From Acidobacteriota bacterium (GTDB taxonomy: Bacteria > Acidobacteriota > Terriglobia > Bryobacterales > Bryobacteraceae), in assembly GCA_025354885.1 (NCBI GenBank), contig JANXLY010000375.1, forward strand, positions 1 to 64,000: DNA of 64,000 nucleotides, in the 5' to 3' direction. The translations under genes were made by a program, and so were the position numbers. Of this stretch, positions 1-64,000 are shown in pieces (position 1 is the stretch's first letter; every line of letters starts with the position of its first letter). Under the pieces are notes generated by a model, which saw only the letters and a program-made list of their open reading frames with translations, did not search any database and was not told where the DNA came from.

Positions 1-135
1 AAGATGCGGAGCAGTTTGTCCAGCCCAAGCGATGGGCTCTGCTGTTAAGACTCATCTTCAAACGCTTCTACGAAAGAATGGGCCCTAAAGTCCGCCTTCC
101 CGCTATCGCTTGAGACTTCAAACCGCCGTTTTTAG

Positions 136-519
136 GTTTATCAAGGCGGCCAGGAGCGATTCATCTCTAACCGCGGAGACACTCAAAGCCCTGGAATCTA
201 CGACGTTTACGATACGGATGGGAACTTGCTCCAATCGGCGTTTATTACTGTTTCTCAGAACGGCAGAGGCATTGCTTTTGATGGCACCAATTTTTTCGTT
301 GCTGGCAGCAATACGATCAGCACCTTCAATGGGACCACTGGAGCACTTCTAGGTACACAGACGATTGCCGGTACCCACAATTTTGAAGACCTTTCTGTCG
401 ACTACACACTCGTGCTTCCTCCCAGCGGTGTTCCAGAGCCCGGAACCTTTACGATGTTGGGCGGCGGATTTGTTGGGTTGCTCTTCGCTCTACGGCGCCG
501 TAAGACGCGTTCCAGTTAA
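136..519 (+). pseudogene. C-terminal fragment of a PEP-CTERM sorting-signal protein
   Basis: Open frame from 136 (stop at 133) to 519 ends in VPEPGTFTMLGGGFVGLLFALRRRKTRSS: PEP motif + hydrophobic segment + Arg-rich tail. No credible start or N-terminal domain is present. Confidence 0.7.
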
Positions 520-550
520 CCCGGACCTCCCACAAAGAAGTAGCCGCAAG

Positions 551-616
551 GGCCTCCTCCTCTGTCATCACTGATTCGTTCATAACGAGCTAAAGACAGG
601 ATGCAGGAGGCCTTTT
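551..616 (+). terminator. possible intrinsic terminator after the PEP-CTERM fragment
   Basis: GGCCTCCT (551-558)/AGGAGGCC (605-612), with TCTGTC/GACAG inside the arm, followed by TTTT; the loop is long. Confidence 0.35.
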
Positions 617-644
617 GCTATGACAGAGTGTATCCAAGCGCGGT

Positions 645-1176
645 TTGAGTTTGCAGGGTATGATTCACGGGGTGTGGTGGGTTGTTGTTTTTGGGGTGGT
701 GCGAAAGCTGAGCTTTACCAAGCGCCTGAGTTTGTGCTTTGCCGATGATCGTCATCAGAGGCGAGTGGAACACCGGGCGGAAGAGATGCTGCGGCAACTG
801 GTGTTTTCATTGGCATTGGGCTACCAGGACCTCAACGGTCAGGAGCCGTTGAAGAAAGACCTGATGCTGTGCTTGCAGGCAAGAGTATGCTGAACCGGTT
901 GGGGCTGGATGCGGGCATCACGACCCGCTACAAGACGCTCAGCTGCGTGAACTGTTCGTGGCGCGCTTTGCGGTGTTAGCAACGGAGATCATGCTCGATC
1001 TGGACGCCACCGATCTGCCTTCGCGCGGCGGACAGAAGGATCACTTCTCTCACGGCTACTGCGGACACCAACGTGAGCTGCCGTTGTACGGCATGAACGG
1101 AGAGCATGTCGTGCAGGCTGACAGCGGCTTCTGCCACCAAGTACTGATGTTGTGGTGTGAACAAAATGATTGCTAA
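645..1176 (+). mobile_element. degenerate IS1380-family-like transposase remnant
   Basis: Fragments in different frames: LVFSLALGYQDLNGQEPLKKDLMLCLQ, then LDLDATDLPSRGGQKDHFSHGYCGHQRELPLYG...ADSGFCHQVLMLWCEQND. These resemble the GYEDLNDH.., DATDDPxHGxQ..FFHGYY and ADSGFCRDxLMxWCE motifs of IS1380 transposases. Truncated, no full ORF. Confidence 0.6.
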
Positions 1177-2519
1177 AACCCTACAATGGTGGCGTGAGAA
1201 GCTTATTCGTTTTATCTCTTGCCACAGCGCTCTGCGCTTTGGCCGTGGAACCGCTTCCGGTCAAGACTGGCCAGTTAGCCAATGGCCTGAAAGTCATTGT
1301 GGAAGAGGACCGCGACATCCCCAATGTCGCCATGTATCTGTTCTACAAAATCGGTAGTCGCAATGAGGTGCCGGGTAAAACCGGGCTCGCTCATTTCTTT
1401 GAACACATGATGTTTAACGGGGCCAAGAAGTATGGCCCCAAGATGTTTGACATCGTGATGGAGAAAAGCGGAGGCCGCAATAACGCTTACACGAGCGAAG
1501 ATCTGACGGTCTATACGAACTTTATTCCGAACACGGCACTGGAAGTGACTTTTGATCTCGAGGCAGACCGGATTCGTGATCTCGCTTTTGATCCGAAGAT
1601 TGTGGAGAGTGAGCGCGGCGTCGTCTACAGCGAGCGGCGAACCAGTGTGGACAACAGCAACGTGGGGAGTCTTGCCGAGCAATTGAGCGCAGCGGCGTTT
1701 ACCGCGCATCCTTATCAGTGGAGCCCGATTGGCTGGCCCAGCGACATCGAAGCCTGGACGATGGAAGATCTAAGGGCCCACTTCAAGATGGGTTACGCGC
1801 CCAACAATTGCACATTGGTAGTGGTGGGAGCCGCCAGTTTTGAAAAGGTGATGGGACTGGCGAAGAAGTATCTGGAGCCGATTCCGGCGCAGCCACCGCC
1901 GCCAGTTGTGCGCACCAGAGAGCCGGAGCAGAAGGGCGAGCGGCGCGTGAAGTTTGAAAAGAACTCGCAGTTGCCTCTGCTCATGATGGGCTATCACGTC
2001 GGGAATTCGAGGGATGCGGATTTCCCGGTGCTGGCAATGATTGATGCTTTGCTGACGGCGGGCAAGAGTGCGCGGCTGACCAGCAGAATGGTGGACCGCG
2101 AGCAGATTGCGCTCGATGTCAATGCGCAAAACCCGATGCAACTCGACCCTGGCCTATTTCTCTTTCTGGTGCAGCCGCGCAGCGGGGTAGCACCGGAGAA
2201 AGCGGAGAAAGTGATTTATGAAGAGCTCGAACGGCTCAAGAAGGAAGCTGTGCCGGCGCTCGAACTGGAGAAGGCGCGGAATCTGATTCTGACCAATTTC
2301 TACCAGCAATTGAAGACGATTGCGGGAAAGGCGAATCTGCTGGGGCAGTATGAAATTTACTTTGGCGGTTACGAGAAGCTGTTCAGTTACGACAAACAAA
2401 TTGCTGCGGTGAGCGCGGCAGATGTACAGCGGGTGGCGGCGAAGTACTTTCGCGAGCAAAACCGGACGGTAGCGACACTGGTTCCAGTGAAGGGTGGAAA
2501 AGATGAAGAGGGTCAATAA
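1170..2519 (+). CDS. M16 family zinc peptidase (catalytic subunit, HxxEH present)
   Basis: 449 aa; GLAHFFEHMMFNG = HFFEH motif with downstream glutamates; signal peptide if GTG 1194 is the start. Confidence 0.9.
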   Translation: MLKPYNGGVRSLFVLSLATALCALAVEPLPVKTGQLANGLKVIVEEDRDIPNVAMYLFYKIGSRNEVPGKTGLAHFFEHMMFNGAKKYGPKMFDIVMEKSGGRNNAYTSEDLTVYTNFIPNTALEVTFDLEADRIRDLAFDPKIVESERGVVYSERRTSVDNSNVGSLAEQLSAAAFTAHPYQWSPIGWPSDIEAWTMEDLRAHFKMGYAPNNCTLVVVGAASFEKVMGLAKKYLEPIPAQPPPPVVRTREPEQKGERRVKFEKNSQLPLLMMGYHVGNSRDADFPVLAMIDALLTAGKSARLTSRMVDREQIALDVNAQNPMQLDPGLFLFLVQPRSGVAPEKAEKVIYEELERLKKEAVPALELEKARNLILTNFYQQLKTIAGKANLLGQYEIYFGGYEKLFSYDKQIAAVSAADVQRVAAKYFREQNRTVATLVPVKGGKDEEGQ

Positions 2520-3894
2520 GATGTGGTTTATTATTCTAGTTGTTATTGCGGCTGGCCTTTCCGTCGCACAGATCAAAATGCCTGCTTATCAGCGGGTGGT
2601 TTTGGAGAATGGCGCAGTGTTGTTTCTGATGCCGAAGAAGGATTTGCCGCTGGTGAGCCTGAGTGTGTCGTTGCGTGGTGGTGCTGAATCTGACCCTGGC
2701 GGGATGCAGGGGCTTGCCGCAATTACGACCGAGATGCTGCTACGCGGTACGGCGAACCGCACGCGCGAGCGGCTGGCGGAAGATATGGATCAGCTCGGCA
2801 TTACGGCGCGGGTCGGCACCGGAAAACAGTTTATGGGTCTGGGAATGCAGTTTTTGAGCAAGGATTTCACCAAGGCAGAGGAGCTGCTGGAGGATGTTCT
2901 GCTGCATCCTTCGTTTGCCGAGAATGAGTTGAAGCGCCTGGTGGAGCAGAAGGTGGACGGCGTGAAGGTGGCGAAAGATCGGCCGCAGATGGCGCTGATG
3001 GAGTATTTTTCGGGCTTCTACTTTGGCAAGGAACATCCTTATGGGCGTTCGACCAACGGCGATGAGCTGAGTTTGCCGAAGATCAACCGCGAAGCAGTGG
3101 AGAAATTCTGGAAGACGGCCTTTGTCGGCAAGAATCTGGTGATTGTTGCCGCAGGGGATTTTGACCCGAAGACGATTGAAGCGCAGCTACGAAAGCTGTT
3201 TGAAAAGCTGCCGTCGGGGACGGCTTATTTGACCAAAAACGTTGTGAGCCCGAAGCTGGGTGAGTCGCGATTGCTGCTGGTGGATTTGCCTGGGGCCACG
3301 CAGACTTACTTTGCGATTGCGCAGCCCGGAATTGAGCGGACGAATGTCCATCGCACTCCCCTTGAGCTGGTAAATACCTTGTTCGGCGGGCGATTTACTT
3401 CGATGCTCAACGATGCTCTGCGGGTGGATAGTGGACTGACTTATGGAGCAAACAGCGTGGTGCAATTGGACCGGTTGCCTGGCGCAATCTCGATCATGAC
3501 CTTTACCAAGACCGAAACGACTGAGGCAGCGATGGACCTGGCGCTGAAGCAGCTGGAGAAGTTGCAGACGACGGGAATCGACAGTGAGCAACTGGCGAGC
3601 GCAAAGGCTTATGTGAAGGGCGAGTATCCGACCAAACGGCTGGAGACCATCGATCAACTCTCGGCAGTGTTGACCGACATGGAGGTGTTTGGGTTGAATC
3701 GCGGCGAGGTAGATGACCTGATTTCGCGCATTGACTCTGTGACACTCGAGCAGGCGAACGCGATTGCGCGCAGATATTACAAGACCAGTGGCCTGGTGTT
3801 TGTGCTGGTGGGAGACGCCGCGAAGATCCGTAAAACTATGGACAAATACGCGAAGGATGTCCGTGTGGTGAAGATCAGCGAGCCGGGGTTCTAG
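2494..3894 (+). CDS. M16 family peptidase-like protein lacking the HxxEH motif
   Basis: 466 aa, overlaps the upstream M16 gene; the equivalent motif region reads GLAAITTEMLLRG; signal peptide-like N-terminus. Confidence 0.88.
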   Translation: MEKMKRVNKMWFIILVVIAAGLSVAQIKMPAYQRVVLENGAVLFLMPKKDLPLVSLSVSLRGGAESDPGGMQGLAAITTEMLLRGTANRTRERLAEDMDQLGITARVGTGKQFMGLGMQFLSKDFTKAEELLEDVLLHPSFAENELKRLVEQKVDGVKVAKDRPQMALMEYFSGFYFGKEHPYGRSTNGDELSLPKINREAVEKFWKTAFVGKNLVIVAAGDFDPKTIEAQLRKLFEKLPSGTAYLTKNVVSPKLGESRLLLVDLPGATQTYFAIAQPGIERTNVHRTPLELVNTLFGGRFTSMLNDALRVDSGLTYGANSVVQLDRLPGAISIMTFTKTETTEAAMDLALKQLEKLQTTGIDSEQLASAKAYVKGEYPTKRLETIDQLSAVLTDMEVFGLNRGEVDDLISRIDSVTLEQANAIARRYYKTSGLVFVLVGDAAKIRKTMDKYAKDVRVVKISEPGF

Positions 3895-6855
3895 ATGTTG
3901 CATCGCCTGTTCGCTACAGCGCTTTTGTTAACCGCGACGCTAGGGGCACAGGTGCTGCTTATCGATGGACCGGGCGCTTTTGTGGTTGCTGCACGGGCTA
4001 GCGTTGAGCTGAGAGTCGTGTTGTCGGCGGCGAGTCTGGGTGGGGGTGTAGCGGGCATCAATGTTCGCTTTATTGCCCCTGCCGGGATGGGTGATTTTGC
4101 TGGTAAAACGAGTGTGACGGTGACCAGTGATGCGGCCGGGCGGGCAACTGCGCAGTTCACTACGGGCGGGCAGAGTGCGCTGTTTAATGTGGATGCTGTG
4201 GCGGAGTTGGGCGATGGAGCGGTGGCGAGTTTTGCATTTACAGTAGGGGCGAGCGGAGTGGTAGGAGATGCCGAGCAGGTCAGGGCGGAAGTGCGCCGGA
4301 GCTTGTTGCGCAATGCGGCGGATGGAAGCAACTTGCAATTGGTAGGGCCGTTTTGGTTGCCTGCTGGAAGCCTGGTTCGGCCGGCAAGATGGGCGAAAGA
4401 GAAGGAGGCGGGCGGGCTGTGGAAGGCGGACCAAGGGAGCTGGTTCTTGTGGGTGGATGACGGACCGGCCAAGGCTTGGGCAAAGCCGATGCGCTTTTAT
4501 CTTGTACCAGGGACGGATGTGTCGCGGACGCGGATTGGGGGAGAGAAGTGGTGGCCGCTGGTTCGTTTGGCGGGGGGAGAGTGGCAGAGTCTTGGGCGGG
4601 CGACTTCGTTCGGCGGCTCGCTGATTCCGGTGGAGGGTGTGCAACCCGGGATCGGGGATAACTGTGCCGTATCGCTTGTGAATACCGGGCAGGCCGGGGG
4701 GAGGCTGAGTTTTGATGCCTTTGCGAATAGCGTGCGGAAGTTGGGGGTGACACGCTTCTATTCGGACTTGAGCCTGGCGGTGGGTTGCAAGAAGACCTAT
4801 CTGCTAGTGAGCGGGGCTGGGGATCGGGACGGAGTGTGGCTGGAGCGTTGGACGAGCTGGGAAGAGCTGGGTTTGCGCATTCAGTCCTTGGGTGAGCTTG
4901 TTGCTGTAATTGAAACAAACCAAAGTGCTCAAGTTGCGCGGTGGTGGCAGGGCTTGGGCGTTGCCGGGCAGTTGATTAGCTCGACGGACGAAGTGCGGAT
5001 CGGCTTCATGCAGCCGCTGCGGGGTGGTTTTGTAGCTCGCGGACTTTCGCCCGTTGTCGACCGGTTAAACGGAGATTGGGAGGCTGCAGTGCGGGAGTTG
5101 ACTCGTGGGGAATTGGTTTTGTCGAGTGCACGACCGCAGTTTAATCGCTTTATTATGAATGGGCCGAGGAGAATAGCTCTGGCAGATGTGGAGTTTTCGA
5201 ATTTGGGCGGCTTGAGCTGGGTTCCGTTTGATCGTGCGTTTGGGGCCGGTGCGGTGATGAGTGTGAATGTGAGCGATCCTAAGATTGGTGTTGCGGTTGT
5301 TAGCGGTAAAGGATTGATTATACGGGGTTTGGCTGAGGGGCGAACGGAGCTGAGCTTAAGCGTTCTTGACCAGGGGATCAGTTACTTTGGGACTGCCACT
5401 CTAAGAGTTGGTCTGGGAAATTCGACGGTACGGACTTGTCTGATCGTGGTTGGACAGGGGCAATGCCTGGGGCAAATGCAACGGAATATTCCGGTCGCAG
5501 AAGATGAAGTGGGAGGCCATGTTTTTATCGAAGTACAAGATGAAACTATCGCTGCAATCGACTCTAAAATATATACTTATAATCGCGGTGAGCGGAATGT
5601 GCCGCTGGTGGTTCGGGGATTGAAGGCTGGCCGTACCATGGTCCGGTTCCGGAGCCATGATGGGGATGTGTTTGGGGATGTGCCGATCCAGGTGGCAGAA
5701 GTCCTGCCGGCGACAATTGGCGTGCCGCCGCTGGCTTGTCCTGAGGCTGCGACCTACCTGGCGAGCTTTGCCGTAAGCGGTGGTGATGAGACGCTGTTTG
5801 GTCCACTGGGCGGGGCATGGTGGGGCAATGGGATTACGATTGTGTTCCGCCGGATTGGAAGTGATCGCTTTGAGATGCGAAGTAGTGGCTCAGCGGACGG
5901 ACAGTTTTTTGCGATGTCCGGAGGGCTGGCAGCGGATTGCAGCTTTCTGGGAAGTGGCCAGGGAGTTGCCGGGTTTCGGTTGACGACGGCTCAAGTAAAA
6001 GGCAAGATCACAGCGCGGGCGGGAGTGTTTGATTCGATGGCGCTCGAATATTCGATCGGTGTAGATGGAGCGTTTGCGCGACCGATCGAGTACCGCGGTA
6101 CAGGGTTACTGGCGGCTGGGTGCAGTTACGGGTTGTCGCAAGCGGAAAATTTGAACTGGTTTGGAGGAATCTTTCCGGTCAGGGTGTCGAGTCCGGCGCT
6201 TTGCCCCTGGACTGCGGACTTGAGCAGCGGGGTAGGGGATCTTGTTGCTGGGCTGGCGGGGTTTGGGCCCGGAGTGGCCTGGTTGCAGGTGCCGGAGAAC
6301 CGGGGTGATGCGCGGCAGCTCGAAGTGCGAGTGGGGAGTCAGCGCTTGGTGCTGACACAGCCAGGTGTCGTCGTGGGTGGAGCTGAGCTGCAAGCGGTTT
6401 TGAATGGGGCAACGTATGAGGGGGTGGTCGCTCGAAGTTCGCTGGCGCTCGTTTTGGGGGCAGGTCTGACACGAGATCTGCGCGTTGGTGGTGCAAAGGC
6501 GCCGGTGATTTACGGGAACAGTGCGCTGGCGCTGGTGCAGATTCCGGCAGATGCGCCGTTTGGGGTTGTGAATGTGACGAGTGGCAGCGAGAGGCCCTAT
6601 CGGTTGCTGGTGGAGCGTAGTGCGCCCGGAGTGCTCGAGGTAACAAGTACCGAAATGTTTGTGACCGGGATCGATTTGAGTTTGCCGCTCTTTATCGAAG
6701 TGGATGGGGTGGAGCGTGAGGTGCTGGGAGCAGAGCAGGTGGGGCTGGGCATCTACCGGCTGCGATTTGCCACGGGAGTTATGTTGCCCCGTGGCAAATC
6801 GGTGATGGTGAGGCAGGGAGGCAGGAGTTCTCAGCGCGGCGCTTTGGCGATGTGA
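3895..6855 (+). CDS. large secreted protein with Ig-like N-terminal region and TIGR03437-like C-terminal domain
   Basis: 986 aa; signal peptide MLHRLFATALLLTATLGAQ; C-terminal LQAVLNGATYEGVVARSSLALVLGAGL resembles the acidobacterial TIGR03437 domain. Confidence 0.75.
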   Translation: MLHRLFATALLLTATLGAQVLLIDGPGAFVVAARASVELRVVLSAASLGGGVAGINVRFIAPAGMGDFAGKTSVTVTSDAAGRATAQFTTGGQSALFNVDAVAELGDGAVASFAFTVGASGVVGDAEQVRAEVRRSLLRNAADGSNLQLVGPFWLPAGSLVRPARWAKEKEAGGLWKADQGSWFLWVDDGPAKAWAKPMRFYLVPGTDVSRTRIGGEKWWPLVRLAGGEWQSLGRATSFGGSLIPVEGVQPGIGDNCAVSLVNTGQAGGRLSFDAFANSVRKLGVTRFYSDLSLAVGCKKTYLLVSGAGDRDGVWLERWTSWEELGLRIQSLGELVAVIETNQSAQVARWWQGLGVAGQLISSTDEVRIGFMQPLRGGFVARGLSPVVDRLNGDWEAAVRELTRGELVLSSARPQFNRFIMNGPRRIALADVEFSNLGGLSWVPFDRAFGAGAVMSVNVSDPKIGVAVVSGKGLIIRGLAEGRTELSLSVLDQGISYFGTATLRVGLGNSTVRTCLIVVGQGQCLGQMQRNIPVAEDEVGGHVFIEVQDETIAAIDSKIYTYNRGERNVPLVVRGLKAGRTMVRFRSHDGDVFGDVPIQVAEVLPATIGVPPLACPEAATYLASFAVSGGDETLFGPLGGAWWGNGITIVFRRIGSDRFEMRSSGSADGQFFAMSGGLAADCSFLGSGQGVAGFRLTTAQVKGKITARAGVFDSMALEYSIGVDGAFARPIEYRGTGLLAAGCSYGLSQAENLNWFGGIFPVRVSSPALCPWTADLSSGVGDLVAGLAGFGPGVAWLQVPENRGDARQLEVRVGSQRLVLTQPGVVVGGAELQAVLNGATYEGVVARSSLALVLGAGLTRDLRVGGAKAPVIYGNSALALVQIPADAPFGVVNVTSGSERPYRLLVERSAPGVLEVTSTEMFVTGIDLSLPLFIEVDGVEREVLGAEQVGLGIYRLRFATGVMLPRGKSVMVRQGGRSSQRGALAM

Positions 6856-7340
6856 GCTACGTGGTGGCGTCCGTGCCACGCGTAGAGATGCAGGAGTTTG
6901 TCGAGGGTCATGGGGCCGGAGACGGGGTGGATTAGCTCACGGGCGAATGCTTCAACGGGAGTGAGCTTGAGGAGCACGGCGAGGCGGAGGTGGACGTTTT
7001 CAATGATGGCGAGTGAGGACTCGATGGGGAGTTTGGAATCGGGGAGTAGCGACCAGGCGTGTTCGTCGTAAGGCTTGATGGTGGGCTTGTCTTCAGTGAG
7101 GGCGAGGCGAAAGCGAATGAAGGCATTCATGTGCGAATCGGCGATGTGGTGGACGAGCTGGCGTATGGTCCAGCCGCCGTGGCGATAGGGGGAGTCGAGA
7201 TGCGCTTCGCCGAGGGTGTCGAGTGCGGCAAGGAGCTGCTTGGGCAAATCGCGGATTTCGGCGATGGCGGTTTGGCGCTCGGCATCATTTGCAAACGGGG
7301 TAAATGAAAATGTTCCTACAGGGTAGCGGGGGTCTGACAT
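6831..7340 (-). CDS. DinB/YfiT-like putative metal-dependent hydrolase (bacillithiol-transferase-like)
   Basis: [13 protein letters not shown]...[30 protein letters not shown]...[13 protein letters not shown]; His triad of the DinB/YfiT fold. Start taken at 7340. Confidence 0.85.
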
Positions 7341-7349
7341 AATTCCATT

Positions 7350-7898
7350 ATGGAACGTCGATCGTTTTTTCTCACGACCGCAGCGATGTCTTCCACCATG
7401 ATGTTGCAGGGCCAGGCGACTGCGCCTCCCAAAACGCATCTCAAGGTGGGCGATGACGCCCCGGACTTCAGCGTACCCACAACAATGGGTAAGCCTTTCA
7501 AACTTTCTGACTACAAGGGCAAGAACGGAGTGGTGGTTGCATTTTTCCCCGCTGCGTTCACCGGTGGTTGAACAAAGGAAATGACCGGGTACCAGGCTGG
7601 TATCCAAAAGTTTAAGGACATGGGATTTGAGGTAATCGGATTGTCAACGGACAACGTACCGAGCCTGAAGTATTGGGCCGACAATGTGATCAAACCCGAA
7701 TTTCCTTTTGGTAGTGACTTCGCCACACGCAAGACTGCAGAAGCATTTGGCGTGTTGATGAAGGACAGGGGGATCGCCAATCGAGCCACGTTTGTTGTGG
7801 ATATCGACGGGAAGATCTCCAGCATTGAAGAAGGAAACACAGCGGTGGACATCACTGGATCGCTGACGGCTTGTTCACGGAGTAAAGGCAAGCATTAG
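7350..7898 (+). CDS. putative selenocysteine-containing peroxiredoxin (AhpC/TSA family) with in-frame TGA at 7569-7571
   Basis: ORFs 7350-7571 and 7581-7898 share a frame and together give [11 protein letters not shown]-[TGA][10 protein letters not shown]...: Prx motif PxxxTxxC with Cys replaced by TGA. SECIS-like hairpin follows. N-terminus [13 protein letters not shown] resembles a Tat signal. Confidence 0.85.
7587..7605 (+). promoter_or_regulatory. candidate bacterial SECIS element
   Basis: GGGTACCA (7587-7594) pairs with TGGTATCC (7598-7605), 8 bp with one G-U; 3-nt apical loop GGC starts 24 nt after the TGA. Confidence 0.75.
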
Positions 7899-8689
7899 TG
7901 GCGGCGGCCTTACTCGAAGTTCAAAACATCACTGTAATTCGCGGAGAAATTCGCGGAGAGAGGCCGGCCCTGAACGGCCTCTCTTTGCGTATCGAAGACG
8001 GTGAGCATATTGCGATTCTGGGGCCGAACGGTTGTGGCAAGTCGACGCTGATCAAAGTGATCACGCGCGAAGAATATCCACTGTTGCGGCCCGATACATT
8101 CATTCGTATCTATGGCCAGGAGCGTTGGCACCTGGATGACTTGCGCAAGTGGCTGGGCATTGTATCTAACGACTGGATGGCGAAGGCGACGCGTGATGTG
8201 AAGAGCAGGGAACTGGTTCTTGGCGGCTTCTTCAATAGCGTTGTGATTGAGCCCTATCACGAAGTGACGGAAGAGATGATGGCGATGGCGGATGCTGCAT
8301 TGCGTGAGATGGGCGTGTCGCATTTGGCAGATCGCTGGACCGATGAGTTGTCGAGCGGCGAAGCGAGGCGCGTGCTGTTGGCGCGTGCGCTGGTGCACAC
8401 ACCGCGGGCTCTGTTACTCGATGAGCCGGGGACAAGTCTTGATTTTGCGGCGCAGCAGCATTTGAATGAGCTGGTGAGCATGCAGGCGAAGTCGGGCAAA
8501 ACGATCGTGCTGGTGACGCACCACTTGAGCGATGTGATCCCCGAGATTGAGCGGGTGGCATTTATGAAGGAGGGCAGGATTGTAGAGGATGGCCCGAAGC
8601 AGAAGATGCTGACCACTTCGAAAATGAGCGAACTGTTTGGTGCGCGCCTCGAAGTGATCGAAAAAGATGGGCGTTATGGTTTGGTCTAG
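7898..8689 (+). CDS. ABC transporter ATP-binding protein
   Basis: Walker A GPNGCGKST, signature LSSGEARRVLLARAL, Walker B ALLLDEP, H-loop VTHH. GTG start. Confidence 0.92.
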   Translation: MAAALLEVQNITVIRGEIRGERPALNGLSLRIEDGEHIAILGPNGCGKSTLIKVITREEYPLLRPDTFIRIYGQERWHLDDLRKWLGIVSNDWMAKATRDVKSRELVLGGFFNSVVIEPYHEVTEEMMAMADAALREMGVSHLADRWTDELSSGEARRVLLARALVHTPRALLLDEPGTSLDFAAQQHLNELVSMQAKSGKTIVLVTHHLSDVIPEIERVAFMKEGRIVEDGPKQKMLTTSKMSELFGARLEVIEKDGRYGLV

Positions 8690-9752
8690 CGCGTTACTTT
8701 TGTTGGCGGCGCTCGATTTGTTTGAAGCGGGTAAGGGCGGTTACATGACTTACCGCATTCCAGGGATGGTGACACTGGGAGATGGCACGGTGCTGGCCTA
8801 TGCCGAGGCCCGCAAGGATGGCGCAGGCGACTGGGCAGACATTGATCTGTTGTTGCGCCGCAGCGGGGACGGTGGCAGGACCTGGGCTGAGCCGTTACTG
8901 ATTGCCGACGCCGGCAAGCTGACTACAAATAACATTGTGGCGATACCGGGCAAGGGTCGGCATGAGGTGCATATTGTTTACTGCGTGAATTATGCGCGGG
9001 CCTTCTATCGACACAGCGCCGATTCGGGGCGCAGCTTCTCTGAGCCGGTTGAAATCACAGGCACTTTTGAGGGGTTTCGCGAGCGCTACAACTGGAATGT
9101 GGTTGCGACAGGGCCCGGACACGGGATTCGATTGCGTTCGGGCCGGCTTTTGATTCCCGTTTGGCTATCAACGGGCGGCAAGGCGCACAGGCCGAGTGTG
9201 GTGTCGACGATTTACAGCGACGATGGTGGGCGTAGTTGGCAGGCTGGAGAAATTGTGCAGGGGGAACTCGTGAATCCGAGTGAGACGGCGGCGGTGGAAT
9301 TGAAGGATGGCCGGGTGATGTTGAATATTCGCAGTGAGAGTGATGCATTGCGGCGTGCGGTCACGGTGAGTGCGGATGGAGTGAAGGGCTGGTCGAGACC
9401 TCGCTTCGAGGCCGGGTTGAAAGAGCCCGTGTGCATGGCGAGTCTGCTGCGGTATCCGTGGGGGAAGAAGCCTTTGCTTTTTGTCAATCCCGATCATGTG
9501 GATGCTGAAGCGCTCACTAAGCAGGGCCGCAATTCGATGCGTAGGAATCTCAGCTTGCAAGTGAGTCACGACGAGGGCGGGAGTTGGCGGATGGTGCAGG
9601 TGATGGATCCGGATGTCTCCGCATATTCCGATATGACTGTAAACAGACAGGGCGAGTTGCTGGTTCTTTATGAAAAGGGTGGCCGCAACGGGAACATGTA
9701 TTTTACGCAGTCTTTACGTCTGGTGCGGATCGCGCCGAAACTCCTGAACTAA
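8667..9752 (+). CDS. sialidase (exo-alpha-sialidase, BNR/Asp-box family), secreted
   Basis: YRIP motif, Asp boxes SGDGGRTW, SADSGRSF, SDDGGRSW, SHDEGGSW. Confidence 0.85.
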   Translation: MGVMVWSSALLLLAALDLFEAGKGGYMTYRIPGMVTLGDGTVLAYAEARKDGAGDWADIDLLLRRSGDGGRTWAEPLLIADAGKLTTNNIVAIPGKGRHEVHIVYCVNYARAFYRHSADSGRSFSEPVEITGTFEGFRERYNWNVVATGPGHGIRLRSGRLLIPVWLSTGGKAHRPSVVSTIYSDDGGRSWQAGEIVQGELVNPSETAAVELKDGRVMLNIRSESDALRRAVTVSADGVKGWSRPRFEAGLKEPVCMASLLRYPWGKKPLLFVNPDHVDAEALTKQGRNSMRRNLSLQVSHDEGGSWRMVQVMDPDVSAYSDMTVNRQGELLVLYEKGGRNGNMYFTQSLRLVRIAPKLLN

Positions 9753-9785
9753 GTGGGTGTTTGTTTCATCAGGAGCAACGACACA

Positions 9786-10103
9786 ATGAAAACCAATTTT
9801 CTCCGTTTGTTGATGGCTGCGGTTCTGTTTGCTGGCTTGGCACTGGCACAGGGGCATAGGCGTGGACGCATGGCGCAAGAGCTGGGGCTGAATGAAGATC
9901 AGAAGGCGCAAGTGCAGTCGATCATGAAAGAGCAGCGGGCTGCAGCGCAGGAGGCTCGCAAGAATAACGCCTCAAAGGAGGATATGCGCGCCCTTCGCCA
10001 GAAGACTCACGACCGCATGGCCGGGGTGCTGAACTCTGAGCAGATGCAGAAATTCGAGGCGAAGGCGAAGAAGGCGCACAAGCGCCGCAGAGCCCAGGGT
10101 TAA
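9786..10103 (+). CDS. Spy/CpxP-like periplasmic LTxxQ-type protein
   Basis: MKTNFLRLLMAAVLFAGLALAQ signal peptide; ELGLNEDQKAQVQSIMKEQ and AGVLNSEQMQKFE repeats. Confidence 0.7.
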   Translation: MKTNFLRLLMAAVLFAGLALAQGHRRGRMAQELGLNEDQKAQVQSIMKEQRAAAQEARKNNASKEDMRALRQKTHDRMAGVLNSEQMQKFEAKAKKAHKRRRAQG

Positions 10104-11119
10104 TCCTGTTTGTAAGCGAGGATGGCATCGAGAGGCGAGTTGGGCAACACTACGCAAGTGACGTCGCGAAAACCCGCCTTCTCGAGAATCTCCTTGTATT
10201 CGCTGAACTTGCGCTCTTTGCCTTCTGTTACGACGAGCATGTTCAAGGATTGCAGCAACGCCCAGAGTGGTTTGGTGCCGGATTCGTCGAGTAACTTTTC
10301 AGCAACCAGAACAGCTCCACCGGCGGGAAGTGCGGCATGGATCTTGGCGAGCAGCAGGTCGATTTTCTCGCGAGTCCAGTCGTGCAGAATGCGACCAAGC
10401 GTGTAAAGATCAGCGGGCGGGAAAGGGTCGGCAAAGAAGTCACCACCGACGGTTTGGATGCGGTCACTGAGGCCGGCCTGATCGATGATTTCTTGAGTGA
10501 GGGTAAGCACCTTTGGCAGGTCGAAGACGCTGGCGGTGAGGCCCTGATAAGCCTGGCAGGCGGCAATGGGAAGATGTCCGGACGCGCCACCGAGGTCTGA
10601 GAGATGACGAAAGGCTGAGAGGTCGAACGTTTTGACGATCTGGGGTGAACTGATCAGGCCGAAGGCGTGCATGCCCATCACAAAGCGGCGCTTGTCTTCT
10701 TCGGTTTTGTAATAGTGCGAGAAGAGTTCGCCTTGTCCCCCGAAGACCTGTTCCCAGCGGTGGGTGCCTTCGCGAACAGCATCGGGCAACTTGGCCCAGA
10801 GATGCCAGAGGGCTTTTTGGGAATACTCGATGTAACCGATCAGGGAGTTAGGCGAACTGCGAACAAGATAGGCTTCGGCCAGGGGCGTATTCGCATAAGC
10901 AGCGTCAACGCGGGTAATGAGTTCGAGACTTACACAGGTGTTGAGCAGGCGCTCGAGTGCATCAGGGTTGGCCTGAATCAGGGTAGCAAGTTGTGCGACC
11001 CCGAGCGGTGCATGGGTGAGGTGGTCGAACACGTGAAGTTCGACCGCAGTGAACATGGCCTGAGAGCGGCGAAAGGCTTCGATTAGAAAGAGGATTGGTT
11101 CGGGGTTGGGGAGAGACAT
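10100..11119 (-). CDS. SAM-dependent O-methyltransferase (acetylserotonin OMT-like, winged-helix N-terminus)
   Basis: DLGGASGHLPIAACQAY SAM motif; LGRILHDWTREKIDLLLAKIHAALPAGGAVLVAEKLL. Confidence 0.85.
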   Translation of the reverse strand: MSLPNPEPILFLIEAFRRSQAMFTAVELHVFDHLTHAPLGVAQLATLIQANPDALERLLNTCVSLELITRVDAAYANTPLAEAYLVRSSPNSLIGYIEYSQKALWHLWAKLPDAVREGTHRWEQVFGGQGELFSHYYKTEEDKRRFVMGMHAFGLISSPQIVKTFDLSAFRHLSDLGGASGHLPIAACQAYQGLTASVFDLPKVLTLTQEIIDQAGLSDRIQTVGGDFFADPFPPADLYTLGRILHDWTREKIDLLLAKIHAALPAGGAVLVAEKLLDESGTKPLWALLQSLNMLVVTEGKERKFSEYKEILEKAGFRDVTCVVLPNSPLDAILAYKQD

Positions 11120-11123
11120 GGAG

Positions 11124-11900
11124 TTATTGCCAGCGTGCGTAGGATAGCAATGCCCAATACACAGCAGGCATAGAGAAGAGACTGGAATCAAGTCGATCAA
11201 GCCAGCCACCATGGCCTGCGAGCATGGTGCCAGAGTCTTTCATGCCGGCACCACGTTTGAGGGCGCTTTCACAGAGGTCCCCGATTTGTCCCGCAACGTT
11301 TCCGATGATCGACAACAGAGCGGCCTCGGGAAGACCGATAGCCGGCAGCACCCGAGGCAGGTAGATGCAGCCGAAGATCACACTGGCGACGATGCCTCCT
11401 ACGGCACCTTCGATAGTTTTTCCAGGACTGATGCTGGGTGCCAGTTTGTGCTTGCCGAATGCACGACCTGTGTAGTACGCTGCCACGTCGCCAGCCCAAT
11501 TGAGAGCCACTGCGAAGAAGAGCCAGTGATGGCTTTTTTCTTGTAGAGAAATCCCGCAACGCCAGGCACCGAAAACATAGAGGATGCCGAGGGTGAAGGC
11601 ACCGGCGCTGGCAAAACCGGTTTTGAAATCCTCTGCACGCAGACTCAAGCCGAGCGCGAGCAACGGTAGGAGCGCGAGGGAAGTCCAGCCCATCTCAGGC
11701 AAGGTCAGCAAGGCGAGACCCGCAACATAGCCACTGATGCTGAAGCTGAGCATCCCCTGGTTCTCAACCATACGGGCATACTCGCGAAAACAGAAAACGG
11801 CAAGTAGGCACACCACGGCAACAAATAGCCAGTGGGGTGCAAAGAAGATGCTGTAAGTTCCGAGAGGCACGAGCCAGGCTGCAGTGAGGACGCGCTTCAT
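11124..11900 (-). CDS. cdsA: phosphatidate cytidylyltransferase
   Basis: C-terminal CdsA signature SISPGKTIEGAVGG...GHGGWLDRLDSSLFSMP; multipass membrane. Confidence 0.92.
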   Translation of the reverse strand: MKRVLTAAWLVPLGTYSIFFAPHWLFVAVVCLLAVFCFREYARMVENQGMLSFSISGYVAGLALLTLPEMGWTSLALLPLLALGLSLRAEDFKTGFASAGAFTLGILYVFGAWRCGISLQEKSHHWLFFAVALNWAGDVAAYYTGRAFGKHKLAPSISPGKTIEGAVGGIVASVIFGCIYLPRVLPAIGLPEAALLSIIGNVAGQIGDLCESALKRGAGMKDSGTMLAGHGGWLDRLDSSLFSMPAVYWALLSYARWQ

Positions 11901-12712
11901 CTGGATGCTACGCCTACGGGCAAGGCCTGCTGCTCATCTACTTTCCCGCCAGAATCCGAAACGCCACCGAAGCGGCGTTCGCGGCTTTGGTATTCGTGCA
12001 GCGCTTCCAGTAGGTGGCGGCAGCGGAAGTCGGGCCATAAGGTGCTGCTGACTACAAGTTCGCTGTAGGCAATTTGCCAAAGCATGAAATTGCTCACGCG
12101 CATTTCTCCCGAAGTACGGATGAGCAGGTCTGGTTCCGGAAGGCCGTGCGTGTAGAGATGGCGCTCGATCGTATTTTCATCTACGTCGTCGGCTCTGGTG
12201 CCACTGACGATAATGCGGCGGACTGCGTCAACCAGTTCTGTGCGACCGCTGTAATTCAAAGCGAGAGTAAGCCGCAAGCCGGTGTTGTTCGCAGTCAGCC
12301 GAATGACATGATTCAGTTCCTCCTGCACCAGGGCCGGCAACGCTTCGATGCGGCCGATGGCAAAAAGGCGGACATTGTTCGCACGTAGCGTCTCCAGTTC
12401 AGAACGCAGATAAAGGCGCAGCAAACGAAACAGAGCTTGTACTTCCATGCCCGGACGTTTCCAGTTTTCGGTGGAGAATGCGTAGAGCGTGAGAGCCTCG
12501 ACACCTAGACGGGCAGAGCTTTCAACGATTTCGCGAACGCTGTCGACCCCTGCCTTATGTCCGGCAATCCGGGGCAGATGCCGCAGCTTTGCCCAGCGGC
12601 CATTGCCGTCCATGATGACAGCGATGTGGTGGGGCAATCGTTCCGGTTGGAGGGCTGTAGCCAGAAGCCATTCTTCAGACCCGGGCTTCAGGGTCTGTAG
12701 TAAATCATTCAT
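11897..12712 (-). CDS. uppS: undecaprenyl diphosphate synthase
   Basis: HIAVIMDGNGRWA and DLLIRTSGEMRVSNFMLWQIAYSELV signatures; overlaps cdsA. Confidence 0.95.
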   Translation of the reverse strand: MNDLLQTLKPGSEEWLLATALQPERLPHHIAVIMDGNGRWAKLRHLPRIAGHKAGVDSVREIVESSARLGVEALTLYAFSTENWKRPGMEVQALFRLLRLYLRSELETLRANNVRLFAIGRIEALPALVQEELNHVIRLTANNTGLRLTLALNYSGRTELVDAVRRIIVSGTRADDVDENTIERHLYTHGLPEPDLLIRTSGEMRVSNFMLWQIAYSELVVSSTLWPDFRCRHLLEALHEYQSRERRFGGVSDSGGKVDEQQALPVGVASR

Positions 12713-12718
12713 CGCAAC

Positions 12719-13546
12719 TCACCATGGTACAACGAGTGGATTGCTCGACTCGATAAATACGAAGGGCGGAATCAGTGCAGCGATTCCGAGAAAAGAGCCG
12801 AAGGGAAGCTCGTAAGTCTTGGAATCTTTCTTTGTAAGTGCAATAAAGAGCAAGCCAAAAACGGAGCCAGCCATGCTGCCGAGAATCAGAGTGAGCAGTG
12901 CACCCTGCAGACCGTAAAACGAGCCGACCAGTGCGATCATTTTTACGTCGCCAAAGCCAAGCCCTTCGCGACCGCGCAGGCGGTAATAGATTTCGCCAAT
13001 CCCCCAGAGCGCAATGGCTGGGCCAAGCCCGCCGATCAGGCCTTCGCCAAGGCTCAGGTAGGATTCCTTCCATTGTGCCGGCAGGATGAAATGGCCGATG
13101 AAACGCGGCATCGGCAGGAACAGGCTCAACAAAAACCCGAAGGTCATGCCGCCCACAGTGAACTCGTCGGCGAGGATCCTTTCCTCGAGATCCATGAAAA
13201 TCAGGCCCACCATCAGAGCGCAAAATACGCAGAGCTTTGCCGCTTCGGGACTAACGCCGAGTTTCCACACCGAAGCAAAAAACAGAACCGCGCTAATCCC
13301 CTCGACAACCGGGTAACGCCACGAGATGGGGGCAGAGCAGGCACGGCATTTTGCGCCCAGAAGCAGGTAACTCAAAACCGGAACATTGTCATACCAGGCG
13401 ATCTGTTTTTCGCAGTTGGGGCAGAAGGATCTGGGCACCACCACGCTCAGGTCGCGCGGCAGCCGAAAGATGCACACGTTGAGAAAGCTGCCGATCAGTA
13501 AGCCGAGCAGTGCGGCGAGTAAGGCGACCATCATCCATTCAGACAT
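12719..13546 (-). CDS. pilD: prepilin peptidase (A24, PilD-type)
   Basis: CPNCEKQIAWYDNVPVLSYLLLGAKCRACSAPIS tetra-Cys motif, GLGFGDVKMIALVGSF. Confidence 0.92.
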   Translation of the reverse strand: MSEWMMVALLAALLGLLIGSFLNVCIFRLPRDLSVVVPRSFCPNCEKQIAWYDNVPVLSYLLLGAKCRACSAPISWRYPVVEGISAVLFFASVWKLGVSPEAAKLCVFCALMVGLIFMDLEERILADEFTVGGMTFGFLLSLFLPMPRFIGHFILPAQWKESYLSLGEGLIGGLGPAIALWGIGEIYYRLRGREGLGFGDVKMIALVGSFYGLQGALLTLILGSMAGSVFGLLFIALTKKDSKTYELPFGSFLGIAALIPPFVFIESSNPLVVPW

Positions 13547-14435
13547 GCAAAAGCTCCCGGTAGGCGGCAAGTGTATTTAGCACCATGTGTTCGAGTGTGA
13601 AGTATTTGAGGTAGCGGCGACGGGCATTTTCGCTGAAGCGAAGCGACAGATTGCGATCTTCGTGCAAAGACTGTATGGCACGGGCGATAGCGTACTTGTC
13701 GTTAGGCACAAGCAGGCCCGAGAAACCCTCGTCAACGGCCTCTGGCAGTCCACCAACCCGGCTTGCGACGATCGGCAGGCCCGCTGCCATTGCAAGAAGT
13801 ACGGCCGAACCAAGCCCTTCGCTTTCGCTCAGATACAAGAATAGAAAACCAGCCTTGAGCGTATCGGCGAGGTTGTCCCCGAGGATCAGTTGGGCGCGCG
13901 CAATGTCGCAGGCCTGCTGCATCAGCGGGTTCAATTTACCAAGGTCTTCGCTCCGAAGCCCAGCCACGTGCTGCTGGTAGGAAGCGGGCTCAATGTCGGG
14001 CACGCCGTCCATGACGACCCGGATCTTTTGCGCATCCACGCCCACTCGCCTCAATTCTCTGGCTACGCATTCGGACACTGCAAGATAAGCGGCGGCCCGT
14101 CCGTATTTCCGTTCGGAAAACCAGGTCTGTTTGACTGGGAACGCAACCCTCCGCGAGACTACAAAGGGGCTTAGGCTTCCGATTGCAGCAAGCGTGTGTG
14201 AGTGCGCATCCTGAACATGAACGACATCCACATTGCGGCTGTTCGTCACCATAGTGGTGAGCCCAATCTGCTTCGTATCGATTCTCGATTCGTGTGCGAG
14301 ATCCCACAACAGCGAACCATGGCGGGCCAGCAGTGCGACGCGATGCCCCTTCTCGCGCAGGCCTTCTGCCAGATACAAAGTCTGCCATTGGCCACCACGC
14401 ATTTTCCAACCGGAATCAGCTAGAAGGATCTTCAT
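13539..14435 (-). CDS. glycosyltransferase family 4 (group 1)
   Basis: LYLSESEGLGSAVLLAMAAGLPIVASRVGGLPEAVDEGFSGLLVP. Confidence 0.9.
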   Translation of the reverse strand: MKILLADSGWKMRGGQWQTLYLAEGLREKGHRVALLARHGSLLWDLAHESRIDTKQIGLTTMVTNSRNVDVVHVQDAHSHTLAAIGSLSPFVVSRRVAFPVKQTWFSERKYGRAAAYLAVSECVARELRRVGVDAQKIRVVMDGVPDIEPASYQQHVAGLRSEDLGKLNPLMQQACDIARAQLILGDNLADTLKAGFLFLYLSESEGLGSAVLLAMAAGLPIVASRVGGLPEAVDEGFSGLLVPNDKYAIARAIQSLHEDRNLSLRFSENARRRYLKYFTLEHMVLNTLAAYRELLHV

Positions 14436-15184
14436 CTTTGCGGTGACATGTTCCTTGCTTTGGCATATTTGAGAAAAGTATAAATGGCAGCCATGTAGCC
14501 GATGGCCAAGCCCTCCGGGCCGTCGAGAAAACCACGCTGCAGGATGTAGCTCTTGAAAAAAGTCCAGGCTGGGTCGATCGCCATCTTATGCCAGGGAATG
14601 GGTTGATTCAGGTCCACCAGTTGTTCTGCGGCAAGAGTCGTATAGCGGTCCATTGTTTTCAGGTGCTCGCTTAGAGAGTCGCAAGTGTAATGGAGGAGAT
14701 TCGTTTCCAGGTGTCCCACCGCTCCACTTACAATGACGCTCTCGTGGACATAATCGCCGACCCACTTCGCCTTATTTTTGTAAAAGAGCCGCACCTTCCG
14801 ATCGGGATACCAGCCGGAATGCAGGATCCAGCGGCCAAGGTATTGAGCGAGTCTCGGCATGGTGTAGCCGTCGAAATGGGGGCCGTTCTTTTTCAACTGC
14901 CAGATCTCGCCTTCGAGCGCTTCACTGAGGGCCTCGTCGGCGTCGATACTCAAGATCCAGTCGTGCGTACAAGACTCGGCGGCAAAATTTTTCTGTGCCG
15001 CATAGCCCCGCCAGAAGGTCTCCACAACACGAGCACCGTGATTCCTGGCCAGCTCGACGGTGCGGTCACTAGAGCCGCTGTCAATTACAACGATTTCGTC
15101 GCAGCAACGCAGACTCTCAATCGCGCGGGCGATCTTGAGCTCTTCGTTGTGGGTGATGATGGCGGCCGAAATCTTCATCGACAT
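14432..15184 (-). CDS. glycosyltransferase family 2 (LPS core WaaE-like)
   Basis: MSMKISAAIITHNEELKIARAIESLRCCDEIVVIDSGSSDRTVELARNHGARVVE; DADE. Confidence 0.9.
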   Translation of the reverse strand: MSMKISAAIITHNEELKIARAIESLRCCDEIVVIDSGSSDRTVELARNHGARVVETFWRGYAAQKNFAAESCTHDWILSIDADEALSEALEGEIWQLKKNGPHFDGYTMPRLAQYLGRWILHSGWYPDRKVRLFYKNKAKWVGDYVHESVIVSGAVGHLETNLLHYTCDSLSEHLKTMDRYTTLAAEQLVDLNQPIPWHKMAIDPAWTFFKSYILQRGFLDGPEGLAIGYMAAIYTFLKYAKARNMSPQR

Positions 15185-16077
15185 TAATAGCGTAGCGGAG
15201 TAACCATGAAGCAAAGGACAAAGATCAAGACTGCGAGGGCAGCGAATGCGCGGCGCTTGCTGTTAAGTGGAGATTCGTCGTAAATTTGCGGATGCCGACG
15301 ACCGAGAAAATAAAGGGCAACCGCCCAGCCCCACCACGGCGGATAAAAGTAACCGAGCGGCACCAAAATGGCAATGGCCAGCAGCGAGATCTGCTTTGCA
15401 CGCACTCCTGTAAGGGAATAAACGATGTGGCCACCGTCGAGTTGCCCGATGGGCAATAGATTGAGTGCGGTGGCGAAGACCCCAACCCAGGCCGCGCGAG
15501 CCATCGGGTGCAGATAAATTGCATCGGGATGTATACCGGGGAAGAAGATGGATTCAAAAAAGCGGATCAGGATGGGCGTACCAAACACAAGGTCGCCACT
15601 GCTTGCGATATCGGGCGCTACGTGGCTCATCCAGACACCGAAGAAGAGGAATGGCAACAGAACCACGATGCCGGCTATCGGTCCTGCGATGCCGACATCA
15701 AACAGCACCGTGCGCGAATAAATGATGGAGCGGATTCGGATAAATGCTCCAAGGGTGCCAATGAAAGTGGGCACGGGCAAGAAGTAAGGCAGGCTGGCGT
15801 CAAGCTGGTAATACAGGCAGGCGAAGTAATGGCCCAGCTCGTGTGCGAGCAGAATCAGGATCAGGGGCAACGAAAAAGACAGGCCTGCCAGCAGTGCAGC
15901 GGGATTGAAAAAAGCTTCGAGTAACGCAAGGGCATCCGGGTCGAAACGAAAGGCCGGTAAATTGTTTTCAAAGTTATAGACCATGCGCGATCCGGCGGCG
16001 GATGTGGTCCAGACACTAAGAAGCAAAAGCGAAAGTGCAAGGAGGTATTTCGGCCGCCGCTGCTCTTCGATAATCAC
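15184..16077 (-). CDS. site-2 protease family (M50) membrane metalloprotease
   Basis: LLAHELGHYFACLYY (HExxH) and NLLPIGQLDGGHI (NxxPxxxLDGG). Confidence 0.88.
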   Translation of the reverse strand: MIIEEQRRPKYLLALSLLLLSVWTTSAAGSRMVYNFENNLPAFRFDPDALALLEAFFNPAALLAGLSFSLPLILILLAHELGHYFACLYYQLDASLPYFLPVPTFIGTLGAFIRIRSIIYSRTVLFDVGIAGPIAGIVVLLPFLFFGVWMSHVAPDIASSGDLVFGTPILIRFFESIFFPGIHPDAIYLHPMARAAWVGVFATALNLLPIGQLDGGHIVYSLTGVRAKQISLLAIAILVPLGYFYPPWWGWAVALYFLGRRHPQIYDESPLNSKRRAFAALAVLIFVLCFMVTPLRY

Positions 16078-16086
16078 GCGTTTTGG

Positions 16087-16353
16087 CTAGAGAGTCTGGA
16101 GTTCTTTGCCGGGCTTGAAGCGAACGGCTTTACCAGGCGGGATGGCCACTTCGTCACCAGTTCTCGGGTTGCGGCCGATGCCTGTCTTACGCGGGCGAAC
16201 ATTGAAAATCCCGAAACCGCGCAGCTCGATGCGTTCCCCTTGCCCCAAGGCTCGCTTCATACTTTCAAACACCGTCTCCACAGCCATTTCCGCTTTGGTC
16301 TTGGTGATTCCAGTACGCGATACCACTTCGTTGATGATGTCGAGCTTGATCAT
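16087..16353 (-). CDS. HU/IHF family DNA-binding protein
   Basis: MIKLDIINEVVSRTGITKTKAEMAVETVFESMK...RGFGIFNVRPRKTGIGRNPRTGDEVAIPPGKAVRFKPGKEL. Confidence 0.95.
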   Translation of the reverse strand: MIKLDIINEVVSRTGITKTKAEMAVETVFESMKRALGQGERIELRGFGIFNVRPRKTGIGRNPRTGDEVAIPPGKAVRFKPGKELQTL

Positions 16354-16411
16354 GATCTTGATTCCTTCGGAGACGAGAAGCAGTCGCTAAATTATTAAAA
16401 ACAAGACCTTT

Positions 16412-16441
16412 ACTATAGACTTTCCCAGTGGTCCAAGTCAA
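16412..16441 (-). promoter_or_regulatory. sigma70-type promoter for the HU gene
   Basis: Minus strand TTGACT (16441-16436), 18-nt spacer, TATAGT (16417-16412). Confidence 0.6.
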
Positions 16442-16542
16442 ATGGCGAGTTTTGTGAACGGCCGGCGGATCCCGGCTTAACTCTCTTTAGGCAACTGGAC
16501 TGCCGTTCTACAGCGAAGTAGCAAAACACCCGATATACGGGC

Positions 16543-17124
16543 ATGAATCGCCGCCATTTGTTGATCCTGGCATGGACTTTGGCACTGAGCGGAGCAGAGC
16601 CTGTCACGGGCCGCTGGCGTTCCGTAACAACAACGAAAGGCGGCATAGGTGCGGTCTACGAATTTCACGCAACCGGAAGCGTCACATACAGTTCCGCCGC
16701 CATCGTTGAGATGGACTATCAGCAGGATGCCAATGCATTGACGCTCGGCGGCCGAGCCATCGGCATGGGCTGGCACAAAGATGGGCGCTTGCAGTTGAAC
16801 TACGGCAACAACGAACTGGAAGACTTCAGCCGACAGGGGAAGATCCTCGATGCGGCGAATCCTCTTCTGGGTGAATGGACAGGCAGCCGAATGATGGAAG
16901 GCCGCCGCATCCCAGTCAGCTTGCAATTCCACGCTGGAAACAAGGCGCTCCTGGTCCTGTTTTTGAAAGACACAATCGGCCGCTACAAAGCTGCGGAGAA
17001 GAACGGGGAATTTCGCCTGGTGCTCCCGCCACTGCCAGCCCGCAAGATCACCCATGACTCTGCCGCTGGCCAACTCACGATCACAGTCGACGGTGGAGAC
17101 CCACATCAGTTTGCGCGTTTTTAG
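16543..17124 (+). CDS. hypothetical secreted protein
   Basis: 193 aa; signal peptide MNRRHLLILAWTLALSGAEP. Confidence 0.65.
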   Translation: MNRRHLLILAWTLALSGAEPVTGRWRSVTTTKGGIGAVYEFHATGSVTYSSAAIVEMDYQQDANALTLGGRAIGMGWHKDGRLQLNYGNNELEDFSRQGKILDAANPLLGEWTGSRMMEGRRIPVSLQFHAGNKALLVLFLKDTIGRYKAAEKNGEFRLVLPPLPARKITHDSAAGQLTITVDGGDPHQFARF

Positions 17125-17139
17125 CTCTTTTCTTTCTGC

Positions 17140-17168
17140 TTGACGCCAACCTCAGAACCGCATACGAT
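17140..17168 (+). promoter_or_regulatory. sigma70-type promoter upstream of candidate small RNA
   Basis: TTGACG (17140-17145), 17-nt spacer, TACGAT (17163-17168). Confidence 0.55.
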
Positions 17169-17173
17169 CTAGG

Positions 17174-17272
17174 CAATACAGCAATTATTCTCAGTTCACG
17201 ATCTTGTCTGATCTCCCCAGGTCAGAAGCAGAAAGGCTGCCGGGCGAATCGTCCTGGCAGCCTCATTTTTTC
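17174..17272 (+). ncRNA. candidate small RNA or attenuator leader of ~100 nt
   Basis: Follows the promoter by about 6 nt; hairpin TCTGATC/GGTCAGA (17207-17226) then terminator hairpin AGGCTGCCGGG..TCCTGGCAGCCT + T-run; no ORF in the interval. Confidence 0.45.
17234..17272 (+). terminator. intrinsic terminator
   Basis: AGGCTGCC (17234-17241)/GGCAGCCT (17256-17263) extended inward by about 3 pairs; followed by CATTTTTT. Confidence 0.75.
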
Positions 17273-17292
17273 GACCTCGCTATTCTATTAGT

Positions 17293-18690
17293 TTGACCCT
17301 GCCCGCTCCCACACTCCTCCGACAGATCAGCCTCAGCGCTGCCGTTGCGCTTGTGGTCTCCAACATGGTCGGCACCGGCATCTTTACTACCCCCGGCTTT
17401 CTAGCCCGCGACCTCGGTGACCCCAAACTCTATTTCGCCATCTGGTTCGCAGGAGGCATCATTGCCCTCATCGGTGCCCTCTGCTACTCCGAACTTGGCA
17501 TCAACTTTCCCTCCTCAGGCGGAGAATATGTTTTTCTCACTCAAGCCTACGGACCCGTCTGGGGCTTCATGACCGGCTGGACCAGCTTCATCGCCGGCTT
17601 CGCCGCCCCCGTTGCTGCCACTGCTCTCGCTTTCGCTGATTACACCGGCTACTTTTTCCCCGTCTTCAAACAATCCAATATCTACTGGCAAGCGGGCTCC
17701 GGCCTGCTCAGCATACAGATTGGTGGCGCTCAAATCCTCGCCTGTGCGACGCTCGGCGTGGTCACAATTGCCAACATCTTCGGTGTGCAACGTGCCGCTG
17801 AATTACAGAAGGTGCTCACTGGTATCAAGCTCGCCGTTATTGCAATTTTTGTCCTGCTCGGCCTCAGCGTCGGCACTGGCAACTGGAGCAACTTCGCTCT
17901 CCCCGCCATCCGCGAATCCAGCCTCCCCATCTCTTCGCAATTCGCAATCAGCCTCTTCTATGTTTATGTGAGTTATTCCGGCTGGAATGCTGCCACTTAC
18001 ATTGCCGAAGAGCTTCGCGATCCGATTCGAAACCTGCCCCTCGCCCTCGCCATCGGCACGGGCATCGTTACGGTCTTGTTTCTGCTCTTGAATCTGGTCT
18101 TCGTCTATGCCGCTCCTCTAGGTGCAATGAAGGGCGTTGTCGCCATCGGTTCCTTGGCTTCGTCAAGACTCTTCGGCTCGCAGGTTGGCGGCCTCTTCAG
18201 CGTTCTGATCGCCATTGCTCTACTGGCGATGGTCAACGCACTTACAACCGTCGGGCCGCGTGTCGCCTACGCCATGGCCCGCAACGGTGCCTTCTTCTCC
18301 GTCGCAGCAAAGGTGGATCCGCAGTGGCGCACCCCAGTTCCTGCGATCCTCATGCAGGCCAGCGTCGCAATGCTCATGACCCTGACCAGCCTCCCGTCGT
18401 TATTCTTTTTTATCGGTTTCACTCTGAACTTTTTTTCCGTGATGAGTGTCGCCTCACTGTTCCGCTTTCGCAATCGCCCCGGCTGGAAGCGCCTCGCTCC
18501 TGTATCCTGGCTCTGGCCGCTGCAGCCCCTGGTGTTCATCTTTACGGGTGTGTGGATGACGATCTTTGGCCTTACCCTCGAACCCAGGATCGCAATCGCC
18601 GCCTGCATTCTCATCGGTGCTGGCGCGCTCTTCTACAAAAAACAATTGAAAGGAGCCGCTCCTTGGCAATCATCCTCGACGGCAAACTGA
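17293..18690 (+). CDS. APC-family amino acid permease
   Basis: VVSNMVGTGIFTTPGFLARDLGD...; ~12 TM; TTG start with no obvious SD. Confidence 0.88.
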   Translation: MTLPAPTLLRQISLSAAVALVVSNMVGTGIFTTPGFLARDLGDPKLYFAIWFAGGIIALIGALCYSELGINFPSSGGEYVFLTQAYGPVWGFMTGWTSFIAGFAAPVAATALAFADYTGYFFPVFKQSNIYWQAGSGLLSIQIGGAQILACATLGVVTIANIFGVQRAAELQKVLTGIKLAVIAIFVLLGLSVGTGNWSNFALPAIRESSLPISSQFAISLFYVYVSYSGWNAATYIAEELRDPIRNLPLALAIGTGIVTVLFLLLNLVFVYAAPLGAMKGVVAIGSLASSRLFGSQVGGLFSVLIAIALLAMVNALTTVGPRVAYAMARNGAFFSVAAKVDPQWRTPVPAILMQASVAMLMTLTSLPSLFFFIGFTLNFFSVMSVASLFRFRNRPGWKRLAPVSWLWPLQPLVFIFTGVWMTIFGLTLEPRIAIAACILIGAGALFYKKQLKGAAPWQSSSTAN

Positions 18691-19508
18691 TCCGAGACCA
18701 GATTCTCGAAGAACTCCAGCCTCGCGTCGCTGCTCTCACTGCAACCGGACGCCCTCCACAACTCGCTGTCGTCCTCATCGGCAACAACGCCGGTAGCGAA
18801 GTCTATGTCCGCAACAAGATTGCTGCCTGCGCAAAAATCGGCATCCTCAGCCGCAAGTTGAGCCCACTGCCAACCATCTCGACCGAAGAGCTCTTAGCCA
18901 TCATCCAAGATCTGAATGCCGACCCCAGCGTCGATGGCATTCTCGTTCAACTCCCGCTGCCTCCTCAAATCGATGCGGGCCGGGTGCTCGATGCCGTGCA
19001 TCCCGATAAGGATGTCGACGGCTTTCATCCCCTCAATTCCGGCAAGCTCCTCGCTGGCGCACCCGGTCTTCGGCCCTGCACTCCATCCGGCGTCATGCAG
19101 ATTCTCCATCGTTATCAGATCCCCATCGCCGGACGCAAGGCCGTCGTTGTTGGCCGCAGCGACATTGTAGGAAAACCGATGGCGATTCTCCTGCTGGCTG
19201 CCAATGCCACCGTGACGATTTGCCATAGCCGTACGTCCAACCTTGCAGAAGAATGCAGACGTGCTGACATACTGGTTGCCGCTATCGGTCGCGCTGAGAT
19301 GCTGGGAGAAGATCACATACAGCCTGGTGCTGTTGTGATCGACGTGGGCATGAATCGCGTCGATGGACGTCTCACTGGTGACGTTGATCCTGAAGCGATG
19401 GCCCGGCTCAGCTCTGCTTACACCCCGGTCCCCGGCGGCGTGGGGCCTCTCACCATCGCCATGCTCATGTCCAACACCGTGCAAGCCGCAGAAAGCAACA
19501 AGGCCTAG
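18663..19508 (+). CDS. folD: bifunctional methylenetetrahydrofolate dehydrogenase/cyclohydrolase
   Basis: PSVDGILVQLPLPPQID, PDKDVDGFHPLNSGKL, PCTPSGVMQIL, VVVGRSDIVGKPMA, TPVPGGVGPLTIAMLM; TTG start after AAAGGAG. Confidence 0.95.
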   Translation: MAIILDGKLIRDQILEELQPRVAALTATGRPPQLAVVLIGNNAGSEVYVRNKIAACAKIGILSRKLSPLPTISTEELLAIIQDLNADPSVDGILVQLPLPPQIDAGRVLDAVHPDKDVDGFHPLNSGKLLAGAPGLRPCTPSGVMQILHRYQIPIAGRKAVVVGRSDIVGKPMAILLLAANATVTICHSRTSNLAEECRRADILVAAIGRAEMLGEDHIQPGAVVIDVGMNRVDGRLTGDVDPEAMARLSSAYTPVPGGVGPLTIAMLMSNTVQAAESNKA

Positions 19509-19513
19509 CTGCG

Positions 19514-20119
19514 ATGTTGCAGGTTGGTCTCACGGGTGGCATGGCCACCGGCAAATCAACCGTCGGCCACGAATTAGCCCGCCTTGGTTGTCATCTCCTC
19601 AAGGCGGACGAACTCGGCCACAAATTGCTCGAGAAAGACGGCCCCTGTTACCAACCCGTCCTCGCTGCTTTTGGTCGTGCCATTCTCGACCAAAATGGAA
19701 ACATTGAGCGTCGACGCCTCGGCATGGTCGTCTTTAATGAGGGCGGCGCCCTTGATAAACTGAACTCAATCATCCATCCCGCCGTCTTTGCTTATGAGGA
19801 GAACTGGTTGCGTCAGGTGGAAGAGTCCGAAGGGCAGGCTATCGCCGTTGTGGAGGCAGCGATCTTGATTGAAACTGGAAACTATAAAAATTTCGACAAG
19901 CTCATCGTTACCTGGTGTCCTGAAGAACTGATGATAGAGCGTGCCATGGCACGCTCCGGCTGGACCAGAGATGAAGCCTGCCGTCGTATCGCCAAACAAA
20001 TGCCTGGTGACCAGAAGAAAACGTATGCTGACTTTCTAATCGATACTTCCGGCACTCTCGAATCTACCCTCGAACAAACCCGCGCGGTTCATTCCGCCCT
20101 ACGGAGTCTTACTGTATGA
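19514..20119 (+). CDS. coaE: dephospho-CoA kinase
   Basis: VGLTGGMATGKSTV P-loop, DADELGH-like KADELGH, IVTWCPEELMIERAMAR. Confidence 0.92.
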   Translation: MLQVGLTGGMATGKSTVGHELARLGCHLLKADELGHKLLEKDGPCYQPVLAAFGRAILDQNGNIERRRLGMVVFNEGGALDKLNSIIHPAVFAYEENWLRQVEESEGQAIAVVEAAILIETGNYKNFDKLIVTWCPEELMIERAMARSGWTRDEACRRIAKQMPGDQKKTYADFLIDTSGTLESTLEQTRAVHSALRSLTV

Positions 20120-21273
20120 AATTACGCATCCTTGCTGTTGTTGCCGTCCTCGTTGGCGGCTTCGTCTATGCAACTTCGATTGGCAAGTGGAATCCCCGTT
20201 CGCTGTTTAGCTCTGCCAACCCTGGTATTGGAGCGCCCCTCTGGTCTGGCCCTGGAGTCACTCAGGGTGCAGGTCTCTCGAACGACGAAGTCAACAACGT
20301 CGAGATCTACAAGATGGCCCACCCGGCTACCGTCTTCATCACTTCGACGACCCTGCGCCAGGATTGGTTCTTGCAGGTTTATCCTACAAAGTCCAGCGGT
20401 TCCGGCTTCGCAATCAACGACCGTGGCCAGATCCTCACCAACTTTCATGTCGTCTCAGGCTCGCAGGAATTGACAGTCACCACCCCGGACAAGAAAAACT
20501 ACCGCGCAACCATTCTCGATAAAGATCCCGACAACGACCTCGCCCTGATCCAGGTCGACCTTAAAGGAGCCAAGCTGGTCTCACTCAAACTTGGCGACAG
20601 CGACAAGGTGCAGATTGGACAAAAGGTGCTGGCTATCGGCAATCCTTTTGGCCTCGAAGGTACCCTCACCACCGGTATCGTCAGTTCGCTGGGCCGCTCG
20701 ATCGGGGATGAAAATGGGCGCACCCTCGAAGGTATGATTCAGACCGATGCCTCGATTAATCCCGGAAATTCCGGCGGGCCTCTCCTCGATTCTCAAGGGA
20801 ACGCCATCGGCATCAACACCGCGATCTTCGGGCCCAGCGGCTCAATCGGCATCGGTTTTGCGATGCCGATCAATCGCGCCCGTGAAATGCTCGATTCCTT
20901 CGCCAGTGGCCGCAAATATGCGCCTCCAGTATTGGGGGTTACTGTGCTTCCGATTGCCGGTGAACTCGCTCAGGAACTTGGCTATCCGGCAGAGGGCGGT
21001 CTTCTTGTCCAGACGATCCGCCGTGGTTCAGCAGCAGCGAATGCAGGCATCAAGGGCGGCAATCGCGCCGTGGTCATTGGCCGCTATGAAATTGCTATCG
21101 GTGGCGACCTGATCGTGAAAATCAATGGCCGTCGTGCCGAAGATGCCAATTCCATCCCCCGCTCACTGCGCGGCAAGCGCGCTGGCGATTCGGTCGAGAT
21201 TGAACTCATTCGCAACGGTAAAATAGTTAAAGTCGAGGCGACTCTTCAGGCCGCTGCTGAAGAGCGCCTTTAG
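20116..21273 (+). CDS. S1C trypsin-like serine protease with PDZ domain (HtrA/DegP family)
   Basis: LTNFHVVSG, DNDLALIQVD, INPGNSGGPLLDSQG triad; PDZ-like C-terminus. Confidence 0.92.
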   Translation: MKLRILAVVAVLVGGFVYATSIGKWNPRSLFSSANPGIGAPLWSGPGVTQGAGLSNDEVNNVEIYKMAHPATVFITSTTLRQDWFLQVYPTKSSGSGFAINDRGQILTNFHVVSGSQELTVTTPDKKNYRATILDKDPDNDLALIQVDLKGAKLVSLKLGDSDKVQIGQKVLAIGNPFGLEGTLTTGIVSSLGRSIGDENGRTLEGMIQTDASINPGNSGGPLLDSQGNAIGINTAIFGPSGSIGIGFAMPINRAREMLDSFASGRKYAPPVLGVTVLPIAGELAQELGYPAEGGLLVQTIRRGSAAANAGIKGGNRAVVIGRYEIAIGGDLIVKINGRRAEDANSIPRSLRGKRAGDSVEIELIRNGKIVKVEATLQAAAEERL

Positions 21274-21292
21274 TTCATGGAGCCATCCTAAC

Positions 21293-22290
21293 TTGGCCAA
21301 AATGAAGGATGTCGCAGACCGGTGCGGTGTCTCTGAATCGACGGTCTCGCACGTCCTGAACAACACGAAGTTTGTTTCTGCTGAAGTCCGTGAGCGCGTA
21401 CTTGCGGCCATGCGGGAACTGAATTTTCAGGGGAACGCTCACGCCCGGCGGCTTGCCCGCAGTCGCAGTGATTTTCTGGGGTTGATTGTTTCCGACATTG
21501 AAAACCCATTCCTGCCCGGGCTCATCAAAGCCTTTGATCAGGCTGCCACGCGCGCGGCTACGACGTGTTGCTCTCCACCACCAACTACGAAGAGGCCCGC
21601 ACCGAGAAGTCTTTCCGCAAGATGATTGAGAACAAGACGCCGGGTGTGGCTGTCATGAGTTCGCGCATCGATCCTGGCATGGCAAAAGTGCTCGATGCCA
21701 ACAGCATCGCCAGCGTCGTTCTGGACGGTGCCAGCTTGGGTCCGCTGCGTTCAAACATCCGGCTGAATTACAGTAAAGGTGCTCACGAAGCCATCAATTT
21801 TCTCTACAATCTCGGCCATCGGGATTTTGTATTTGTGGCCGGGCCACAATCCCGACCTTCGCATCAGGCATACCTGGCTGCGATTCGCGAGGCGCTGCGG
21901 CTGCTCGACCTGCAGCCGTTGATTATCGATGGCGAGAATGAAGTGGCCAGCGGGGAACATGCGGTGCAGCGTCTGCTCATTTCCCGACCTCTGCCTAGCG
22001 CACTGGTTTGCAGCAATGACCTCACGGCCATTGGCGCGATCCGTTCTCTATTACGTTCCGGCATCCGTGTGCCGCAAGACGTTTCTGTCGTTGGTGCCGA
22101 TAACATCCCCTTTGCCGCGCTCTGCCATCCTCCCCTGACTACTGTTGAAATTCCACGAGAAGGCCTCGGCGCGCTGGCCTGCGATCTTCTCTATCAGATG
22201 CTGAAAGAGAATCATGCGGGCAGCGAAGCAGTGCTCGATACGAGTCTGGTCGTTCGCGAATCTACCGGCCCGGCCCGGCTCAATCCGTAG
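21293..22290 (+). pseudogene. LacI-family transcriptional regulator split by a frameshift near 21550
   Basis: MAKMKDVADRCGVSESTVSHVLNNTKFVSAEVRERV...FDQAAT (frame 2) continues as ARGYDVLLSTTNYEEARTEKSF...(frame 1); the frame changes in the CGCGCG tract at 21549-21556. Confidence 0.85.
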
Positions 22291-22700
22291 CTGACCTCTC
22301 GCCATCGAGTTCGGCAAAACGCACCGCTCTCCTCAATCCCCCGGTCAGCCACCAATAGTACGCCGCACCAATCAGCAGCCAGCATCCGCCCAGCAGCTTT
22401 GCCGGAGTTCTCAGACTCCACCAGATGTAAAGGCAAATGACAAAGCCAAGCAGTGGCGGCAGCAGGTAGACCAGCACTGCTTTGAAACCCCGCTCTTGCG
22501 CTTTGAAATAATACAGCCGCATCGCCGCCACATTCACACCCATAAAGGCGATGAAGGCTCCAAAGTTCAACAGTTCTGCTCCCCTCTGGTAGCTCAGCGT
22601 AAATGCACCTACTACGATGACTGCGCCAGTCAGGTAGAGGTTGTATTGAGGTGTGTTGTGCTTCGGATGCGCACACTCCAGGCCGTCAGCCTTGCCGGTC
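22280..22700 (-). pseudogene. C-terminal fragment of an APC-type amino acid permease
   Basis: Minus-strand reading ..GLECAHPKHNTPQYNLYLTGAVIVVGAFTLSYQRGAELLNFGAFIAFMGVNVAAMRLYYFKAQERG...; N-terminal half absent. Confidence 0.75.
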
Positions 22701-22790
22701 GAACATGGAGTCGTCCATTATTAAGAACTGCGATCCCGAATTCATTTATCAAGGCCCGAAGAAGACGTTTTGGGCGTCAATTCAGGTGTC

Positions 22791-23732
22791 TTACCAGCGT
22801 GCGGGTACATTGATGCCAAAGGCCCATTTCCAATCATCGCCATACTTCACATAGACCGACGTGCCCCAAATCGGTCCGACCTTCTGGCCGTAGCAGCTAC
22901 CCTCGGCACCACCCCTGAACGTCAGGATGCCGACGGTCGGCGAGAGCATCATGCCTACGGCGTCGGAGATGCTGACGCTCTTGACATCGCATCCGGTTCC
23001 CGTCCAGTTCTCAAGCGCATCGGCCTTGTTTGCAAAGTAAGTGCCAAAGATATTGATAAATGAAAGATCCCTGGCAGTCAGGGTCTCAATGCTTTTGCCG
23101 TCGTGAGCTCTCCAGGCTTCCCAGACCTTCTTTTCCATTCTAAGCATTGCGTCTGTGCCAGCATCACGATGCGCGGGTATCGCTTCGCCCTGGTTGGGTA
23201 TACCTTTCTTGAGAACCGGTTTCGCCTGAAACTTTATTGGATCGACAATCGCTGATTCGGCGTGGAACGCTTTTTTCCATTGAGCGCCGGCGCGGACGTA
23301 CATGCTCGCCGCACGACTGTCAGATGGGACCTCTTGTCCGCCGCATGTGCCGTTCACCTTTGCCTTAAAAGTGATTAAAGCCACTTCATTGCCGAAAAGC
23401 TGCATCTGTTCGTCGGACAGTATGTAGCTCTTGATTGCGCAATCAACTCCGGTGTATTCCTTTGAAGCTAGTGCCTTGTCGAGCCTGCCAGACGAGCCAT
23501 AGCCGACAAAGTTGTCCCACAGAAATGCGTCCCAGAACTTCGCGTCCCTGGACTTCCAAGCCTCGTATGCGCTCTTTTCGAGCCCTAAGAGTTCATCCTT
23601 TGTAGGTGCGGCCTTAAGTGCATTTCCAGGCAACTTAGCACCGCTTCCATTGTTTGTTGGTGCATTTTCGGCGCAGCCTGTGAAGAGGAGAGCAACTGTT
23701 GCATTGAAAACGAAAAACCGGATCATTGTCAT
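22791..23732 (-). CDS. lipoprotein with two tandem NTF2/SnoaL-like (DUF4440-type) domains
   Basis: Lipobox LLFTGC; LEKSAYEAWKSRDAKFWDAFLWDNFVGYGSSGRLDKA... and MEKKVWEAWRAHDGKSIETLTARDLSFINIFGTYFANKADA... are two copies of one domain. Confidence 0.75.
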   Translation of the reverse strand: MTMIRFFVFNATVALLFTGCAENAPTNNGSGAKLPGNALKAAPTKDELLGLEKSAYEAWKSRDAKFWDAFLWDNFVGYGSSGRLDKALASKEYTGVDCAIKSYILSDEQMQLFGNEVALITFKAKVNGTCGGQEVPSDSRAASMYVRAGAQWKKAFHAESAIVDPIKFQAKPVLKKGIPNQGEAIPAHRDAGTDAMLRMEKKVWEAWRAHDGKSIETLTARDLSFINIFGTYFANKADALENWTGTGCDVKSVSISDAVGMMLSPTVGILTFRGGAEGSCYGQKVGPIWGTSVYVKYGDDWKWAFGINVPARW

Positions 23733-23789
23733 AAATTATCACCTCAAGATTTGAATCGGACTCGAATTCAATTATTGCTTCGATCCAAA

Positions 23790-24341
23790 GCCTCAAGTCT
23801 CAGGTTCCTCTATGTTTCGATCAGTACTGGCATCGGCGCAGGACTGATTCTCGATGGACAAAACTATCGCGGCGCTGCGGGTGTCCACCCTGAACTGGGT
23901 CACCACAGTATCGATCCGTCTGGACCGCCATGCTACTGCGGTTCTGTTGGCTGCTGGGAATCGCTTGCCAGCGGGACTGCCATCGCATCCTGGTATCAGA
24001 GCCAAAGCACTACGACACATTGTTCCTGCGCTCAAATCTTTCGATGCGCCGCAGAGCACGAAACGCTCGCACTTCGTGCCGTAGATCGATTCACTCATTA
24101 TCTTGGTGTCGGGCTTGGCAATCTCACTACACTCTTCGCGCCGCATTGCATTGCTCTCGGGGGCGGAGTGATGGCGAGCGCCCACCACTTTCTCGATCCG
24201 GCCGCAACCCTTGCGCAAAGTCGAGCTGGGCTCGTACCACAACGCCAGTCGTTGATTCAACTTGCCTCGCTCGGTCGTCAGGCGGGACTGATCGGCGCTG
24301 CACGCGCAGCCCAACTTCACATTCAAGCTTTCGAAGGATGA
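23790..24341 (+). pseudogene. ROK-family sugar kinase, N-terminally truncated
   Basis: FLYVSISTGIGAGLILDGQNYRGAAGVHPELGHHSIDPSGPPCYCGSVGCWESLASGTAI: ROK zinc motif CxCGxxGCxE-like, but the N-terminal DxGGTK lobe is missing. Confidence 0.8.
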
Positions 24342-25396
24342 CCATGAATATCCGATTCGCTGTTGTTGCTGGAGACTATGTTCGGGATATTCTGGAACAG
24401 CCCGCTGCCTGCGAACGAACCGAATTGGCTCTCGCTGCTTCAAGCAACCAGGCCGCTGCGATTCTCCATCTGGTCGAGACCAACGCATTTGACAGGATTA
24501 TGCTCACCGGGATGGGGAGTTCTTACCATGCGCTGCATCCTCTCCAGATCCGGTTGAGCAATGCTGGCAGATTTGTTCAGATGATCGAGACTTCTGAACT
24601 GCTGAGTTACTACCCCGAAACGCTTGGCAAACGCACACTTACTGTTGCGGTTTCGCAATCCGGGGACAGTGCAGAAATCGTGCGCTTGCTGCGCGACCAG
24701 TTGGCTTCTGGTCCGGTTATCGGGATCACAAATTCTGTGGGGTCAACACTTGCCAGCTGCTCGAACATTGCGATTGTCACTGCCGCAGGCCAGGAAGCCA
24801 CAGTCTCTTGTAAAACATATCTGGCAACACTGCAGGCGTTACATTGGCTTGGGTCAACGCTTCTTGGCCAGGACCCGGCTCAGACGCAGAGTGAATTGCA
24901 GGAAGCGACAACTGGAGTCCGTTCCTACCTCTCCCAGTGGGAATCGCACACCGACTGGTTCGTCGACCAGCTCGCTGGCATTCGACAGATTTTCGTAACG
25001 GGTCGTGGCTGGTCGCTTGCCACTGCCGGCACCGGCGGCCTTATCCTCAAAGAGTCGGTTCGCTATTCGGCTGAAGGTATGAGTTCGGCTGCATTCCGGC
25101 ATGGTCCACTTGAGATGCTGACCAAACAGCTTCTCACCTGCATCTGTCTGGGTGATCCACGCACCGCAGCTCTAAACCAGCGGCTCCACGAAGACGTCCG
25201 TCGCGCGCAGGGAAAATCTTTCCTGATCGACGCAGATTCGGATCAGCCTGCTCTTCGGCTTTCCAAAGTCCTGCCAGCACTATTGCCTATGGTCGAAATG
25301 CTGCCGATTCAAATGATCTCGCTCGCCCTTGGTGCCCGACTTGGCGAAGTGGCGGGCCGATTCTCTATCGCGTCAAAAATCACGAACATCGAATAG
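24338..25396 (+). CDS. SIS-domain sugar isomerase/deaminase-like protein (AgaS/GlmS C-domain-like)
   Basis: MLTGMGSSYHALHPLQIRL, VSQSGDSAEIVRLL, GRGWSLATAGTGGLILKESVRYSAEGMSSAAFRHGPLEML. Confidence 0.88.
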   Translation: MTMNIRFAVVAGDYVRDILEQPAACERTELALAASSNQAAAILHLVETNAFDRIMLTGMGSSYHALHPLQIRLSNAGRFVQMIETSELLSYYPETLGKRTLTVAVSQSGDSAEIVRLLRDQLASGPVIGITNSVGSTLASCSNIAIVTAAGQEATVSCKTYLATLQALHWLGSTLLGQDPAQTQSELQEATTGVRSYLSQWESHTDWFVDQLAGIRQIFVTGRGWSLATAGTGGLILKESVRYSAEGMSSAAFRHGPLEMLTKQLLTCICLGDPRTAALNQRLHEDVRRAQGKSFLIDADSDQPALRLSKVLPALLPMVEMLPIQMISLALGARLGEVAGRFSIASKITNIE

Positions 25397-25517
25397 TTAG
25401 CCGAAGAGATCCACCCTTCGCACAATCGCTAAACTGAAAGAGGCGACTTCGCGCTCAGGACTTCATCCTATTCCATCTCTTTTCACGATTGCGATCCTGA
25501 CATTTGGCCTCTCTTCA

Positions 25518-26327
25518 TTGCAGACAGCCTCTGGACAGGACTTCGGCCAAAAATTTCAGCTACTTCAGGCGGAATATGGTGCTGACCTGAAATGGCTCGA
25601 CGTTACGGCCCGACTTCGCAGTCTTGTTCGTGGCCAAGGGGTAGCATTTCGCGTCGATGGCGAAACCCTGACCGATCCGCTCCCTGGAATTCAAAAGACC
25701 TTACGCATCCGCTACCTCTTCCGTGGGCGTGTGCATACGAATAGCTTTGGCGACCTGGCGGATGTGCGAGTTGGCAATCCCGGTGCTGTCGCTGCGGGCC
25801 TAGCCCTCGGCGACCTCAAGATCATTCATGCTCAATACGGTGCCGGAAACCGATGGGCCGATGTCACAGCAGTGCTCGAGCGGCAAAGAATCGGCAATAC
25901 TCTGCTCGTTGTGATCAACAACTCAACAATGGCCACGGACCCCGCGCCAGCAACTGCAAAGACTCTGCGTCTGGAATACAGACAGGGAAGCCTTCACCAC
26001 TCTCTCTCCATAGCCGAAAATTCACAACTCTCGCTCCTAGCGGGCAGATCTCAGCCGAAATCTTCCGGTTTGGTGATTCTTTCCGCATTTTACGGGGCAC
26101 GAGGGCGGCGAAACAACGTGGAAGGCCCTCTGATTCAGGCAATTCGGGCAGATCGCTTGAACCTGCTTGTGAATAGTGCCAACATGGGCGGAGACCCCTT
26201 TCCTGCCCAGAGCAAAGAACTCTTCGTTCGCTACTCCTGGCAGGGTAGGGAATTTGAAAATCTGACCCACGACGACTCGCTTGTTTCTCTTCCCAATTCC
26301 AATGATCGCCTGGTCTCAGGCAAATAG
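25518..26327 (+). CDS. probable secreted protein with three tandem DUF3395-like (DNAJC11 C-terminal-like) repeats
   Basis: Repeats: LQAEYGADLKWLDVTARL...DPLPGIQKTLRIRYLFRGRVH; IHAQYGAGNRWADVTAVL...DPAPATAKTLRLEYRQGSLHH; LSAFYGARGRRNNVEGPL...DPFPAQSKELFVRYSWQGREF. The frame is open upstream to 25401 with a hydrophobic stretch; start uncertain. Confidence 0.7.
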   Translation: MQTASGQDFGQKFQLLQAEYGADLKWLDVTARLRSLVRGQGVAFRVDGETLTDPLPGIQKTLRIRYLFRGRVHTNSFGDLADVRVGNPGAVAAGLALGDLKIIHAQYGAGNRWADVTAVLERQRIGNTLLVVINNSTMATDPAPATAKTLRLEYRQGSLHHSLSIAENSQLSLLAGRSQPKSSGLVILSAFYGARGRRNNVEGPLIQAIRADRLNLLVNSANMGGDPFPAQSKELFVRYSWQGREFENLTHDDSLVSLPNSNDRLVSGK

Positions 26328-26363
26328 AGCAAGATCCACCCGCCGCGTGCAGGTGTCCTTCTG

Positions 26364-26825
26364 ATGTCTGGCAAAATCGCAAAGGAAATCACTCAGACCA
26401 AGCCCTTCGTTTGCCATGAAGAAGAGGCCTTTCTCAATCTCTCGCGCAGCTACGAGCACGTCATGAAAGGCTTCAGCGAGCTCTTCCGGGAATTCAATAT
26501 TTCGACAACGCAGTACAATGTTTTGCGTATTTTGCGCGGTGCCGGTCCCGATGGCCTCAACTGCAAAGAGGCGGCGCAGCGAATGATTTCCCATGATCCG
26601 GACATAACCCGCCTATTTGATCGTCTCGAAGTGCGCGGCCTCATCTTGCGCTCTCGCTCGACAGCAGATCGTCGAGTGGTCCGCGCCTGCATCACCGAAC
26701 AAGGCCTCGATATTCTGACCAAGTTGGACCAGCCCGTCTTTGATCTGCATGCGCAGCAGATGCAGCGGCTCGATGCGGGAGAGTTGGAAGAACTCACCCG
26801 CCTGCTGGAACTCTTGCGTCCCTGA
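26364..26825 (+). CDS. MarR-family transcriptional regulator
   Basis: ISTTQYNVLRILRGAGPDGLNCKEAAQRMISHDPDITRLFDRLEVRGLILRSRSTADRRVVRACITEQG. Confidence 0.9.
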   Translation: MSGKIAKEITQTKPFVCHEEEAFLNLSRSYEHVMKGFSELFREFNISTTQYNVLRILRGAGPDGLNCKEAAQRMISHDPDITRLFDRLEVRGLILRSRSTADRRVVRACITEQGLDILTKLDQPVFDLHAQQMQRLDAGELEELTRLLELLRP

Positions 26826-26987
26826 TCTCCAAGGAAATCAAGCTTCCAAATGACAAACAGGCACTAAAAGGCAAACAGGCACTGGAGCAGATAGCCCAAG
26901 TGCCTGTTCTTTTTGCAAATCAGCTTGCGGTAATGAGGTTGCATGCAATTTGCGTGCAACAACCTCGGGTTGGGATATCGGGGATCC

Positions 26988-27368
26988 TTATGCAGAAACC
27001 AGCATGTCGTCAAAGCTTTCCTGGCCCAATGCCTGGTTGCGATCTGCAGTCTCCTGGCAGGAGATGCAGAATGCTGCCCACGGCACTGCCTGCAGCCGCT
27101 TTGGACTGATGTCCTCTTCGCAGTGCATGCACACGCCATAGCTTCCATCCGTAGAACGGATCAAAGCAGCGCGCACATGGCGCAAGAGCGCACTGTCGCG
27201 ATCAAGGTTGCGAATCGCCAACTCTCGCTCGGTTGCGTGCTGCACTTCATCGAGCGCGTCCGGGCTCTTTTCGATTTCAATTCCTTCGCGGTTTACAATC
27301 ACGCGTAGCAGTTCCGCCTGCTTGTTTTCGAGAGTGACCTTAAATTTGTTGAGTTCTTGTTTTGTCAT
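26988..27368 (-). CDS. DksA/TraR-type C4 zinc finger protein
   Basis: DGSYGVCMHCEEDISPKRLQAVPWAAFCISCQE. Confidence 0.88.
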   Translation of the reverse strand: MTKQELNKFKVTLENKQAELLRVIVNREGIEIEKSPDALDEVQHATERELAIRNLDRDSALLRHVRAALIRSTDGSYGVCMHCEEDISPKRLQAVPWAAFCISCQETADRNQALGQESFDDMLVSA

Positions 27369-27429
27369 TTTGTTCTTTTCCTATTCGTTCTTTTACCTGC
27401 AAGGAGCGCATTAGTTACGCTTCCTTTGC

Positions 27430-27520
27430 CATCCGACACCCATCTGCCATCCATCTGCCATCCATCTGCCATCTGCCATCCGACTGCCATCCGACTGCCA
27501 TCCATCTGCCATCCGACTGC
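27430..27520. repeat. short tandem repeat array, 11-bp units CCATCCATCTG/CCATCCGACTG with interspersed 7-bp CCATCTG units
   Basis: Direct reading of 27430-27520. Confidence 0.9.
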
Positions 27521-28141
27521 TTTCGCTCCAACGAACCAGTTCGTCCGTTTTTTGCTCCAGCCATACTGCTTTTCGTTCCGGTTATTCTACAGACGAGAAA
27601 ACCAAGCGAAAGTTTCAAAAAAATCTTAGCGATTCATACTCATATCGAATGAAGTCACACTAATCCTAGCTGACTGTCAAATCCAGACCAGAGTCTCAGC
27701 AAACGGATTGCATTCGCCACTGAAAGGCCGCCTAGCGCTCCCTCTCCAGTTAACGCGATGCTACAAGGCAGGTTGTCCATTGCTTCCCGCTGCTTCTCAA
27801 TGCCCACTAAATTTGCATTTTACGTTCGGGCCGGGCGCGGGTAGTCAATCGACTTCGAATATTCTAACACGCCTATCAAACTCCAGTTGCTTTTATTTTA
27901 GAAAGACAACCAAAATTTCTTCTCGCCTGCACTAATCGCGTCAGCAACCACGATTTGGGCTCAAATTTTCAAAAGATCTTCGCAACGCTCAGCCAGCATG
28001 TTCTGCCGCTTTCGCAACTTTGCTCTTGCTATAGTGCTTACGCCTGCCTTTCCATATCGGATTTTTTTCAAATCACATTAGGATCGCGATACTTCAGACG
28101 AAGAATTATCACAAAAGTTGCTCAAAATTGAGCTATCCCCT

Positions 28142-29962
28142 CTAGCGGATGCCAATTTGACCAAACACAAGGGACAACTGGCGCCCGTCCTGAGCTGTTT
28201 TGACCGTTTTTGACATCTCAAGCCCCACCTCGATGACCGTTGCGGCCAAAATTTCCTCGGGTATCGGCATCTCGACACTGAAACTACCTGCTTCAATATC
28301 CACCAGTCCCACTTTTTTCCCGTTCACCCGGACCGCGAGCTGCGCCTTACCCAAAGCTGCTGGTGCATAGGCTTGAATCGACAACTTTGCGCCCTTTGCA
28401 AAAGGGCCCCCCAGCCGCACACGCCCGCTTGCTCCCAGCCATCGCTTCCCGTCCTCAACCGGATACCAGCCCTCTCCAAACTGACTGGCAAATACCGCAT
28501 CTCCGGCGATCAGTTCCGGTGATAATCCTGCCGAAAGCGTGAGCGCCTTGCCCTGTTCCCATTCTCTCGTCACATCGCGCAATTTTGGCCCCTCAAGCCG
28601 GTAAACCACCACCGACTCCTGCTCAAACGCAGTGCGCGCCGTCGCCGGTGCCACGCTGAGCCGGTTCTCCTTCGGGCCGTTGCCAGGCAGCAGCCGCACA
28701 TTCTGCGCTTTCACCAAACGCAATGCATCATCGGCTAGCGCGCTCGAGTACAGATCCTCGTCAATGCCTTCGAGCAGAATCAACTTCCCTGGATGCACTG
28801 CTACCGCATGCTGCAAGCCGCGCATCAACACGCGAACGGGTCCGGTCCGAGTCAGATACCACTCGAAAGTTGCGCCCTGCACAAGCCAGCTTGGAAACGC
28901 GTAAATCAACAGAAGGACCCAGCAGGCATGCCCGGCAATCCCCTTCAGGCGGAACGGCATCGAGGCCAGAGCAATCATCACGCCCATCGAGGCGCTCGCC
29001 AGATAGTAGTCGGTGCGGTGATCGCGAAGCGGCAGCATGGGCGCTATCAGCGCCAGACTCAGCAGGAATCCAAATAGCGGCACATAATCCCTGCGCCAGC
29101 TGCTCCAACCCACATACCCCAACAACGCCGGGGTCAAAATCCACTTGGATGGAAACTCCAGCCAGGTCCAGTCTGGCCCAAAGTTTACGATCCGGCTTGC
29201 CCCCAGCATCCAGCCCCAATAAATTCCTACACTCGTGAACAGACTCGAATCAAAGTGCATCCGGTATGCCGGATCTTGCTGCGCCTTGGGAATCAGCAAA
29301 AAATGTGCCCCGACAAACAGGATCGCCGGTACAAAAAAAGGCAGACTCACTCTCCAGCGCTTGCGCTCAAAAAGGTAAGCCCATACGAGCAGAATTCCCG
29401 GCAGCACAACAATACTTTCCAGCGTGCCAAAGCCAAGCAGGTAGCAGCCCCAACTCCCGGCCAGCCATCTCTTGTCGCCTGCCTCTGCATATCGCATAAA
29501 ACAATAGAGAGCCCCAAGCACCAGAGCCGAAATCAGCATCTGGTTGTAGCTGGACAGCCAGCTCATCGCCACCGTCAATCCAAAATTTAAAGCCCACAGC
29601 ATCGCCGCTACCACTCCAGTCCCCAGGCTTCCCGTAAGCCGCCTCACTACCAGCACCAGCAGCACCTGCGCCACCGCGAGTGTTAGAAACATCCACAATC
29701 GCATCGGCAGCGATTCCATTCCAAAGCCCCATTCAAATCCGAGAAAAAATACCCGTTCGCTCAGCGTACGCACCGTACCTTGTGCCATCGGGCCAAACAG
29801 AGCATGCCCCAGATCTGCCAGGTTGAAAATGCTCAGCCTTAAGCCCAGCCATGCAAAATCATCCGCCAAAAACCAGATGCGGAAGCTCCGTCGATACAGA
29901 TAGAGCGAGAACAGGACGGGAAACAACATCGCCGTCCAGTGTTTCAAACGATTGCCAATCAT
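28142..29962 (-). CDS. multipass membrane protein (glycosyltransferase-like, uncharacterised)
   Basis: 607-625 aa, many TM segments, C-terminal soluble domain; start at 29962 or 30016. Confidence 0.65.
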   Translation of the reverse strand: MIGNRLKHWTAMLFPVLFSLYLYRRSFRIWFLADDFAWLGLRLSIFNLADLGHALFGPMAQGTVRTLSERVFFLGFEWGFGMESLPMRLWMFLTLAVAQVLLVLVVRRLTGSLGTGVVAAMLWALNFGLTVAMSWLSSYNQMLISALVLGALYCFMRYAEAGDKRWLAGSWGCYLLGFGTLESIVVLPGILLVWAYLFERKRWRVSLPFFVPAILFVGAHFLLIPKAQQDPAYRMHFDSSLFTSVGIYWGWMLGASRIVNFGPDWTWLEFPSKWILTPALLGYVGWSSWRRDYVPLFGFLLSLALIAPMLPLRDHRTDYYLASASMGVMIALASMPFRLKGIAGHACWVLLLIYAFPSWLVQGATFEWYLTRTGPVRVLMRGLQHAVAVHPGKLILLEGIDEDLYSSALADDALRLVKAQNVRLLPGNGPKENRLSVAPATARTAFEQESVVVYRLEGPKLRDVTREWEQGKALTLSAGLSPELIAGDAVFASQFGEGWYPVEDGKRWLGASGRVRLGGPFAKGAKLSIQAYAPAALGKAQLAVRVNGKKVGLVDIEAGSFSVEMPIPEEILAATVIEVGLEMSKTVKTAQDGRQLSLVFGQIGIR

Positions 29963-30027
29963 GAACCTTTCTATTTTGGCACCGTCTGGTTGTGGGGCTG
30001 GTTGTGGGAAACTCATTTCACGGGCTG

Positions 30028-31647
30028 ATGCAGAAAATCGGACGTTATCAGATTGAACACGAGCTTGGCCGCGGGGCCATGGGAATCGTTTACCGGGCCT
30101 TTGACCCGGCCATTGGTCGCCGCATTGCCATCAAGACCATCCATCTCGATGAGTTGGGTGACTCGCAGACCCGTGCCGTGCTTCGGGATCGACTCTTGCG
30201 CGAGGCCCAATCCGCTGGAATTCTTTCTCACCCCAACATCGTCACCATCTACGACATTTCTGAAGATTCGGGCAATGCCTACATCTTCATGGAATACGTC
30301 GATGGGGCCACCCTCGACAGCTTTGCCCGTGGCATGCCAACCTCCGACCTGTTAGCCATTCTGGAACAGGCCGCCGAAGCTCTCGACTATGCTCATGCTC
30401 GCGGCATTGTTCATCGCGATATCAAACCTGGCAACCTCATGCTCAGTGGCCGCCTGCTCAAGATTACAGACTTCGGGATTGCCCGCCTCCTACATCGTGA
30501 TTCTTCCCAATCCGGCACCTTGCTCGGCACGCCGGCGTATATGAGTCCCGAGCAGATCTCAGACGGCGAAATTACCGGAGCAACCGACCAGTATGCTCTC
30601 GGTGTCATTGCTTATGAATTCCTCACGGGTTCGAAACCGTTCGAAAATGACAATCTCGCAAACCTGTTTTTCCGCATCACCCAACATCCCGTTCCCCCGG
30701 TTGCAAAGCTCAACGCAGCCACCAATCAGGTACTTGCACGAGTGCTTGCCAAATCACCCGCACACCGCTACCCCAATTGCGAGGCCTTTGTCGCGGCTCT
30801 GACCCAAGCCATCGGAATCGCCGCTTCGGTCCACACCCCAGTCCGCGAAGCCACTGGCGAAGAAGCAACCATTCAGGTTGCCGCCGTTCAGATCCCTACC
30901 ATTCAGGCCATGCTCGCAAACACCCCTCCGCCTGTCTTGCCACCGCTGAATCTGCCCCCACCGCCAGAGCCTTCGACGTGGAAGCCGATTGCTGGCCTGG
31001 TGTTTGGTGGCGCTCTGCTCGTCGGCGTCCTGTGGTTCAGCTTCGGACGCGCGACGCCAGTTCCAATTCCGGCTCCTGTCGATCAGAGCGTTCAGGATAG
31101 CCTCAAGCCCAGCCCGATGGGCAAGAAGCTCGAGCCTGACCCCCCACCAAATTCCACGGAGACTGTTGAAACAGCAGTCCAGCCGACCCTTACCCAAACT
31201 CAGGCTGCTGTCCTTCCAGATCCGCCTTCCACTCACCCGGTTTTATTTTCATCTAGTCCCGATGGTGCCGAAATTCTGGTCAACAGCGGCAAGCAGGATC
31301 GTTGTCCAAAAACTCCCTGTACACTCGAATTGCCAAGTGGCAGTTTTCAAATCACCGCCCGCCTGGAAGGGTTTTCCGAGTCGATTCGCTCCATTCAGGT
31401 CCCCGACCAATCGAAACTTTTCTTCATTTTCGAGAAGCCGACAGGAACACTTGCTGTGAATTCTACCCCTTCCGGTGCTTCGATTCGGATCGATGGCCGC
31501 GACACAGGACAGAAAACACCAGCTATGCTGAAACTTGCACCCGGAAAGTATAAATTAGAAGTAGTTAAGGATTCACTGGCCCCGCAGAGCCAGGAGGTCA
31601 CCGTTCGTATCGGTGCCATCCAGACACTTGCTATCAATTGGAACTAA
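30028..31647 (+). CDS. Ser/Thr protein kinase with TM segment and two C-terminal PEGA domains
   Basis: YQIEHELGRGAMGIVYRAFD, HRDIKPGNLML, DFGIARL, GTPAYMSPEQ; VLFSSSPDGAEILVNS.. and GTLAVNSTPSGASIRIDGRDTG. Confidence 0.93.
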   Translation: MQKIGRYQIEHELGRGAMGIVYRAFDPAIGRRIAIKTIHLDELGDSQTRAVLRDRLLREAQSAGILSHPNIVTIYDISEDSGNAYIFMEYVDGATLDSFARGMPTSDLLAILEQAAEALDYAHARGIVHRDIKPGNLMLSGRLLKITDFGIARLLHRDSSQSGTLLGTPAYMSPEQISDGEITGATDQYALGVIAYEFLTGSKPFENDNLANLFFRITQHPVPPVAKLNAATNQVLARVLAKSPAHRYPNCEAFVAALTQAIGIAASVHTPVREATGEEATIQVAAVQIPTIQAMLANTPPPVLPPLNLPPPPEPSTWKPIAGLVFGGALLVGVLWFSFGRATPVPIPAPVDQSVQDSLKPSPMGKKLEPDPPPNSTETVETAVQPTLTQTQAAVLPDPPSTHPVLFSSSPDGAEILVNSGKQDRCPKTPCTLELPSGSFQITARLEGFSESIRSIQVPDQSKLFFIFEKPTGTLAVNSTPSGASIRIDGRDTGQKTPAMLKLAPGKYKLEVVKDSLAPQSQEVTVRIGAIQTLAINWN

Positions 31648-31655
31648 CGAAACTC

Positions 31656-32999
31656 ATGTCTTCTCAAAATCATCTCGCCCGCAGATCTTTTCTTGGCGCT
31701 TCTGCCTCTCTACTCTTGTCTGGCCCGTCCGGTGCTCTCTCAGCCCAGGCCGTCAATGCAGAAGCAAAGTCTTCAACGATGATCGTCCATTCCCGCAAAC
31801 CAGAAGATTACGAGATGCCTCTCGACGGGTTTCTTCAGCCCATTACTCCCATCGAACTCTTCTATGTGCGCAGCCACCATTACACGCCCCAGGTAGACCT
31901 TGAGACCTTTACTCTGCGCGTCTCCGGCGAAGTTTCAGCCCCCTTCAGCATCTCGCTCCGTGATCTAAAGAAGCTGCCCCGTATCGAACTCGTTGGTGTC
32001 ATGGAATGCGCCGGCAACGGCCGTGCTTTCTATGCTCCCCGCGTTCCCGGCTTGCAATGGACCAATGGCAGCGTCGGCAACGCCCGTTGGGCCGGCGTCC
32101 GCCTTGCCGATGTCCTCAAGAAGGCGAACCTCAAGCCCTCAGCCAAAAACATCGTTTTCGACGGTGCCGATCAGGCCATCGGCACCATGCCCAAGTTTCA
32201 GCGTTCCATCCCTGTCAGGAAGGGTCTCGATCCCGACACCATGCTTGCCTTCGAGATGAATGGACAGCCGCTCCCCGTTGCTCATGGAGCGCCTCTGCGG
32301 GTTGTGGTTCCCGGGTGGGGTGGAGATTGCTGGACCAAATGGTTGACCGGCATCCAGGTCATTGATCACGAGTTTGAAGGCTTCTTCATGAAGACCGGCT
32401 ATCGGCATCCTGGCAAAGGTGTCCCACCTGGTTCTACCGTCGATCCGGCCCAGATGAAGCCCATTGAGTCCGTTCGCGTCAAGAGCGTGATTGCCACGCC
32501 TAAAGACAACATCATCATGCCGCAGGGCCCTTCGCGCATTGCCGGCGCGGCCTGGTCCGGTGAAGTTCCGCTCGATAAGGTGGAAGTCTCAATCGATGGG
32601 GGCCGTTCCTGGGTCGCCGCCCGTTTCACAAGTTCGAATGGACGTTGGGGCTGGCAAACTTGGGATTACGCCTGGAACGCCACTCCCGGCACTTACAAGA
32701 TCATGTCCCGCGCCACAGATGCCAATGGCTATTCACAGCCGATGGAGCAGGAATGGAATCCCAGTGGCTACCTCTGGAACGTGATCCAGACCGTACGCGC
32801 CGAAGTCGTTCCCCTCACCAACACTTCCTACCGCAGCAGTTGCCTCGGCTGCCACAACGAAGATCTCATGCGCGGCCAGAAATTGACGCGTGCGCAGTGG
32901 GAAAGAGAAGTCGAAAAGATGATGCGCTGGGGTTCGCAGGTTCCTGCCGACCATAAGGCCAGCCTCGTCGACTACCTCGCTGCCCGCTTCAAGCCCTGA
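31656..32999 (+). CDS. sulfite oxidase-family molybdopterin oxidoreductase fused to a C-terminal c-type heme motif
   Basis: Tat-like ARRSFLGASASLLL; VGVMECAGNGRAFY Moco Cys; GWGGDCWTKWLTGI; C-terminal SSCLGCHNEDLMRG (CxxCH). Confidence 0.88.
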   Translation: MSSQNHLARRSFLGASASLLLSGPSGALSAQAVNAEAKSSTMIVHSRKPEDYEMPLDGFLQPITPIELFYVRSHHYTPQVDLETFTLRVSGEVSAPFSISLRDLKKLPRIELVGVMECAGNGRAFYAPRVPGLQWTNGSVGNARWAGVRLADVLKKANLKPSAKNIVFDGADQAIGTMPKFQRSIPVRKGLDPDTMLAFEMNGQPLPVAHGAPLRVVVPGWGGDCWTKWLTGIQVIDHEFEGFFMKTGYRHPGKGVPPGSTVDPAQMKPIESVRVKSVIATPKDNIIMPQGPSRIAGAAWSGEVPLDKVEVSIDGGRSWVAARFTSSNGRWGWQTWDYAWNATPGTYKIMSRATDANGYSQPMEQEWNPSGYLWNVIQTVRAEVVPLTNTSYRSSCLGCHNEDLMRGQKLTRAQWEREVEKMMRWGSQVPADHKASLVDYLAARFKP

Positions 33000-34117
33000 T
33001 CTGATTTTGCACTCCAGTGCAATACCAGCGCCCCTAAAATGCACAACAGCGGATCAGTAATCTCCGGCACTCTGCCCGTCTGGTAGCGTTGCCCCAGTTC
33101 CGCTAATCCGACAAATGCACCCAGTGCCAAGGCCAGTCTGAAAAGGGGAGTGCCAAAGCTCCGCCTTGCCTGGTGCAGGAAATACCAATAGAAAAAACAC
33201 TTCTCTGCCAGCACTGGCAGGGCGTGGATTCGTGGTGATTCCAGGCTTCCCCGCAGTGGCATCCATAAAAATCGACCCACCATTTCAGGCCCCCACCGAA
33301 ACGGGCTCAGTTCCCGGATCACGATCATCGTAATCGCGGCAATTGCCAGCCATTTACCAACATTCGGGCCAGCTCGATCCAGCCACCAAATCGCCAGGAT
33401 CATTGCCAACGCGCAAACCAGCACTTCCGAAAATGGCTTTGCACGGTCCCACAGGATCAACTGAATCGGCAATAAGCCAATCAGGATCCAACTCGCCCGC
33501 TTCGCCCTATTAGCATCCAGATTCTCGGCCAGCAGAAACACTACGGCGCAACCGCCAAACGCAATTTCAAGCACTTTCGAAATGCTCAGATCCCAACTGA
33601 AAGCCGACTTCAGTTGATGCACAATCGGATAGATCTTGAGCAACGGTAGAAAGGGGCTCCACTTCACGATCACCCATAGGCCGATCAGGATTCCCACGCT
33701 GTCTCCTGGAATCTCGTCCCGCAGCCATGCTGCAATCGAGGCCTCGCGCAGCTTTTTCCGATTCGCTACAGCTGCACCCACCAGTCCTCCCAAACTATTG
33801 GTCACGGCATCGCTCATCGATGAATATCGTCCAGGGATATGGATTTGCATCCATTCGATTCCAACCGAAAACACTATGCTCGTGACGCTACACGCCACAA
33901 GCCCCTTCCACCCCGGAAACCGCAAGCCCCACAACAATCCAAAGGGAATAAAGAACAGCAGATTCAACCAGGCGTCCAGCCAAGTCGCCCTGTCATGTGG
34001 AAAGTCGTGATACAGAAATGTACTTTCAACAGCAGAAAATCGAAACGGATACGCCGTCACGTAGGCCATGAGCACAACGCACAAAATCAAAAGAGCCAGC
34101 ACTGGATCGCGGCGCAC
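32972..34117 (-). CDS. VanZ-like family membrane protein
   Basis: LNLLFFIPFGLLWGL...GIEWMQIHIPGRYSSMSDAVTNSLGGLVGA. Confidence 0.8.
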   Translation of the reverse strand: MRRDPVLALLILCVVLMAYVTAYPFRFSAVESTFLYHDFPHDRATWLDAWLNLLFFIPFGLLWGLRFPGWKGLVACSVTSIVFSVGIEWMQIHIPGRYSSMSDAVTNSLGGLVGAAVANRKKLREASIAAWLRDEIPGDSVGILIGLWVIVKWSPFLPLLKIYPIVHQLKSAFSWDLSISKVLEIAFGGCAVVFLLAENLDANRAKRASWILIGLLPIQLILWDRAKPFSEVLVCALAMILAIWWLDRAGPNVGKWLAIAAITMIVIRELSPFRWGPEMVGRFLWMPLRGSLESPRIHALPVLAEKCFFYWYFLHQARRSFGTPLFRLALALGAFVGLAELGQRYQTGRVPEITDPLLCILGALVLHWSAKSDQGLKRAAR

Positions 34118-34648
34118 TTAAATTCGGGGCCCTAGGTCGTCAGATCCAGAAAGCTGATCTTCGATTTGTGCGGCATGCCGTTCAGAATGAGCCGCTGTAA
34201 ACCAAAGCCATTGCCTCAGTGTCATTTTCCCCAGCACAGGGTGATCCAGCGTTCGCAGGTCGTGTTCTTCAGAAACCTGTGCCGCCGTCTCGATCATCTT
34301 GGCTCGTGCCTCGAGAAATGCACTGAGTGAGGCAGGCCAGATTCCGAAACTCCCCGTGGGCCTCACCCTAGGTGGTGCTTCAATTCGCGACACACGCTTT
34401 GCCACTCTTTCCCCGATCAACTCAAGTTTGCCAGCCGTTTCAGCCAGCTCTGCTTCCCCCGCCACCGGTTGTGTCAGCGCCCGCTTGGACATCACCAGAA
34501 TCCCTCGCTCCGTGATGGCCAGATGTTCCAGAATTTCATCAATAGACCAAGCCCCTGTTGCTGCAGCCTCTGCTTCCGACTGCGTCAAACTTTCTACCTT
34601 CGCCAAAATCCGCGCTTGCGTCCCAGCCAGATAGTTCTTCAATTCCAT
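34118..34648 (-). CDS. DinB superfamily protein
   Basis: MELKNYLAGTQARILAKVESLTQ...WSIDEILEHLAITERGI...WLWFTAAHSERHAAQI. Confidence 0.85.
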   Translation of the reverse strand: MELKNYLAGTQARILAKVESLTQSEAEAAATGAWSIDEILEHLAITERGILVMSKRALTQPVAGEAELAETAGKLELIGERVAKRVSRIEAPPRVRPTGSFGIWPASLSAFLEARAKMIETAAQVSEEHDLRTLDHPVLGKMTLRQWLWFTAAHSERHAAQIEDQLSGSDDLGPRI

Positions 34649-34693
34649 AAGTCGGTTTGCCCCTTCTTCTCCCCATATAGTCCCCAAAATGAA

Positions 34694-34721
34694 AATAGAG
34701 GAACCTTTGGGTTCCTCTATT
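34694..34721 (-). terminator. intrinsic terminator for the small ORF at 34767-34979 (minus)
   Basis: 12-bp perfect stem AATAGAGGAACC (34694-34705)/GGTTCCTCTATT (34710-34721), 4-nt loop; minus strand continues TTTTCATTTT. Confidence 0.7.
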
Positions 34722-34766
34722 CTCTCAATTCCTGGCTCTGCGCCCTGCAACGATTCGGAGACAACG

Positions 34767-34979
34767 TTAGCGCTGCGTAGTCTTCTCCGCTACCCGTGTC
34801 AGTTCAGACATCACGCGCATCGCTTCTGTCTCTTCTACGCTCTGTTGCATCACGCTCTGTTGCATCACGCTCGGACCGCTGTGCACGTCGGCCATTGCCG
34901 TCATGCGCATCAAATCCATTTGAAACTTTACTTGTGCGATCGTCTCTTGCTGGCTTTCCATGTTCTTTTCCTGATTCAT
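34767..34979 (-). CDS. small hypothetical protein (70 aa) with tandem SVMQQ repeat
   Basis: Followed by an intrinsic terminator; contains a 15-bp tandem duplication encoding SVMQQSVMQQS. Confidence 0.45.
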   Translation of the reverse strand: MNQEKNMESQQETIAQVKFQMDLMRMTAMADVHSGPSVMQQSVMQQSVEETEAMRVMSELTRVAEKTTQR

Positions 34980-35339
34980 TGTTACCCTATTCTCCCTATC
35001 GGTCCATCAGGTGAAAACCTGAAGAAAATATTTATTCTTGTAAGTGTTTTTTGACTCGATGAGGCTCTTGGAACTGGTTGGGCGGGACGTATTGGTAGGC
35101 CAGTTTGGTGGGTCAGATTGAGGGATTCAAGGCAGGAATTGGTAATGCGGTGATCAACCCTGTGTTCTTTGAGCCTATCGGTCATATCTACATTTGTTTC
35201 TAATGCATGCCGTCTGCCAAACATTAAAGTACTGAAAACAAACGTCATCGCTAGTTCAGCCTTCCATTCCGGCACAAGACCGTTCCATTTTGAAACTCCC
35301 CTTGACTATCTACAAGAGCAATGCCACACTATTCTTGTC

Positions 35340-35669
35340 ATGGGCAAGCCTTCCGACCTCCTCCAGGGAACTTTAGACCTCCTAATCCTCCGTACCCTCG
35401 CCTGGCAACCGCTCCACGGCTGGGCCATCGCCAATCGCATTGAGCAAATTTCCTCCAGCGTCCTGCTCGTCCAGCAGGGCAGTCTTTACCCCGCCTTGCA
35501 CCGCCTTGAGGAACAGGGGTGGATTTCCTCCCACTGGGGAGAATCGGAAAATAATCGCCGAGCCAAGTTCTACACGCTTACTAAAGAAGGCCAAGCCCGA
35601 CTTGAAGTCGAACGCCTGCAATGGGAGCGGCTTTCTGGCGCTATCCAGATCGTGATGGAGCAGTCATGA
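35340..35669 (+). CDS. PadR-family transcriptional regulator
   Basis: [34 protein letters not shown]...[37 protein letters not shown]. Confidence 0.93.
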
Positions 35670-38435
35670 TCCGTATTTTTCGATCTCTGAAGATGGCCTG
35701 GCGCAGCCTCACAGCTTCTGCTGCTCGCGACAGCGATCTCGACGCCGAACTCGACGCCCACCTCCAACATGAAATCGATACTCGTATCTCTCGTGGCGAG
35801 ACTCCTGCTGAAGCACACCGCAACGCCAAACTCGCTTTCGGCAACACTACCCAGGTCGCAGAATCCACACGCGTCTCGCGCCACTTCGCCTTCCTCACTG
35901 GCATCGGTCAGGACCTCAGCTTTGCTTTCCGCCTGCTGCGCAAGAATCCCGTCTTCACCTTCGCCGCAGTCACTAGCCTTGCCCTCGGCATCGGTGCCAA
36001 TACCGCCGTTTTCTCTGTCATCGGCGGAAGACTCTACTTCCGCTGTCAACCAACTCGGCATCGGTGCCAATACCGCCGTTTTCTCCGTCCACAACCGCCT
36101 GCTGCTCAGCAATCTGGCTGTCGAGCGTCCTGCCGAGCTTTACCAGTTGACCTATCGCAATTCCCTCGACACCGAACTAAAGCCTGGCGATTACATAGCC
36201 TCTTTTCCTTATCCATTTCTTCAGGAACTGCAAAGTAACTCGCGCACGATCACCGCTGCAAGCTGTAGCGCTTCTTCCTCTCCCAGCTTCCGCTCCGGCA
36301 ACGAATCGCGCATCCTCGGTGTCGAACTGGTCTGCGGCAATCTCTTTGACGTCCTCGGAATCAAGGCAAAGCTAGGCCGCATGCTGAATAGTGCGGACAA
36401 CTTGAAGCCCGGCGAGCATCCCGTCGTTGTCCTCGCGCACCACTTTTGGCAGAGTGAATTCAACAGCGACCCGTCCATTGTTGGACGCAGCATCACGCTC
36501 AACCGCAGTAACTTCACAGTGATCGGCGTCGCTCCAGCCAATTACTTGTCCATGTCCAAAGGCAATGCTCCCGCGATGTGGGTGCCGATTGTGATGGACG
36601 GAATATTGAACGGCGAGCAGTCCATCACCCCCAACCGCAGCTTTTGGTGGATTCGCATTCTCCTCCGTCAAAAACAAGGCACCGCTCCTCAAGTCATGGA
36701 AGCCGAACTCACTTCGATGCTGCAGGGCTATCGTGAGTCGGCCGACCAAGTCCCAAGCGAATACCAGAAGAAGCTGGCTGACAGCCTGCGAGTCCAGGTG
36801 CTTCCAGCGGGTCGCGGCTATGACCAGGGCAATCGCGAAAAGCAATTCGGCCAGTCCTTCAACATGCTCCTCGCCGTGGCCGGAGCAGTTCTACTGATCG
36901 CCTGCATCAACATCGCAAACCTGCTGCTCGCCAGAGCCTCCGCGCGTCAGCGAGAGATCGCAACCCGCCTCGCAATCGGAGCCAGTCGTGCCCGCCTGAT
37001 CCGTCAGTTCATGACGGAAAGCCTGGCCCTTGCCGCCTGCGGAGGCACTCTCGGTCTATTACTTGCTGTAGCGCTCGAACGCATCTTCACGCTAGAAGCC
37101 TTTGGCACCACTGCTCTGATCGCGGTGCCCCAATTTCCCTCAACGACAGTACTGCTCGTCTGCCTCGGACTAACACTACTCTCCGGCCTTGGCTTCGGTC
37201 TCGCACCCGCTCTCACAGCCGATAGTCAAGGCCTTCAGCCTTCTCATCGATTCAACGGGCGCAAGCTGCTAGTAAGTCTCCAGGTTGCTCTCTCGGTGTT
37301 GCTGCTCAGTTCTGCGGGACTCTTTCTCATGACACTCGACAATCTCCGTTCGATCGATGCCGGCTTCCACCGCGAGCATTTGATCTCGATGACGGTGAAC
37401 CCAACCCTTGCCGGACGCACAGAAGCTTCTTCTCTTTCCTACTACCAGCAAACTGAAGAACAGGTTCGCCAGATTCCAGGCATCCAGCATGCCACCTTCA
37501 GCGCCATCGGACTTCTCAGTGGGGGGATGTGGAGTAGCGACATTCAGATTGTCGGCATCACAATTCCTGAAGGCGCGCCGACGCCTCTTATCAATGCGGT
37601 TGGTCCCGGCTTCTTCAACATGATTGGTGCCACACTCCTCAGCGGCCGCGATTTTACTCTCGCCGACAACTCCAACACCTCACCCAAGGTGGCAATCATC
37701 AACGAGAGCTTCGCCCGCAAGTACTTTGGTGAAACTCCGGCCATCGGTAGAAAGATCGGCTGCGGGCGTCGCGATGGCCACAGCGACCTCCCCGACTTCA
37801 CCATCATCGCCGTCGTCAAAGACCTGCGCGATTACCGCATCAACGAGACCGGACGGCCCTATTGGTACGTCCCCTACGCACGACAGGAACGTCTCGCTTC
37901 TCTCACTCTGATTGCCCGCACTTACGGCGACCCCAAGCCGATGCTGGGCCCAATCCGCGCCGCAATTTCCCATCTCGATCCGCTCGTGCCGATTTCACGC
38001 GAAACCACTCTCACCATGGCCGTTGAAGCTCAAATCGTTCAGGAGCGCATCGTCGCACAACTCTCAGCATTCTTCGCTGCAATCGCTGTGCTCCTCGCCG
38101 TCATCGGGCTCTACGGCGTGATGTCTTACACGGTGGAGCGCCGCACCAAGGAGATCGGCATCCGCATCGCACTCGGTGAAGCCCGCTCACAAGTCTTTTC
38201 AAAAATCCTGACAGAAGCTCTCACCTTCATCGCCATCGGTATCGCCGCCGGCATCCCCATGTCGCTCGCCCTTGCTGCCTATGCTGAAAAACTACTCTAC
38301 GGCGTCAAACCCGCAGACTGGCTCCCGCTTTGTATCGCCATTCTCATCGTGGGCAGCTTCGGCCTACTCGCCAGCTACATCACAGCCCACCGCGCCGCAG
38401 GAATAGATCCAATGGCCGCTCTGCGTATAGAATAG
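35666..38435 (+). pseudogene. ADOP-type FtsX/MacB permease disrupted by a frame-shifting 70-bp partial duplication
   Basis: N-terminus [38 protein letters not shown]...[16 protein letters not shown] in frame 2; the rest [31 protein letters not shown]... in frame 0; the junction has a 36-bp direct repeat. Confidence 0.85.
35984..36089 (+). repeat. 36-bp direct repeat (35984-36019 and 36054-36089, one mismatch) flanking a 34-bp insert
   Basis: CTCGGCATCGGTGCCAATACCGCCGTTTTCTCYGTC twice; the insert contains GCGGAAG-ACTCTA-CTTCCGC. Confidence 0.95.
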
Positions 38436-38439
38436 CCTC

Positions 38440-40149
38440 GTGATATCACGACGCCTGCTCATTCAATCCACCGCCGCCGCTACCGCACTCGCCCAGTCTG
38501 CTGCCTCCAAAGGTACGGTCACCAAGGCCTCTTTCAAATCTGCTAAACACTATCCCGGCACAGTCCGCGACTACTGGGTTTATGTCCCCGCCGTTGCTGC
38601 TCCGGCAGGCGGCTACGCACTCATGGTCTTTCAGGACGGGCAGGGTTTCATCAATGAGACAGGCCGCTTCAAAGCCGCCGATGTCTTCGATAAATTGATT
38701 GCTTCTGGAGACATGCCTCCAACGATCGGCCTCTTCATCCAGCCCGGCATTATGCCCGCCTTGAATCCTGACACGCAACAGGCCCGCTTCAACCGTTCCT
38801 ACGAATACGACGCGCTCGGCGACCGCTACGTCAAGTTCCTCATCGAAGAGTTTCTTCCAGAAATTACAAAGCAGCACAGCATCACCAGCGACCCCAGTCT
38901 CCGCGCTATCGGAGGCTCCAGCTCCGGTGCCATTTGCGCTTTTACCGCCGCCTGGAATCGTCCCGATGTCTTCCGTCGAGTACTCTCTTACATCGGCTCT
39001 TACGTCAACCTGCGTGGGGGCGACTGGTACGCCGATATCGTTCGCAAAACGGAACCCAAGCCGCTCCGCGTCTTTCTTCAGGACGGATCTTCCGACCTCA
39101 ACATTTACTCCGGCAGTTGGTGGATGGCCAACCAGACCCTCGCCGCTTCGCTCGAATACGCCGGCTACGAATCGAAGTTCGACCGTGGCACCGATGGCCA
39201 CAATTCCAATCACTCCTCACGCATCTTCGTCGAGTCTCTGCAATGGCTCTGGGCCAATTGGAAGCAACCCATCCTTGCCTCGAAAGGCAACCCCAAATCA
39301 GAGCGCCAATTCGTCGCCACCATCCTTGACCCCGCATCAGACTGGGAAGAAATATCCGCTGGCCACGGCTTTACCGAAGGGCCCGCTGTCGATAAGGATG
39401 GCAACGTCTTCTTCACGGATGTCCGTCAGGACAAGATCCACAAGATCGATCACGCCACAGGCAAAGTCACCTTGTTCAAAGAGCAGTCCGGTGGCTGTAA
39501 TGGTTTGATGTTCGGCCCGGATGGCCGCCTCTACGCCTGCCAGGGCAAGAAGCGCCAGATCATCGCCATCAACCCCGATGGATCAGAAACCGTACTTGCC
39601 ACCGACGTCGGCTCAAACGATCTGGTCGTGAACGCGAAAAACGAAGTCTGGTGGACCGAGCCCGCCCAGCACAAGATCTGGCACACCGACGGCAAAGGCA
39701 CGAAGAAGACGGTGCACGAGGGTCTCGATTTCCCCAACGGCATTCTTCTCACTCCAGATCAGAGCCAGCTCCTGTGTGTCGACATGCGCTCCAAATGGGT
39801 CTGGATTTTTCAGATCCTGCCGGACGGATCGCTCGCCAATGGCCAGCCTTACTATCACCTGGAGACTTGGGATACAGACTCCCAATCGGGCGGTGACGGC
39901 CTGACCATCGATACCGAAGCTCATCTTTATGTTGCAACTCGTCTCGGAATTCAAATCTGCGACGCCCCCGGTCGCGTAGTAGCTATTGTCAACAACCCGC
40001 AGAACCTGCAGCCGAGTAACTGCGTCTTCGGCGGGCCCAGTCTGGATTATCTATACTCGACGAATCGGGAAAAAGTTTTCCGGCGCAAACTACGACGAAA
40101 AGGATTACGTTCATGGACTTCTATAAAACCGCCGCAACCGGGGCTCTGA
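38440..40149 (+). CDS. fusion of enterochelin-esterase-like alpha/beta hydrolase and SMP-30/gluconolactonase beta-propeller
   Basis: N-terminal YWVYVP...GGSSSGAICAFTAAWNRPDVF nucleophile elbow; C-terminal FTEGPAVDKDGNVFFTDVRQDKIHKID...GGCNGLMFGPDGRLYACQ...DFPNGILLTPDQ. Confidence 0.85.
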   Translation: MISRRLLIQSTAAATALAQSAASKGTVTKASFKSAKHYPGTVRDYWVYVPAVAAPAGGYALMVFQDGQGFINETGRFKAADVFDKLIASGDMPPTIGLFIQPGIMPALNPDTQQARFNRSYEYDALGDRYVKFLIEEFLPEITKQHSITSDPSLRAIGGSSSGAICAFTAAWNRPDVFRRVLSYIGSYVNLRGGDWYADIVRKTEPKPLRVFLQDGSSDLNIYSGSWWMANQTLAASLEYAGYESKFDRGTDGHNSNHSSRIFVESLQWLWANWKQPILASKGNPKSERQFVATILDPASDWEEISAGHGFTEGPAVDKDGNVFFTDVRQDKIHKIDHATGKVTLFKEQSGGCNGLMFGPDGRLYACQGKKRQIIAINPDGSETVLATDVGSNDLVVNAKNEVWWTEPAQHKIWHTDGKGTKKTVHEGLDFPNGILLTPDQSQLLCVDMRSKWVWIFQILPDGSLANGQPYYHLETWDTDSQSGGDGLTIDTEAHLYVATRLGIQICDAPGRVVAIVNNPQNLQPSNCVFGGPSLDYLYSTNREKVFRRKLRRKGLRSWTSIKPPQPGL

Positions 40150-40706
40150 TTTGCCTCACCGCCTTTGGTCAGGCAATCACCCCTGAAGAGCGTTCAAAGA
40201 CTCTCAACGAACTGGAGCGCACCCGCAATCTGATGCTCACTGCAATCGACGGGGTCTCTGAAGTGCAAGCGCAAAAAAAGCCCGCGCCAGAGCGCTGGAG
40301 CGTACTCGAATGCGTGGAACATCTCGCACTCACCGAGCGTGGCATCTTCGCCGCAATGCAGGCCAATCTCAAGGCTCCCGAGGCAAGTGAAGCGGATCGT
40401 GCCAGGACCAAAGGCAAGACCGAGATCCTCGGCCAGTTCATGCCCGACCGCAGCCGTAAAGCGACCGCCCCTGTTGAGGTTGCACCCCGAGGTGAATTCA
40501 AAACGCTAGCCGCAGCGCGTGCAGCATTCGAAGCCGCGCGCAAAGACACAATTGCCTTTGTCACGACCACCGACTTGCCATTGCACTCCTACGTCTCCAA
40601 ACACTTCGCTTTCGGCGAGCTGGACGTTTACCAGTGGTTTGTCCTGATGGCCGGTCACGTAGAGCGCCACACAAAACAGATCAATGAAGTAAAGGCTACT
40701 TTTTAG
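40113..40706 (+). CDS. DinB superfamily protein, secreted
   Basis: KKPAPERWSVLECVEHLALTERGIFAAM...WFVLMAGHVERHTKQINEV. Confidence 0.85.
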   Translation: MDFYKTAATGALICLTAFGQAITPEERSKTLNELERTRNLMLTAIDGVSEVQAQKKPAPERWSVLECVEHLALTERGIFAAMQANLKAPEASEADRARTKGKTEILGQFMPDRSRKATAPVEVAPRGEFKTLAAARAAFEAARKDTIAFVTTTDLPLHSYVSKHFAFGELDVYQWFVLMAGHVERHTKQINEVKATF

Positions 40707-41085
40707 GATTGGGGATCGCGTCCCCAAGGTTGATCGACCCGCCGCCTTCCGATACGTAGTTGACATTCCAGCTGGGGATCTCAAATTCAACATCGCCCTT
40801 CACAATGCACTGGCAGCCCAGCCGTGATCGCAGCGTAAGCCCCGGTGCCATGTCCAGGCGGTCCATTTCGTCATCATCCATCGGCGTGAGATTCTCTTCG
40901 CCCTTCTTGATGATGACGTGACAGGTGGTGCATGCGCACGCTCCGCCACAGGCATGTTCAATGTGAAAGCCGAAGTGTTCGGCAAGGTCCAGCAGGCTCA
41001 AGTGCTTTCCATGACCACCATGCGGAACCAATTCCGGGGTGAACTCATAGCTCGAGCCGTCGTTCAAAAGCGTGATTTTCGGCAT
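40696..41085 (-). CDS. 2Fe-2S ferredoxin (adrenodoxin/Isc type)
   Basis: HACGGACACTTCHVII...SRLGCQCIV. Confidence 0.9.
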   Translation of the reverse strand: MPKITLLNDGSSYEFTPELVPHGGHGKHLSLLDLAEHFGFHIEHACGGACACTTCHVIIKKGEENLTPMDDDEMDRLDMAPGLTLRSRLGCQCIVKGDVEFEIPSWNVNYVSEGGGSINLGDAIPNPKK

Positions 41086-41129
41086 GATTTCGTTAAAAGT
41101 CCAGTATAGCGTTGCTATATTGAAGTACA

Positions 41130-43055
41130 GTGTTTCATAGCCTCGAACGCTCGATTTCACGAGCCGTTTCTCAATACCTCCAGACGAATTTCTCCGTCGA
41201 TGTCCCGGTCTCGACCGAGCAGCCAAAACAGTCTGGCTTCGGCGAGCTTGCACTCCCGGTTGCCTTTCAGTTGGCCCGCCAGCTCAAGAAAGCTCCCAAG
41301 GCCATTGCCGAACAATTGGCCGAGGGTCTCGCCGGAAAACTCGAAGGAGTTTCCCAGCTTGAGGTGGCCAACGGTTATCTCAATGTCCGTTTTGATCGGG
41401 GCTGGTTTGCTCGTCGCATTCTAGAGGGGAATGAATTCGAAACCCAGGAATTCTCGACACACAAGACCATCGTCGAGCACACCAACATCAACCCCAACAA
41501 GGCGGCCCACATTGGCCACCTCCGCAACGCCATTTTGGGCGACACTTTCGTTCGCATGATGAGAGCGATGGGCACTCGGGTGGAAGTGCAAAACTACATC
41601 GACAATACCGGCGTCCAGGTTGCCGACGTTGTTGCCGCTTTCCATTTTCACGAAAAGAAAACTGCCGCCGAAGTGACCGAACTCACCTGGCAACCGCGCT
41701 TCGATTATCTCTGCTGGGACATCTATTCGAAGGTCGCCCAGATGGAAGAAGCTAAGGAGTGGCGTACCGAGACTCTGCATGCGATCGAGAGTGGTGAAGG
41801 CCCCTTGGCTGAAATGGGTCATGTGGTTGCCAATGCGATTGTAGATTGCCACCTCAACACCATGCTCCGCCTCGGCATCCAGTACGACGTGCTGCCCCGC
41901 GAGAGCGAAATCCTGCACCTCAAGTTCTGGGCCAGTTGCTTTGAACAGTTGAAAGAGAAGCAGGCCATCTACCTTGAGACCGAGGGCAAAAATAAAGGAT
42001 GCTGGGTGATGCCAGGCTCAGCCTTCCGCGAAAATGCCGGCGAAGAAGATTCCAAGGTCATCGTTCGTTCGAGCGGCATCGTTACCTATGTCGGTAAAGA
42101 CATTGCCTACCAGTTGTGGAAGTTTGGTCTGCTCGGCAAAGATTTCTACTACCGCAAACTGCGCACCTATCCCAATGGGCAAGTCTGTTACGTCACCCAG
42201 TCCACTCCGGAAGACTCTGAGCCAGTCAGCTTCGGTGCCGGCACCAGCGTCTACAACGTAATTGATTCGCGCCAGAGCTATCTGCAGGATGTGGTCTGCG
42301 CCGGCCTTCGCGCTCTTACCTACACTAGTCAGGCTGAGAAGAGCATCCACTTCAGCTATGAAATGGTGGCCCTGAGTCCACGTACTTGTGTCGAGCTCGG
42401 CATCGCGCTTAGCGAAGAAGACAAGGCTAAGCCTTACGTTGAAATGAGCGGTCGCAAGGGCCTCGGCGTCAAGGCCGACGACTTGATCGATCAGTTGATC
42501 GAGCGCGCCCGCATCGAAGTAGATTCGCGCCATGCAGATCGTCCGGCAGACAGTCGGGCCAAAGTGGCGCAACAGATTGCCGTCTGCTCGCTGCGCTATT
42601 TTCTTCTAAAGTTCACCCGCACCAGTGTCATCGCTTTTGACCTCCAGGAAGCGCTCAGCTTTGAAGGCGAAACAGGCCCCTATGTCCAGTACGCCGCCGT
42701 TCGTGCCAGGAACATTCTGCGCAAGGTTCCGCAAATGCCCGACTTCAAGGCGGAGCTTTCGCGCGAGGTCCTCGAAACCGTCCTCGCCAATGAGGATCTC
42801 TGGCAGTTGTTACTCGATATTTCACGCCTCGAAACAGTACTCTCTGACGCCGTCGGCAGTGGAGAACCAGCCGCTCTTGCCAAGTACGCATTCCAGTTGG
42901 CCCAGGGCTTCAGTCGCTTCTATCACGACTATCGTGTTCTCGATGAAGCAGACCCCGCGCGCAAAAATGTGTTGTTGTGGATGACACAGCACTTTGCAAA
43001 GCAACTCGAGAAAACTCTCGCTACCCTTGGCATCGAAGTGCCGGAGTATATGTAA
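41130..43055 (+). CDS. argS: arginyl-tRNA synthetase
   Basis: VEHTNINPNKAAHIGHLRNAILGDTFVR; ETGPYVQYAAVRARNILRK; DALR-type C-terminus. Confidence 0.95.
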   Translation: MFHSLERSISRAVSQYLQTNFSVDVPVSTEQPKQSGFGELALPVAFQLARQLKKAPKAIAEQLAEGLAGKLEGVSQLEVANGYLNVRFDRGWFARRILEGNEFETQEFSTHKTIVEHTNINPNKAAHIGHLRNAILGDTFVRMMRAMGTRVEVQNYIDNTGVQVADVVAAFHFHEKKTAAEVTELTWQPRFDYLCWDIYSKVAQMEEAKEWRTETLHAIESGEGPLAEMGHVVANAIVDCHLNTMLRLGIQYDVLPRESEILHLKFWASCFEQLKEKQAIYLETEGKNKGCWVMPGSAFRENAGEEDSKVIVRSSGIVTYVGKDIAYQLWKFGLLGKDFYYRKLRTYPNGQVCYVTQSTPEDSEPVSFGAGTSVYNVIDSRQSYLQDVVCAGLRALTYTSQAEKSIHFSYEMVALSPRTCVELGIALSEEDKAKPYVEMSGRKGLGVKADDLIDQLIERARIEVDSRHADRPADSRAKVAQQIAVCSLRYFLLKFTRTSVIAFDLQEALSFEGETGPYVQYAAVRARNILRKVPQMPDFKAELSREVLETVLANEDLWQLLLDISRLETVLSDAVGSGEPAALAKYAFQLAQGFSRFYHDYRVLDEADPARKNVLLWMTQHFAKQLEKTLATLGIEVPEYM

Positions 43056-43835
43056 ATGAGCGTGCCTGACATTCTGGCAAAAATCGTCGAGCGCAAGCAG
43101 CAGGAACTGCTCGTGCTTAGGCCGAAGTCGGCCGAATTCGAGCGCCGGGCCGCCGATCTGATCGGCAAGCAGCGCGGCTTCGCCTCGCGTCTCCGCGTTC
43201 GCGCCCTCATTTCGCCAGCGGTCATTGCCGAAATCAAAAAAGCCTCGCCGTCACGCGGCGTCTTGTCCGAAGATTTTCAACCTGTCAAAATCGCCCGCAG
43301 CTACGAACTAGGCGGTGCAGCAGCCCTCAGCGTGCTTACCGATCAGGATTTTTTTCAAGGCTCCCTCGCAGATTTAGTTGCCGCCAGGGCCTCCGTTGGT
43401 TTGCCGGTTCTTCGCAAAGACTTCACACTCGAAGAGCTTCACATCGTTGAGGCTGCCGCCCACGGTGCGGATGCCGTTCTGCTCATTGCAGCGCTCTTGA
43501 ACTCGAACGGCATGCGCCGCTTGCGCGAATTTGCAGGCTCCCTAGGCCTCGACACACTGGTCGAAGTGCATGATGAACTCGAACTCGCTCAGGCAGTCGA
43601 AAGCGGCGCAACCATCATCGGCGTGAACAACCGCGATCTGCGCACCTTTGAAGTCAAACTAGAAACTTCGCTCCTGCTTGCCGAAAAAATTCCTGTGGGT
43701 GTAATGCGTGTCAGCGAAAGTGGAATCTTCACCCGCGATCATGTCCAGTCGCTCCGCGCCGTTGGCTACCAGGCATTTCTTGTTGGAGAAAGTCTCATGA
43801 AAGATCCCGCCGCACTTCGTGAGCTGGTGTCGTGA
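43056..43835 (+). CDS. trpC: indole-3-glycerol phosphate synthase
   Basis: VIAEIKKASPSRGVLSEDF, VLRKDFTLEELHI, IIGVNNRDLRTFEV, VSESGI. Confidence 0.96.
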   Translation: MSVPDILAKIVERKQQELLVLRPKSAEFERRAADLIGKQRGFASRLRVRALISPAVIAEIKKASPSRGVLSEDFQPVKIARSYELGGAAALSVLTDQDFFQGSLADLVAARASVGLPVLRKDFTLEELHIVEAAAHGADAVLLIAALLNSNGMRRLREFAGSLGLDTLVEVHDELELAQAVESGATIIGVNNRDLRTFEVKLETSLLLAEKIPVGVMRVSESGIFTRDHVQSLRAVGYQAFLVGESLMKDPAALRELVS

Positions 43836-44425
43836 TCGTAAAAGTTTGTGGCCTGACCAATGTGATGGATTCTCTCACCGCGCTTGACGCTGGTGCAGAC
43901 GCGCTGGGCTTTAATTTCTGGCCCGGCAGTCCTCGCTTCGTCAGCGACACCGCCTTCTTCAAAGATCTCCCCGACGACTTCTGGCGCGTGGGGCTTTTCG
44001 TGAACGAAGATCCCGCTCGTGTTCGCGATCTCATGCAGGAACATCAGCTCGATGTTGCGCAATTGCACAAAATGGATTCGATCACTGGCGTGCGCATCTG
44101 GAAAGCAATTGCAGTTGACGGGCCCTTAACCCAGGACCGCATCGATCAGGAGCATGTGGAAGCGATTGTCCTCGATACACCAGCAGGCGCGCTCGAGGGC
44201 GGCACAGGCAAAGTGTTTGATTGGCACTTGGCCAAAGGAATCAAAGGCAGGATCGTCCTCGCCGGCGGTCTCGACGAAACGAATGTTGGGCAGGCCATCC
44301 AGCAATTGAGGCCTTGGGCCGTGGATGCCTGTTCGCGCCTCGAGCTCGAGCCGGGTAAGAAAGACCGCAAGAAGATGCGCGCTTTCATCGAAGCCGCACG
44401 AAAGGAGTTTGACGCAGTATGTTAA
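43832..44425 (+). CDS. trpF: phosphoribosylanthranilate isomerase
   Basis: [45 protein letters not shown]. Confidence 0.94.
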
Positions 44426-45636
44426 CCGTGCCAGATGCTGGCGGCCACTTTGGCCCCTATGGCGGGCGCTATGTTCCCGAGGTTTTGATGTCGCCGCTTG
44501 AGGAACTCGAGCAGGCTTATTTGGCAACCAAAACGGATCCGGCCTTCCAGGCAGAACTTTCCGATTTGCTCAAGAACTACGCGGGTCGGCCCACTCCCCT
44601 TTATTTTGCAAAGCGCCTGAGCGAAAAGCTCGGAGGAGCAAAGATCTACTTCAAGCGTGAAGACTTGCTTCATACGGGTGCGCACAAGATTAACAATGCT
44701 CTGGGCCAGGCCTTGCTTGCGCGCAAAATGGGCAAGAAGCGCATCATTGCCGAAACCGGCGCAGGCCAACACGGTGTTGCCACTGCTACTGCCTGTGCGC
44801 TGCTCGGTCTGCAATGCCGTGTCTACATGGGCGAAGAAGACATGCGCCGCCAACGCCTCAATGTATTCCGCATGCGGCTTTGCGGTGCTGAAGTCGTTGG
44901 CGTAACCAACGGATCGCGAACCCTTAAGGACGCCATCAGTGAAGCAATGCGCGACTGGGTTACCAACGTCGATACAACCTACTACCTGCTCGGTTCCGCC
45001 CTCGGCGCTCATCCCTATCCGCTCATGGTGCGAGACTTCCATCGCTGCATCGGCGATGAGGCTCGTGTGCAGCTGCTCGAGCGCGAAGGCTGCCTGCCCG
45101 ATATGGCCATTGCGTGTGTTGGTGGCGGATCGAATGCGATTGGGCTCTTCCATGCCTTCATCGGTGATGCCTCGGTAAAGCTGGTTGGCGTAGAGGCCGG
45201 TGGTAAAGGCAAAAAAACTGGCGACCACGCAGCCCGTTTTAGCGGCGGTGCTCCCGGCGTGTTGCACGGCGCTTACAGCTATCTGCTGCAGGATGCAGAT
45301 GGTCAGGTTGCGCTCACTCATTCCATCAGCGCCGGCCTCGACTATGCGCTCATTGGTCCGGAACACGCGCATCTCCACGACATCGGTCGCGCTGAATACG
45401 TAGACTGCGACGATGCAACAGCCCTTAAGGCGGCGGTCGAACTCTCTTTGATGGAAGGCCTGATTCCAGCCCTCGAGAGCGCTCATGCCGTGGCCGAAGC
45501 GCTTGTCCGTGCACCCCAATTGAGCAAAGATCAAATCATCCTGGTGAATCTCAGCGGGCGAGGGGACAAGGACATTGATATCTATCGTGAAAATTTGAAG
45601 GAGCTTGATTCTGACTCGCATCAGCCAGCGTTTTAA
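44419..45636 (+). CDS. trpB: tryptophan synthase beta chain
   Basis: [51 protein letters not shown]. Confidence 0.97.
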
Positions 45637-46414
45637 TGAGTTGCGGGCCAAAAATGAGCCCGCGTTGATTGCCTATGTAACTGCCGGGGACCCCAACCCC
45701 GAAGCAACAGTCGAGATCGTTGCCGCCCTCGAGCGCGGTGGCGCAGATCTAATCGAGCTGGGTGTACCGTTTAGCGACCCCATCGCCGACGGGCCCGTGA
45801 TCATGCGCGCTAGCGAACGCGCCCTGGCCGCTGGTACCACGGTGGAAAAGGTCTTGATCATCGCTGCTGAAATTCGCAAACGTAGCGAGATTCCGCTCGT
45901 TTTGTTTACCTATCTCAACCCCGTCATGCGCTACGGATTCAGCGCCTTGGCCAAGCGGGCCAAGGAAGTTGGAGTCGATGGATTTCTGCTCACCGATTTG
46001 AGTGTCGAAGAAGCAGAGAGCTTTGTCGAAGCAGTAAGAAGCGTTGGTCTCGACACTGTGTTTCTGGTTGCACCTACCAGCACCGAACGCCGTCTCGAAC
46101 TGGTGGCCAAGTATTGTTCGGGTTTTGTCTATGTGGTGTCGCGCACCGGTGTTACCGGAGAGCAGGCCCAGGTTTCTTCCAACGTGAAGCCGCTTGTCGA
46201 GAAGTTGCGCCGCTTTACGGGACTGCCGCTCGGCGTTGGCTTTGGAATCTCCAGCGCTGCACAGGCCGCTGAAGTTGGCGCCGTTGCCGATGGCGTAGTC
46301 GTGGGTAGTGCCTTTGTCCGGGCAATTGAAAACACCCCTTCCGGCGAACTCTTGGATACGATAGAACGCATGGCAAAAGATCTCAAACAGGGAGCGCTCG
46401 GTGGGCGTAAGTGA
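45605..46414 (+). CDS. trpA: tryptophan synthase alpha chain
   Basis: [48 protein letters not shown] start. Confidence 0.96.
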
Positions 46415-46676
46415 TCCGGCCGAAAGGCTAAAACAGTTTCGCGGGCAGATCGATTCCCTCGACGTCCAAATTCTTGCGTTACTCAATGAACGAGCGACTG
46501 TGGCTCTCGAAATCGGCGCAACCAAAAAGTCTGCCGGTCTGCCTGTCGTCGAATTGACACGGGAGCGCGCTGTCGTCGAAGGCATGATGGGCCGGAACCT
46601 CGGGCCGCTTGGCAACGACGCAATGGAACGAATCTACACCGCGATCATGATGGAAATGCGGCGGCTGCAGGACTGA
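46401..46676 (+). CDS. chorismate mutase (AroQ class)
   Basis: LKQFRGQIDSLDVQILALLNERATVALEIGATKK; GTG start. Confidence 0.9.
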   Translation: MGVSDPAERLKQFRGQIDSLDVQILALLNERATVALEIGATKKSAGLPVVELTRERAVVEGMMGRNLGPLGNDAMERIYTAIMMEMRRLQD

Positions 46677-47476
46677 TGGCCATTGCGGTAATTGTCGGCA
46701 CAGGCTTGCTTGGCTCGAGCTTCGGGCTCGCCGCGAAGCAGGCGAAAAGCTTCACGCGTGTGATCGGTGTCAGTTCCCCCGCTGTGGTTGAAAAGGCCCT
46801 TGCTGTTGGCGCTATCGATGAAGCCATGCCGATCGAGAAAGCCTTGCCGCAGGCCGATCTCGTGCTCCTCGCTCAGCCCGTGCGCAGGATCCTCAAGTTG
46901 ATCGAAACTCTCGATCCCATGCTGAAGCAGGGTGCCTTGGTTACGGACGTGGGCAGCACCAAAGTCGAGATTTGCGCTGCCGCAATGAAGTACATTACGC
47001 GCGCAACATTCATCGGTGGTCATCCCATGGCGGGAAGGGAAGTACGTGGCCCCGAGGGTGCTTCTGCGGATCTGTTTATCGGCCGACCTTGGGTTCTGAC
47101 CGTTGACCACTCAGACCTCGCAGGCTTGATTTCGATCTTTGGTGCTCGTCCCGTCTTGCTGAGCGCAGAAGCGCACGACCGCATGGTCGCTTGCAGCTCC
47201 CACTTGCCCCAGTTGCTTTCTACCGCTTTGGCGAGCATGCTGAACGGTCGCGACCTGAAGCCCGTGGCTGGCCCCGGATTGATCGACATGACTCGCCTGG
47301 CGTTATCTAGCTACGAACTCTGGGAAGACATTCTTGCAACCAATGCTTCTAATGTCGACGATGCGCTTGCCGGAATGATCGGCGAACTCGAGCAATTCCG
47401 GGTGGCTTTGCGCGCTGGTCGCGGTGTTCAGGCATTCGACCGCGGGAACCGCTTTGCGTCTGACTTGCGTAACTAG
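46676..47476 (+). CDS. tyrA: prephenate dehydrogenase
   Basis: VIVGTGLLGSSFGLAAK; VTDVGSTK; FIGGHPMAGRE. Confidence 0.93.
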   Translation: MAIAVIVGTGLLGSSFGLAAKQAKSFTRVIGVSSPAVVEKALAVGAIDEAMPIEKALPQADLVLLAQPVRRILKLIETLDPMLKQGALVTDVGSTKVEICAAAMKYITRATFIGGHPMAGREVRGPEGASADLFIGRPWVLTVDHSDLAGLISIFGARPVLLSAEAHDRMVACSSHLPQLLSTALASMLNGRDLKPVAGPGLIDMTRLALSSYELWEDILATNASNVDDALAGMIGELEQFRVALRAGRGVQAFDRGNRFASDLRN

Positions 47477-47548
47477 AAATTCTGCATTGGTTTTGCAATC
47501 ACACAGCTCGGCTTTGATGTAATCATTGCTTGAGGGCTTCTGCTGATT

Positions 47549-50500
47549 ATGAATTTCAAATTCTTGCTTGTTGCGCTGTTGTCGTGTTTCTCTCTCTTTT
47601 CCCAGGCTCCAGTCGGTACGATTGCCGGCACCGTCACTGATGATTCCGGTGCTGTTGTTGTAGGCGCTGAACTCACCATTGTCAACGTCGAGACTGGTCT
47701 CAAGCGTGAGGCGAAATCTTCCTCCGAAGGGCAGTTCAGCGTGTCGGCTCTTCCCGCTGGCCGCTATGAAGTTCGCAGTCAAATGGCGGGCTTTCGGCAG
47801 ATGCTGCGCCCGGCTGATGTCGTTGTCGGCAGCACCACAACCGTCGATCTCAAACTTCAGATTGGTGCCGTAACCGAAGTTGTGAATGTCGATGCGGCCA
47901 CTTCACAAATTTCCTATGACAGCCACAAAATTGACGGCGTTGTCGGTCGTACCCAGATTGAAGCGCTACCACTCAATGGCCGTAGTTTCCTGCAACTTGC
48001 CTTTCTCGAACCAGGCGTAGGTGTAGGCACCCAGTCGCTTGCCCAGTACAATGCCCAGTTTGGTGTTTCTGTCCTCGGCGGCAGCACTGGCAAGACCGCC
48101 CTCACGGTCGACGGCGGCAATGTCCGCAATCCACTCGAAGGCGGTACGGCGCAAAATTTTTCGCAGGAGATGGTCGAAGAATTTCAGATCTCTTCAGCCA
48201 ATTTCGACCTGTCCACCGGCATCGCTGCCAGTGGTGCCATCAACATTGTTTCCCGCTCCGGCGGCAATGCCTATCATGGAGGCGCATACTTCTTCTATCG
48301 CGATCACAACCTTTCCGCTTATCCTGCCTTGAAGCGAAATGCTTTTGCCCCGGATCCTTTTTTTGCTCGCCGCCAGAGTGGGTTTCTCGTGTCCGGCCCA
48401 ATCAAAAAAGACAAGCTTTTCTTCTTCTTCAACATGGAGAACAACAACCAGGATGGCGTGGTTACGGTGCAGCCGGACTCGCCTTACTTTGCCAGCCTCG
48501 CGCAGAATTACAACACTCCTTACAACGGCAAGCAGATCAGCATAAAGTTCGACTATCGCTTCAATCAGAAGCACAATCTGTTTGCACGCTATTCGCATGA
48601 TGGCAACAGTGGCTTCGGGCCTCGCAGCGGCGCTCCCCTGCCTTCCAACTGGCTCCTCAATCGCAACTGGGCTGACCAGAGCATAATAGGTGTGACCAGC
48701 ACCTTGAGCTCAACACTGGTGAATGATTTCCGCTTCGCTTATCACTACTGGAACAACCGCAATCTCCATCCAACAGCGAAAGAATGTGCTGGCTGTCTCG
48801 GCCTTGGATTGCCTGAGATGTCTGTCGTTGGCACGAACGTGCGCTTTGGCAATACGTCCAACGCTCCGCAGGGCCGCGACATTCGTCGCTACAACCTGAG
48901 CAACAACATGACCTGGCAAAAGGGTGCTCACCGCATGCGTTTTGGTGGCAGCTATGAAACCATGCCCTTCACTGGGTTCTGGGCCTTTGGCGACCCCGCT
49001 GCCGGCAACGTTTGGGGGCCGGACATCATGGTGGCTAACCGGATTCCACTCGCGGCCTTTGGTTTGCCAAATCAGTTCGTGACCAATGCCGATGTCTTGA
49101 AGTTGCCTCTCGCTACCGTTGCTATGGGCATTGGCGATCCTTCCCAGCCACCCCCCTACAACAAGGGCAAAGCTGGCCAGAACAAGCGCTACCACTTTTT
49201 CTGGCAGGACACTTATCGCGTGAACGCGAAGCTTACTTTGAACTATGGGCTCGCCTGGCAGTTTGAATCCACACTCGTGAATCGTGATCTCAGCAAGCCG
49301 GCATTGCTCGCCCCCATCATGGAGAGTCTGGACCCGACAAAGCCAACCTACACGAACTGGTCCCCCTCGCTGGGTTTTGCCTGGAATGTAGGCAAAGATG
49401 GCAAGACGGTGATTCGTGGCGGCGGCGGTTTTTATTACGACACAACCGAAATCTCCCAACGCCTTGGTGAAAGGGCTGCCATTGGTCCCGTTGGGAATGG
49501 CAGGCAGGCGATTGGCGGGCAGAGCGTAGGCAATCCGATCGCCGGAATTGTAAACCCGATTCCCGGTTTGCTGCCGAATGTTGTGGTCGGAACTCCAATT
49601 GATTTTCGCACCTTGCCAACCGGATTTCGCTTGTCCGATCTGATGGCTATTTTGCCTCAGATTCGGGCCGCATCCGAGGCTACTGTAGCCAATCCGAATC
49701 CTAACGATTTGAGTGTGCGCAACATCAATATTTCGAAGCAGGGAACCGATATTTATCCTTACAAATATGGTGCTGCTTATGCCCGCAATCTGACCTTGGG
49801 CATTCAGCGGCAAGTGCGGAAAGATCTGGTCGTCACTGCTGATTTCGTATACCGTCATTCCTTCCGGGAGGATCTGGGCTCACTCGATTACAACCGGTTT
49901 TTCCGCTTTCAGGGACCAGTAATTCCTCGCTGCACGACTGCAGCACAGGCCGCATCTCCCACAGCCAACTGTTCCACCGGCTCAATCGGCATTCGCACCT
50001 CGGCTGGTCGTACAGATTACAAAGCCTTGCTGGTCAAAGTGGACAAGCGATTCTCAAAGCGTTACCAGTTTCTGGCCTCCTATTCACTGGTCAGAGCCAA
50101 TGGCATGAACGGCGTCACCAACCTCGACAACTGGTTTGAAAACTGGGGCCCAACCGGCGGGCGCCACGGGCTGAATGTCTCTGGAATTGTGGATTTGCCC
50201 TGGAAGACTCAAGTGTCTTTTATCTCTTCGATGGGCACACGCGGTGCCTACAGGCCTCAAGTGGGTAGCGTTGATCTCGATGGTGACGGGCAGGATACTG
50301 CTTTTCTGCCGGGCTGGAATGTTCCAGATCGTCATCCGACCAAACAACGCCTTGAGGCTGGCATTGCTGCATGGAATTCTGCCTATCCTGATTTGGCAAA
50401 TGGTCAACGCCCACGCACTTCTCGTGGGCAGACGATTCCCAAGCTCAGCCTGCCTTCAGACTATTCCTTCGGTGATAACTTCTCCTCCCAGGATTTACGC

Positions 50501-50707
50501 TTTACCAAGACAATTCTGTTTAAGGAAAAGTACAAGTTCAACCTGTTTGTAGAAGTATTCAACATCTTCAACATTGCCAATCTGGGCGGCATCAGCAGCA
50601 GCTTGAATAACCCGGCGTCCTTCGGCGTTGCGACGAGCCGTGCTGGCCAGGTCTTTGGCTCAGGTGGTCCAAGAGCCTTCCAGGTGGGTGGCCGCTTCGC
50701 GTTCTGA
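47549..50707 (+). CDS. Oar-like TonB-dependent receptor with N-terminal carboxypeptidase-regulatory-like domain
   Basis: GTIAGTVTDDSGAVVVGAELTIVNVETGLKREAKSSSEGQFSVSALPAGRYEVRSQMAGF; plug LPLNGRSFLQLAFLEPGV; C-terminal VGGRFAF. Confidence 0.93.
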   Translation: MNFKFLLVALLSCFSLFSQAPVGTIAGTVTDDSGAVVVGAELTIVNVETGLKREAKSSSEGQFSVSALPAGRYEVRSQMAGFRQMLRPADVVVGSTTTVDLKLQIGAVTEVVNVDAATSQISYDSHKIDGVVGRTQIEALPLNGRSFLQLAFLEPGVGVGTQSLAQYNAQFGVSVLGGSTGKTALTVDGGNVRNPLEGGTAQNFSQEMVEEFQISSANFDLSTGIAASGAINIVSRSGGNAYHGGAYFFYRDHNLSAYPALKRNAFAPDPFFARRQSGFLVSGPIKKDKLFFFFNMENNNQDGVVTVQPDSPYFASLAQNYNTPYNGKQISIKFDYRFNQKHNLFARYSHDGNSGFGPRSGAPLPSNWLLNRNWADQSIIGVTSTLSSTLVNDFRFAYHYWNNRNLHPTAKECAGCLGLGLPEMSVVGTNVRFGNTSNAPQGRDIRRYNLSNNMTWQKGAHRMRFGGSYETMPFTGFWAFGDPAAGNVWGPDIMVANRIPLAAFGLPNQFVTNADVLKLPLATVAMGIGDPSQPPPYNKGKAGQNKRYHFFWQDTYRVNAKLTLNYGLAWQFESTLVNRDLSKPALLAPIMESLDPTKPTYTNWSPSLGFAWNVGKDGKTVIRGGGGFYYDTTEISQRLGERAAIGPVGNGRQAIGGQSVGNPIAGIVNPIPGLLPNVVVGTPIDFRTLPTGFRLSDLMAILPQIRAASEATVANPNPNDLSVRNINISKQGTDIYPYKYGAAYARNLTLGIQRQVRKDLVVTADFVYRHSFREDLGSLDYNRFFRFQGPVIPRCTTAAQAASPTANCSTGSIGIRTSAGRTDYKALLVKVDKRFSKRYQFLASYSLVRANGMNGVTNLDNWFENWGPTGGRHGLNVSGIVDLPWKTQVSFISSMGTRGAYRPQVGSVDLDGDGQDTAFLPGWNVPDRHPTKQRLEAGIAAWNSAYPDLANGQRPRTSRGQTIPKLSLPSDYSFGDNFSSQDLRFTKTILFKEKYKFNLFVEVFNIFNIANLGGISSSLNNPASFGVATSRAGQVFGSGGPRAFQVGGRFAF

Positions 50708-50713
50708 TCGTTC

Positions 50714-51127
50714 TCAGCGTTTGGCGGGCTGCGTGAAGAAGGCACGCGGTTCGAGTGCAGTAATCATCCAGCGCCTGCCGCGTTTCGTAAATTCGATCAT
50801 AAGCACTTCGCGCTGCTGGTGAAAGATCATACTGTCACCTTTGGACCGGAAGTCCAGGTACCAGTCCACCTTGGCGACCTGCTTTTCAGCCGTGCCGGAT
50901 GCAGTCTGTATCTGGATGCTGGAATTGTGATCTGCCGCCTGGACCATCCCGACAAGTTGTTGCCGGAATTCATCACGAGCCGTTAGATTCTTGTCAACAT
51001 TGTTCAGAAAGCCTGAAATATTGCCTTCACTGAGGTCCGTTGCCATCGAAGCTAGGATCTCCCGCAATTCATCCTCGGTACTGCTGAACAACAGTGCGAA
51101 CAGGCTTCTACGTGCGATAGCTTCCAT
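50714..51127 (-). CDS. hypothetical protein (possible NTF2-like fold)
   Basis: 137 aa MEAIARRSLFALLFSSTEDELREILASMATDLSEGNISGFLNNVDKNL... Confidence 0.6.
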   Translation of the reverse strand: MEAIARRSLFALLFSSTEDELREILASMATDLSEGNISGFLNNVDKNLTARDEFRQQLVGMVQAADHNSSIQIQTASGTAEKQVAKVDWYLDFRSKGDSMIFHQQREVLMIEFTKRGRRWMITALEPRAFFTQPAKR

Positions 51128-52292
51128 TGATTTCGATGTACCCTTCAGTGAAATCGCAGGTCCAGAATTCGGTTGCACCCTTTCCGTTTCCAGCAATGCG
51201 CAGATCGATAACAACATCCTTCTCGTCCAGCTTCAGCTTGAGCTTCGCTTCATCAAACGGAGCCGCGAGTCCCGCTTTGCAAACTCGTTTGCCCTGCAGA
51301 AAGATGTCGACTTTGGAGGGATCAAACTTGGCACCTGAATAGCCAGCGGCACAAATGATGCGGCCCCAGTTTGGATCAGAACCGGCAATCGCAGTCTTGA
51401 CCAGAGGTGAGTTTGAAATAGCACGGCCAATCAGAACCGCGTCCACTTCTGTTTTAGCACCGCTGACGAGAACGCGAATGAGTTTCTTCGCACCTTCTCC
51501 GTCCCTGGCGATCTGAGCGGCAAGGCTCTTCATGACACCGGTGATTGCATCGGCGATCAGCTTGAGTTCGTCTCCATTTGGCTTAATGCCGCTTGCTCCA
51601 TTCGCAAGCAGCACGACCGTATCGTTGGTCGAAGTGTCGCCATCCACACTCAGCCGGTTGTAGCTGACATTGATTGCGCTCGACAAAATAGCTTTGAGGT
51701 TCTGCACCGAAATTGCGGCATCGCAAAGAACATACCCGAGCGTCGTCGCCATGTTGGGTTGGATCATGCCAGAGCCCTTCGTCATGCCTGCGATGTGGAC
51801 CTTTCCCTTCTTCAGTTCGACCGTGGCTTGGGCTGTCTTCATTACGAGATCGGTAGTCATGATTGCCCGTGCGACGTCACCAAAACGCTCGCTCGACAAG
51901 CCTGCGAAGAGTTCTGGTAGAGCACTCTTGATTTTCTTCAGATCCAGCTCGACGCCAATTACACCGGTGGAGGATGGCAGTACTTCGACCGCTGTGCAGC
52001 GCGCATGTTTGGCGGCGGCTTTGACGGTTGATGCGGCCACATTCATGCCACTACGAGTAGAGCAATTGGCATTGCCGGCATTGATGATGAGGGCCTTCAC
52101 CTTGCCTCTCGAGGTCTTGAGGTTTGCCCTGGAAAGAACGACAGGTGCGGCGGCGACAAGGTTCTGCGTGAAGACCGCAGCGGCGTTGGCGGCTGGTTGG
52201 CTTACGATCAGCGACAGGTCATCTTTCTTGATTTTTCGGATGCCTGCGTACACACTGCTGTATTGATAGCCAAGAGGCAATTCGTTGCTCAT
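51108..52292 (-). CDS. argJ: bifunctional glutamate N-acetyltransferase/amino-acid acetyltransferase
   Basis: NAGNANCSTR, AGMTKGSGMIQPNMATTLGYVLCD, SVDGDTSTNDTVVLLANG. Confidence 0.96.
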   Translation of the reverse strand: MSNELPLGYQYSSVYAGIRKIKKDDLSLIVSQPAANAAAVFTQNLVAAAPVVLSRANLKTSRGKVKALIINAGNANCSTRSGMNVAASTVKAAAKHARCTAVEVLPSSTGVIGVELDLKKIKSALPELFAGLSSERFGDVARAIMTTDLVMKTAQATVELKKGKVHIAGMTKGSGMIQPNMATTLGYVLCDAAISVQNLKAILSSAINVSYNRLSVDGDTSTNDTVVLLANGASGIKPNGDELKLIADAITGVMKSLAAQIARDGEGAKKLIRVLVSGAKTEVDAVLIGRAISNSPLVKTAIAGSDPNWGRIICAAGYSGAKFDPSKVDIFLQGKRVCKAGLAAPFDEAKLKLKLDEKDVVIDLRIAGNGKGATEFWTCDFTEGYIEINGSYRT

Positions 52293-53222
52293 TTATGCTC
52301 CAAGAATTTCATTTTCGTCGATTCGGAGGCCATTGCGGAAATCAGCTCCGCTGACGCGCTTGCGGCCTTCCTGCTGCACTTCAAGTACTTCGAGGACAGT
52401 GCCGTGTCCGCAGGCGATTTTGAGCGGGCCTTTCGTTCCAAGAACTCGTCCCGGTTCTATTGTGCTGCTCTCTTCGACCACTCGGGTCTTCCAGAAGCGA
52501 AGGGTCTGGTCCCGGAACTGCGTCATCGTTCCCGGCCACGGATAGAAGCCGCGTGTACGGTTGTGGATGAGAGTTGCCGGCCAGGACCAGTCGATCGCCG
52601 CGTCCAGCTTGCTGAGCATCGGCGCATGGGTCGCTGCTTTGTCGTCCTGCACTGTACCGGCTTGTCCGGGGTTGGCCAGTGTTTCGAGGAGCAGCTTTGC
52701 ACCGAGGATCGAAAGCCGCCCGCCGAGCTCGACCGCATTTTCGTCAGGGTCAATCGGCGTCTCGCTCTTCAGCAGCATGCTGCCGGTGTCGAGCCCTGCG
52801 TTGATCTGCATGGTCGTTACGCCCGTGACAGACTCGCCATTGGCGAGAGCCCACTGGATGGGGCCTGCGCCTCGATACTTCGGAAGTAGCGAACCGTGCA
52901 CGTTGATGATCCCAAAACGTGGGATATCAATTATGTTTTGTGGAATGATCTGACCATATCCGACAACCACCATGAGGTCCGGAGCTTGTTCCCTGAGTGC
53001 TTCAACGATCTCAGGCTTGCGGATGCGTTCCGGTTGCTCGACGCTCAAGTTCAACCGAAGCGCTGCCTCTTTGACTGCACTCATGGCAACAGATTGGCCC
53101 CGCCCCTTTGGTCGATCCGGTTGTGTGTAGACGGAGAGGAGGTCAAATCCGGCACTAACCATGGCTTCGAGCGAGGGCACGGCAAAGCCGGGGGTGCCGA
53201 GGAAGATGGCCTTTAGTCCCAC
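52293..53222 (-). CDS. fmt: methionyl-tRNA formyltransferase
   Basis: IFLGTPGFAVPSLEAM, GIINVHGSLLPKYRGAGPIQWALANGESVTGVTTMQI. Confidence 0.96.
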   Translation of the reverse strand: MGLKAIFLGTPGFAVPSLEAMVSAGFDLLSVYTQPDRPKGRGQSVAMSAVKEAALRLNLSVEQPERIRKPEIVEALREQAPDLMVVVGYGQIIPQNIIDIPRFGIINVHGSLLPKYRGAGPIQWALANGESVTGVTTMQINAGLDTGSMLLKSETPIDPDENAVELGGRLSILGAKLLLETLANPGQAGTVQDDKAATHAPMLSKLDAAIDWSWPATLIHNRTRGFYPWPGTMTQFRDQTLRFWKTRVVEESSTIEPGRVLGTKGPLKIACGHGTVLEVLEVQQEGRKRVSGADFRNGLRIDENEILGA

Positions 53223-53734
53223 TCGCCTGCCTTCTGCAGTCTGCGTATCTTGCGGCGGATCAGATCGCGCTTGAGCGGGCTCAGACGGTGAATGAACAAC
53301 ACTCCGTCGAGGTGATCGTTCTCATGCTGAATGGCGCGGCTGAGAAGATCTTCGCCTTCGAGCTCAAACCAGTTGCCGTGTGCGTCCTGGGCCTTGACGC
53401 GAGTCTTCTTTGCGCGGCTGACGGGTTCGCGAAAGCCGGGGATGCTGAGGCAGCCCTCTTCTTCGGTAATCTTGCCTTCCTTCGAAAGGATCTCGGGATT
53501 GATTAGCACGATGCGCTCGCCCTGCTTCTCTCCAGATGTCGGGTCAATTACGGTGAGCCGTTTCTTCAGACCAATCTGCGGAGCCGCAAGGCCAACGCCC
53601 TTGGCTGCGTACATGGTGTCAAACATATCTGCCACCAGTTGCTTTAGCTCTTCAGTGCCGAATTCAGCTTCTCCAATGGGGTCGCATCGTTCTTCGAGCA
53701 CCGGGTTGCCGTATCTTACAATCTTGTAAATCAT
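53213..53734 (-). CDS. def: peptide deformylase
   Basis: GVGLAAPQIG, EEGCLSIPG, QHENDHLDGVLFI. Confidence 0.97.
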   Translation of the reverse strand: MIYKIVRYGNPVLEERCDPIGEAEFGTEELKQLVADMFDTMYAAKGVGLAAPQIGLKKRLTVIDPTSGEKQGERIVLINPEILSKEGKITEEEGCLSIPGFREPVSRAKKTRVKAQDAHGNWFELEGEDLLSRAIQHENDHLDGVLFIHRLSPLKRDLIRRKIRRLQKAGEWD

Positions 53735-54907
53735 CTAGAAGTCTCGTACTTGTGTCTGGTAGTTGTTGAAGTTTCTCTTTGCTTCGCGAAGGGAGTCGCC
53801 GCCGAATTTTTCGATCATGGCCTGAGCGAGGACGAGTGCGACCATCGCTTCGCCAATCACTCCCGCGGCAGGGATGACGGCAACGTCAGATCGCTCATAG
53901 GCGGCAAGGGCCGAATCGCGTGTGGGCAAATCTACGCTTTCAAGCGGGCGGCGCAAAGTGGAGATGGGCTTGAGATGGCCACGGACAATGATGTCCTGAC
54001 CATTGGTGATGCCGCCCTCAAGGCCACCGGCGCGGTTGGCACCACGGAAGAAGGCCTTGTCTTCCTTGTTGTAGTGAATCGTGTCCTGCACCTTGCTGCC
54101 AAAGCTGCGAGCGCCTTCGAGCGAGTAGCCGACTTCGACACCTTTTACTGCCTGCATCGATACAATTGCCTGGGCGAGCTTGCCATCCAGACGCGAATCC
54201 CAGGTGATGTGGGAGCCGAGCCCGATAGGCAGACCGTGGGCACGCACTTCAAAGATGCCACCGACTGTGTCGCCAGTGCGATACGCTTCATCGACCACGG
54301 CCTTAAAGCGCAGCTCTGTTTCTGCATGAACGCATCCGAGGAGAACTTCGTCCTTTTCGCTGAGTGCCTTGATCTCTTCCCAGGTCGCTTCGTAGCTCAT
54401 GGTCTCGGCGCCGACACCGACGACGTGGCTGAGAATTTCAATGCCGAATTCGGCAAGATAGGCCTTGGCGAGTGCCCCGACCGCTACGCGGGCGGCAGTC
54501 TCACGAGCGCTGGCGCGTTCGAGAACATAGCGGGCATCGTCAAAATCGTACTTGATGCAGCCGATCAAATCCGCGTGGCCGGGCCGAGGGCGTTTGACTT
54601 CCTTGAACTTCTCAGCTGAGCCCTCGTAGTCTTCGACAGGCATCGACTCGGTCCAGTTCTTCCAGTCGGCATTGGCCACGATCACTGCGATGGGCGCACC
54701 AATGGTTTTGGAATGACGCACACCGGAAACAATGTGCGCCGTGTCTGTTTCAATCTTCATGCGGCCGCCACGGCCAAAGCCCTGCTGGCGGCGCCACAAT
54801 TCGCGATTGATCATATCTAGGGATATAGGGACACCAGACGGAAGCCCGGTGATTGTAGCCACCAAACATTCGCCATGGCTCTCGCCTGCGGTCTCAAAGC
54901 GGAACAT
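53735..54907 (-). CDS. aroC: chorismate synthase
   Basis: FRFETAGESHGECLVATITGLPSGV, GRGGRMKIETD, RPGHADLIGCIKY, SARETAARVAVGA. Confidence 0.97.
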   Translation of the reverse strand: MFRFETAGESHGECLVATITGLPSGVPISLDMINRELWRRQQGFGRGGRMKIETDTAHIVSGVRHSKTIGAPIAVIVANADWKNWTESMPVEDYEGSAEKFKEVKRPRPGHADLIGCIKYDFDDARYVLERASARETAARVAVGALAKAYLAEFGIEILSHVVGVGAETMSYEATWEEIKALSEKDEVLLGCVHAETELRFKAVVDEAYRTGDTVGGIFEVRAHGLPIGLGSHITWDSRLDGKLAQAIVSMQAVKGVEVGYSLEGARSFGSKVQDTIHYNKEDKAFFRGANRAGGLEGGITNGQDIIVRGHLKPISTLRRPLESVDLPTRDSALAAYERSDVAVIPAAGVIGEAMVALVLAQAMIEKFGGDSLREAKRNFNNYQTQVRDF

Positions 54908-54920
54908 CTTGATTAAACAC

Positions 54921-56522
54921 CTATTCTATCAGGGCGGGTATTTTGGGGGCTGCCTGTACTTTGTCCCAAGGCTCGGCCCCGACGCGAGTGGCCCACTTCG
55001 CGTATTTTGCTTCGAGGTTGGCGGCGAGTTTCGGATTGGCGTTGCTGAGGTCTTTGCTCTCGGTACGGTCCGCAGCCAAGTCGTAAAGTTCCCAGTTGCC
55101 GGGATACCTGGAGACCAGTTTGTGTTGACCTTGGCGGATGGCGCGGTTGCCTTCGTGCTCCCAGTAGAGAGTGCGCTTTGAGAGGATGTCTTTGCCCTGG
55201 AGTGCTGGCAGCAGGCTCATGCCTTCCGAGGGCGTGGAGTTGGTGTGGCTGGCATCGAGAAAGGTCGCCATGGCGTCGACAATATGACCTGGCTGGCTTG
55301 TAATGCTGCCGGGGGCTTTAACCTGACCTGGGAAGTGAGCGATGAAAGGCGTTGCGATGCCGCCTTCGTGGACCCAGTGTTTGTAGAGACGGAAAGGAGT
55401 ATTCGAAGCATTGGCCCAGCCGAGGCCATAGCTTTGGTAGGTGTTCTCCGGGCCTGGCATGCGCGAGGGATCGTTACCTGGGAACACCGTTTCACCAGCG
55501 CGGGTCTGCAGCGGTACATGGCGGGCCTTGATCTGGAGGGCGAGTTCTTCGGCGCAACCGCCGTTATCGGACAGGAAGCAGATGAGGGTGTTGTTGAGCG
55601 AATTGGTTTCCTTGAGGGCAGCTATGATGCGGCCGACGCCCTGATCCATGCGCTCGACCATGGCGGCATAGGCGGCCATGCGTTCGATCTGCCAGTCCTT
55701 GTTTGGCTCGTCGGCCCAGGCGGGGATCTTTTCGCCGCGAGGGGAGAGGGGCCATTTGCGGTCAACGATGCCGAGGTCGAATTGGCGCTGGTGGCGATCG
55801 AGGCGCAACTGATCCCAGCCCTTGCTGTAGGTCTTGCGATGGCGGGCGATGTCATCGGCGAACGCATGCATCGGCCAATGAGGGGCAGTGAAGGCGTTGT
55901 ACAGGAAGAAAGGTTCTTTCCGGGCGGTGCATTCGCGGATGTACTCAACGCTCTTGTCGGCAATAGCGTCGGTGTAGAAGAAGTCTTTTGACGGCGTGAC
56001 CGGCGCGTTGTCTTCGCTTAGGGTCGTGGGAGCATAATAGCTGCCTGCCCCGTGGATGGTGCCGAAGAACTTTTCAAAGCCTCGCTGGTTGGGCCAGTTT
56101 TGTTTGGAGTTGTTGACGGGAGTGACGTGCCACTTGCCGCTCATGCGGGTCTGGTAGCCACCGCGCTTGAGTGCCTCGGCTATGGTGACGGACTTAGGGT
56201 TGAGGTCGCCGAGGTATGCGGGGAGTTTGCGACCCGTATCAACCATGTGACCCATGGAAGCCTGATGCGGGTAAAGTCCAGTGAGGAGCGACGCGCGAGT
56301 GGGGCAGCAGCGGGCACCGTTATAGAAGTGTGTAAAGCGCAGACCGCCTTTTGCGAGTGAGTCGAGATTTGGCGTCGGGATCTCGCTGCCATAACATCCG
56401 ATGTCAGAGAAGCCCAAGTCGTCGGCGAGGATTAGAATGACGTTTGGCTTTTGGGACTTGGCGATCAAAGGTGCTGCAAGTGAAGGAAGGAAGTGGCGAC
56501 GGAGCATTGGGCTGTATTCCAT
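54921..56522 (-). CDS. type I sulfatase (arylsulfatase family)
   Basis: NVILILADDLGFSDIGCYGSEIPTPNLDSLA; CCPTRASLLTG (CxPxR formylglycine motif). Start at 56522 or 56507. Confidence 0.9.
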   Translation of the reverse strand: MEYSPMLRRHFLPSLAAPLIAKSQKPNVILILADDLGFSDIGCYGSEIPTPNLDSLAKGGLRFTHFYNGARCCPTRASLLTGLYPHQASMGHMVDTGRKLPAYLGDLNPKSVTIAEALKRGGYQTRMSGKWHVTPVNNSKQNWPNQRGFEKFFGTIHGAGSYYAPTTLSEDNAPVTPSKDFFYTDAIADKSVEYIRECTARKEPFFLYNAFTAPHWPMHAFADDIARHRKTYSKGWDQLRLDRHQRQFDLGIVDRKWPLSPRGEKIPAWADEPNKDWQIERMAAYAAMVERMDQGVGRIIAALKETNSLNNTLICFLSDNGGCAEELALQIKARHVPLQTRAGETVFPGNDPSRMPGPENTYQSYGLGWANASNTPFRLYKHWVHEGGIATPFIAHFPGQVKAPGSITSQPGHIVDAMATFLDASHTNSTPSEGMSLLPALQGKDILSKRTLYWEHEGNRAIRQGQHKLVSRYPGNWELYDLAADRTESKDLSNANPKLAANLEAKYAKWATRVGAEPWDKVQAAPKIPALIE

Positions 56523-56523
56523 G

Positions 56524-58566
56524 TCAGGAAGCATCAGATTTCGGCTCTGTGAATTGGATGAGTTTTTCGACAAGCTTGAACATGATCAGCGGTTTGCTCA
56601 GATAGCCATCCATGCCAGCAGCAATGCATGCGGCTTCGGCATCGCTGAACACGTTGGCAGTGAGCGCTATGATCGGGATCGGCTTTCGCCCATTTGCTTT
56701 TTCCCAAGCTCGGATGGCGCGGGTGGCGGCGTAGCCATCGAGTTCGGGCATCTGGCAATCCATGAGTATCGCATCGAAGTCCTGGTTCCGAACGGCATGG
56801 AACGCTTCGTTGCCATTATCGGCGATGTAGACAACAGCACCTTGCCGCTCCAGCATGAGCCGTGCCACTTTCTGATTGACGGCATTGTCCTCGGCGAGCA
56901 AAACACGAAGCCCGGGCCGAAGGCGGATTTCGGATGGAATTCCGGTGGGACTTTCGGATTGTTCCGAAGAGAAAACGCGAAATACAGCGTCGCGGAGCGC
57001 ATCTCGGTGAACGGGTTTGGCAAGCGTTATGCGAATCCGTAGCTCCGAAAGTGTAGTGAGATCGACAAGGTGGGAAGAAGAACTAAGCAAGAGCACTTGC
57101 AGTTGTTGCGTTGAAGGCAACGCTCGGATGGCACGCGTGAGCATAATGCCGTCCATCACGGGCATTTCGACATCGATAATAGCGAGATCGAAAGGGTTGC
57201 CGGATTGCTGCGCTTCGAGCAGTGCCACCAGGGCATGGGCACCGGAGCTTGCTTCAACAACGGCAGTGGTGAATGGTTCGAGATGGTTGCGGACGATCTG
57301 CAGATTGACTTTGTTATCGTCTACGATTAGCACTCGTTTGCCACTCAAGGGATTGATTGGAGCGTAGGTTGGGAGCGGTAGTGGGAAGACAGGGAATTCA
57401 AGCTCAACCCAGAAGGTCGAGCCAGTGCCGACGGCACTGTTGAGCCCGATCCGGCCACCCATGAGTTCAGTCAGGCTTTTCGATATTGCCAGACCAAGGC
57501 CTGTGCCACCGAATTTTCTGGTGGTTGAAGAATCGGCTTGGGTAAAAGAGCGAAAGAGATTTGCCTGTGCCGCCTCGGAAATTCCGATACCGGTATCGAC
57601 GATTTCAAATCGGAGGGAGGCGGTCTCCGAATCCAAGTTGAGGATTTTCACATTGCAATCCACCTGACCGCTGGGAGTGAACTTAATGGCATTGGAAACA
57701 AGGTTGAGCAGGATCTGACGCAGCCGAGCTGGATCGCCAATCAGACCTTCCGGAAGATTTGAGGGGAGGATGGTGTGAACTTCGAGATTCTTGCGCGCGG
57801 CGATCGGAGCATTAAGTTCCATAGCCTCTTCGACCGTCTGGCGCGGAGAAAAAGGAATAGCTTCTAAAGTGACTTTGTTCGCCTCGATTTTGGAGAAGTC
57901 GAGGACGTCGTTGATGATGGAAAGCAAGGCGTCGCTCGAAAGACGGACAGTATCGAAAAGGTCGCGATGCACTGGAGCGAGGGCATTGGGTGTGAGCAAA
58001 CTCAATGTGCCAATAATGCCGTTGAGTGGGGTGCGGATCTCATGGCTCATGGTTGCAAGAAAGTTGGACTTTGCAAGATTGGCGGAAACAGCTTCATCGC
58101 GGGCCCGAGACAGTTCCAAGGTGCGTTCGGCTACTTTCTTCTCGAGCTCCAGATTGACGCTGGCCAGCTTGGCGTTGGCCTCTTCAAGGTCGGACGGAGA
58201 GGGGTAGGCGAGAGCTTGGGGAATGATGCGGTAGAGAGTGATGGCGGTTGCGCAGGAGACAAGCCCAGTAACAAATTTCACCAGGACTTCGAGGCGGTAT
58301 ATGGGGTGCCAGAGAACGACGACGCCGAGGGCATGAGTGAGCCCACAGAAAATAATGAAGGCACCGAACATGTAAAAGATTGCGTTGAAACTGAGGTCGC
58401 GGCGACGGCGGACGAAGTAAATCAGCGATAAGGGGATGGAAATGTAAGATAGCGTGATCAAAGTATCTGAAAGTACCGACAGCCAGAGTATCTCGGGGCG
58501 CCAGGCAAAGCAATAACCATGCGGCATGAAATCCGGGCGGAGTAGATGGCGGAAAAATTCAATCAT
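56524..58566 (-). CDS. hybrid sensor histidine kinase with N-terminal ethylene-receptor-like membrane domain, HisKA-HATPase and two REC domains
   Basis: N-terminus SDTLITLSYISIPLSLIYFVRRRR...FGAFIIFCGLTHALGVVVLW...KFVTGLVSCATAITLYRIIPQAL; FLATMSHEIRTPLNGIIG; GGTGLGLAISKSLTELMGG; REC LIVDDNKVN and LLAEDNAVN. Confidence 0.92.
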   Translation of the reverse strand: MIEFFRHLLRPDFMPHGYCFAWRPEILWLSVLSDTLITLSYISIPLSLIYFVRRRRDLSFNAIFYMFGAFIIFCGLTHALGVVVLWHPIYRLEVLVKFVTGLVSCATAITLYRIIPQALAYPSPSDLEEANAKLASVNLELEKKVAERTLELSRARDEAVSANLAKSNFLATMSHEIRTPLNGIIGTLSLLTPNALAPVHRDLFDTVRLSSDALLSIINDVLDFSKIEANKVTLEAIPFSPRQTVEEAMELNAPIAARKNLEVHTILPSNLPEGLIGDPARLRQILLNLVSNAIKFTPSGQVDCNVKILNLDSETASLRFEIVDTGIGISEAAQANLFRSFTQADSSTTRKFGGTGLGLAISKSLTELMGGRIGLNSAVGTGSTFWVELEFPVFPLPLPTYAPINPLSGKRVLIVDDNKVNLQIVRNHLEPFTTAVVEASSGAHALVALLEAQQSGNPFDLAIIDVEMPVMDGIMLTRAIRALPSTQQLQVLLLSSSSHLVDLTTLSELRIRITLAKPVHRDALRDAVFRVFSSEQSESPTGIPSEIRLRPGLRVLLAEDNAVNQKVARLMLERQGAVVYIADNGNEAFHAVRNQDFDAILMDCQMPELDGYAATRAIRAWEKANGRKPIPIIALTANVFSDAEAACIAAGMDGYLSKPLIMFKLVEKLIQFTEPKSDAS

Positions 58567-58575
58567 TTGAGTGGC

Positions 58576-59331
58576 TCACAACAATGCTACAGGACGGACA
58601 GGAGAGCCTGTGGCGCCATTGAGTTTTAGGGGGAGGCAGACAAAGAGGCATTCCTTGAGGCCGGTGGAGGCGAGTTCATCGAGTTTCAGATTCTCGATGA
58701 TGTAGATGCCTTTCTGAGGGAGCAAGTAGAAGTGAGCGAAGAGCGTGACGCCGGTTTCGGGGTCGACAATGCCGGGGACATCCCAGGCCATGTTGTCGGC
58801 GCCCACAGCAATGACCTTGTGGTCGGCAGCCCAAATCGTTGCGGATTTATGGGCACCTGCTGCTTTGAGGTAAGCTGCTTCGTCATTCCAGATGCGATCA
58901 AAACCAGTGCGTACGAGAAGGACGTCGCCCGGGTTGGGGCGAGTGTCGCCGAGGGCATTTTCGAGGTCGTCGGCAGTGAATTCGTATTCGGGTTCGAGGG
59001 GAGCGAGATTGGCGAAGACGGCGCGACACATGATCGGAGGAATGGTCTCGACTCCGTGTTGCGAAAAGCCAGTGGGGGATTCAACGCCCGACGTTGGAAT
59101 GTTGCCATGGAGGCAGCCGTGGGCAGCCTGATGGGAAAGGGCATCGATGTGTGTGCCGGTGTGTTCCATCATGGTCAACACGCCGCTGGCACTGGTGCGC
59201 GGCGTACCTGTCGGATCACTATGGCGACGATGGAGTGCGTAGAAGTAGCCTGGCTTGTGAGCAGGATGGATGGGCATGCCGACAAAGCGAGGCTGTTCGA
59301 GATCAATGATGCGTGAGAAGGATGGAGTCAT
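58576..59331 (-). CDS. cyclase/kynurenine formamidase-like family protein
   Basis: MMEHTGTHIDALSHQAAHG (HxGTHxDxxxH). Confidence 0.85.
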   Translation of the reverse strand: MTPSFSRIIDLEQPRFVGMPIHPAHKPGYFYALHRRHSDPTGTPRTSASGVLTMMEHTGTHIDALSHQAAHGCLHGNIPTSGVESPTGFSQHGVETIPPIMCRAVFANLAPLEPEYEFTADDLENALGDTRPNPGDVLLVRTGFDRIWNDEAAYLKAAGAHKSATIWAADHKVIAVGADNMAWDVPGIVDPETGVTLFAHFYLLPQKGIYIIENLKLDELASTGLKECLFVCLPLKLNGATGSPVRPVALL

Positions 59332-59957
59332 TTGGGGTCGTTTCTGAGAATGCTTTGTCCGCCCAGGGAGAGCCAGAAGGCAGCGGCGGTGAATGTGGTA
59401 AGAACGAGACCCAGGGAATAGATGTCACTGAAATGAGTGGCTTCAGTGCCTTTGAGTTGTTCGGAAGCCATGTAAGCAGGAGTGCCCTGGCGGATCTCGG
59501 AGGCGTTGAGTTCACTTGCTACGGCGGCGAGGCCGGCGCAGACTTTGCGGGAGATCTCGATGGCCTTGTCGGAAGGCAAGCGACCGATGCGACGGAGCAA
59601 GCTGGAGAGGTTTTCACCGATGTCGTAGACACGGCAAACGTTGGGGTGGGAGACCTGGCGGGCGATGCGGACTTCGGAGTGGAAGCGTTTGAGCCAGCGA
59701 GGGTCTGAAGTGGCGAGTTGCGGGAGGAATTTGAGGGCGACGGATTGTCCGAGAGTAAGATCAGCGGCTCGATAGACTTCTCCCATGCCGCCTTTACCGA
59801 GAAGCGCGATGATGCGGTAGCGGCCATTGAGCAGAGTGCCCGGAAGGAAGCGGCCTTCTAGCGATTCGAATTTGGAGGGATGGGAGCTGCTGGTTGAGAC
59901 GGGAGTTGTGTCGCCAATCACAGTTTGGGTGAAATCGCCTGTTGATTGGTCTGGCAT
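59328..59957 (-). pseudogene. remnant Ser/Thr protein kinase lacking the catalytic loop and DFG motif
   Basis: YRIIALLGKGGMGEVYRAADLTLGQSVALKFLP and GTPAYMASEQLKG, SDIYSLGLVL are present; HRDLKPxN and DFG are absent between CAGLAA and VASELN. Confidence 0.8.
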
Positions 59958-59964
59958 TGTAGAT

Positions 59965-61224
59965 ATGCTAACTCTGATGAGAAAACTTTTGTTGCTGAGT
60001 TTGATGGCAGGTCTTGGGTCTGCGGCGTGTGACTATGATCTGGTGATTCGCAATGGCCACGTGATCGATGCGGCTAACCGGCGGGATGGACGCATGGATG
60101 TTGCCATTGCGAACCGGAAAATTGCGAAGGTTGCGGAACGGATTGCAGTGGAGGCGGGTTGCAGGAGCGTGGACGCAACGGGTTTGTTTGTTACGCCGGG
60201 TCTGATCGACATCCACGCGCATGTTTATGCGAATACGGGGATTCCGAAGGAACTGGCGGGTGAGACCTCGTTTGTGCCCGATGCGGTTGGGCCACGGAGC
60301 GGAGTTACGACCATTGTGGATGCTGGGACCAGCGGATGGAAAAATTTTGAAGATTTCAAGATGCGGATCATTGATCGCTCGCAGACGCGGGTGCTGGCCT
60401 TTATCAACATCGCGGGGCTGGGTATGACTGGCAGCAAGAACGAGCAGAATACAGCGGATATGGACGCCGCAGGATTGGCTTTGATTGCGAAAAAGTACAA
60501 AGACATTGTTGTGGGTGTGAAGACGGCGCATTATGGAGCGCCGGACTGGATCGCGGTGGATCGTGCGGTGGAAGCGGGCAAACTGGCGGGGATTCCGGTG
60601 ATGGTCGATTTTGGGAGCAGCCATCGTCAGGCGAGACCGATCGAAACGCTGCTGATGGAGAAGTTGCGTCCGGGGGACATTTATACGCATCTCTATTCGG
60701 GATTGCGCAATGAACAACTGTCGACGGGCAAGATGAATCCGGTGTTGTGGGAGGCTCGCAAGCGGGGCATTCTGTTCGACCTTGGACATGGCAACGGGAG
60801 CTTTTTCTGGACGGTGGCGATGGCTGCCTTTCAGGAAGGATTTTTGCCAAATACCATCTCGACCGATTTGCATTTGCGGAGCTGGATGGACGGGATGAAG
60901 GACATCAATAATGTGATGTCGAAGTTTCTCTCGAACGGTGTCGCGCTGAAGGATGTGGTGCGGATGACGACGCTTGAGCCAGCAAAGGCGATACGGCGTC
61001 TGGAACTGGGCACGCTGAGTGTTGGTGCTGAAGCGGACGTTGCGGTGCTGAGGCTGGAGCGGGGGAAATTCGGTTATCTCGACAACCGCCGACAGCGCGT
61101 CATGGGTAACCAGCGGTTGACTACCGAATTGACTTTGCGGGCAGGCAAGGCGATCTACGATTTGAACGGAGTGGCTGCCGATGAATGGAAGCCCGGGACG
61201 CTGCCGGGCGAGCGGATGAAGTAA
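59965..61224 (+). CDS. secreted amidohydrolase (dihydroorotase-like)
   Basis: DLVIRNGHVIDAANRRDGRMDVAIANRKIAKV...GLFVTPGLIDIHAHVY...ISTDLHLRSW...TTLEPAKAI. Confidence 0.9.
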   Translation: MLTLMRKLLLLSLMAGLGSAACDYDLVIRNGHVIDAANRRDGRMDVAIANRKIAKVAERIAVEAGCRSVDATGLFVTPGLIDIHAHVYANTGIPKELAGETSFVPDAVGPRSGVTTIVDAGTSGWKNFEDFKMRIIDRSQTRVLAFINIAGLGMTGSKNEQNTADMDAAGLALIAKKYKDIVVGVKTAHYGAPDWIAVDRAVEAGKLAGIPVMVDFGSSHRQARPIETLLMEKLRPGDIYTHLYSGLRNEQLSTGKMNPVLWEARKRGILFDLGHGNGSFFWTVAMAAFQEGFLPNTISTDLHLRSWMDGMKDINNVMSKFLSNGVALKDVVRMTTLEPAKAIRRLELGTLSVGAEADVAVLRLERGKFGYLDNRRQRVMGNQRLTTELTLRAGKAIYDLNGVAADEWKPGTLPGERMK

Positions 61225-61229
61225 GCGCA

Positions 61230-63101
61230 TTAGTGCTTGTTTTTCGTCACGAAGCTGGAAAGGTTGGCAGCGACTTGAAGAAGATTTTCCGACTGGAAGC
61301 TCAGCTCCGAGCTGGCAGCAGCAGCCTTTTCTGACTGGGCTGCGGCTTCTTGTGTGACATTAGCCATGGAAGTGAGAGACTTTGAGACCTGACCGAAGAC
61401 GGAGTTCTGCTCACTGCTGCCCGAATCGACTGCATCGACGACGCTGTTCAGATTTGTCGTGCTGCGGGTGAGTTCACGAATGGAAGCGGACAGATACTCG
61501 AGATCGACGGAACCTTCGCTTGCGTTTGACAAAGAAGTATCTATGAGGAGCGATGTATCTTTGGCCGCCTGGGAGCAACGTTGAGCCAGTCGACGGACTT
61601 CATCGGCAACCACAGCGAAGCCTTTGCCGGCTTCTCCTGCGCGGGCCGCTTCAATCGCGGCATTGAGGGCCAGGAGATTGGTCTGAAACGCAATTTCGTC
61701 GATGAGCTTGAGTACTTCGGCGATTCTCTTGCTGGAAGAATCGATCTGGTGCATAGAAGAGGAAAGCCGGGCAAGTTGCTGGTTGGCCTTGTCGAAGCTG
61801 GTGCCAAGGGTAATGAGGCTCTGTTTGGCCTGACCGGATTGGTCCAAGGTACGACGGGTCATCGCGTTGATCTCTTCATTGGAGGCAGCTGATTCTTCAA
61901 TGCTCGCAGCTTGACTTTTCGCTCCTTCGGCTAGTTGTCTAGCGGCCGTAGAGACCTGATCGGAACTAAGATTTAGCATTTCCGCGCCATTGAGCAGTTG
62001 ACCTGCTATGGAGATGAGAAAGCGGTTGGCTGAGGCGATCACGTGGTATGCGATGGCGATGACAATGACAAGAGCCAAAGCAGTGACAGCAAGCGCTTTA
62101 AGGCGCGTGCTTTTGATGACATCGATACGGCGTTCAAGCAGCGTATCCAGTTCGGCAGCGGCGATTTGCCAAAGTTCGAAGCTTTGGACTCTGGCATCCT
62201 GAACCGCTGTTTTGAATTGTGAAGGCGTGATGGTAGTGTTTGGGGCGAGGAGTTTCTCGATCAAGGCTATTAGTGCCTCACTCGAGCGACGATAGTTTTC
62301 GGTCGCGATTGGAATCCTTTGCTGGAGTGATGGGCTGAGGCCGTTGAAGGCTTCGTCTTCGAAAAGAGCAGTTTGCAGATCGGCAAGAATCCGGTCGATA
62401 TCCGACTCTTTGAGCAAAGCTGCAGTGACAGAGATTTGATGCCGCGAGAGGTCAGTGAGGGGGGATTGGCTCGAGAATTCATCGGCGAGAGTTTCGAGAT
62501 TGGAGAGGCGGTCCTGAGTTTGAGGGAGGGCAATGAGAGTTGCGTCCATCAGGTAGTAGCTGTCGAGGTCCGGATCGAGAATCAAGTTGGAAGTATCTCC
62601 AGCATGAGCAATCATGACGCGGAGGTCGGCTATGAGGTGGGTATGGGCGGCTTCAGATTGGTTGAGTTTATTGGAAGACCAATTGGCTTTGAGCTCATGC
62701 CATTCGCGCAGGAGGGTCTGGACGCTGCTGTGTTCGCGCTTGCGCTTGGAAAGGCCCTCCTGCGTAAATTGGAGTTGGGGACCAAGCTCATGATCGACTT
62801 TTTCCAGAGATGCCAGAGATTGATCGATGAGGGATTGGGAAGACTCGATGTCTGACTGCAACCCGGGCTGGCCGCTGGCATGGCGACGATTCAAATGCCT
62901 GTGGAGTGAAATCTGTTGGAGCAATGCTTCGAGCGGGCGCTGGTAGGTGATGCCATGTTTTTCAAGTACGGCCGATCCAATACTGGTTGCAAACCCGCTC
63001 GAAATGAAATAGCCCGGTACGATTCCAACTGTAAGGACGAGCAGGCTGGCCACAGCGCTGATTCTCTGGCTGAGCGTGAGCTGAGTTAAAAAGCGAATCA
63101 T
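61230..63101 (-). CDS. methyl-accepting chemotaxis protein
   Basis: Hairpin tip [40 protein letters not shown]; two TM segments. Confidence 0.94.
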
Positions 63102-63195
63102 TAGAAAATCTACTTTCGAAGCGTGGAAATTGAGGTTACAACATTGGCTTCCCCCAACCTTATCGACAACAATCCGGAGTGCGTGAACGAAAGGA

Positions 63196-63981
63196 CTACT
63201 TGAGTTGGGCGATTTCAAAATGCATACCGTCCCGGCGCTGGAAGTGGCCGCCCCAATAGAAGCCGTTGCTGTTTGCAATCGAGACGAGCTCGCGGACGGA
63301 GCCTTTTTGGCCGATGCGAGCTGGTTCGACACTAAGACCGTTGAAGGCCATGTTGATGTCGAAGGCGGTGCCGAAGGAGTGGTTACTCAGCTGAGTGGTG
63401 CTGCCGCGAACGAAGCGGGGAACGAAGGAGCCGCCCCAGGTGAGGACTCGATCAAGGATACCTGCTTTTTCCCAAGCAGCCCAGAGGGTGGTCATCTGGC
63501 TGACCGCATTTTTGTTGAACCAGATCCTGCCGTCGTGCGGGGCAGCTGAGGCGCCTAGTAACTGAGGGATGATTGCAGCGACTATATTGTCCCGTTGCCA
63601 TGTATCGGTTATGAGGATGTTTTCAGGATTGCCGGGGATTGGCTTTGATATGTACGCGAAGGTTCCGAAGATTTTTTGACGCGCAGCATTAGAGGCCAAG
63701 GGCTCGAAGCCGGGTGGTGCAGGGAAGTTTGGGCCATTGGGTGTGGTGTCGTCGGGATCGGTGACGATTTCAAAGCCGAGGCGCATGGCAGTGCCGTAAG
63801 TCTGATTGCCGACTGTGCCGTCGGGATCGAGAGCATTGTGTTTCTGAAAGTCGATGGTGGCTTCGTTTGTTTCTTCGGTAAAGTTGCCATCCGCAGGGCC
63901 TGGTTGGAAGCTTTGTCCGATGAGGAAAAGCTGCCAGCGCGTGACGTCGGGGCCGGTTTGGGCGAGTTTTAGAGTTCGCAT
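63196..63981 (-). CDS. peptidoglycan-binding domain + M15-type D,D-carboxypeptidase-like domain
   Basis: [74 protein letters not shown]...[14 protein letters not shown]. Confidence 0.88.
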
Positions 63982-64000
63982 GAGTGTAATCCTTTCTTTC

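Follow-up and report, generated by a model that had tools for sequence, protein, structure and literature searches.

An ETR1-type hybrid histidine kinase of Acidobacteriota is a candidate ethylene receptor encoded at a presence/absence site

In a 64,000-nucleotide stretch of acidobacterial DNA (the window), we found that a single intact open reading frame on the minus strand, with an ATG start and no internal stops, encodes a hybrid histidine kinase of 680 residues (Table 1). Residues 26–120 matched the Pfam family ETR1_N (PF25487) with an E value of 1.5e-36 and 125 bits against a cut-off of 27, far above chance, and are followed by HisKA (165–229), HATPase_c (277–391) and two Response_reg domains. 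The kinase output is intact, with the HisKA histidine H175, the HATPase_c motifs and the receiver aspartates Asp465 and Asp603 all in place, and a genome-wide profile search detected no other ETR1_N gene in this genome. A Pfam scan of the whole protein recognised no GAF or PAS domain, which sets it apart from the plant ETR1/ERS1 type, defined by a GAF domain between sensor and kinase. These results bear out an earlier note on the same DNA, which had placed an ETR1-type sensor on a hybrid histidine kinase at exactly these coordinates and had described its direct fusion to HisKA-HATPase-REC-REC without a GAF domain. The missing GAF domain is nevertheless ordinary, because GAF was recognised in only one of the 62 bacterial ETR1_N proteins that we scanned (HATPase_c in 57, a receiver in 14); for the same reason, a sensor joined directly to the kinase is common.

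Table 1. Coordinates and basis of the features at the receptor locus
Feature	Position in window	Strand	Basis
ETR1_N-HisKA-HATPase_c-REC-REC hybrid histidine kinase, 680 aa	56524..58566	-	ORF and Pfam
ETR1_N sensor domain, three transmembrane helices	58207..58491	-	Pfam, genome search, AlphaFold model, residues
Cys19 of the PHGxC motif, right before helix 1	58510..58512	-	Alignment of 62 bacterial sensor domains
Signalling helix, residues 124-159, connecting the sensor straight to the kinase	58090..58197	-	AlphaFold model
His175, predicted autophosphorylation site in the HEIRTP H-box	58042..58044	-	Sequence motif
HATPase_c, residues 277-391	57394..57738	-	Pfam
Asp465, predicted acceptor in the first receiver (IIDVEMP)	57172..57174	-	Sequence motif
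Asp603, predicted acceptor in the second receiver (LMDCQMP)	56758..56760	-	Sequence motif
Cyclase-family gene (PF04199), 9 bp upstream of the receptor gene	58576..59331	-	ORF, Pfam; neighbour also in G006
Ser/Thr kinase remnant, 209 aa, overlapping the cyclase start by 4 bp	59328..59957	-	Comparison with G006
Sulfatase, first possible ATG 1 bp past the receptor stop; G003 has it but lacks the receptor	54921..56522	-	Pfam, spacing, G003 locus

The ethylene-binding residues of ETR1 are all represented in the sensor domain. Residues D34, Y41, I44, P45, I71, C74 and H78 correspond to ETR1 D25, Y32, I35, P36, I62, C65 and H69 at a constant offset of 9, and K97 and S104 correspond to K91 and S98 at an offset of 6; the offsets were measured against an Arabidopsis ETR1 sequence, of which the Pfam match is independent. 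We take these seven ETR1 residues to be the complete list, in agreement with the earlier note, whose claim that all seven are kept at ETR1 spacing is correct. Across 62 aligned homologues, there is no variation at D34, Y41, I71, C74 or H78 and very little at I44 or K97. The ETR1 residues needed for ethylene binding have been described (PMC6586836, PMC11819568), and two bacterial receptors that carry the seven, AzoEtr1 and SynEtr1, bind ethylene (PMC11819568). An AlphaFold model of residues 1–160, built from 55 homologues (mean pLDDT 93.5, pTM 0.76), predicts helices at 24–54, 61–86, 90–120 and 124–159, that is, a three-helix bundle leading into a signalling helix that heads toward the dimerisation domain. 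In this model D34, Y41, I44 and P45 lie on helix 1, I71 on helix 2 and K97 on helix 3; C74 and H78, whose placement the earlier note had proposed to check in this way, both fall on helix 2 of the bundle. The monomer model agrees with the published model of ETR1, which puts C65 and H69 at the dimer interface (PMC6586836). Neither a sequence search nor a fold search found a solved structure related to the sensor domain, and this short bacterial domain with its confidently modelled fold could thus be a target for a first experimentally solved structure.

Immediately N-terminal of helix 1, Cys19 of a PHGxC motif is invariant in the 62 aligned bacterial sensor domains. Many of these sequences were collected with the pattern FMPHG[HY], so the conservation of PHG was partly selected for, but that of Cys19 was not. 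The motif is not known to occur in plant ETR1. In ETR1, Cys4 and Cys6 make inter-chain disulfides (PMC6586836); by analogy, we would guess that Cys19 plays a similar part.

An orthologue in a second genome of the genus (G006) retains every site and is 60% identical to the window protein overall and 65% identical over the sensor domain. By sequence comparison of this pair, the sensor domain is under constraint roughly equal to that of the ATPase domain (dN 0.30, with dS saturated, and 0.28, respectively), and conservation is slightly lower in the two receivers (55% and 61% identity). Two proteins of the same genus, L107 and L108, share the order of sensor, kinase and two receivers with the window protein; they are 60% and 49% identical to it over the whole protein, and L108 lies at a different locus. 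All three retain the seven residues and K97 despite 35–45% divergence of the domain. Their sensor domains form one clade in the sensor-domain tree (support 100/94), so the two-receiver architecture seems to mark a lineage at the level of the genus. Arabidopsis ETR1, on a long branch in a tree built from few alignment columns, falls outside this clade and joins a cyanobacterial sequence, from Acaryochloris, with modest support (89/80). Over the sensor domain, the window protein and the Azospirillum plasmid copies share about 50% identity. The phylum also holds divergent ETR1_N kinases in which several of the copper/ethylene residues are gone (L047, L049, L053 and L057).

The cyclase gene and the receptor gene are probably co-transcribed: the spacing is tight, both between these two genes and between the receptor stop and the sulfatase ATG, which suggests a single transcript. 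The cyclase gene and aroC-def-fmt-argJ are common to five congeners (G006, the window's genome, G003, G001 and G004). The order is Ser/Thr kinase, cyclase, receptor, aroC in G006; kinase remnant, cyclase, receptor, sulfatase, aroC in the window; kinase, cyclase, sulfatase, aroC in G003; kinase, cyclase, aroC in G001; and cyclase, aroC in G004. Genome searches and locus comparison found the receptor gene to be absent altogether from the close relatives G003, G001 and G004, so it is dispensable in the genus. Within the window's genus, the receptor gene is a presence/absence cassette whose site, between the cyclase gene and aroC, is fixed. In an unrooted FastTree tree of five shared proteins, the window's genome pairs with G003 (0.986), apart from G006, and the pattern therefore needs either more than one loss or more than one arrival at a single site; under either history, the receptor is an accessory gene. 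Its presence or absence among congeners at a conserved locus provides a matched comparison for receptor function.

The Ser/Thr kinase upstream of the cyclase gene has 870 residues in G006 versus 209 in the window, where deletions removed the catalytic loop together with most of the C-terminal region. The remaining frame is still open and the overlap with the cyclase start is retained. We considered a functional link between this kinase and the receptor by analogy with ETR1 and CTR1, and rejected it because the window kinase is a remnant without the catalytic loop.

Beyond this genus, ETR1_N was present in 12 of 61 genomes in a set comprising the window's genome and its relatives, in 23 of 396 genomes across the phylum Acidobacteriota, and in none of 14 control genomes. 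The family is patchy within the phylum. A GTDB scan also found it in Bacteroidota, Bdellovibrionota, Myxococcota, Pseudomonadota, Nitrospinota, Elusimicrobiota and Verrucomicrobiota, in a search built on a three-sequence alignment that favours FMPHG[HY] sequences, leaves out cyanobacteria and makes PHG look more conserved than it is. Judged by residue conservation, Acidobacteriota now join the groups in which ethylene perception is predicted from a fully conserved binding site.

Ethylene receptors are known to function in Synechocystis (PMC6682694) and Azospirillum (PMC11819568), and putative ones have been reported from further bacterial phyla (PMC11819568). Similar to the window protein, AzoEtr1 of Azospirillum brasilense, which binds ethylene and affects biofilm formation and root colonisation (PMC11819568), is a bacterial protein with an ETR1_N domain carrying the seven residues, followed by a histidine kinase. 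By contrast, AzoEtr1 contains a PAS domain and lacks fused receivers, with a separate response-regulator gene just downstream, whereas the window protein has no PAS domain and two fused receivers. Of the bacterial receptors, the earlier note named SynEtr1 but not AzoEtr1, which already takes demonstrated ethylene binding beyond the cyanobacteria. SynEtr1 (slr1212) of Synechocystis, which we compared by description only, is likewise a bacterial receptor kinase of the same sensor family, but it is also a photoreceptor with PAS/GAF-type domains (PMC6682694) that the window protein lacks. Arabidopsis ETR1 shares the three-helix copper/ethylene domain, the seven residues, the lysine equivalent to K97 and a kinase and receiver after the sensor; it differs in its GAF domain and in having just one receiver, an atypical one. 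Because functional bacterial receptors are known and most bacterial members have no GAF domain, the window receptor is well supported as a further example of a known bacterial type, not a new kind of system. What is new here is the patchiness within the phylum, the presence/absence cassette at a fixed site and the genus-level clade with two receivers. A survey of non-plant ethylene receptors reportedly appeared in 2020. Our search of mainly openly accessible literature found no paper joining Acidobacteria and ethylene receptors.

Taken together, the PF25487 match, the kept ligand residues, the helical-bundle model and the G006 orthologue with every site favour, as a prediction, the bacterial ethylene receptor that the earlier note had proposed. 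The curated PF25487 profile places the gene product, a hybrid sensor kinase bound to the membrane, in the bacterial ethylene-receptor family. We consider it likely that it works as a Cu(I)-dependent ethylene sensor, with ethylene binding and any role in soil both inferred. In the mechanism that we propose, the three N-terminal helices would form a dimer holding Cu(I) through C74 and H78 of helix 2, with D34 of helix 1 and K97 of helix 3 contributing a polar network, and ethylene would bind the copper within the membrane. The altered helix packing could then pass along the continuous helix 124–159 to the dimerisation domain and change autophosphorylation of H175, from which phosphate may move to D465, D603 or both, then to a separate HPt protein and on to a response regulator. 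The genome encodes HPt open reading frames of stand-alone size (130 and 109 residues) and Cu-type P-ATPases.

The same Cu(I)-dependent membrane sensor could instead have another alkene, CO or copper as its natural ligand, with ethylene binding incidental. The copper site is kept across many phyla and habitats, some with no obvious plant link, and recurs in kinase-free phage proteins; we also found no ACC deaminase in the window's genome, which leaves this genome without an independent tie to plant ethylene. However, the equivalents of Y32, I35, P36 and I62, which affect ethylene binding itself in ETR1, are kept as well, and published tests of bacterial receptors show responses to ethylene (PMC11819568, PMC6682694), which makes a different natural ligand quite unlikely. 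A wider version of this idea would make ETR1_N a membrane module for copper and small ligands in general, with plant-hormone sensing not its main task; kinases in many bacterial phyla would bear it as a dispensable cassette, and phages would have it kinase-free, in some cases next to endolysin or packaging genes. We regard this wider version as unlikely; if it were true, plant ethylene would not have to be what the acidobacterial receptor reports. It is highly improbable that the sensor domain is ligand-free and merely anchors and dimerises the kinase: binding-site loss does occur in the family, as the degraded sites of L047, L049, L053 and L057 show, but the window protein, L107 and L108 have kept all eight residues through their divergence. 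An assembly or contamination artefact that made the gene foreign to this genome can be dismissed almost entirely, because, although the assembly has 431 contigs and 5.4% estimated contamination, the orthologue in the 4-contig G006 assembly of the same genus is syntenic, with the same cyclase gene on one side and aroC-def-fmt-argJ on the other.

ETR1_N proteins without a kinase are encoded on phage-derived contigs and by the cultured Maribacter phage Molly_1. The Molly_1 protein, Molly1_65 (MT732451.1; L120, 3932–4801), has 289 residues, matches ETR1_N with an E value of 1.5e-16 and is annotated as hypothetical; at its copper site the Cys and His are retained and the D is replaced by N. Phage Colly_1 also encodes a kinase-free ETR1_N protein. 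A 128-residue protein consisting of ETR1_N alone (L018, 4998–5384; E = 5e-21) is a phage gene product, because its gene is flanked by those for a terminase large subunit and a fusion of portal protein with an Acb1-like domain. Another, of 139 residues (L014, 4971–5390), has all eight conserved residues and adjoins 20 tRNA genes on a 349,660-bp IMG/VR contig that is probably a jumbo phage. Two more viral contigs carry kinase-free ETR1_N proteins (L021, 4992–5411; L022, 4911–5423), and the proteins of L018, L021 and L022 all retain the Cys and His. The ETR1_N proteins of L014, L018, L020, L021 and Molly_1 had no match among the PHROG families, single-protein scans for additional phage copies returned only those already known, and our search of mainly openly accessible literature found no publication describing phage ETR1_N proteins. 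A viral structure library gave one significant match, a 289-residue protein (E = 8e-4, probability 1.00, TM 0.60), equal in length to Molly1_65. The Molly1_65 gene stops 3 bp ahead of an amidase endolysin gene, with a terminase gene nearby, and endolysin-like genes (lysozyme-like or GH108) lie about 0.2 kb and 1.1 kb downstream in L021 and L022, the lysozyme frame of L021 being broken by TAG. From these positions, we would guess that the phage ETR1_N proteins play a holin-like role.
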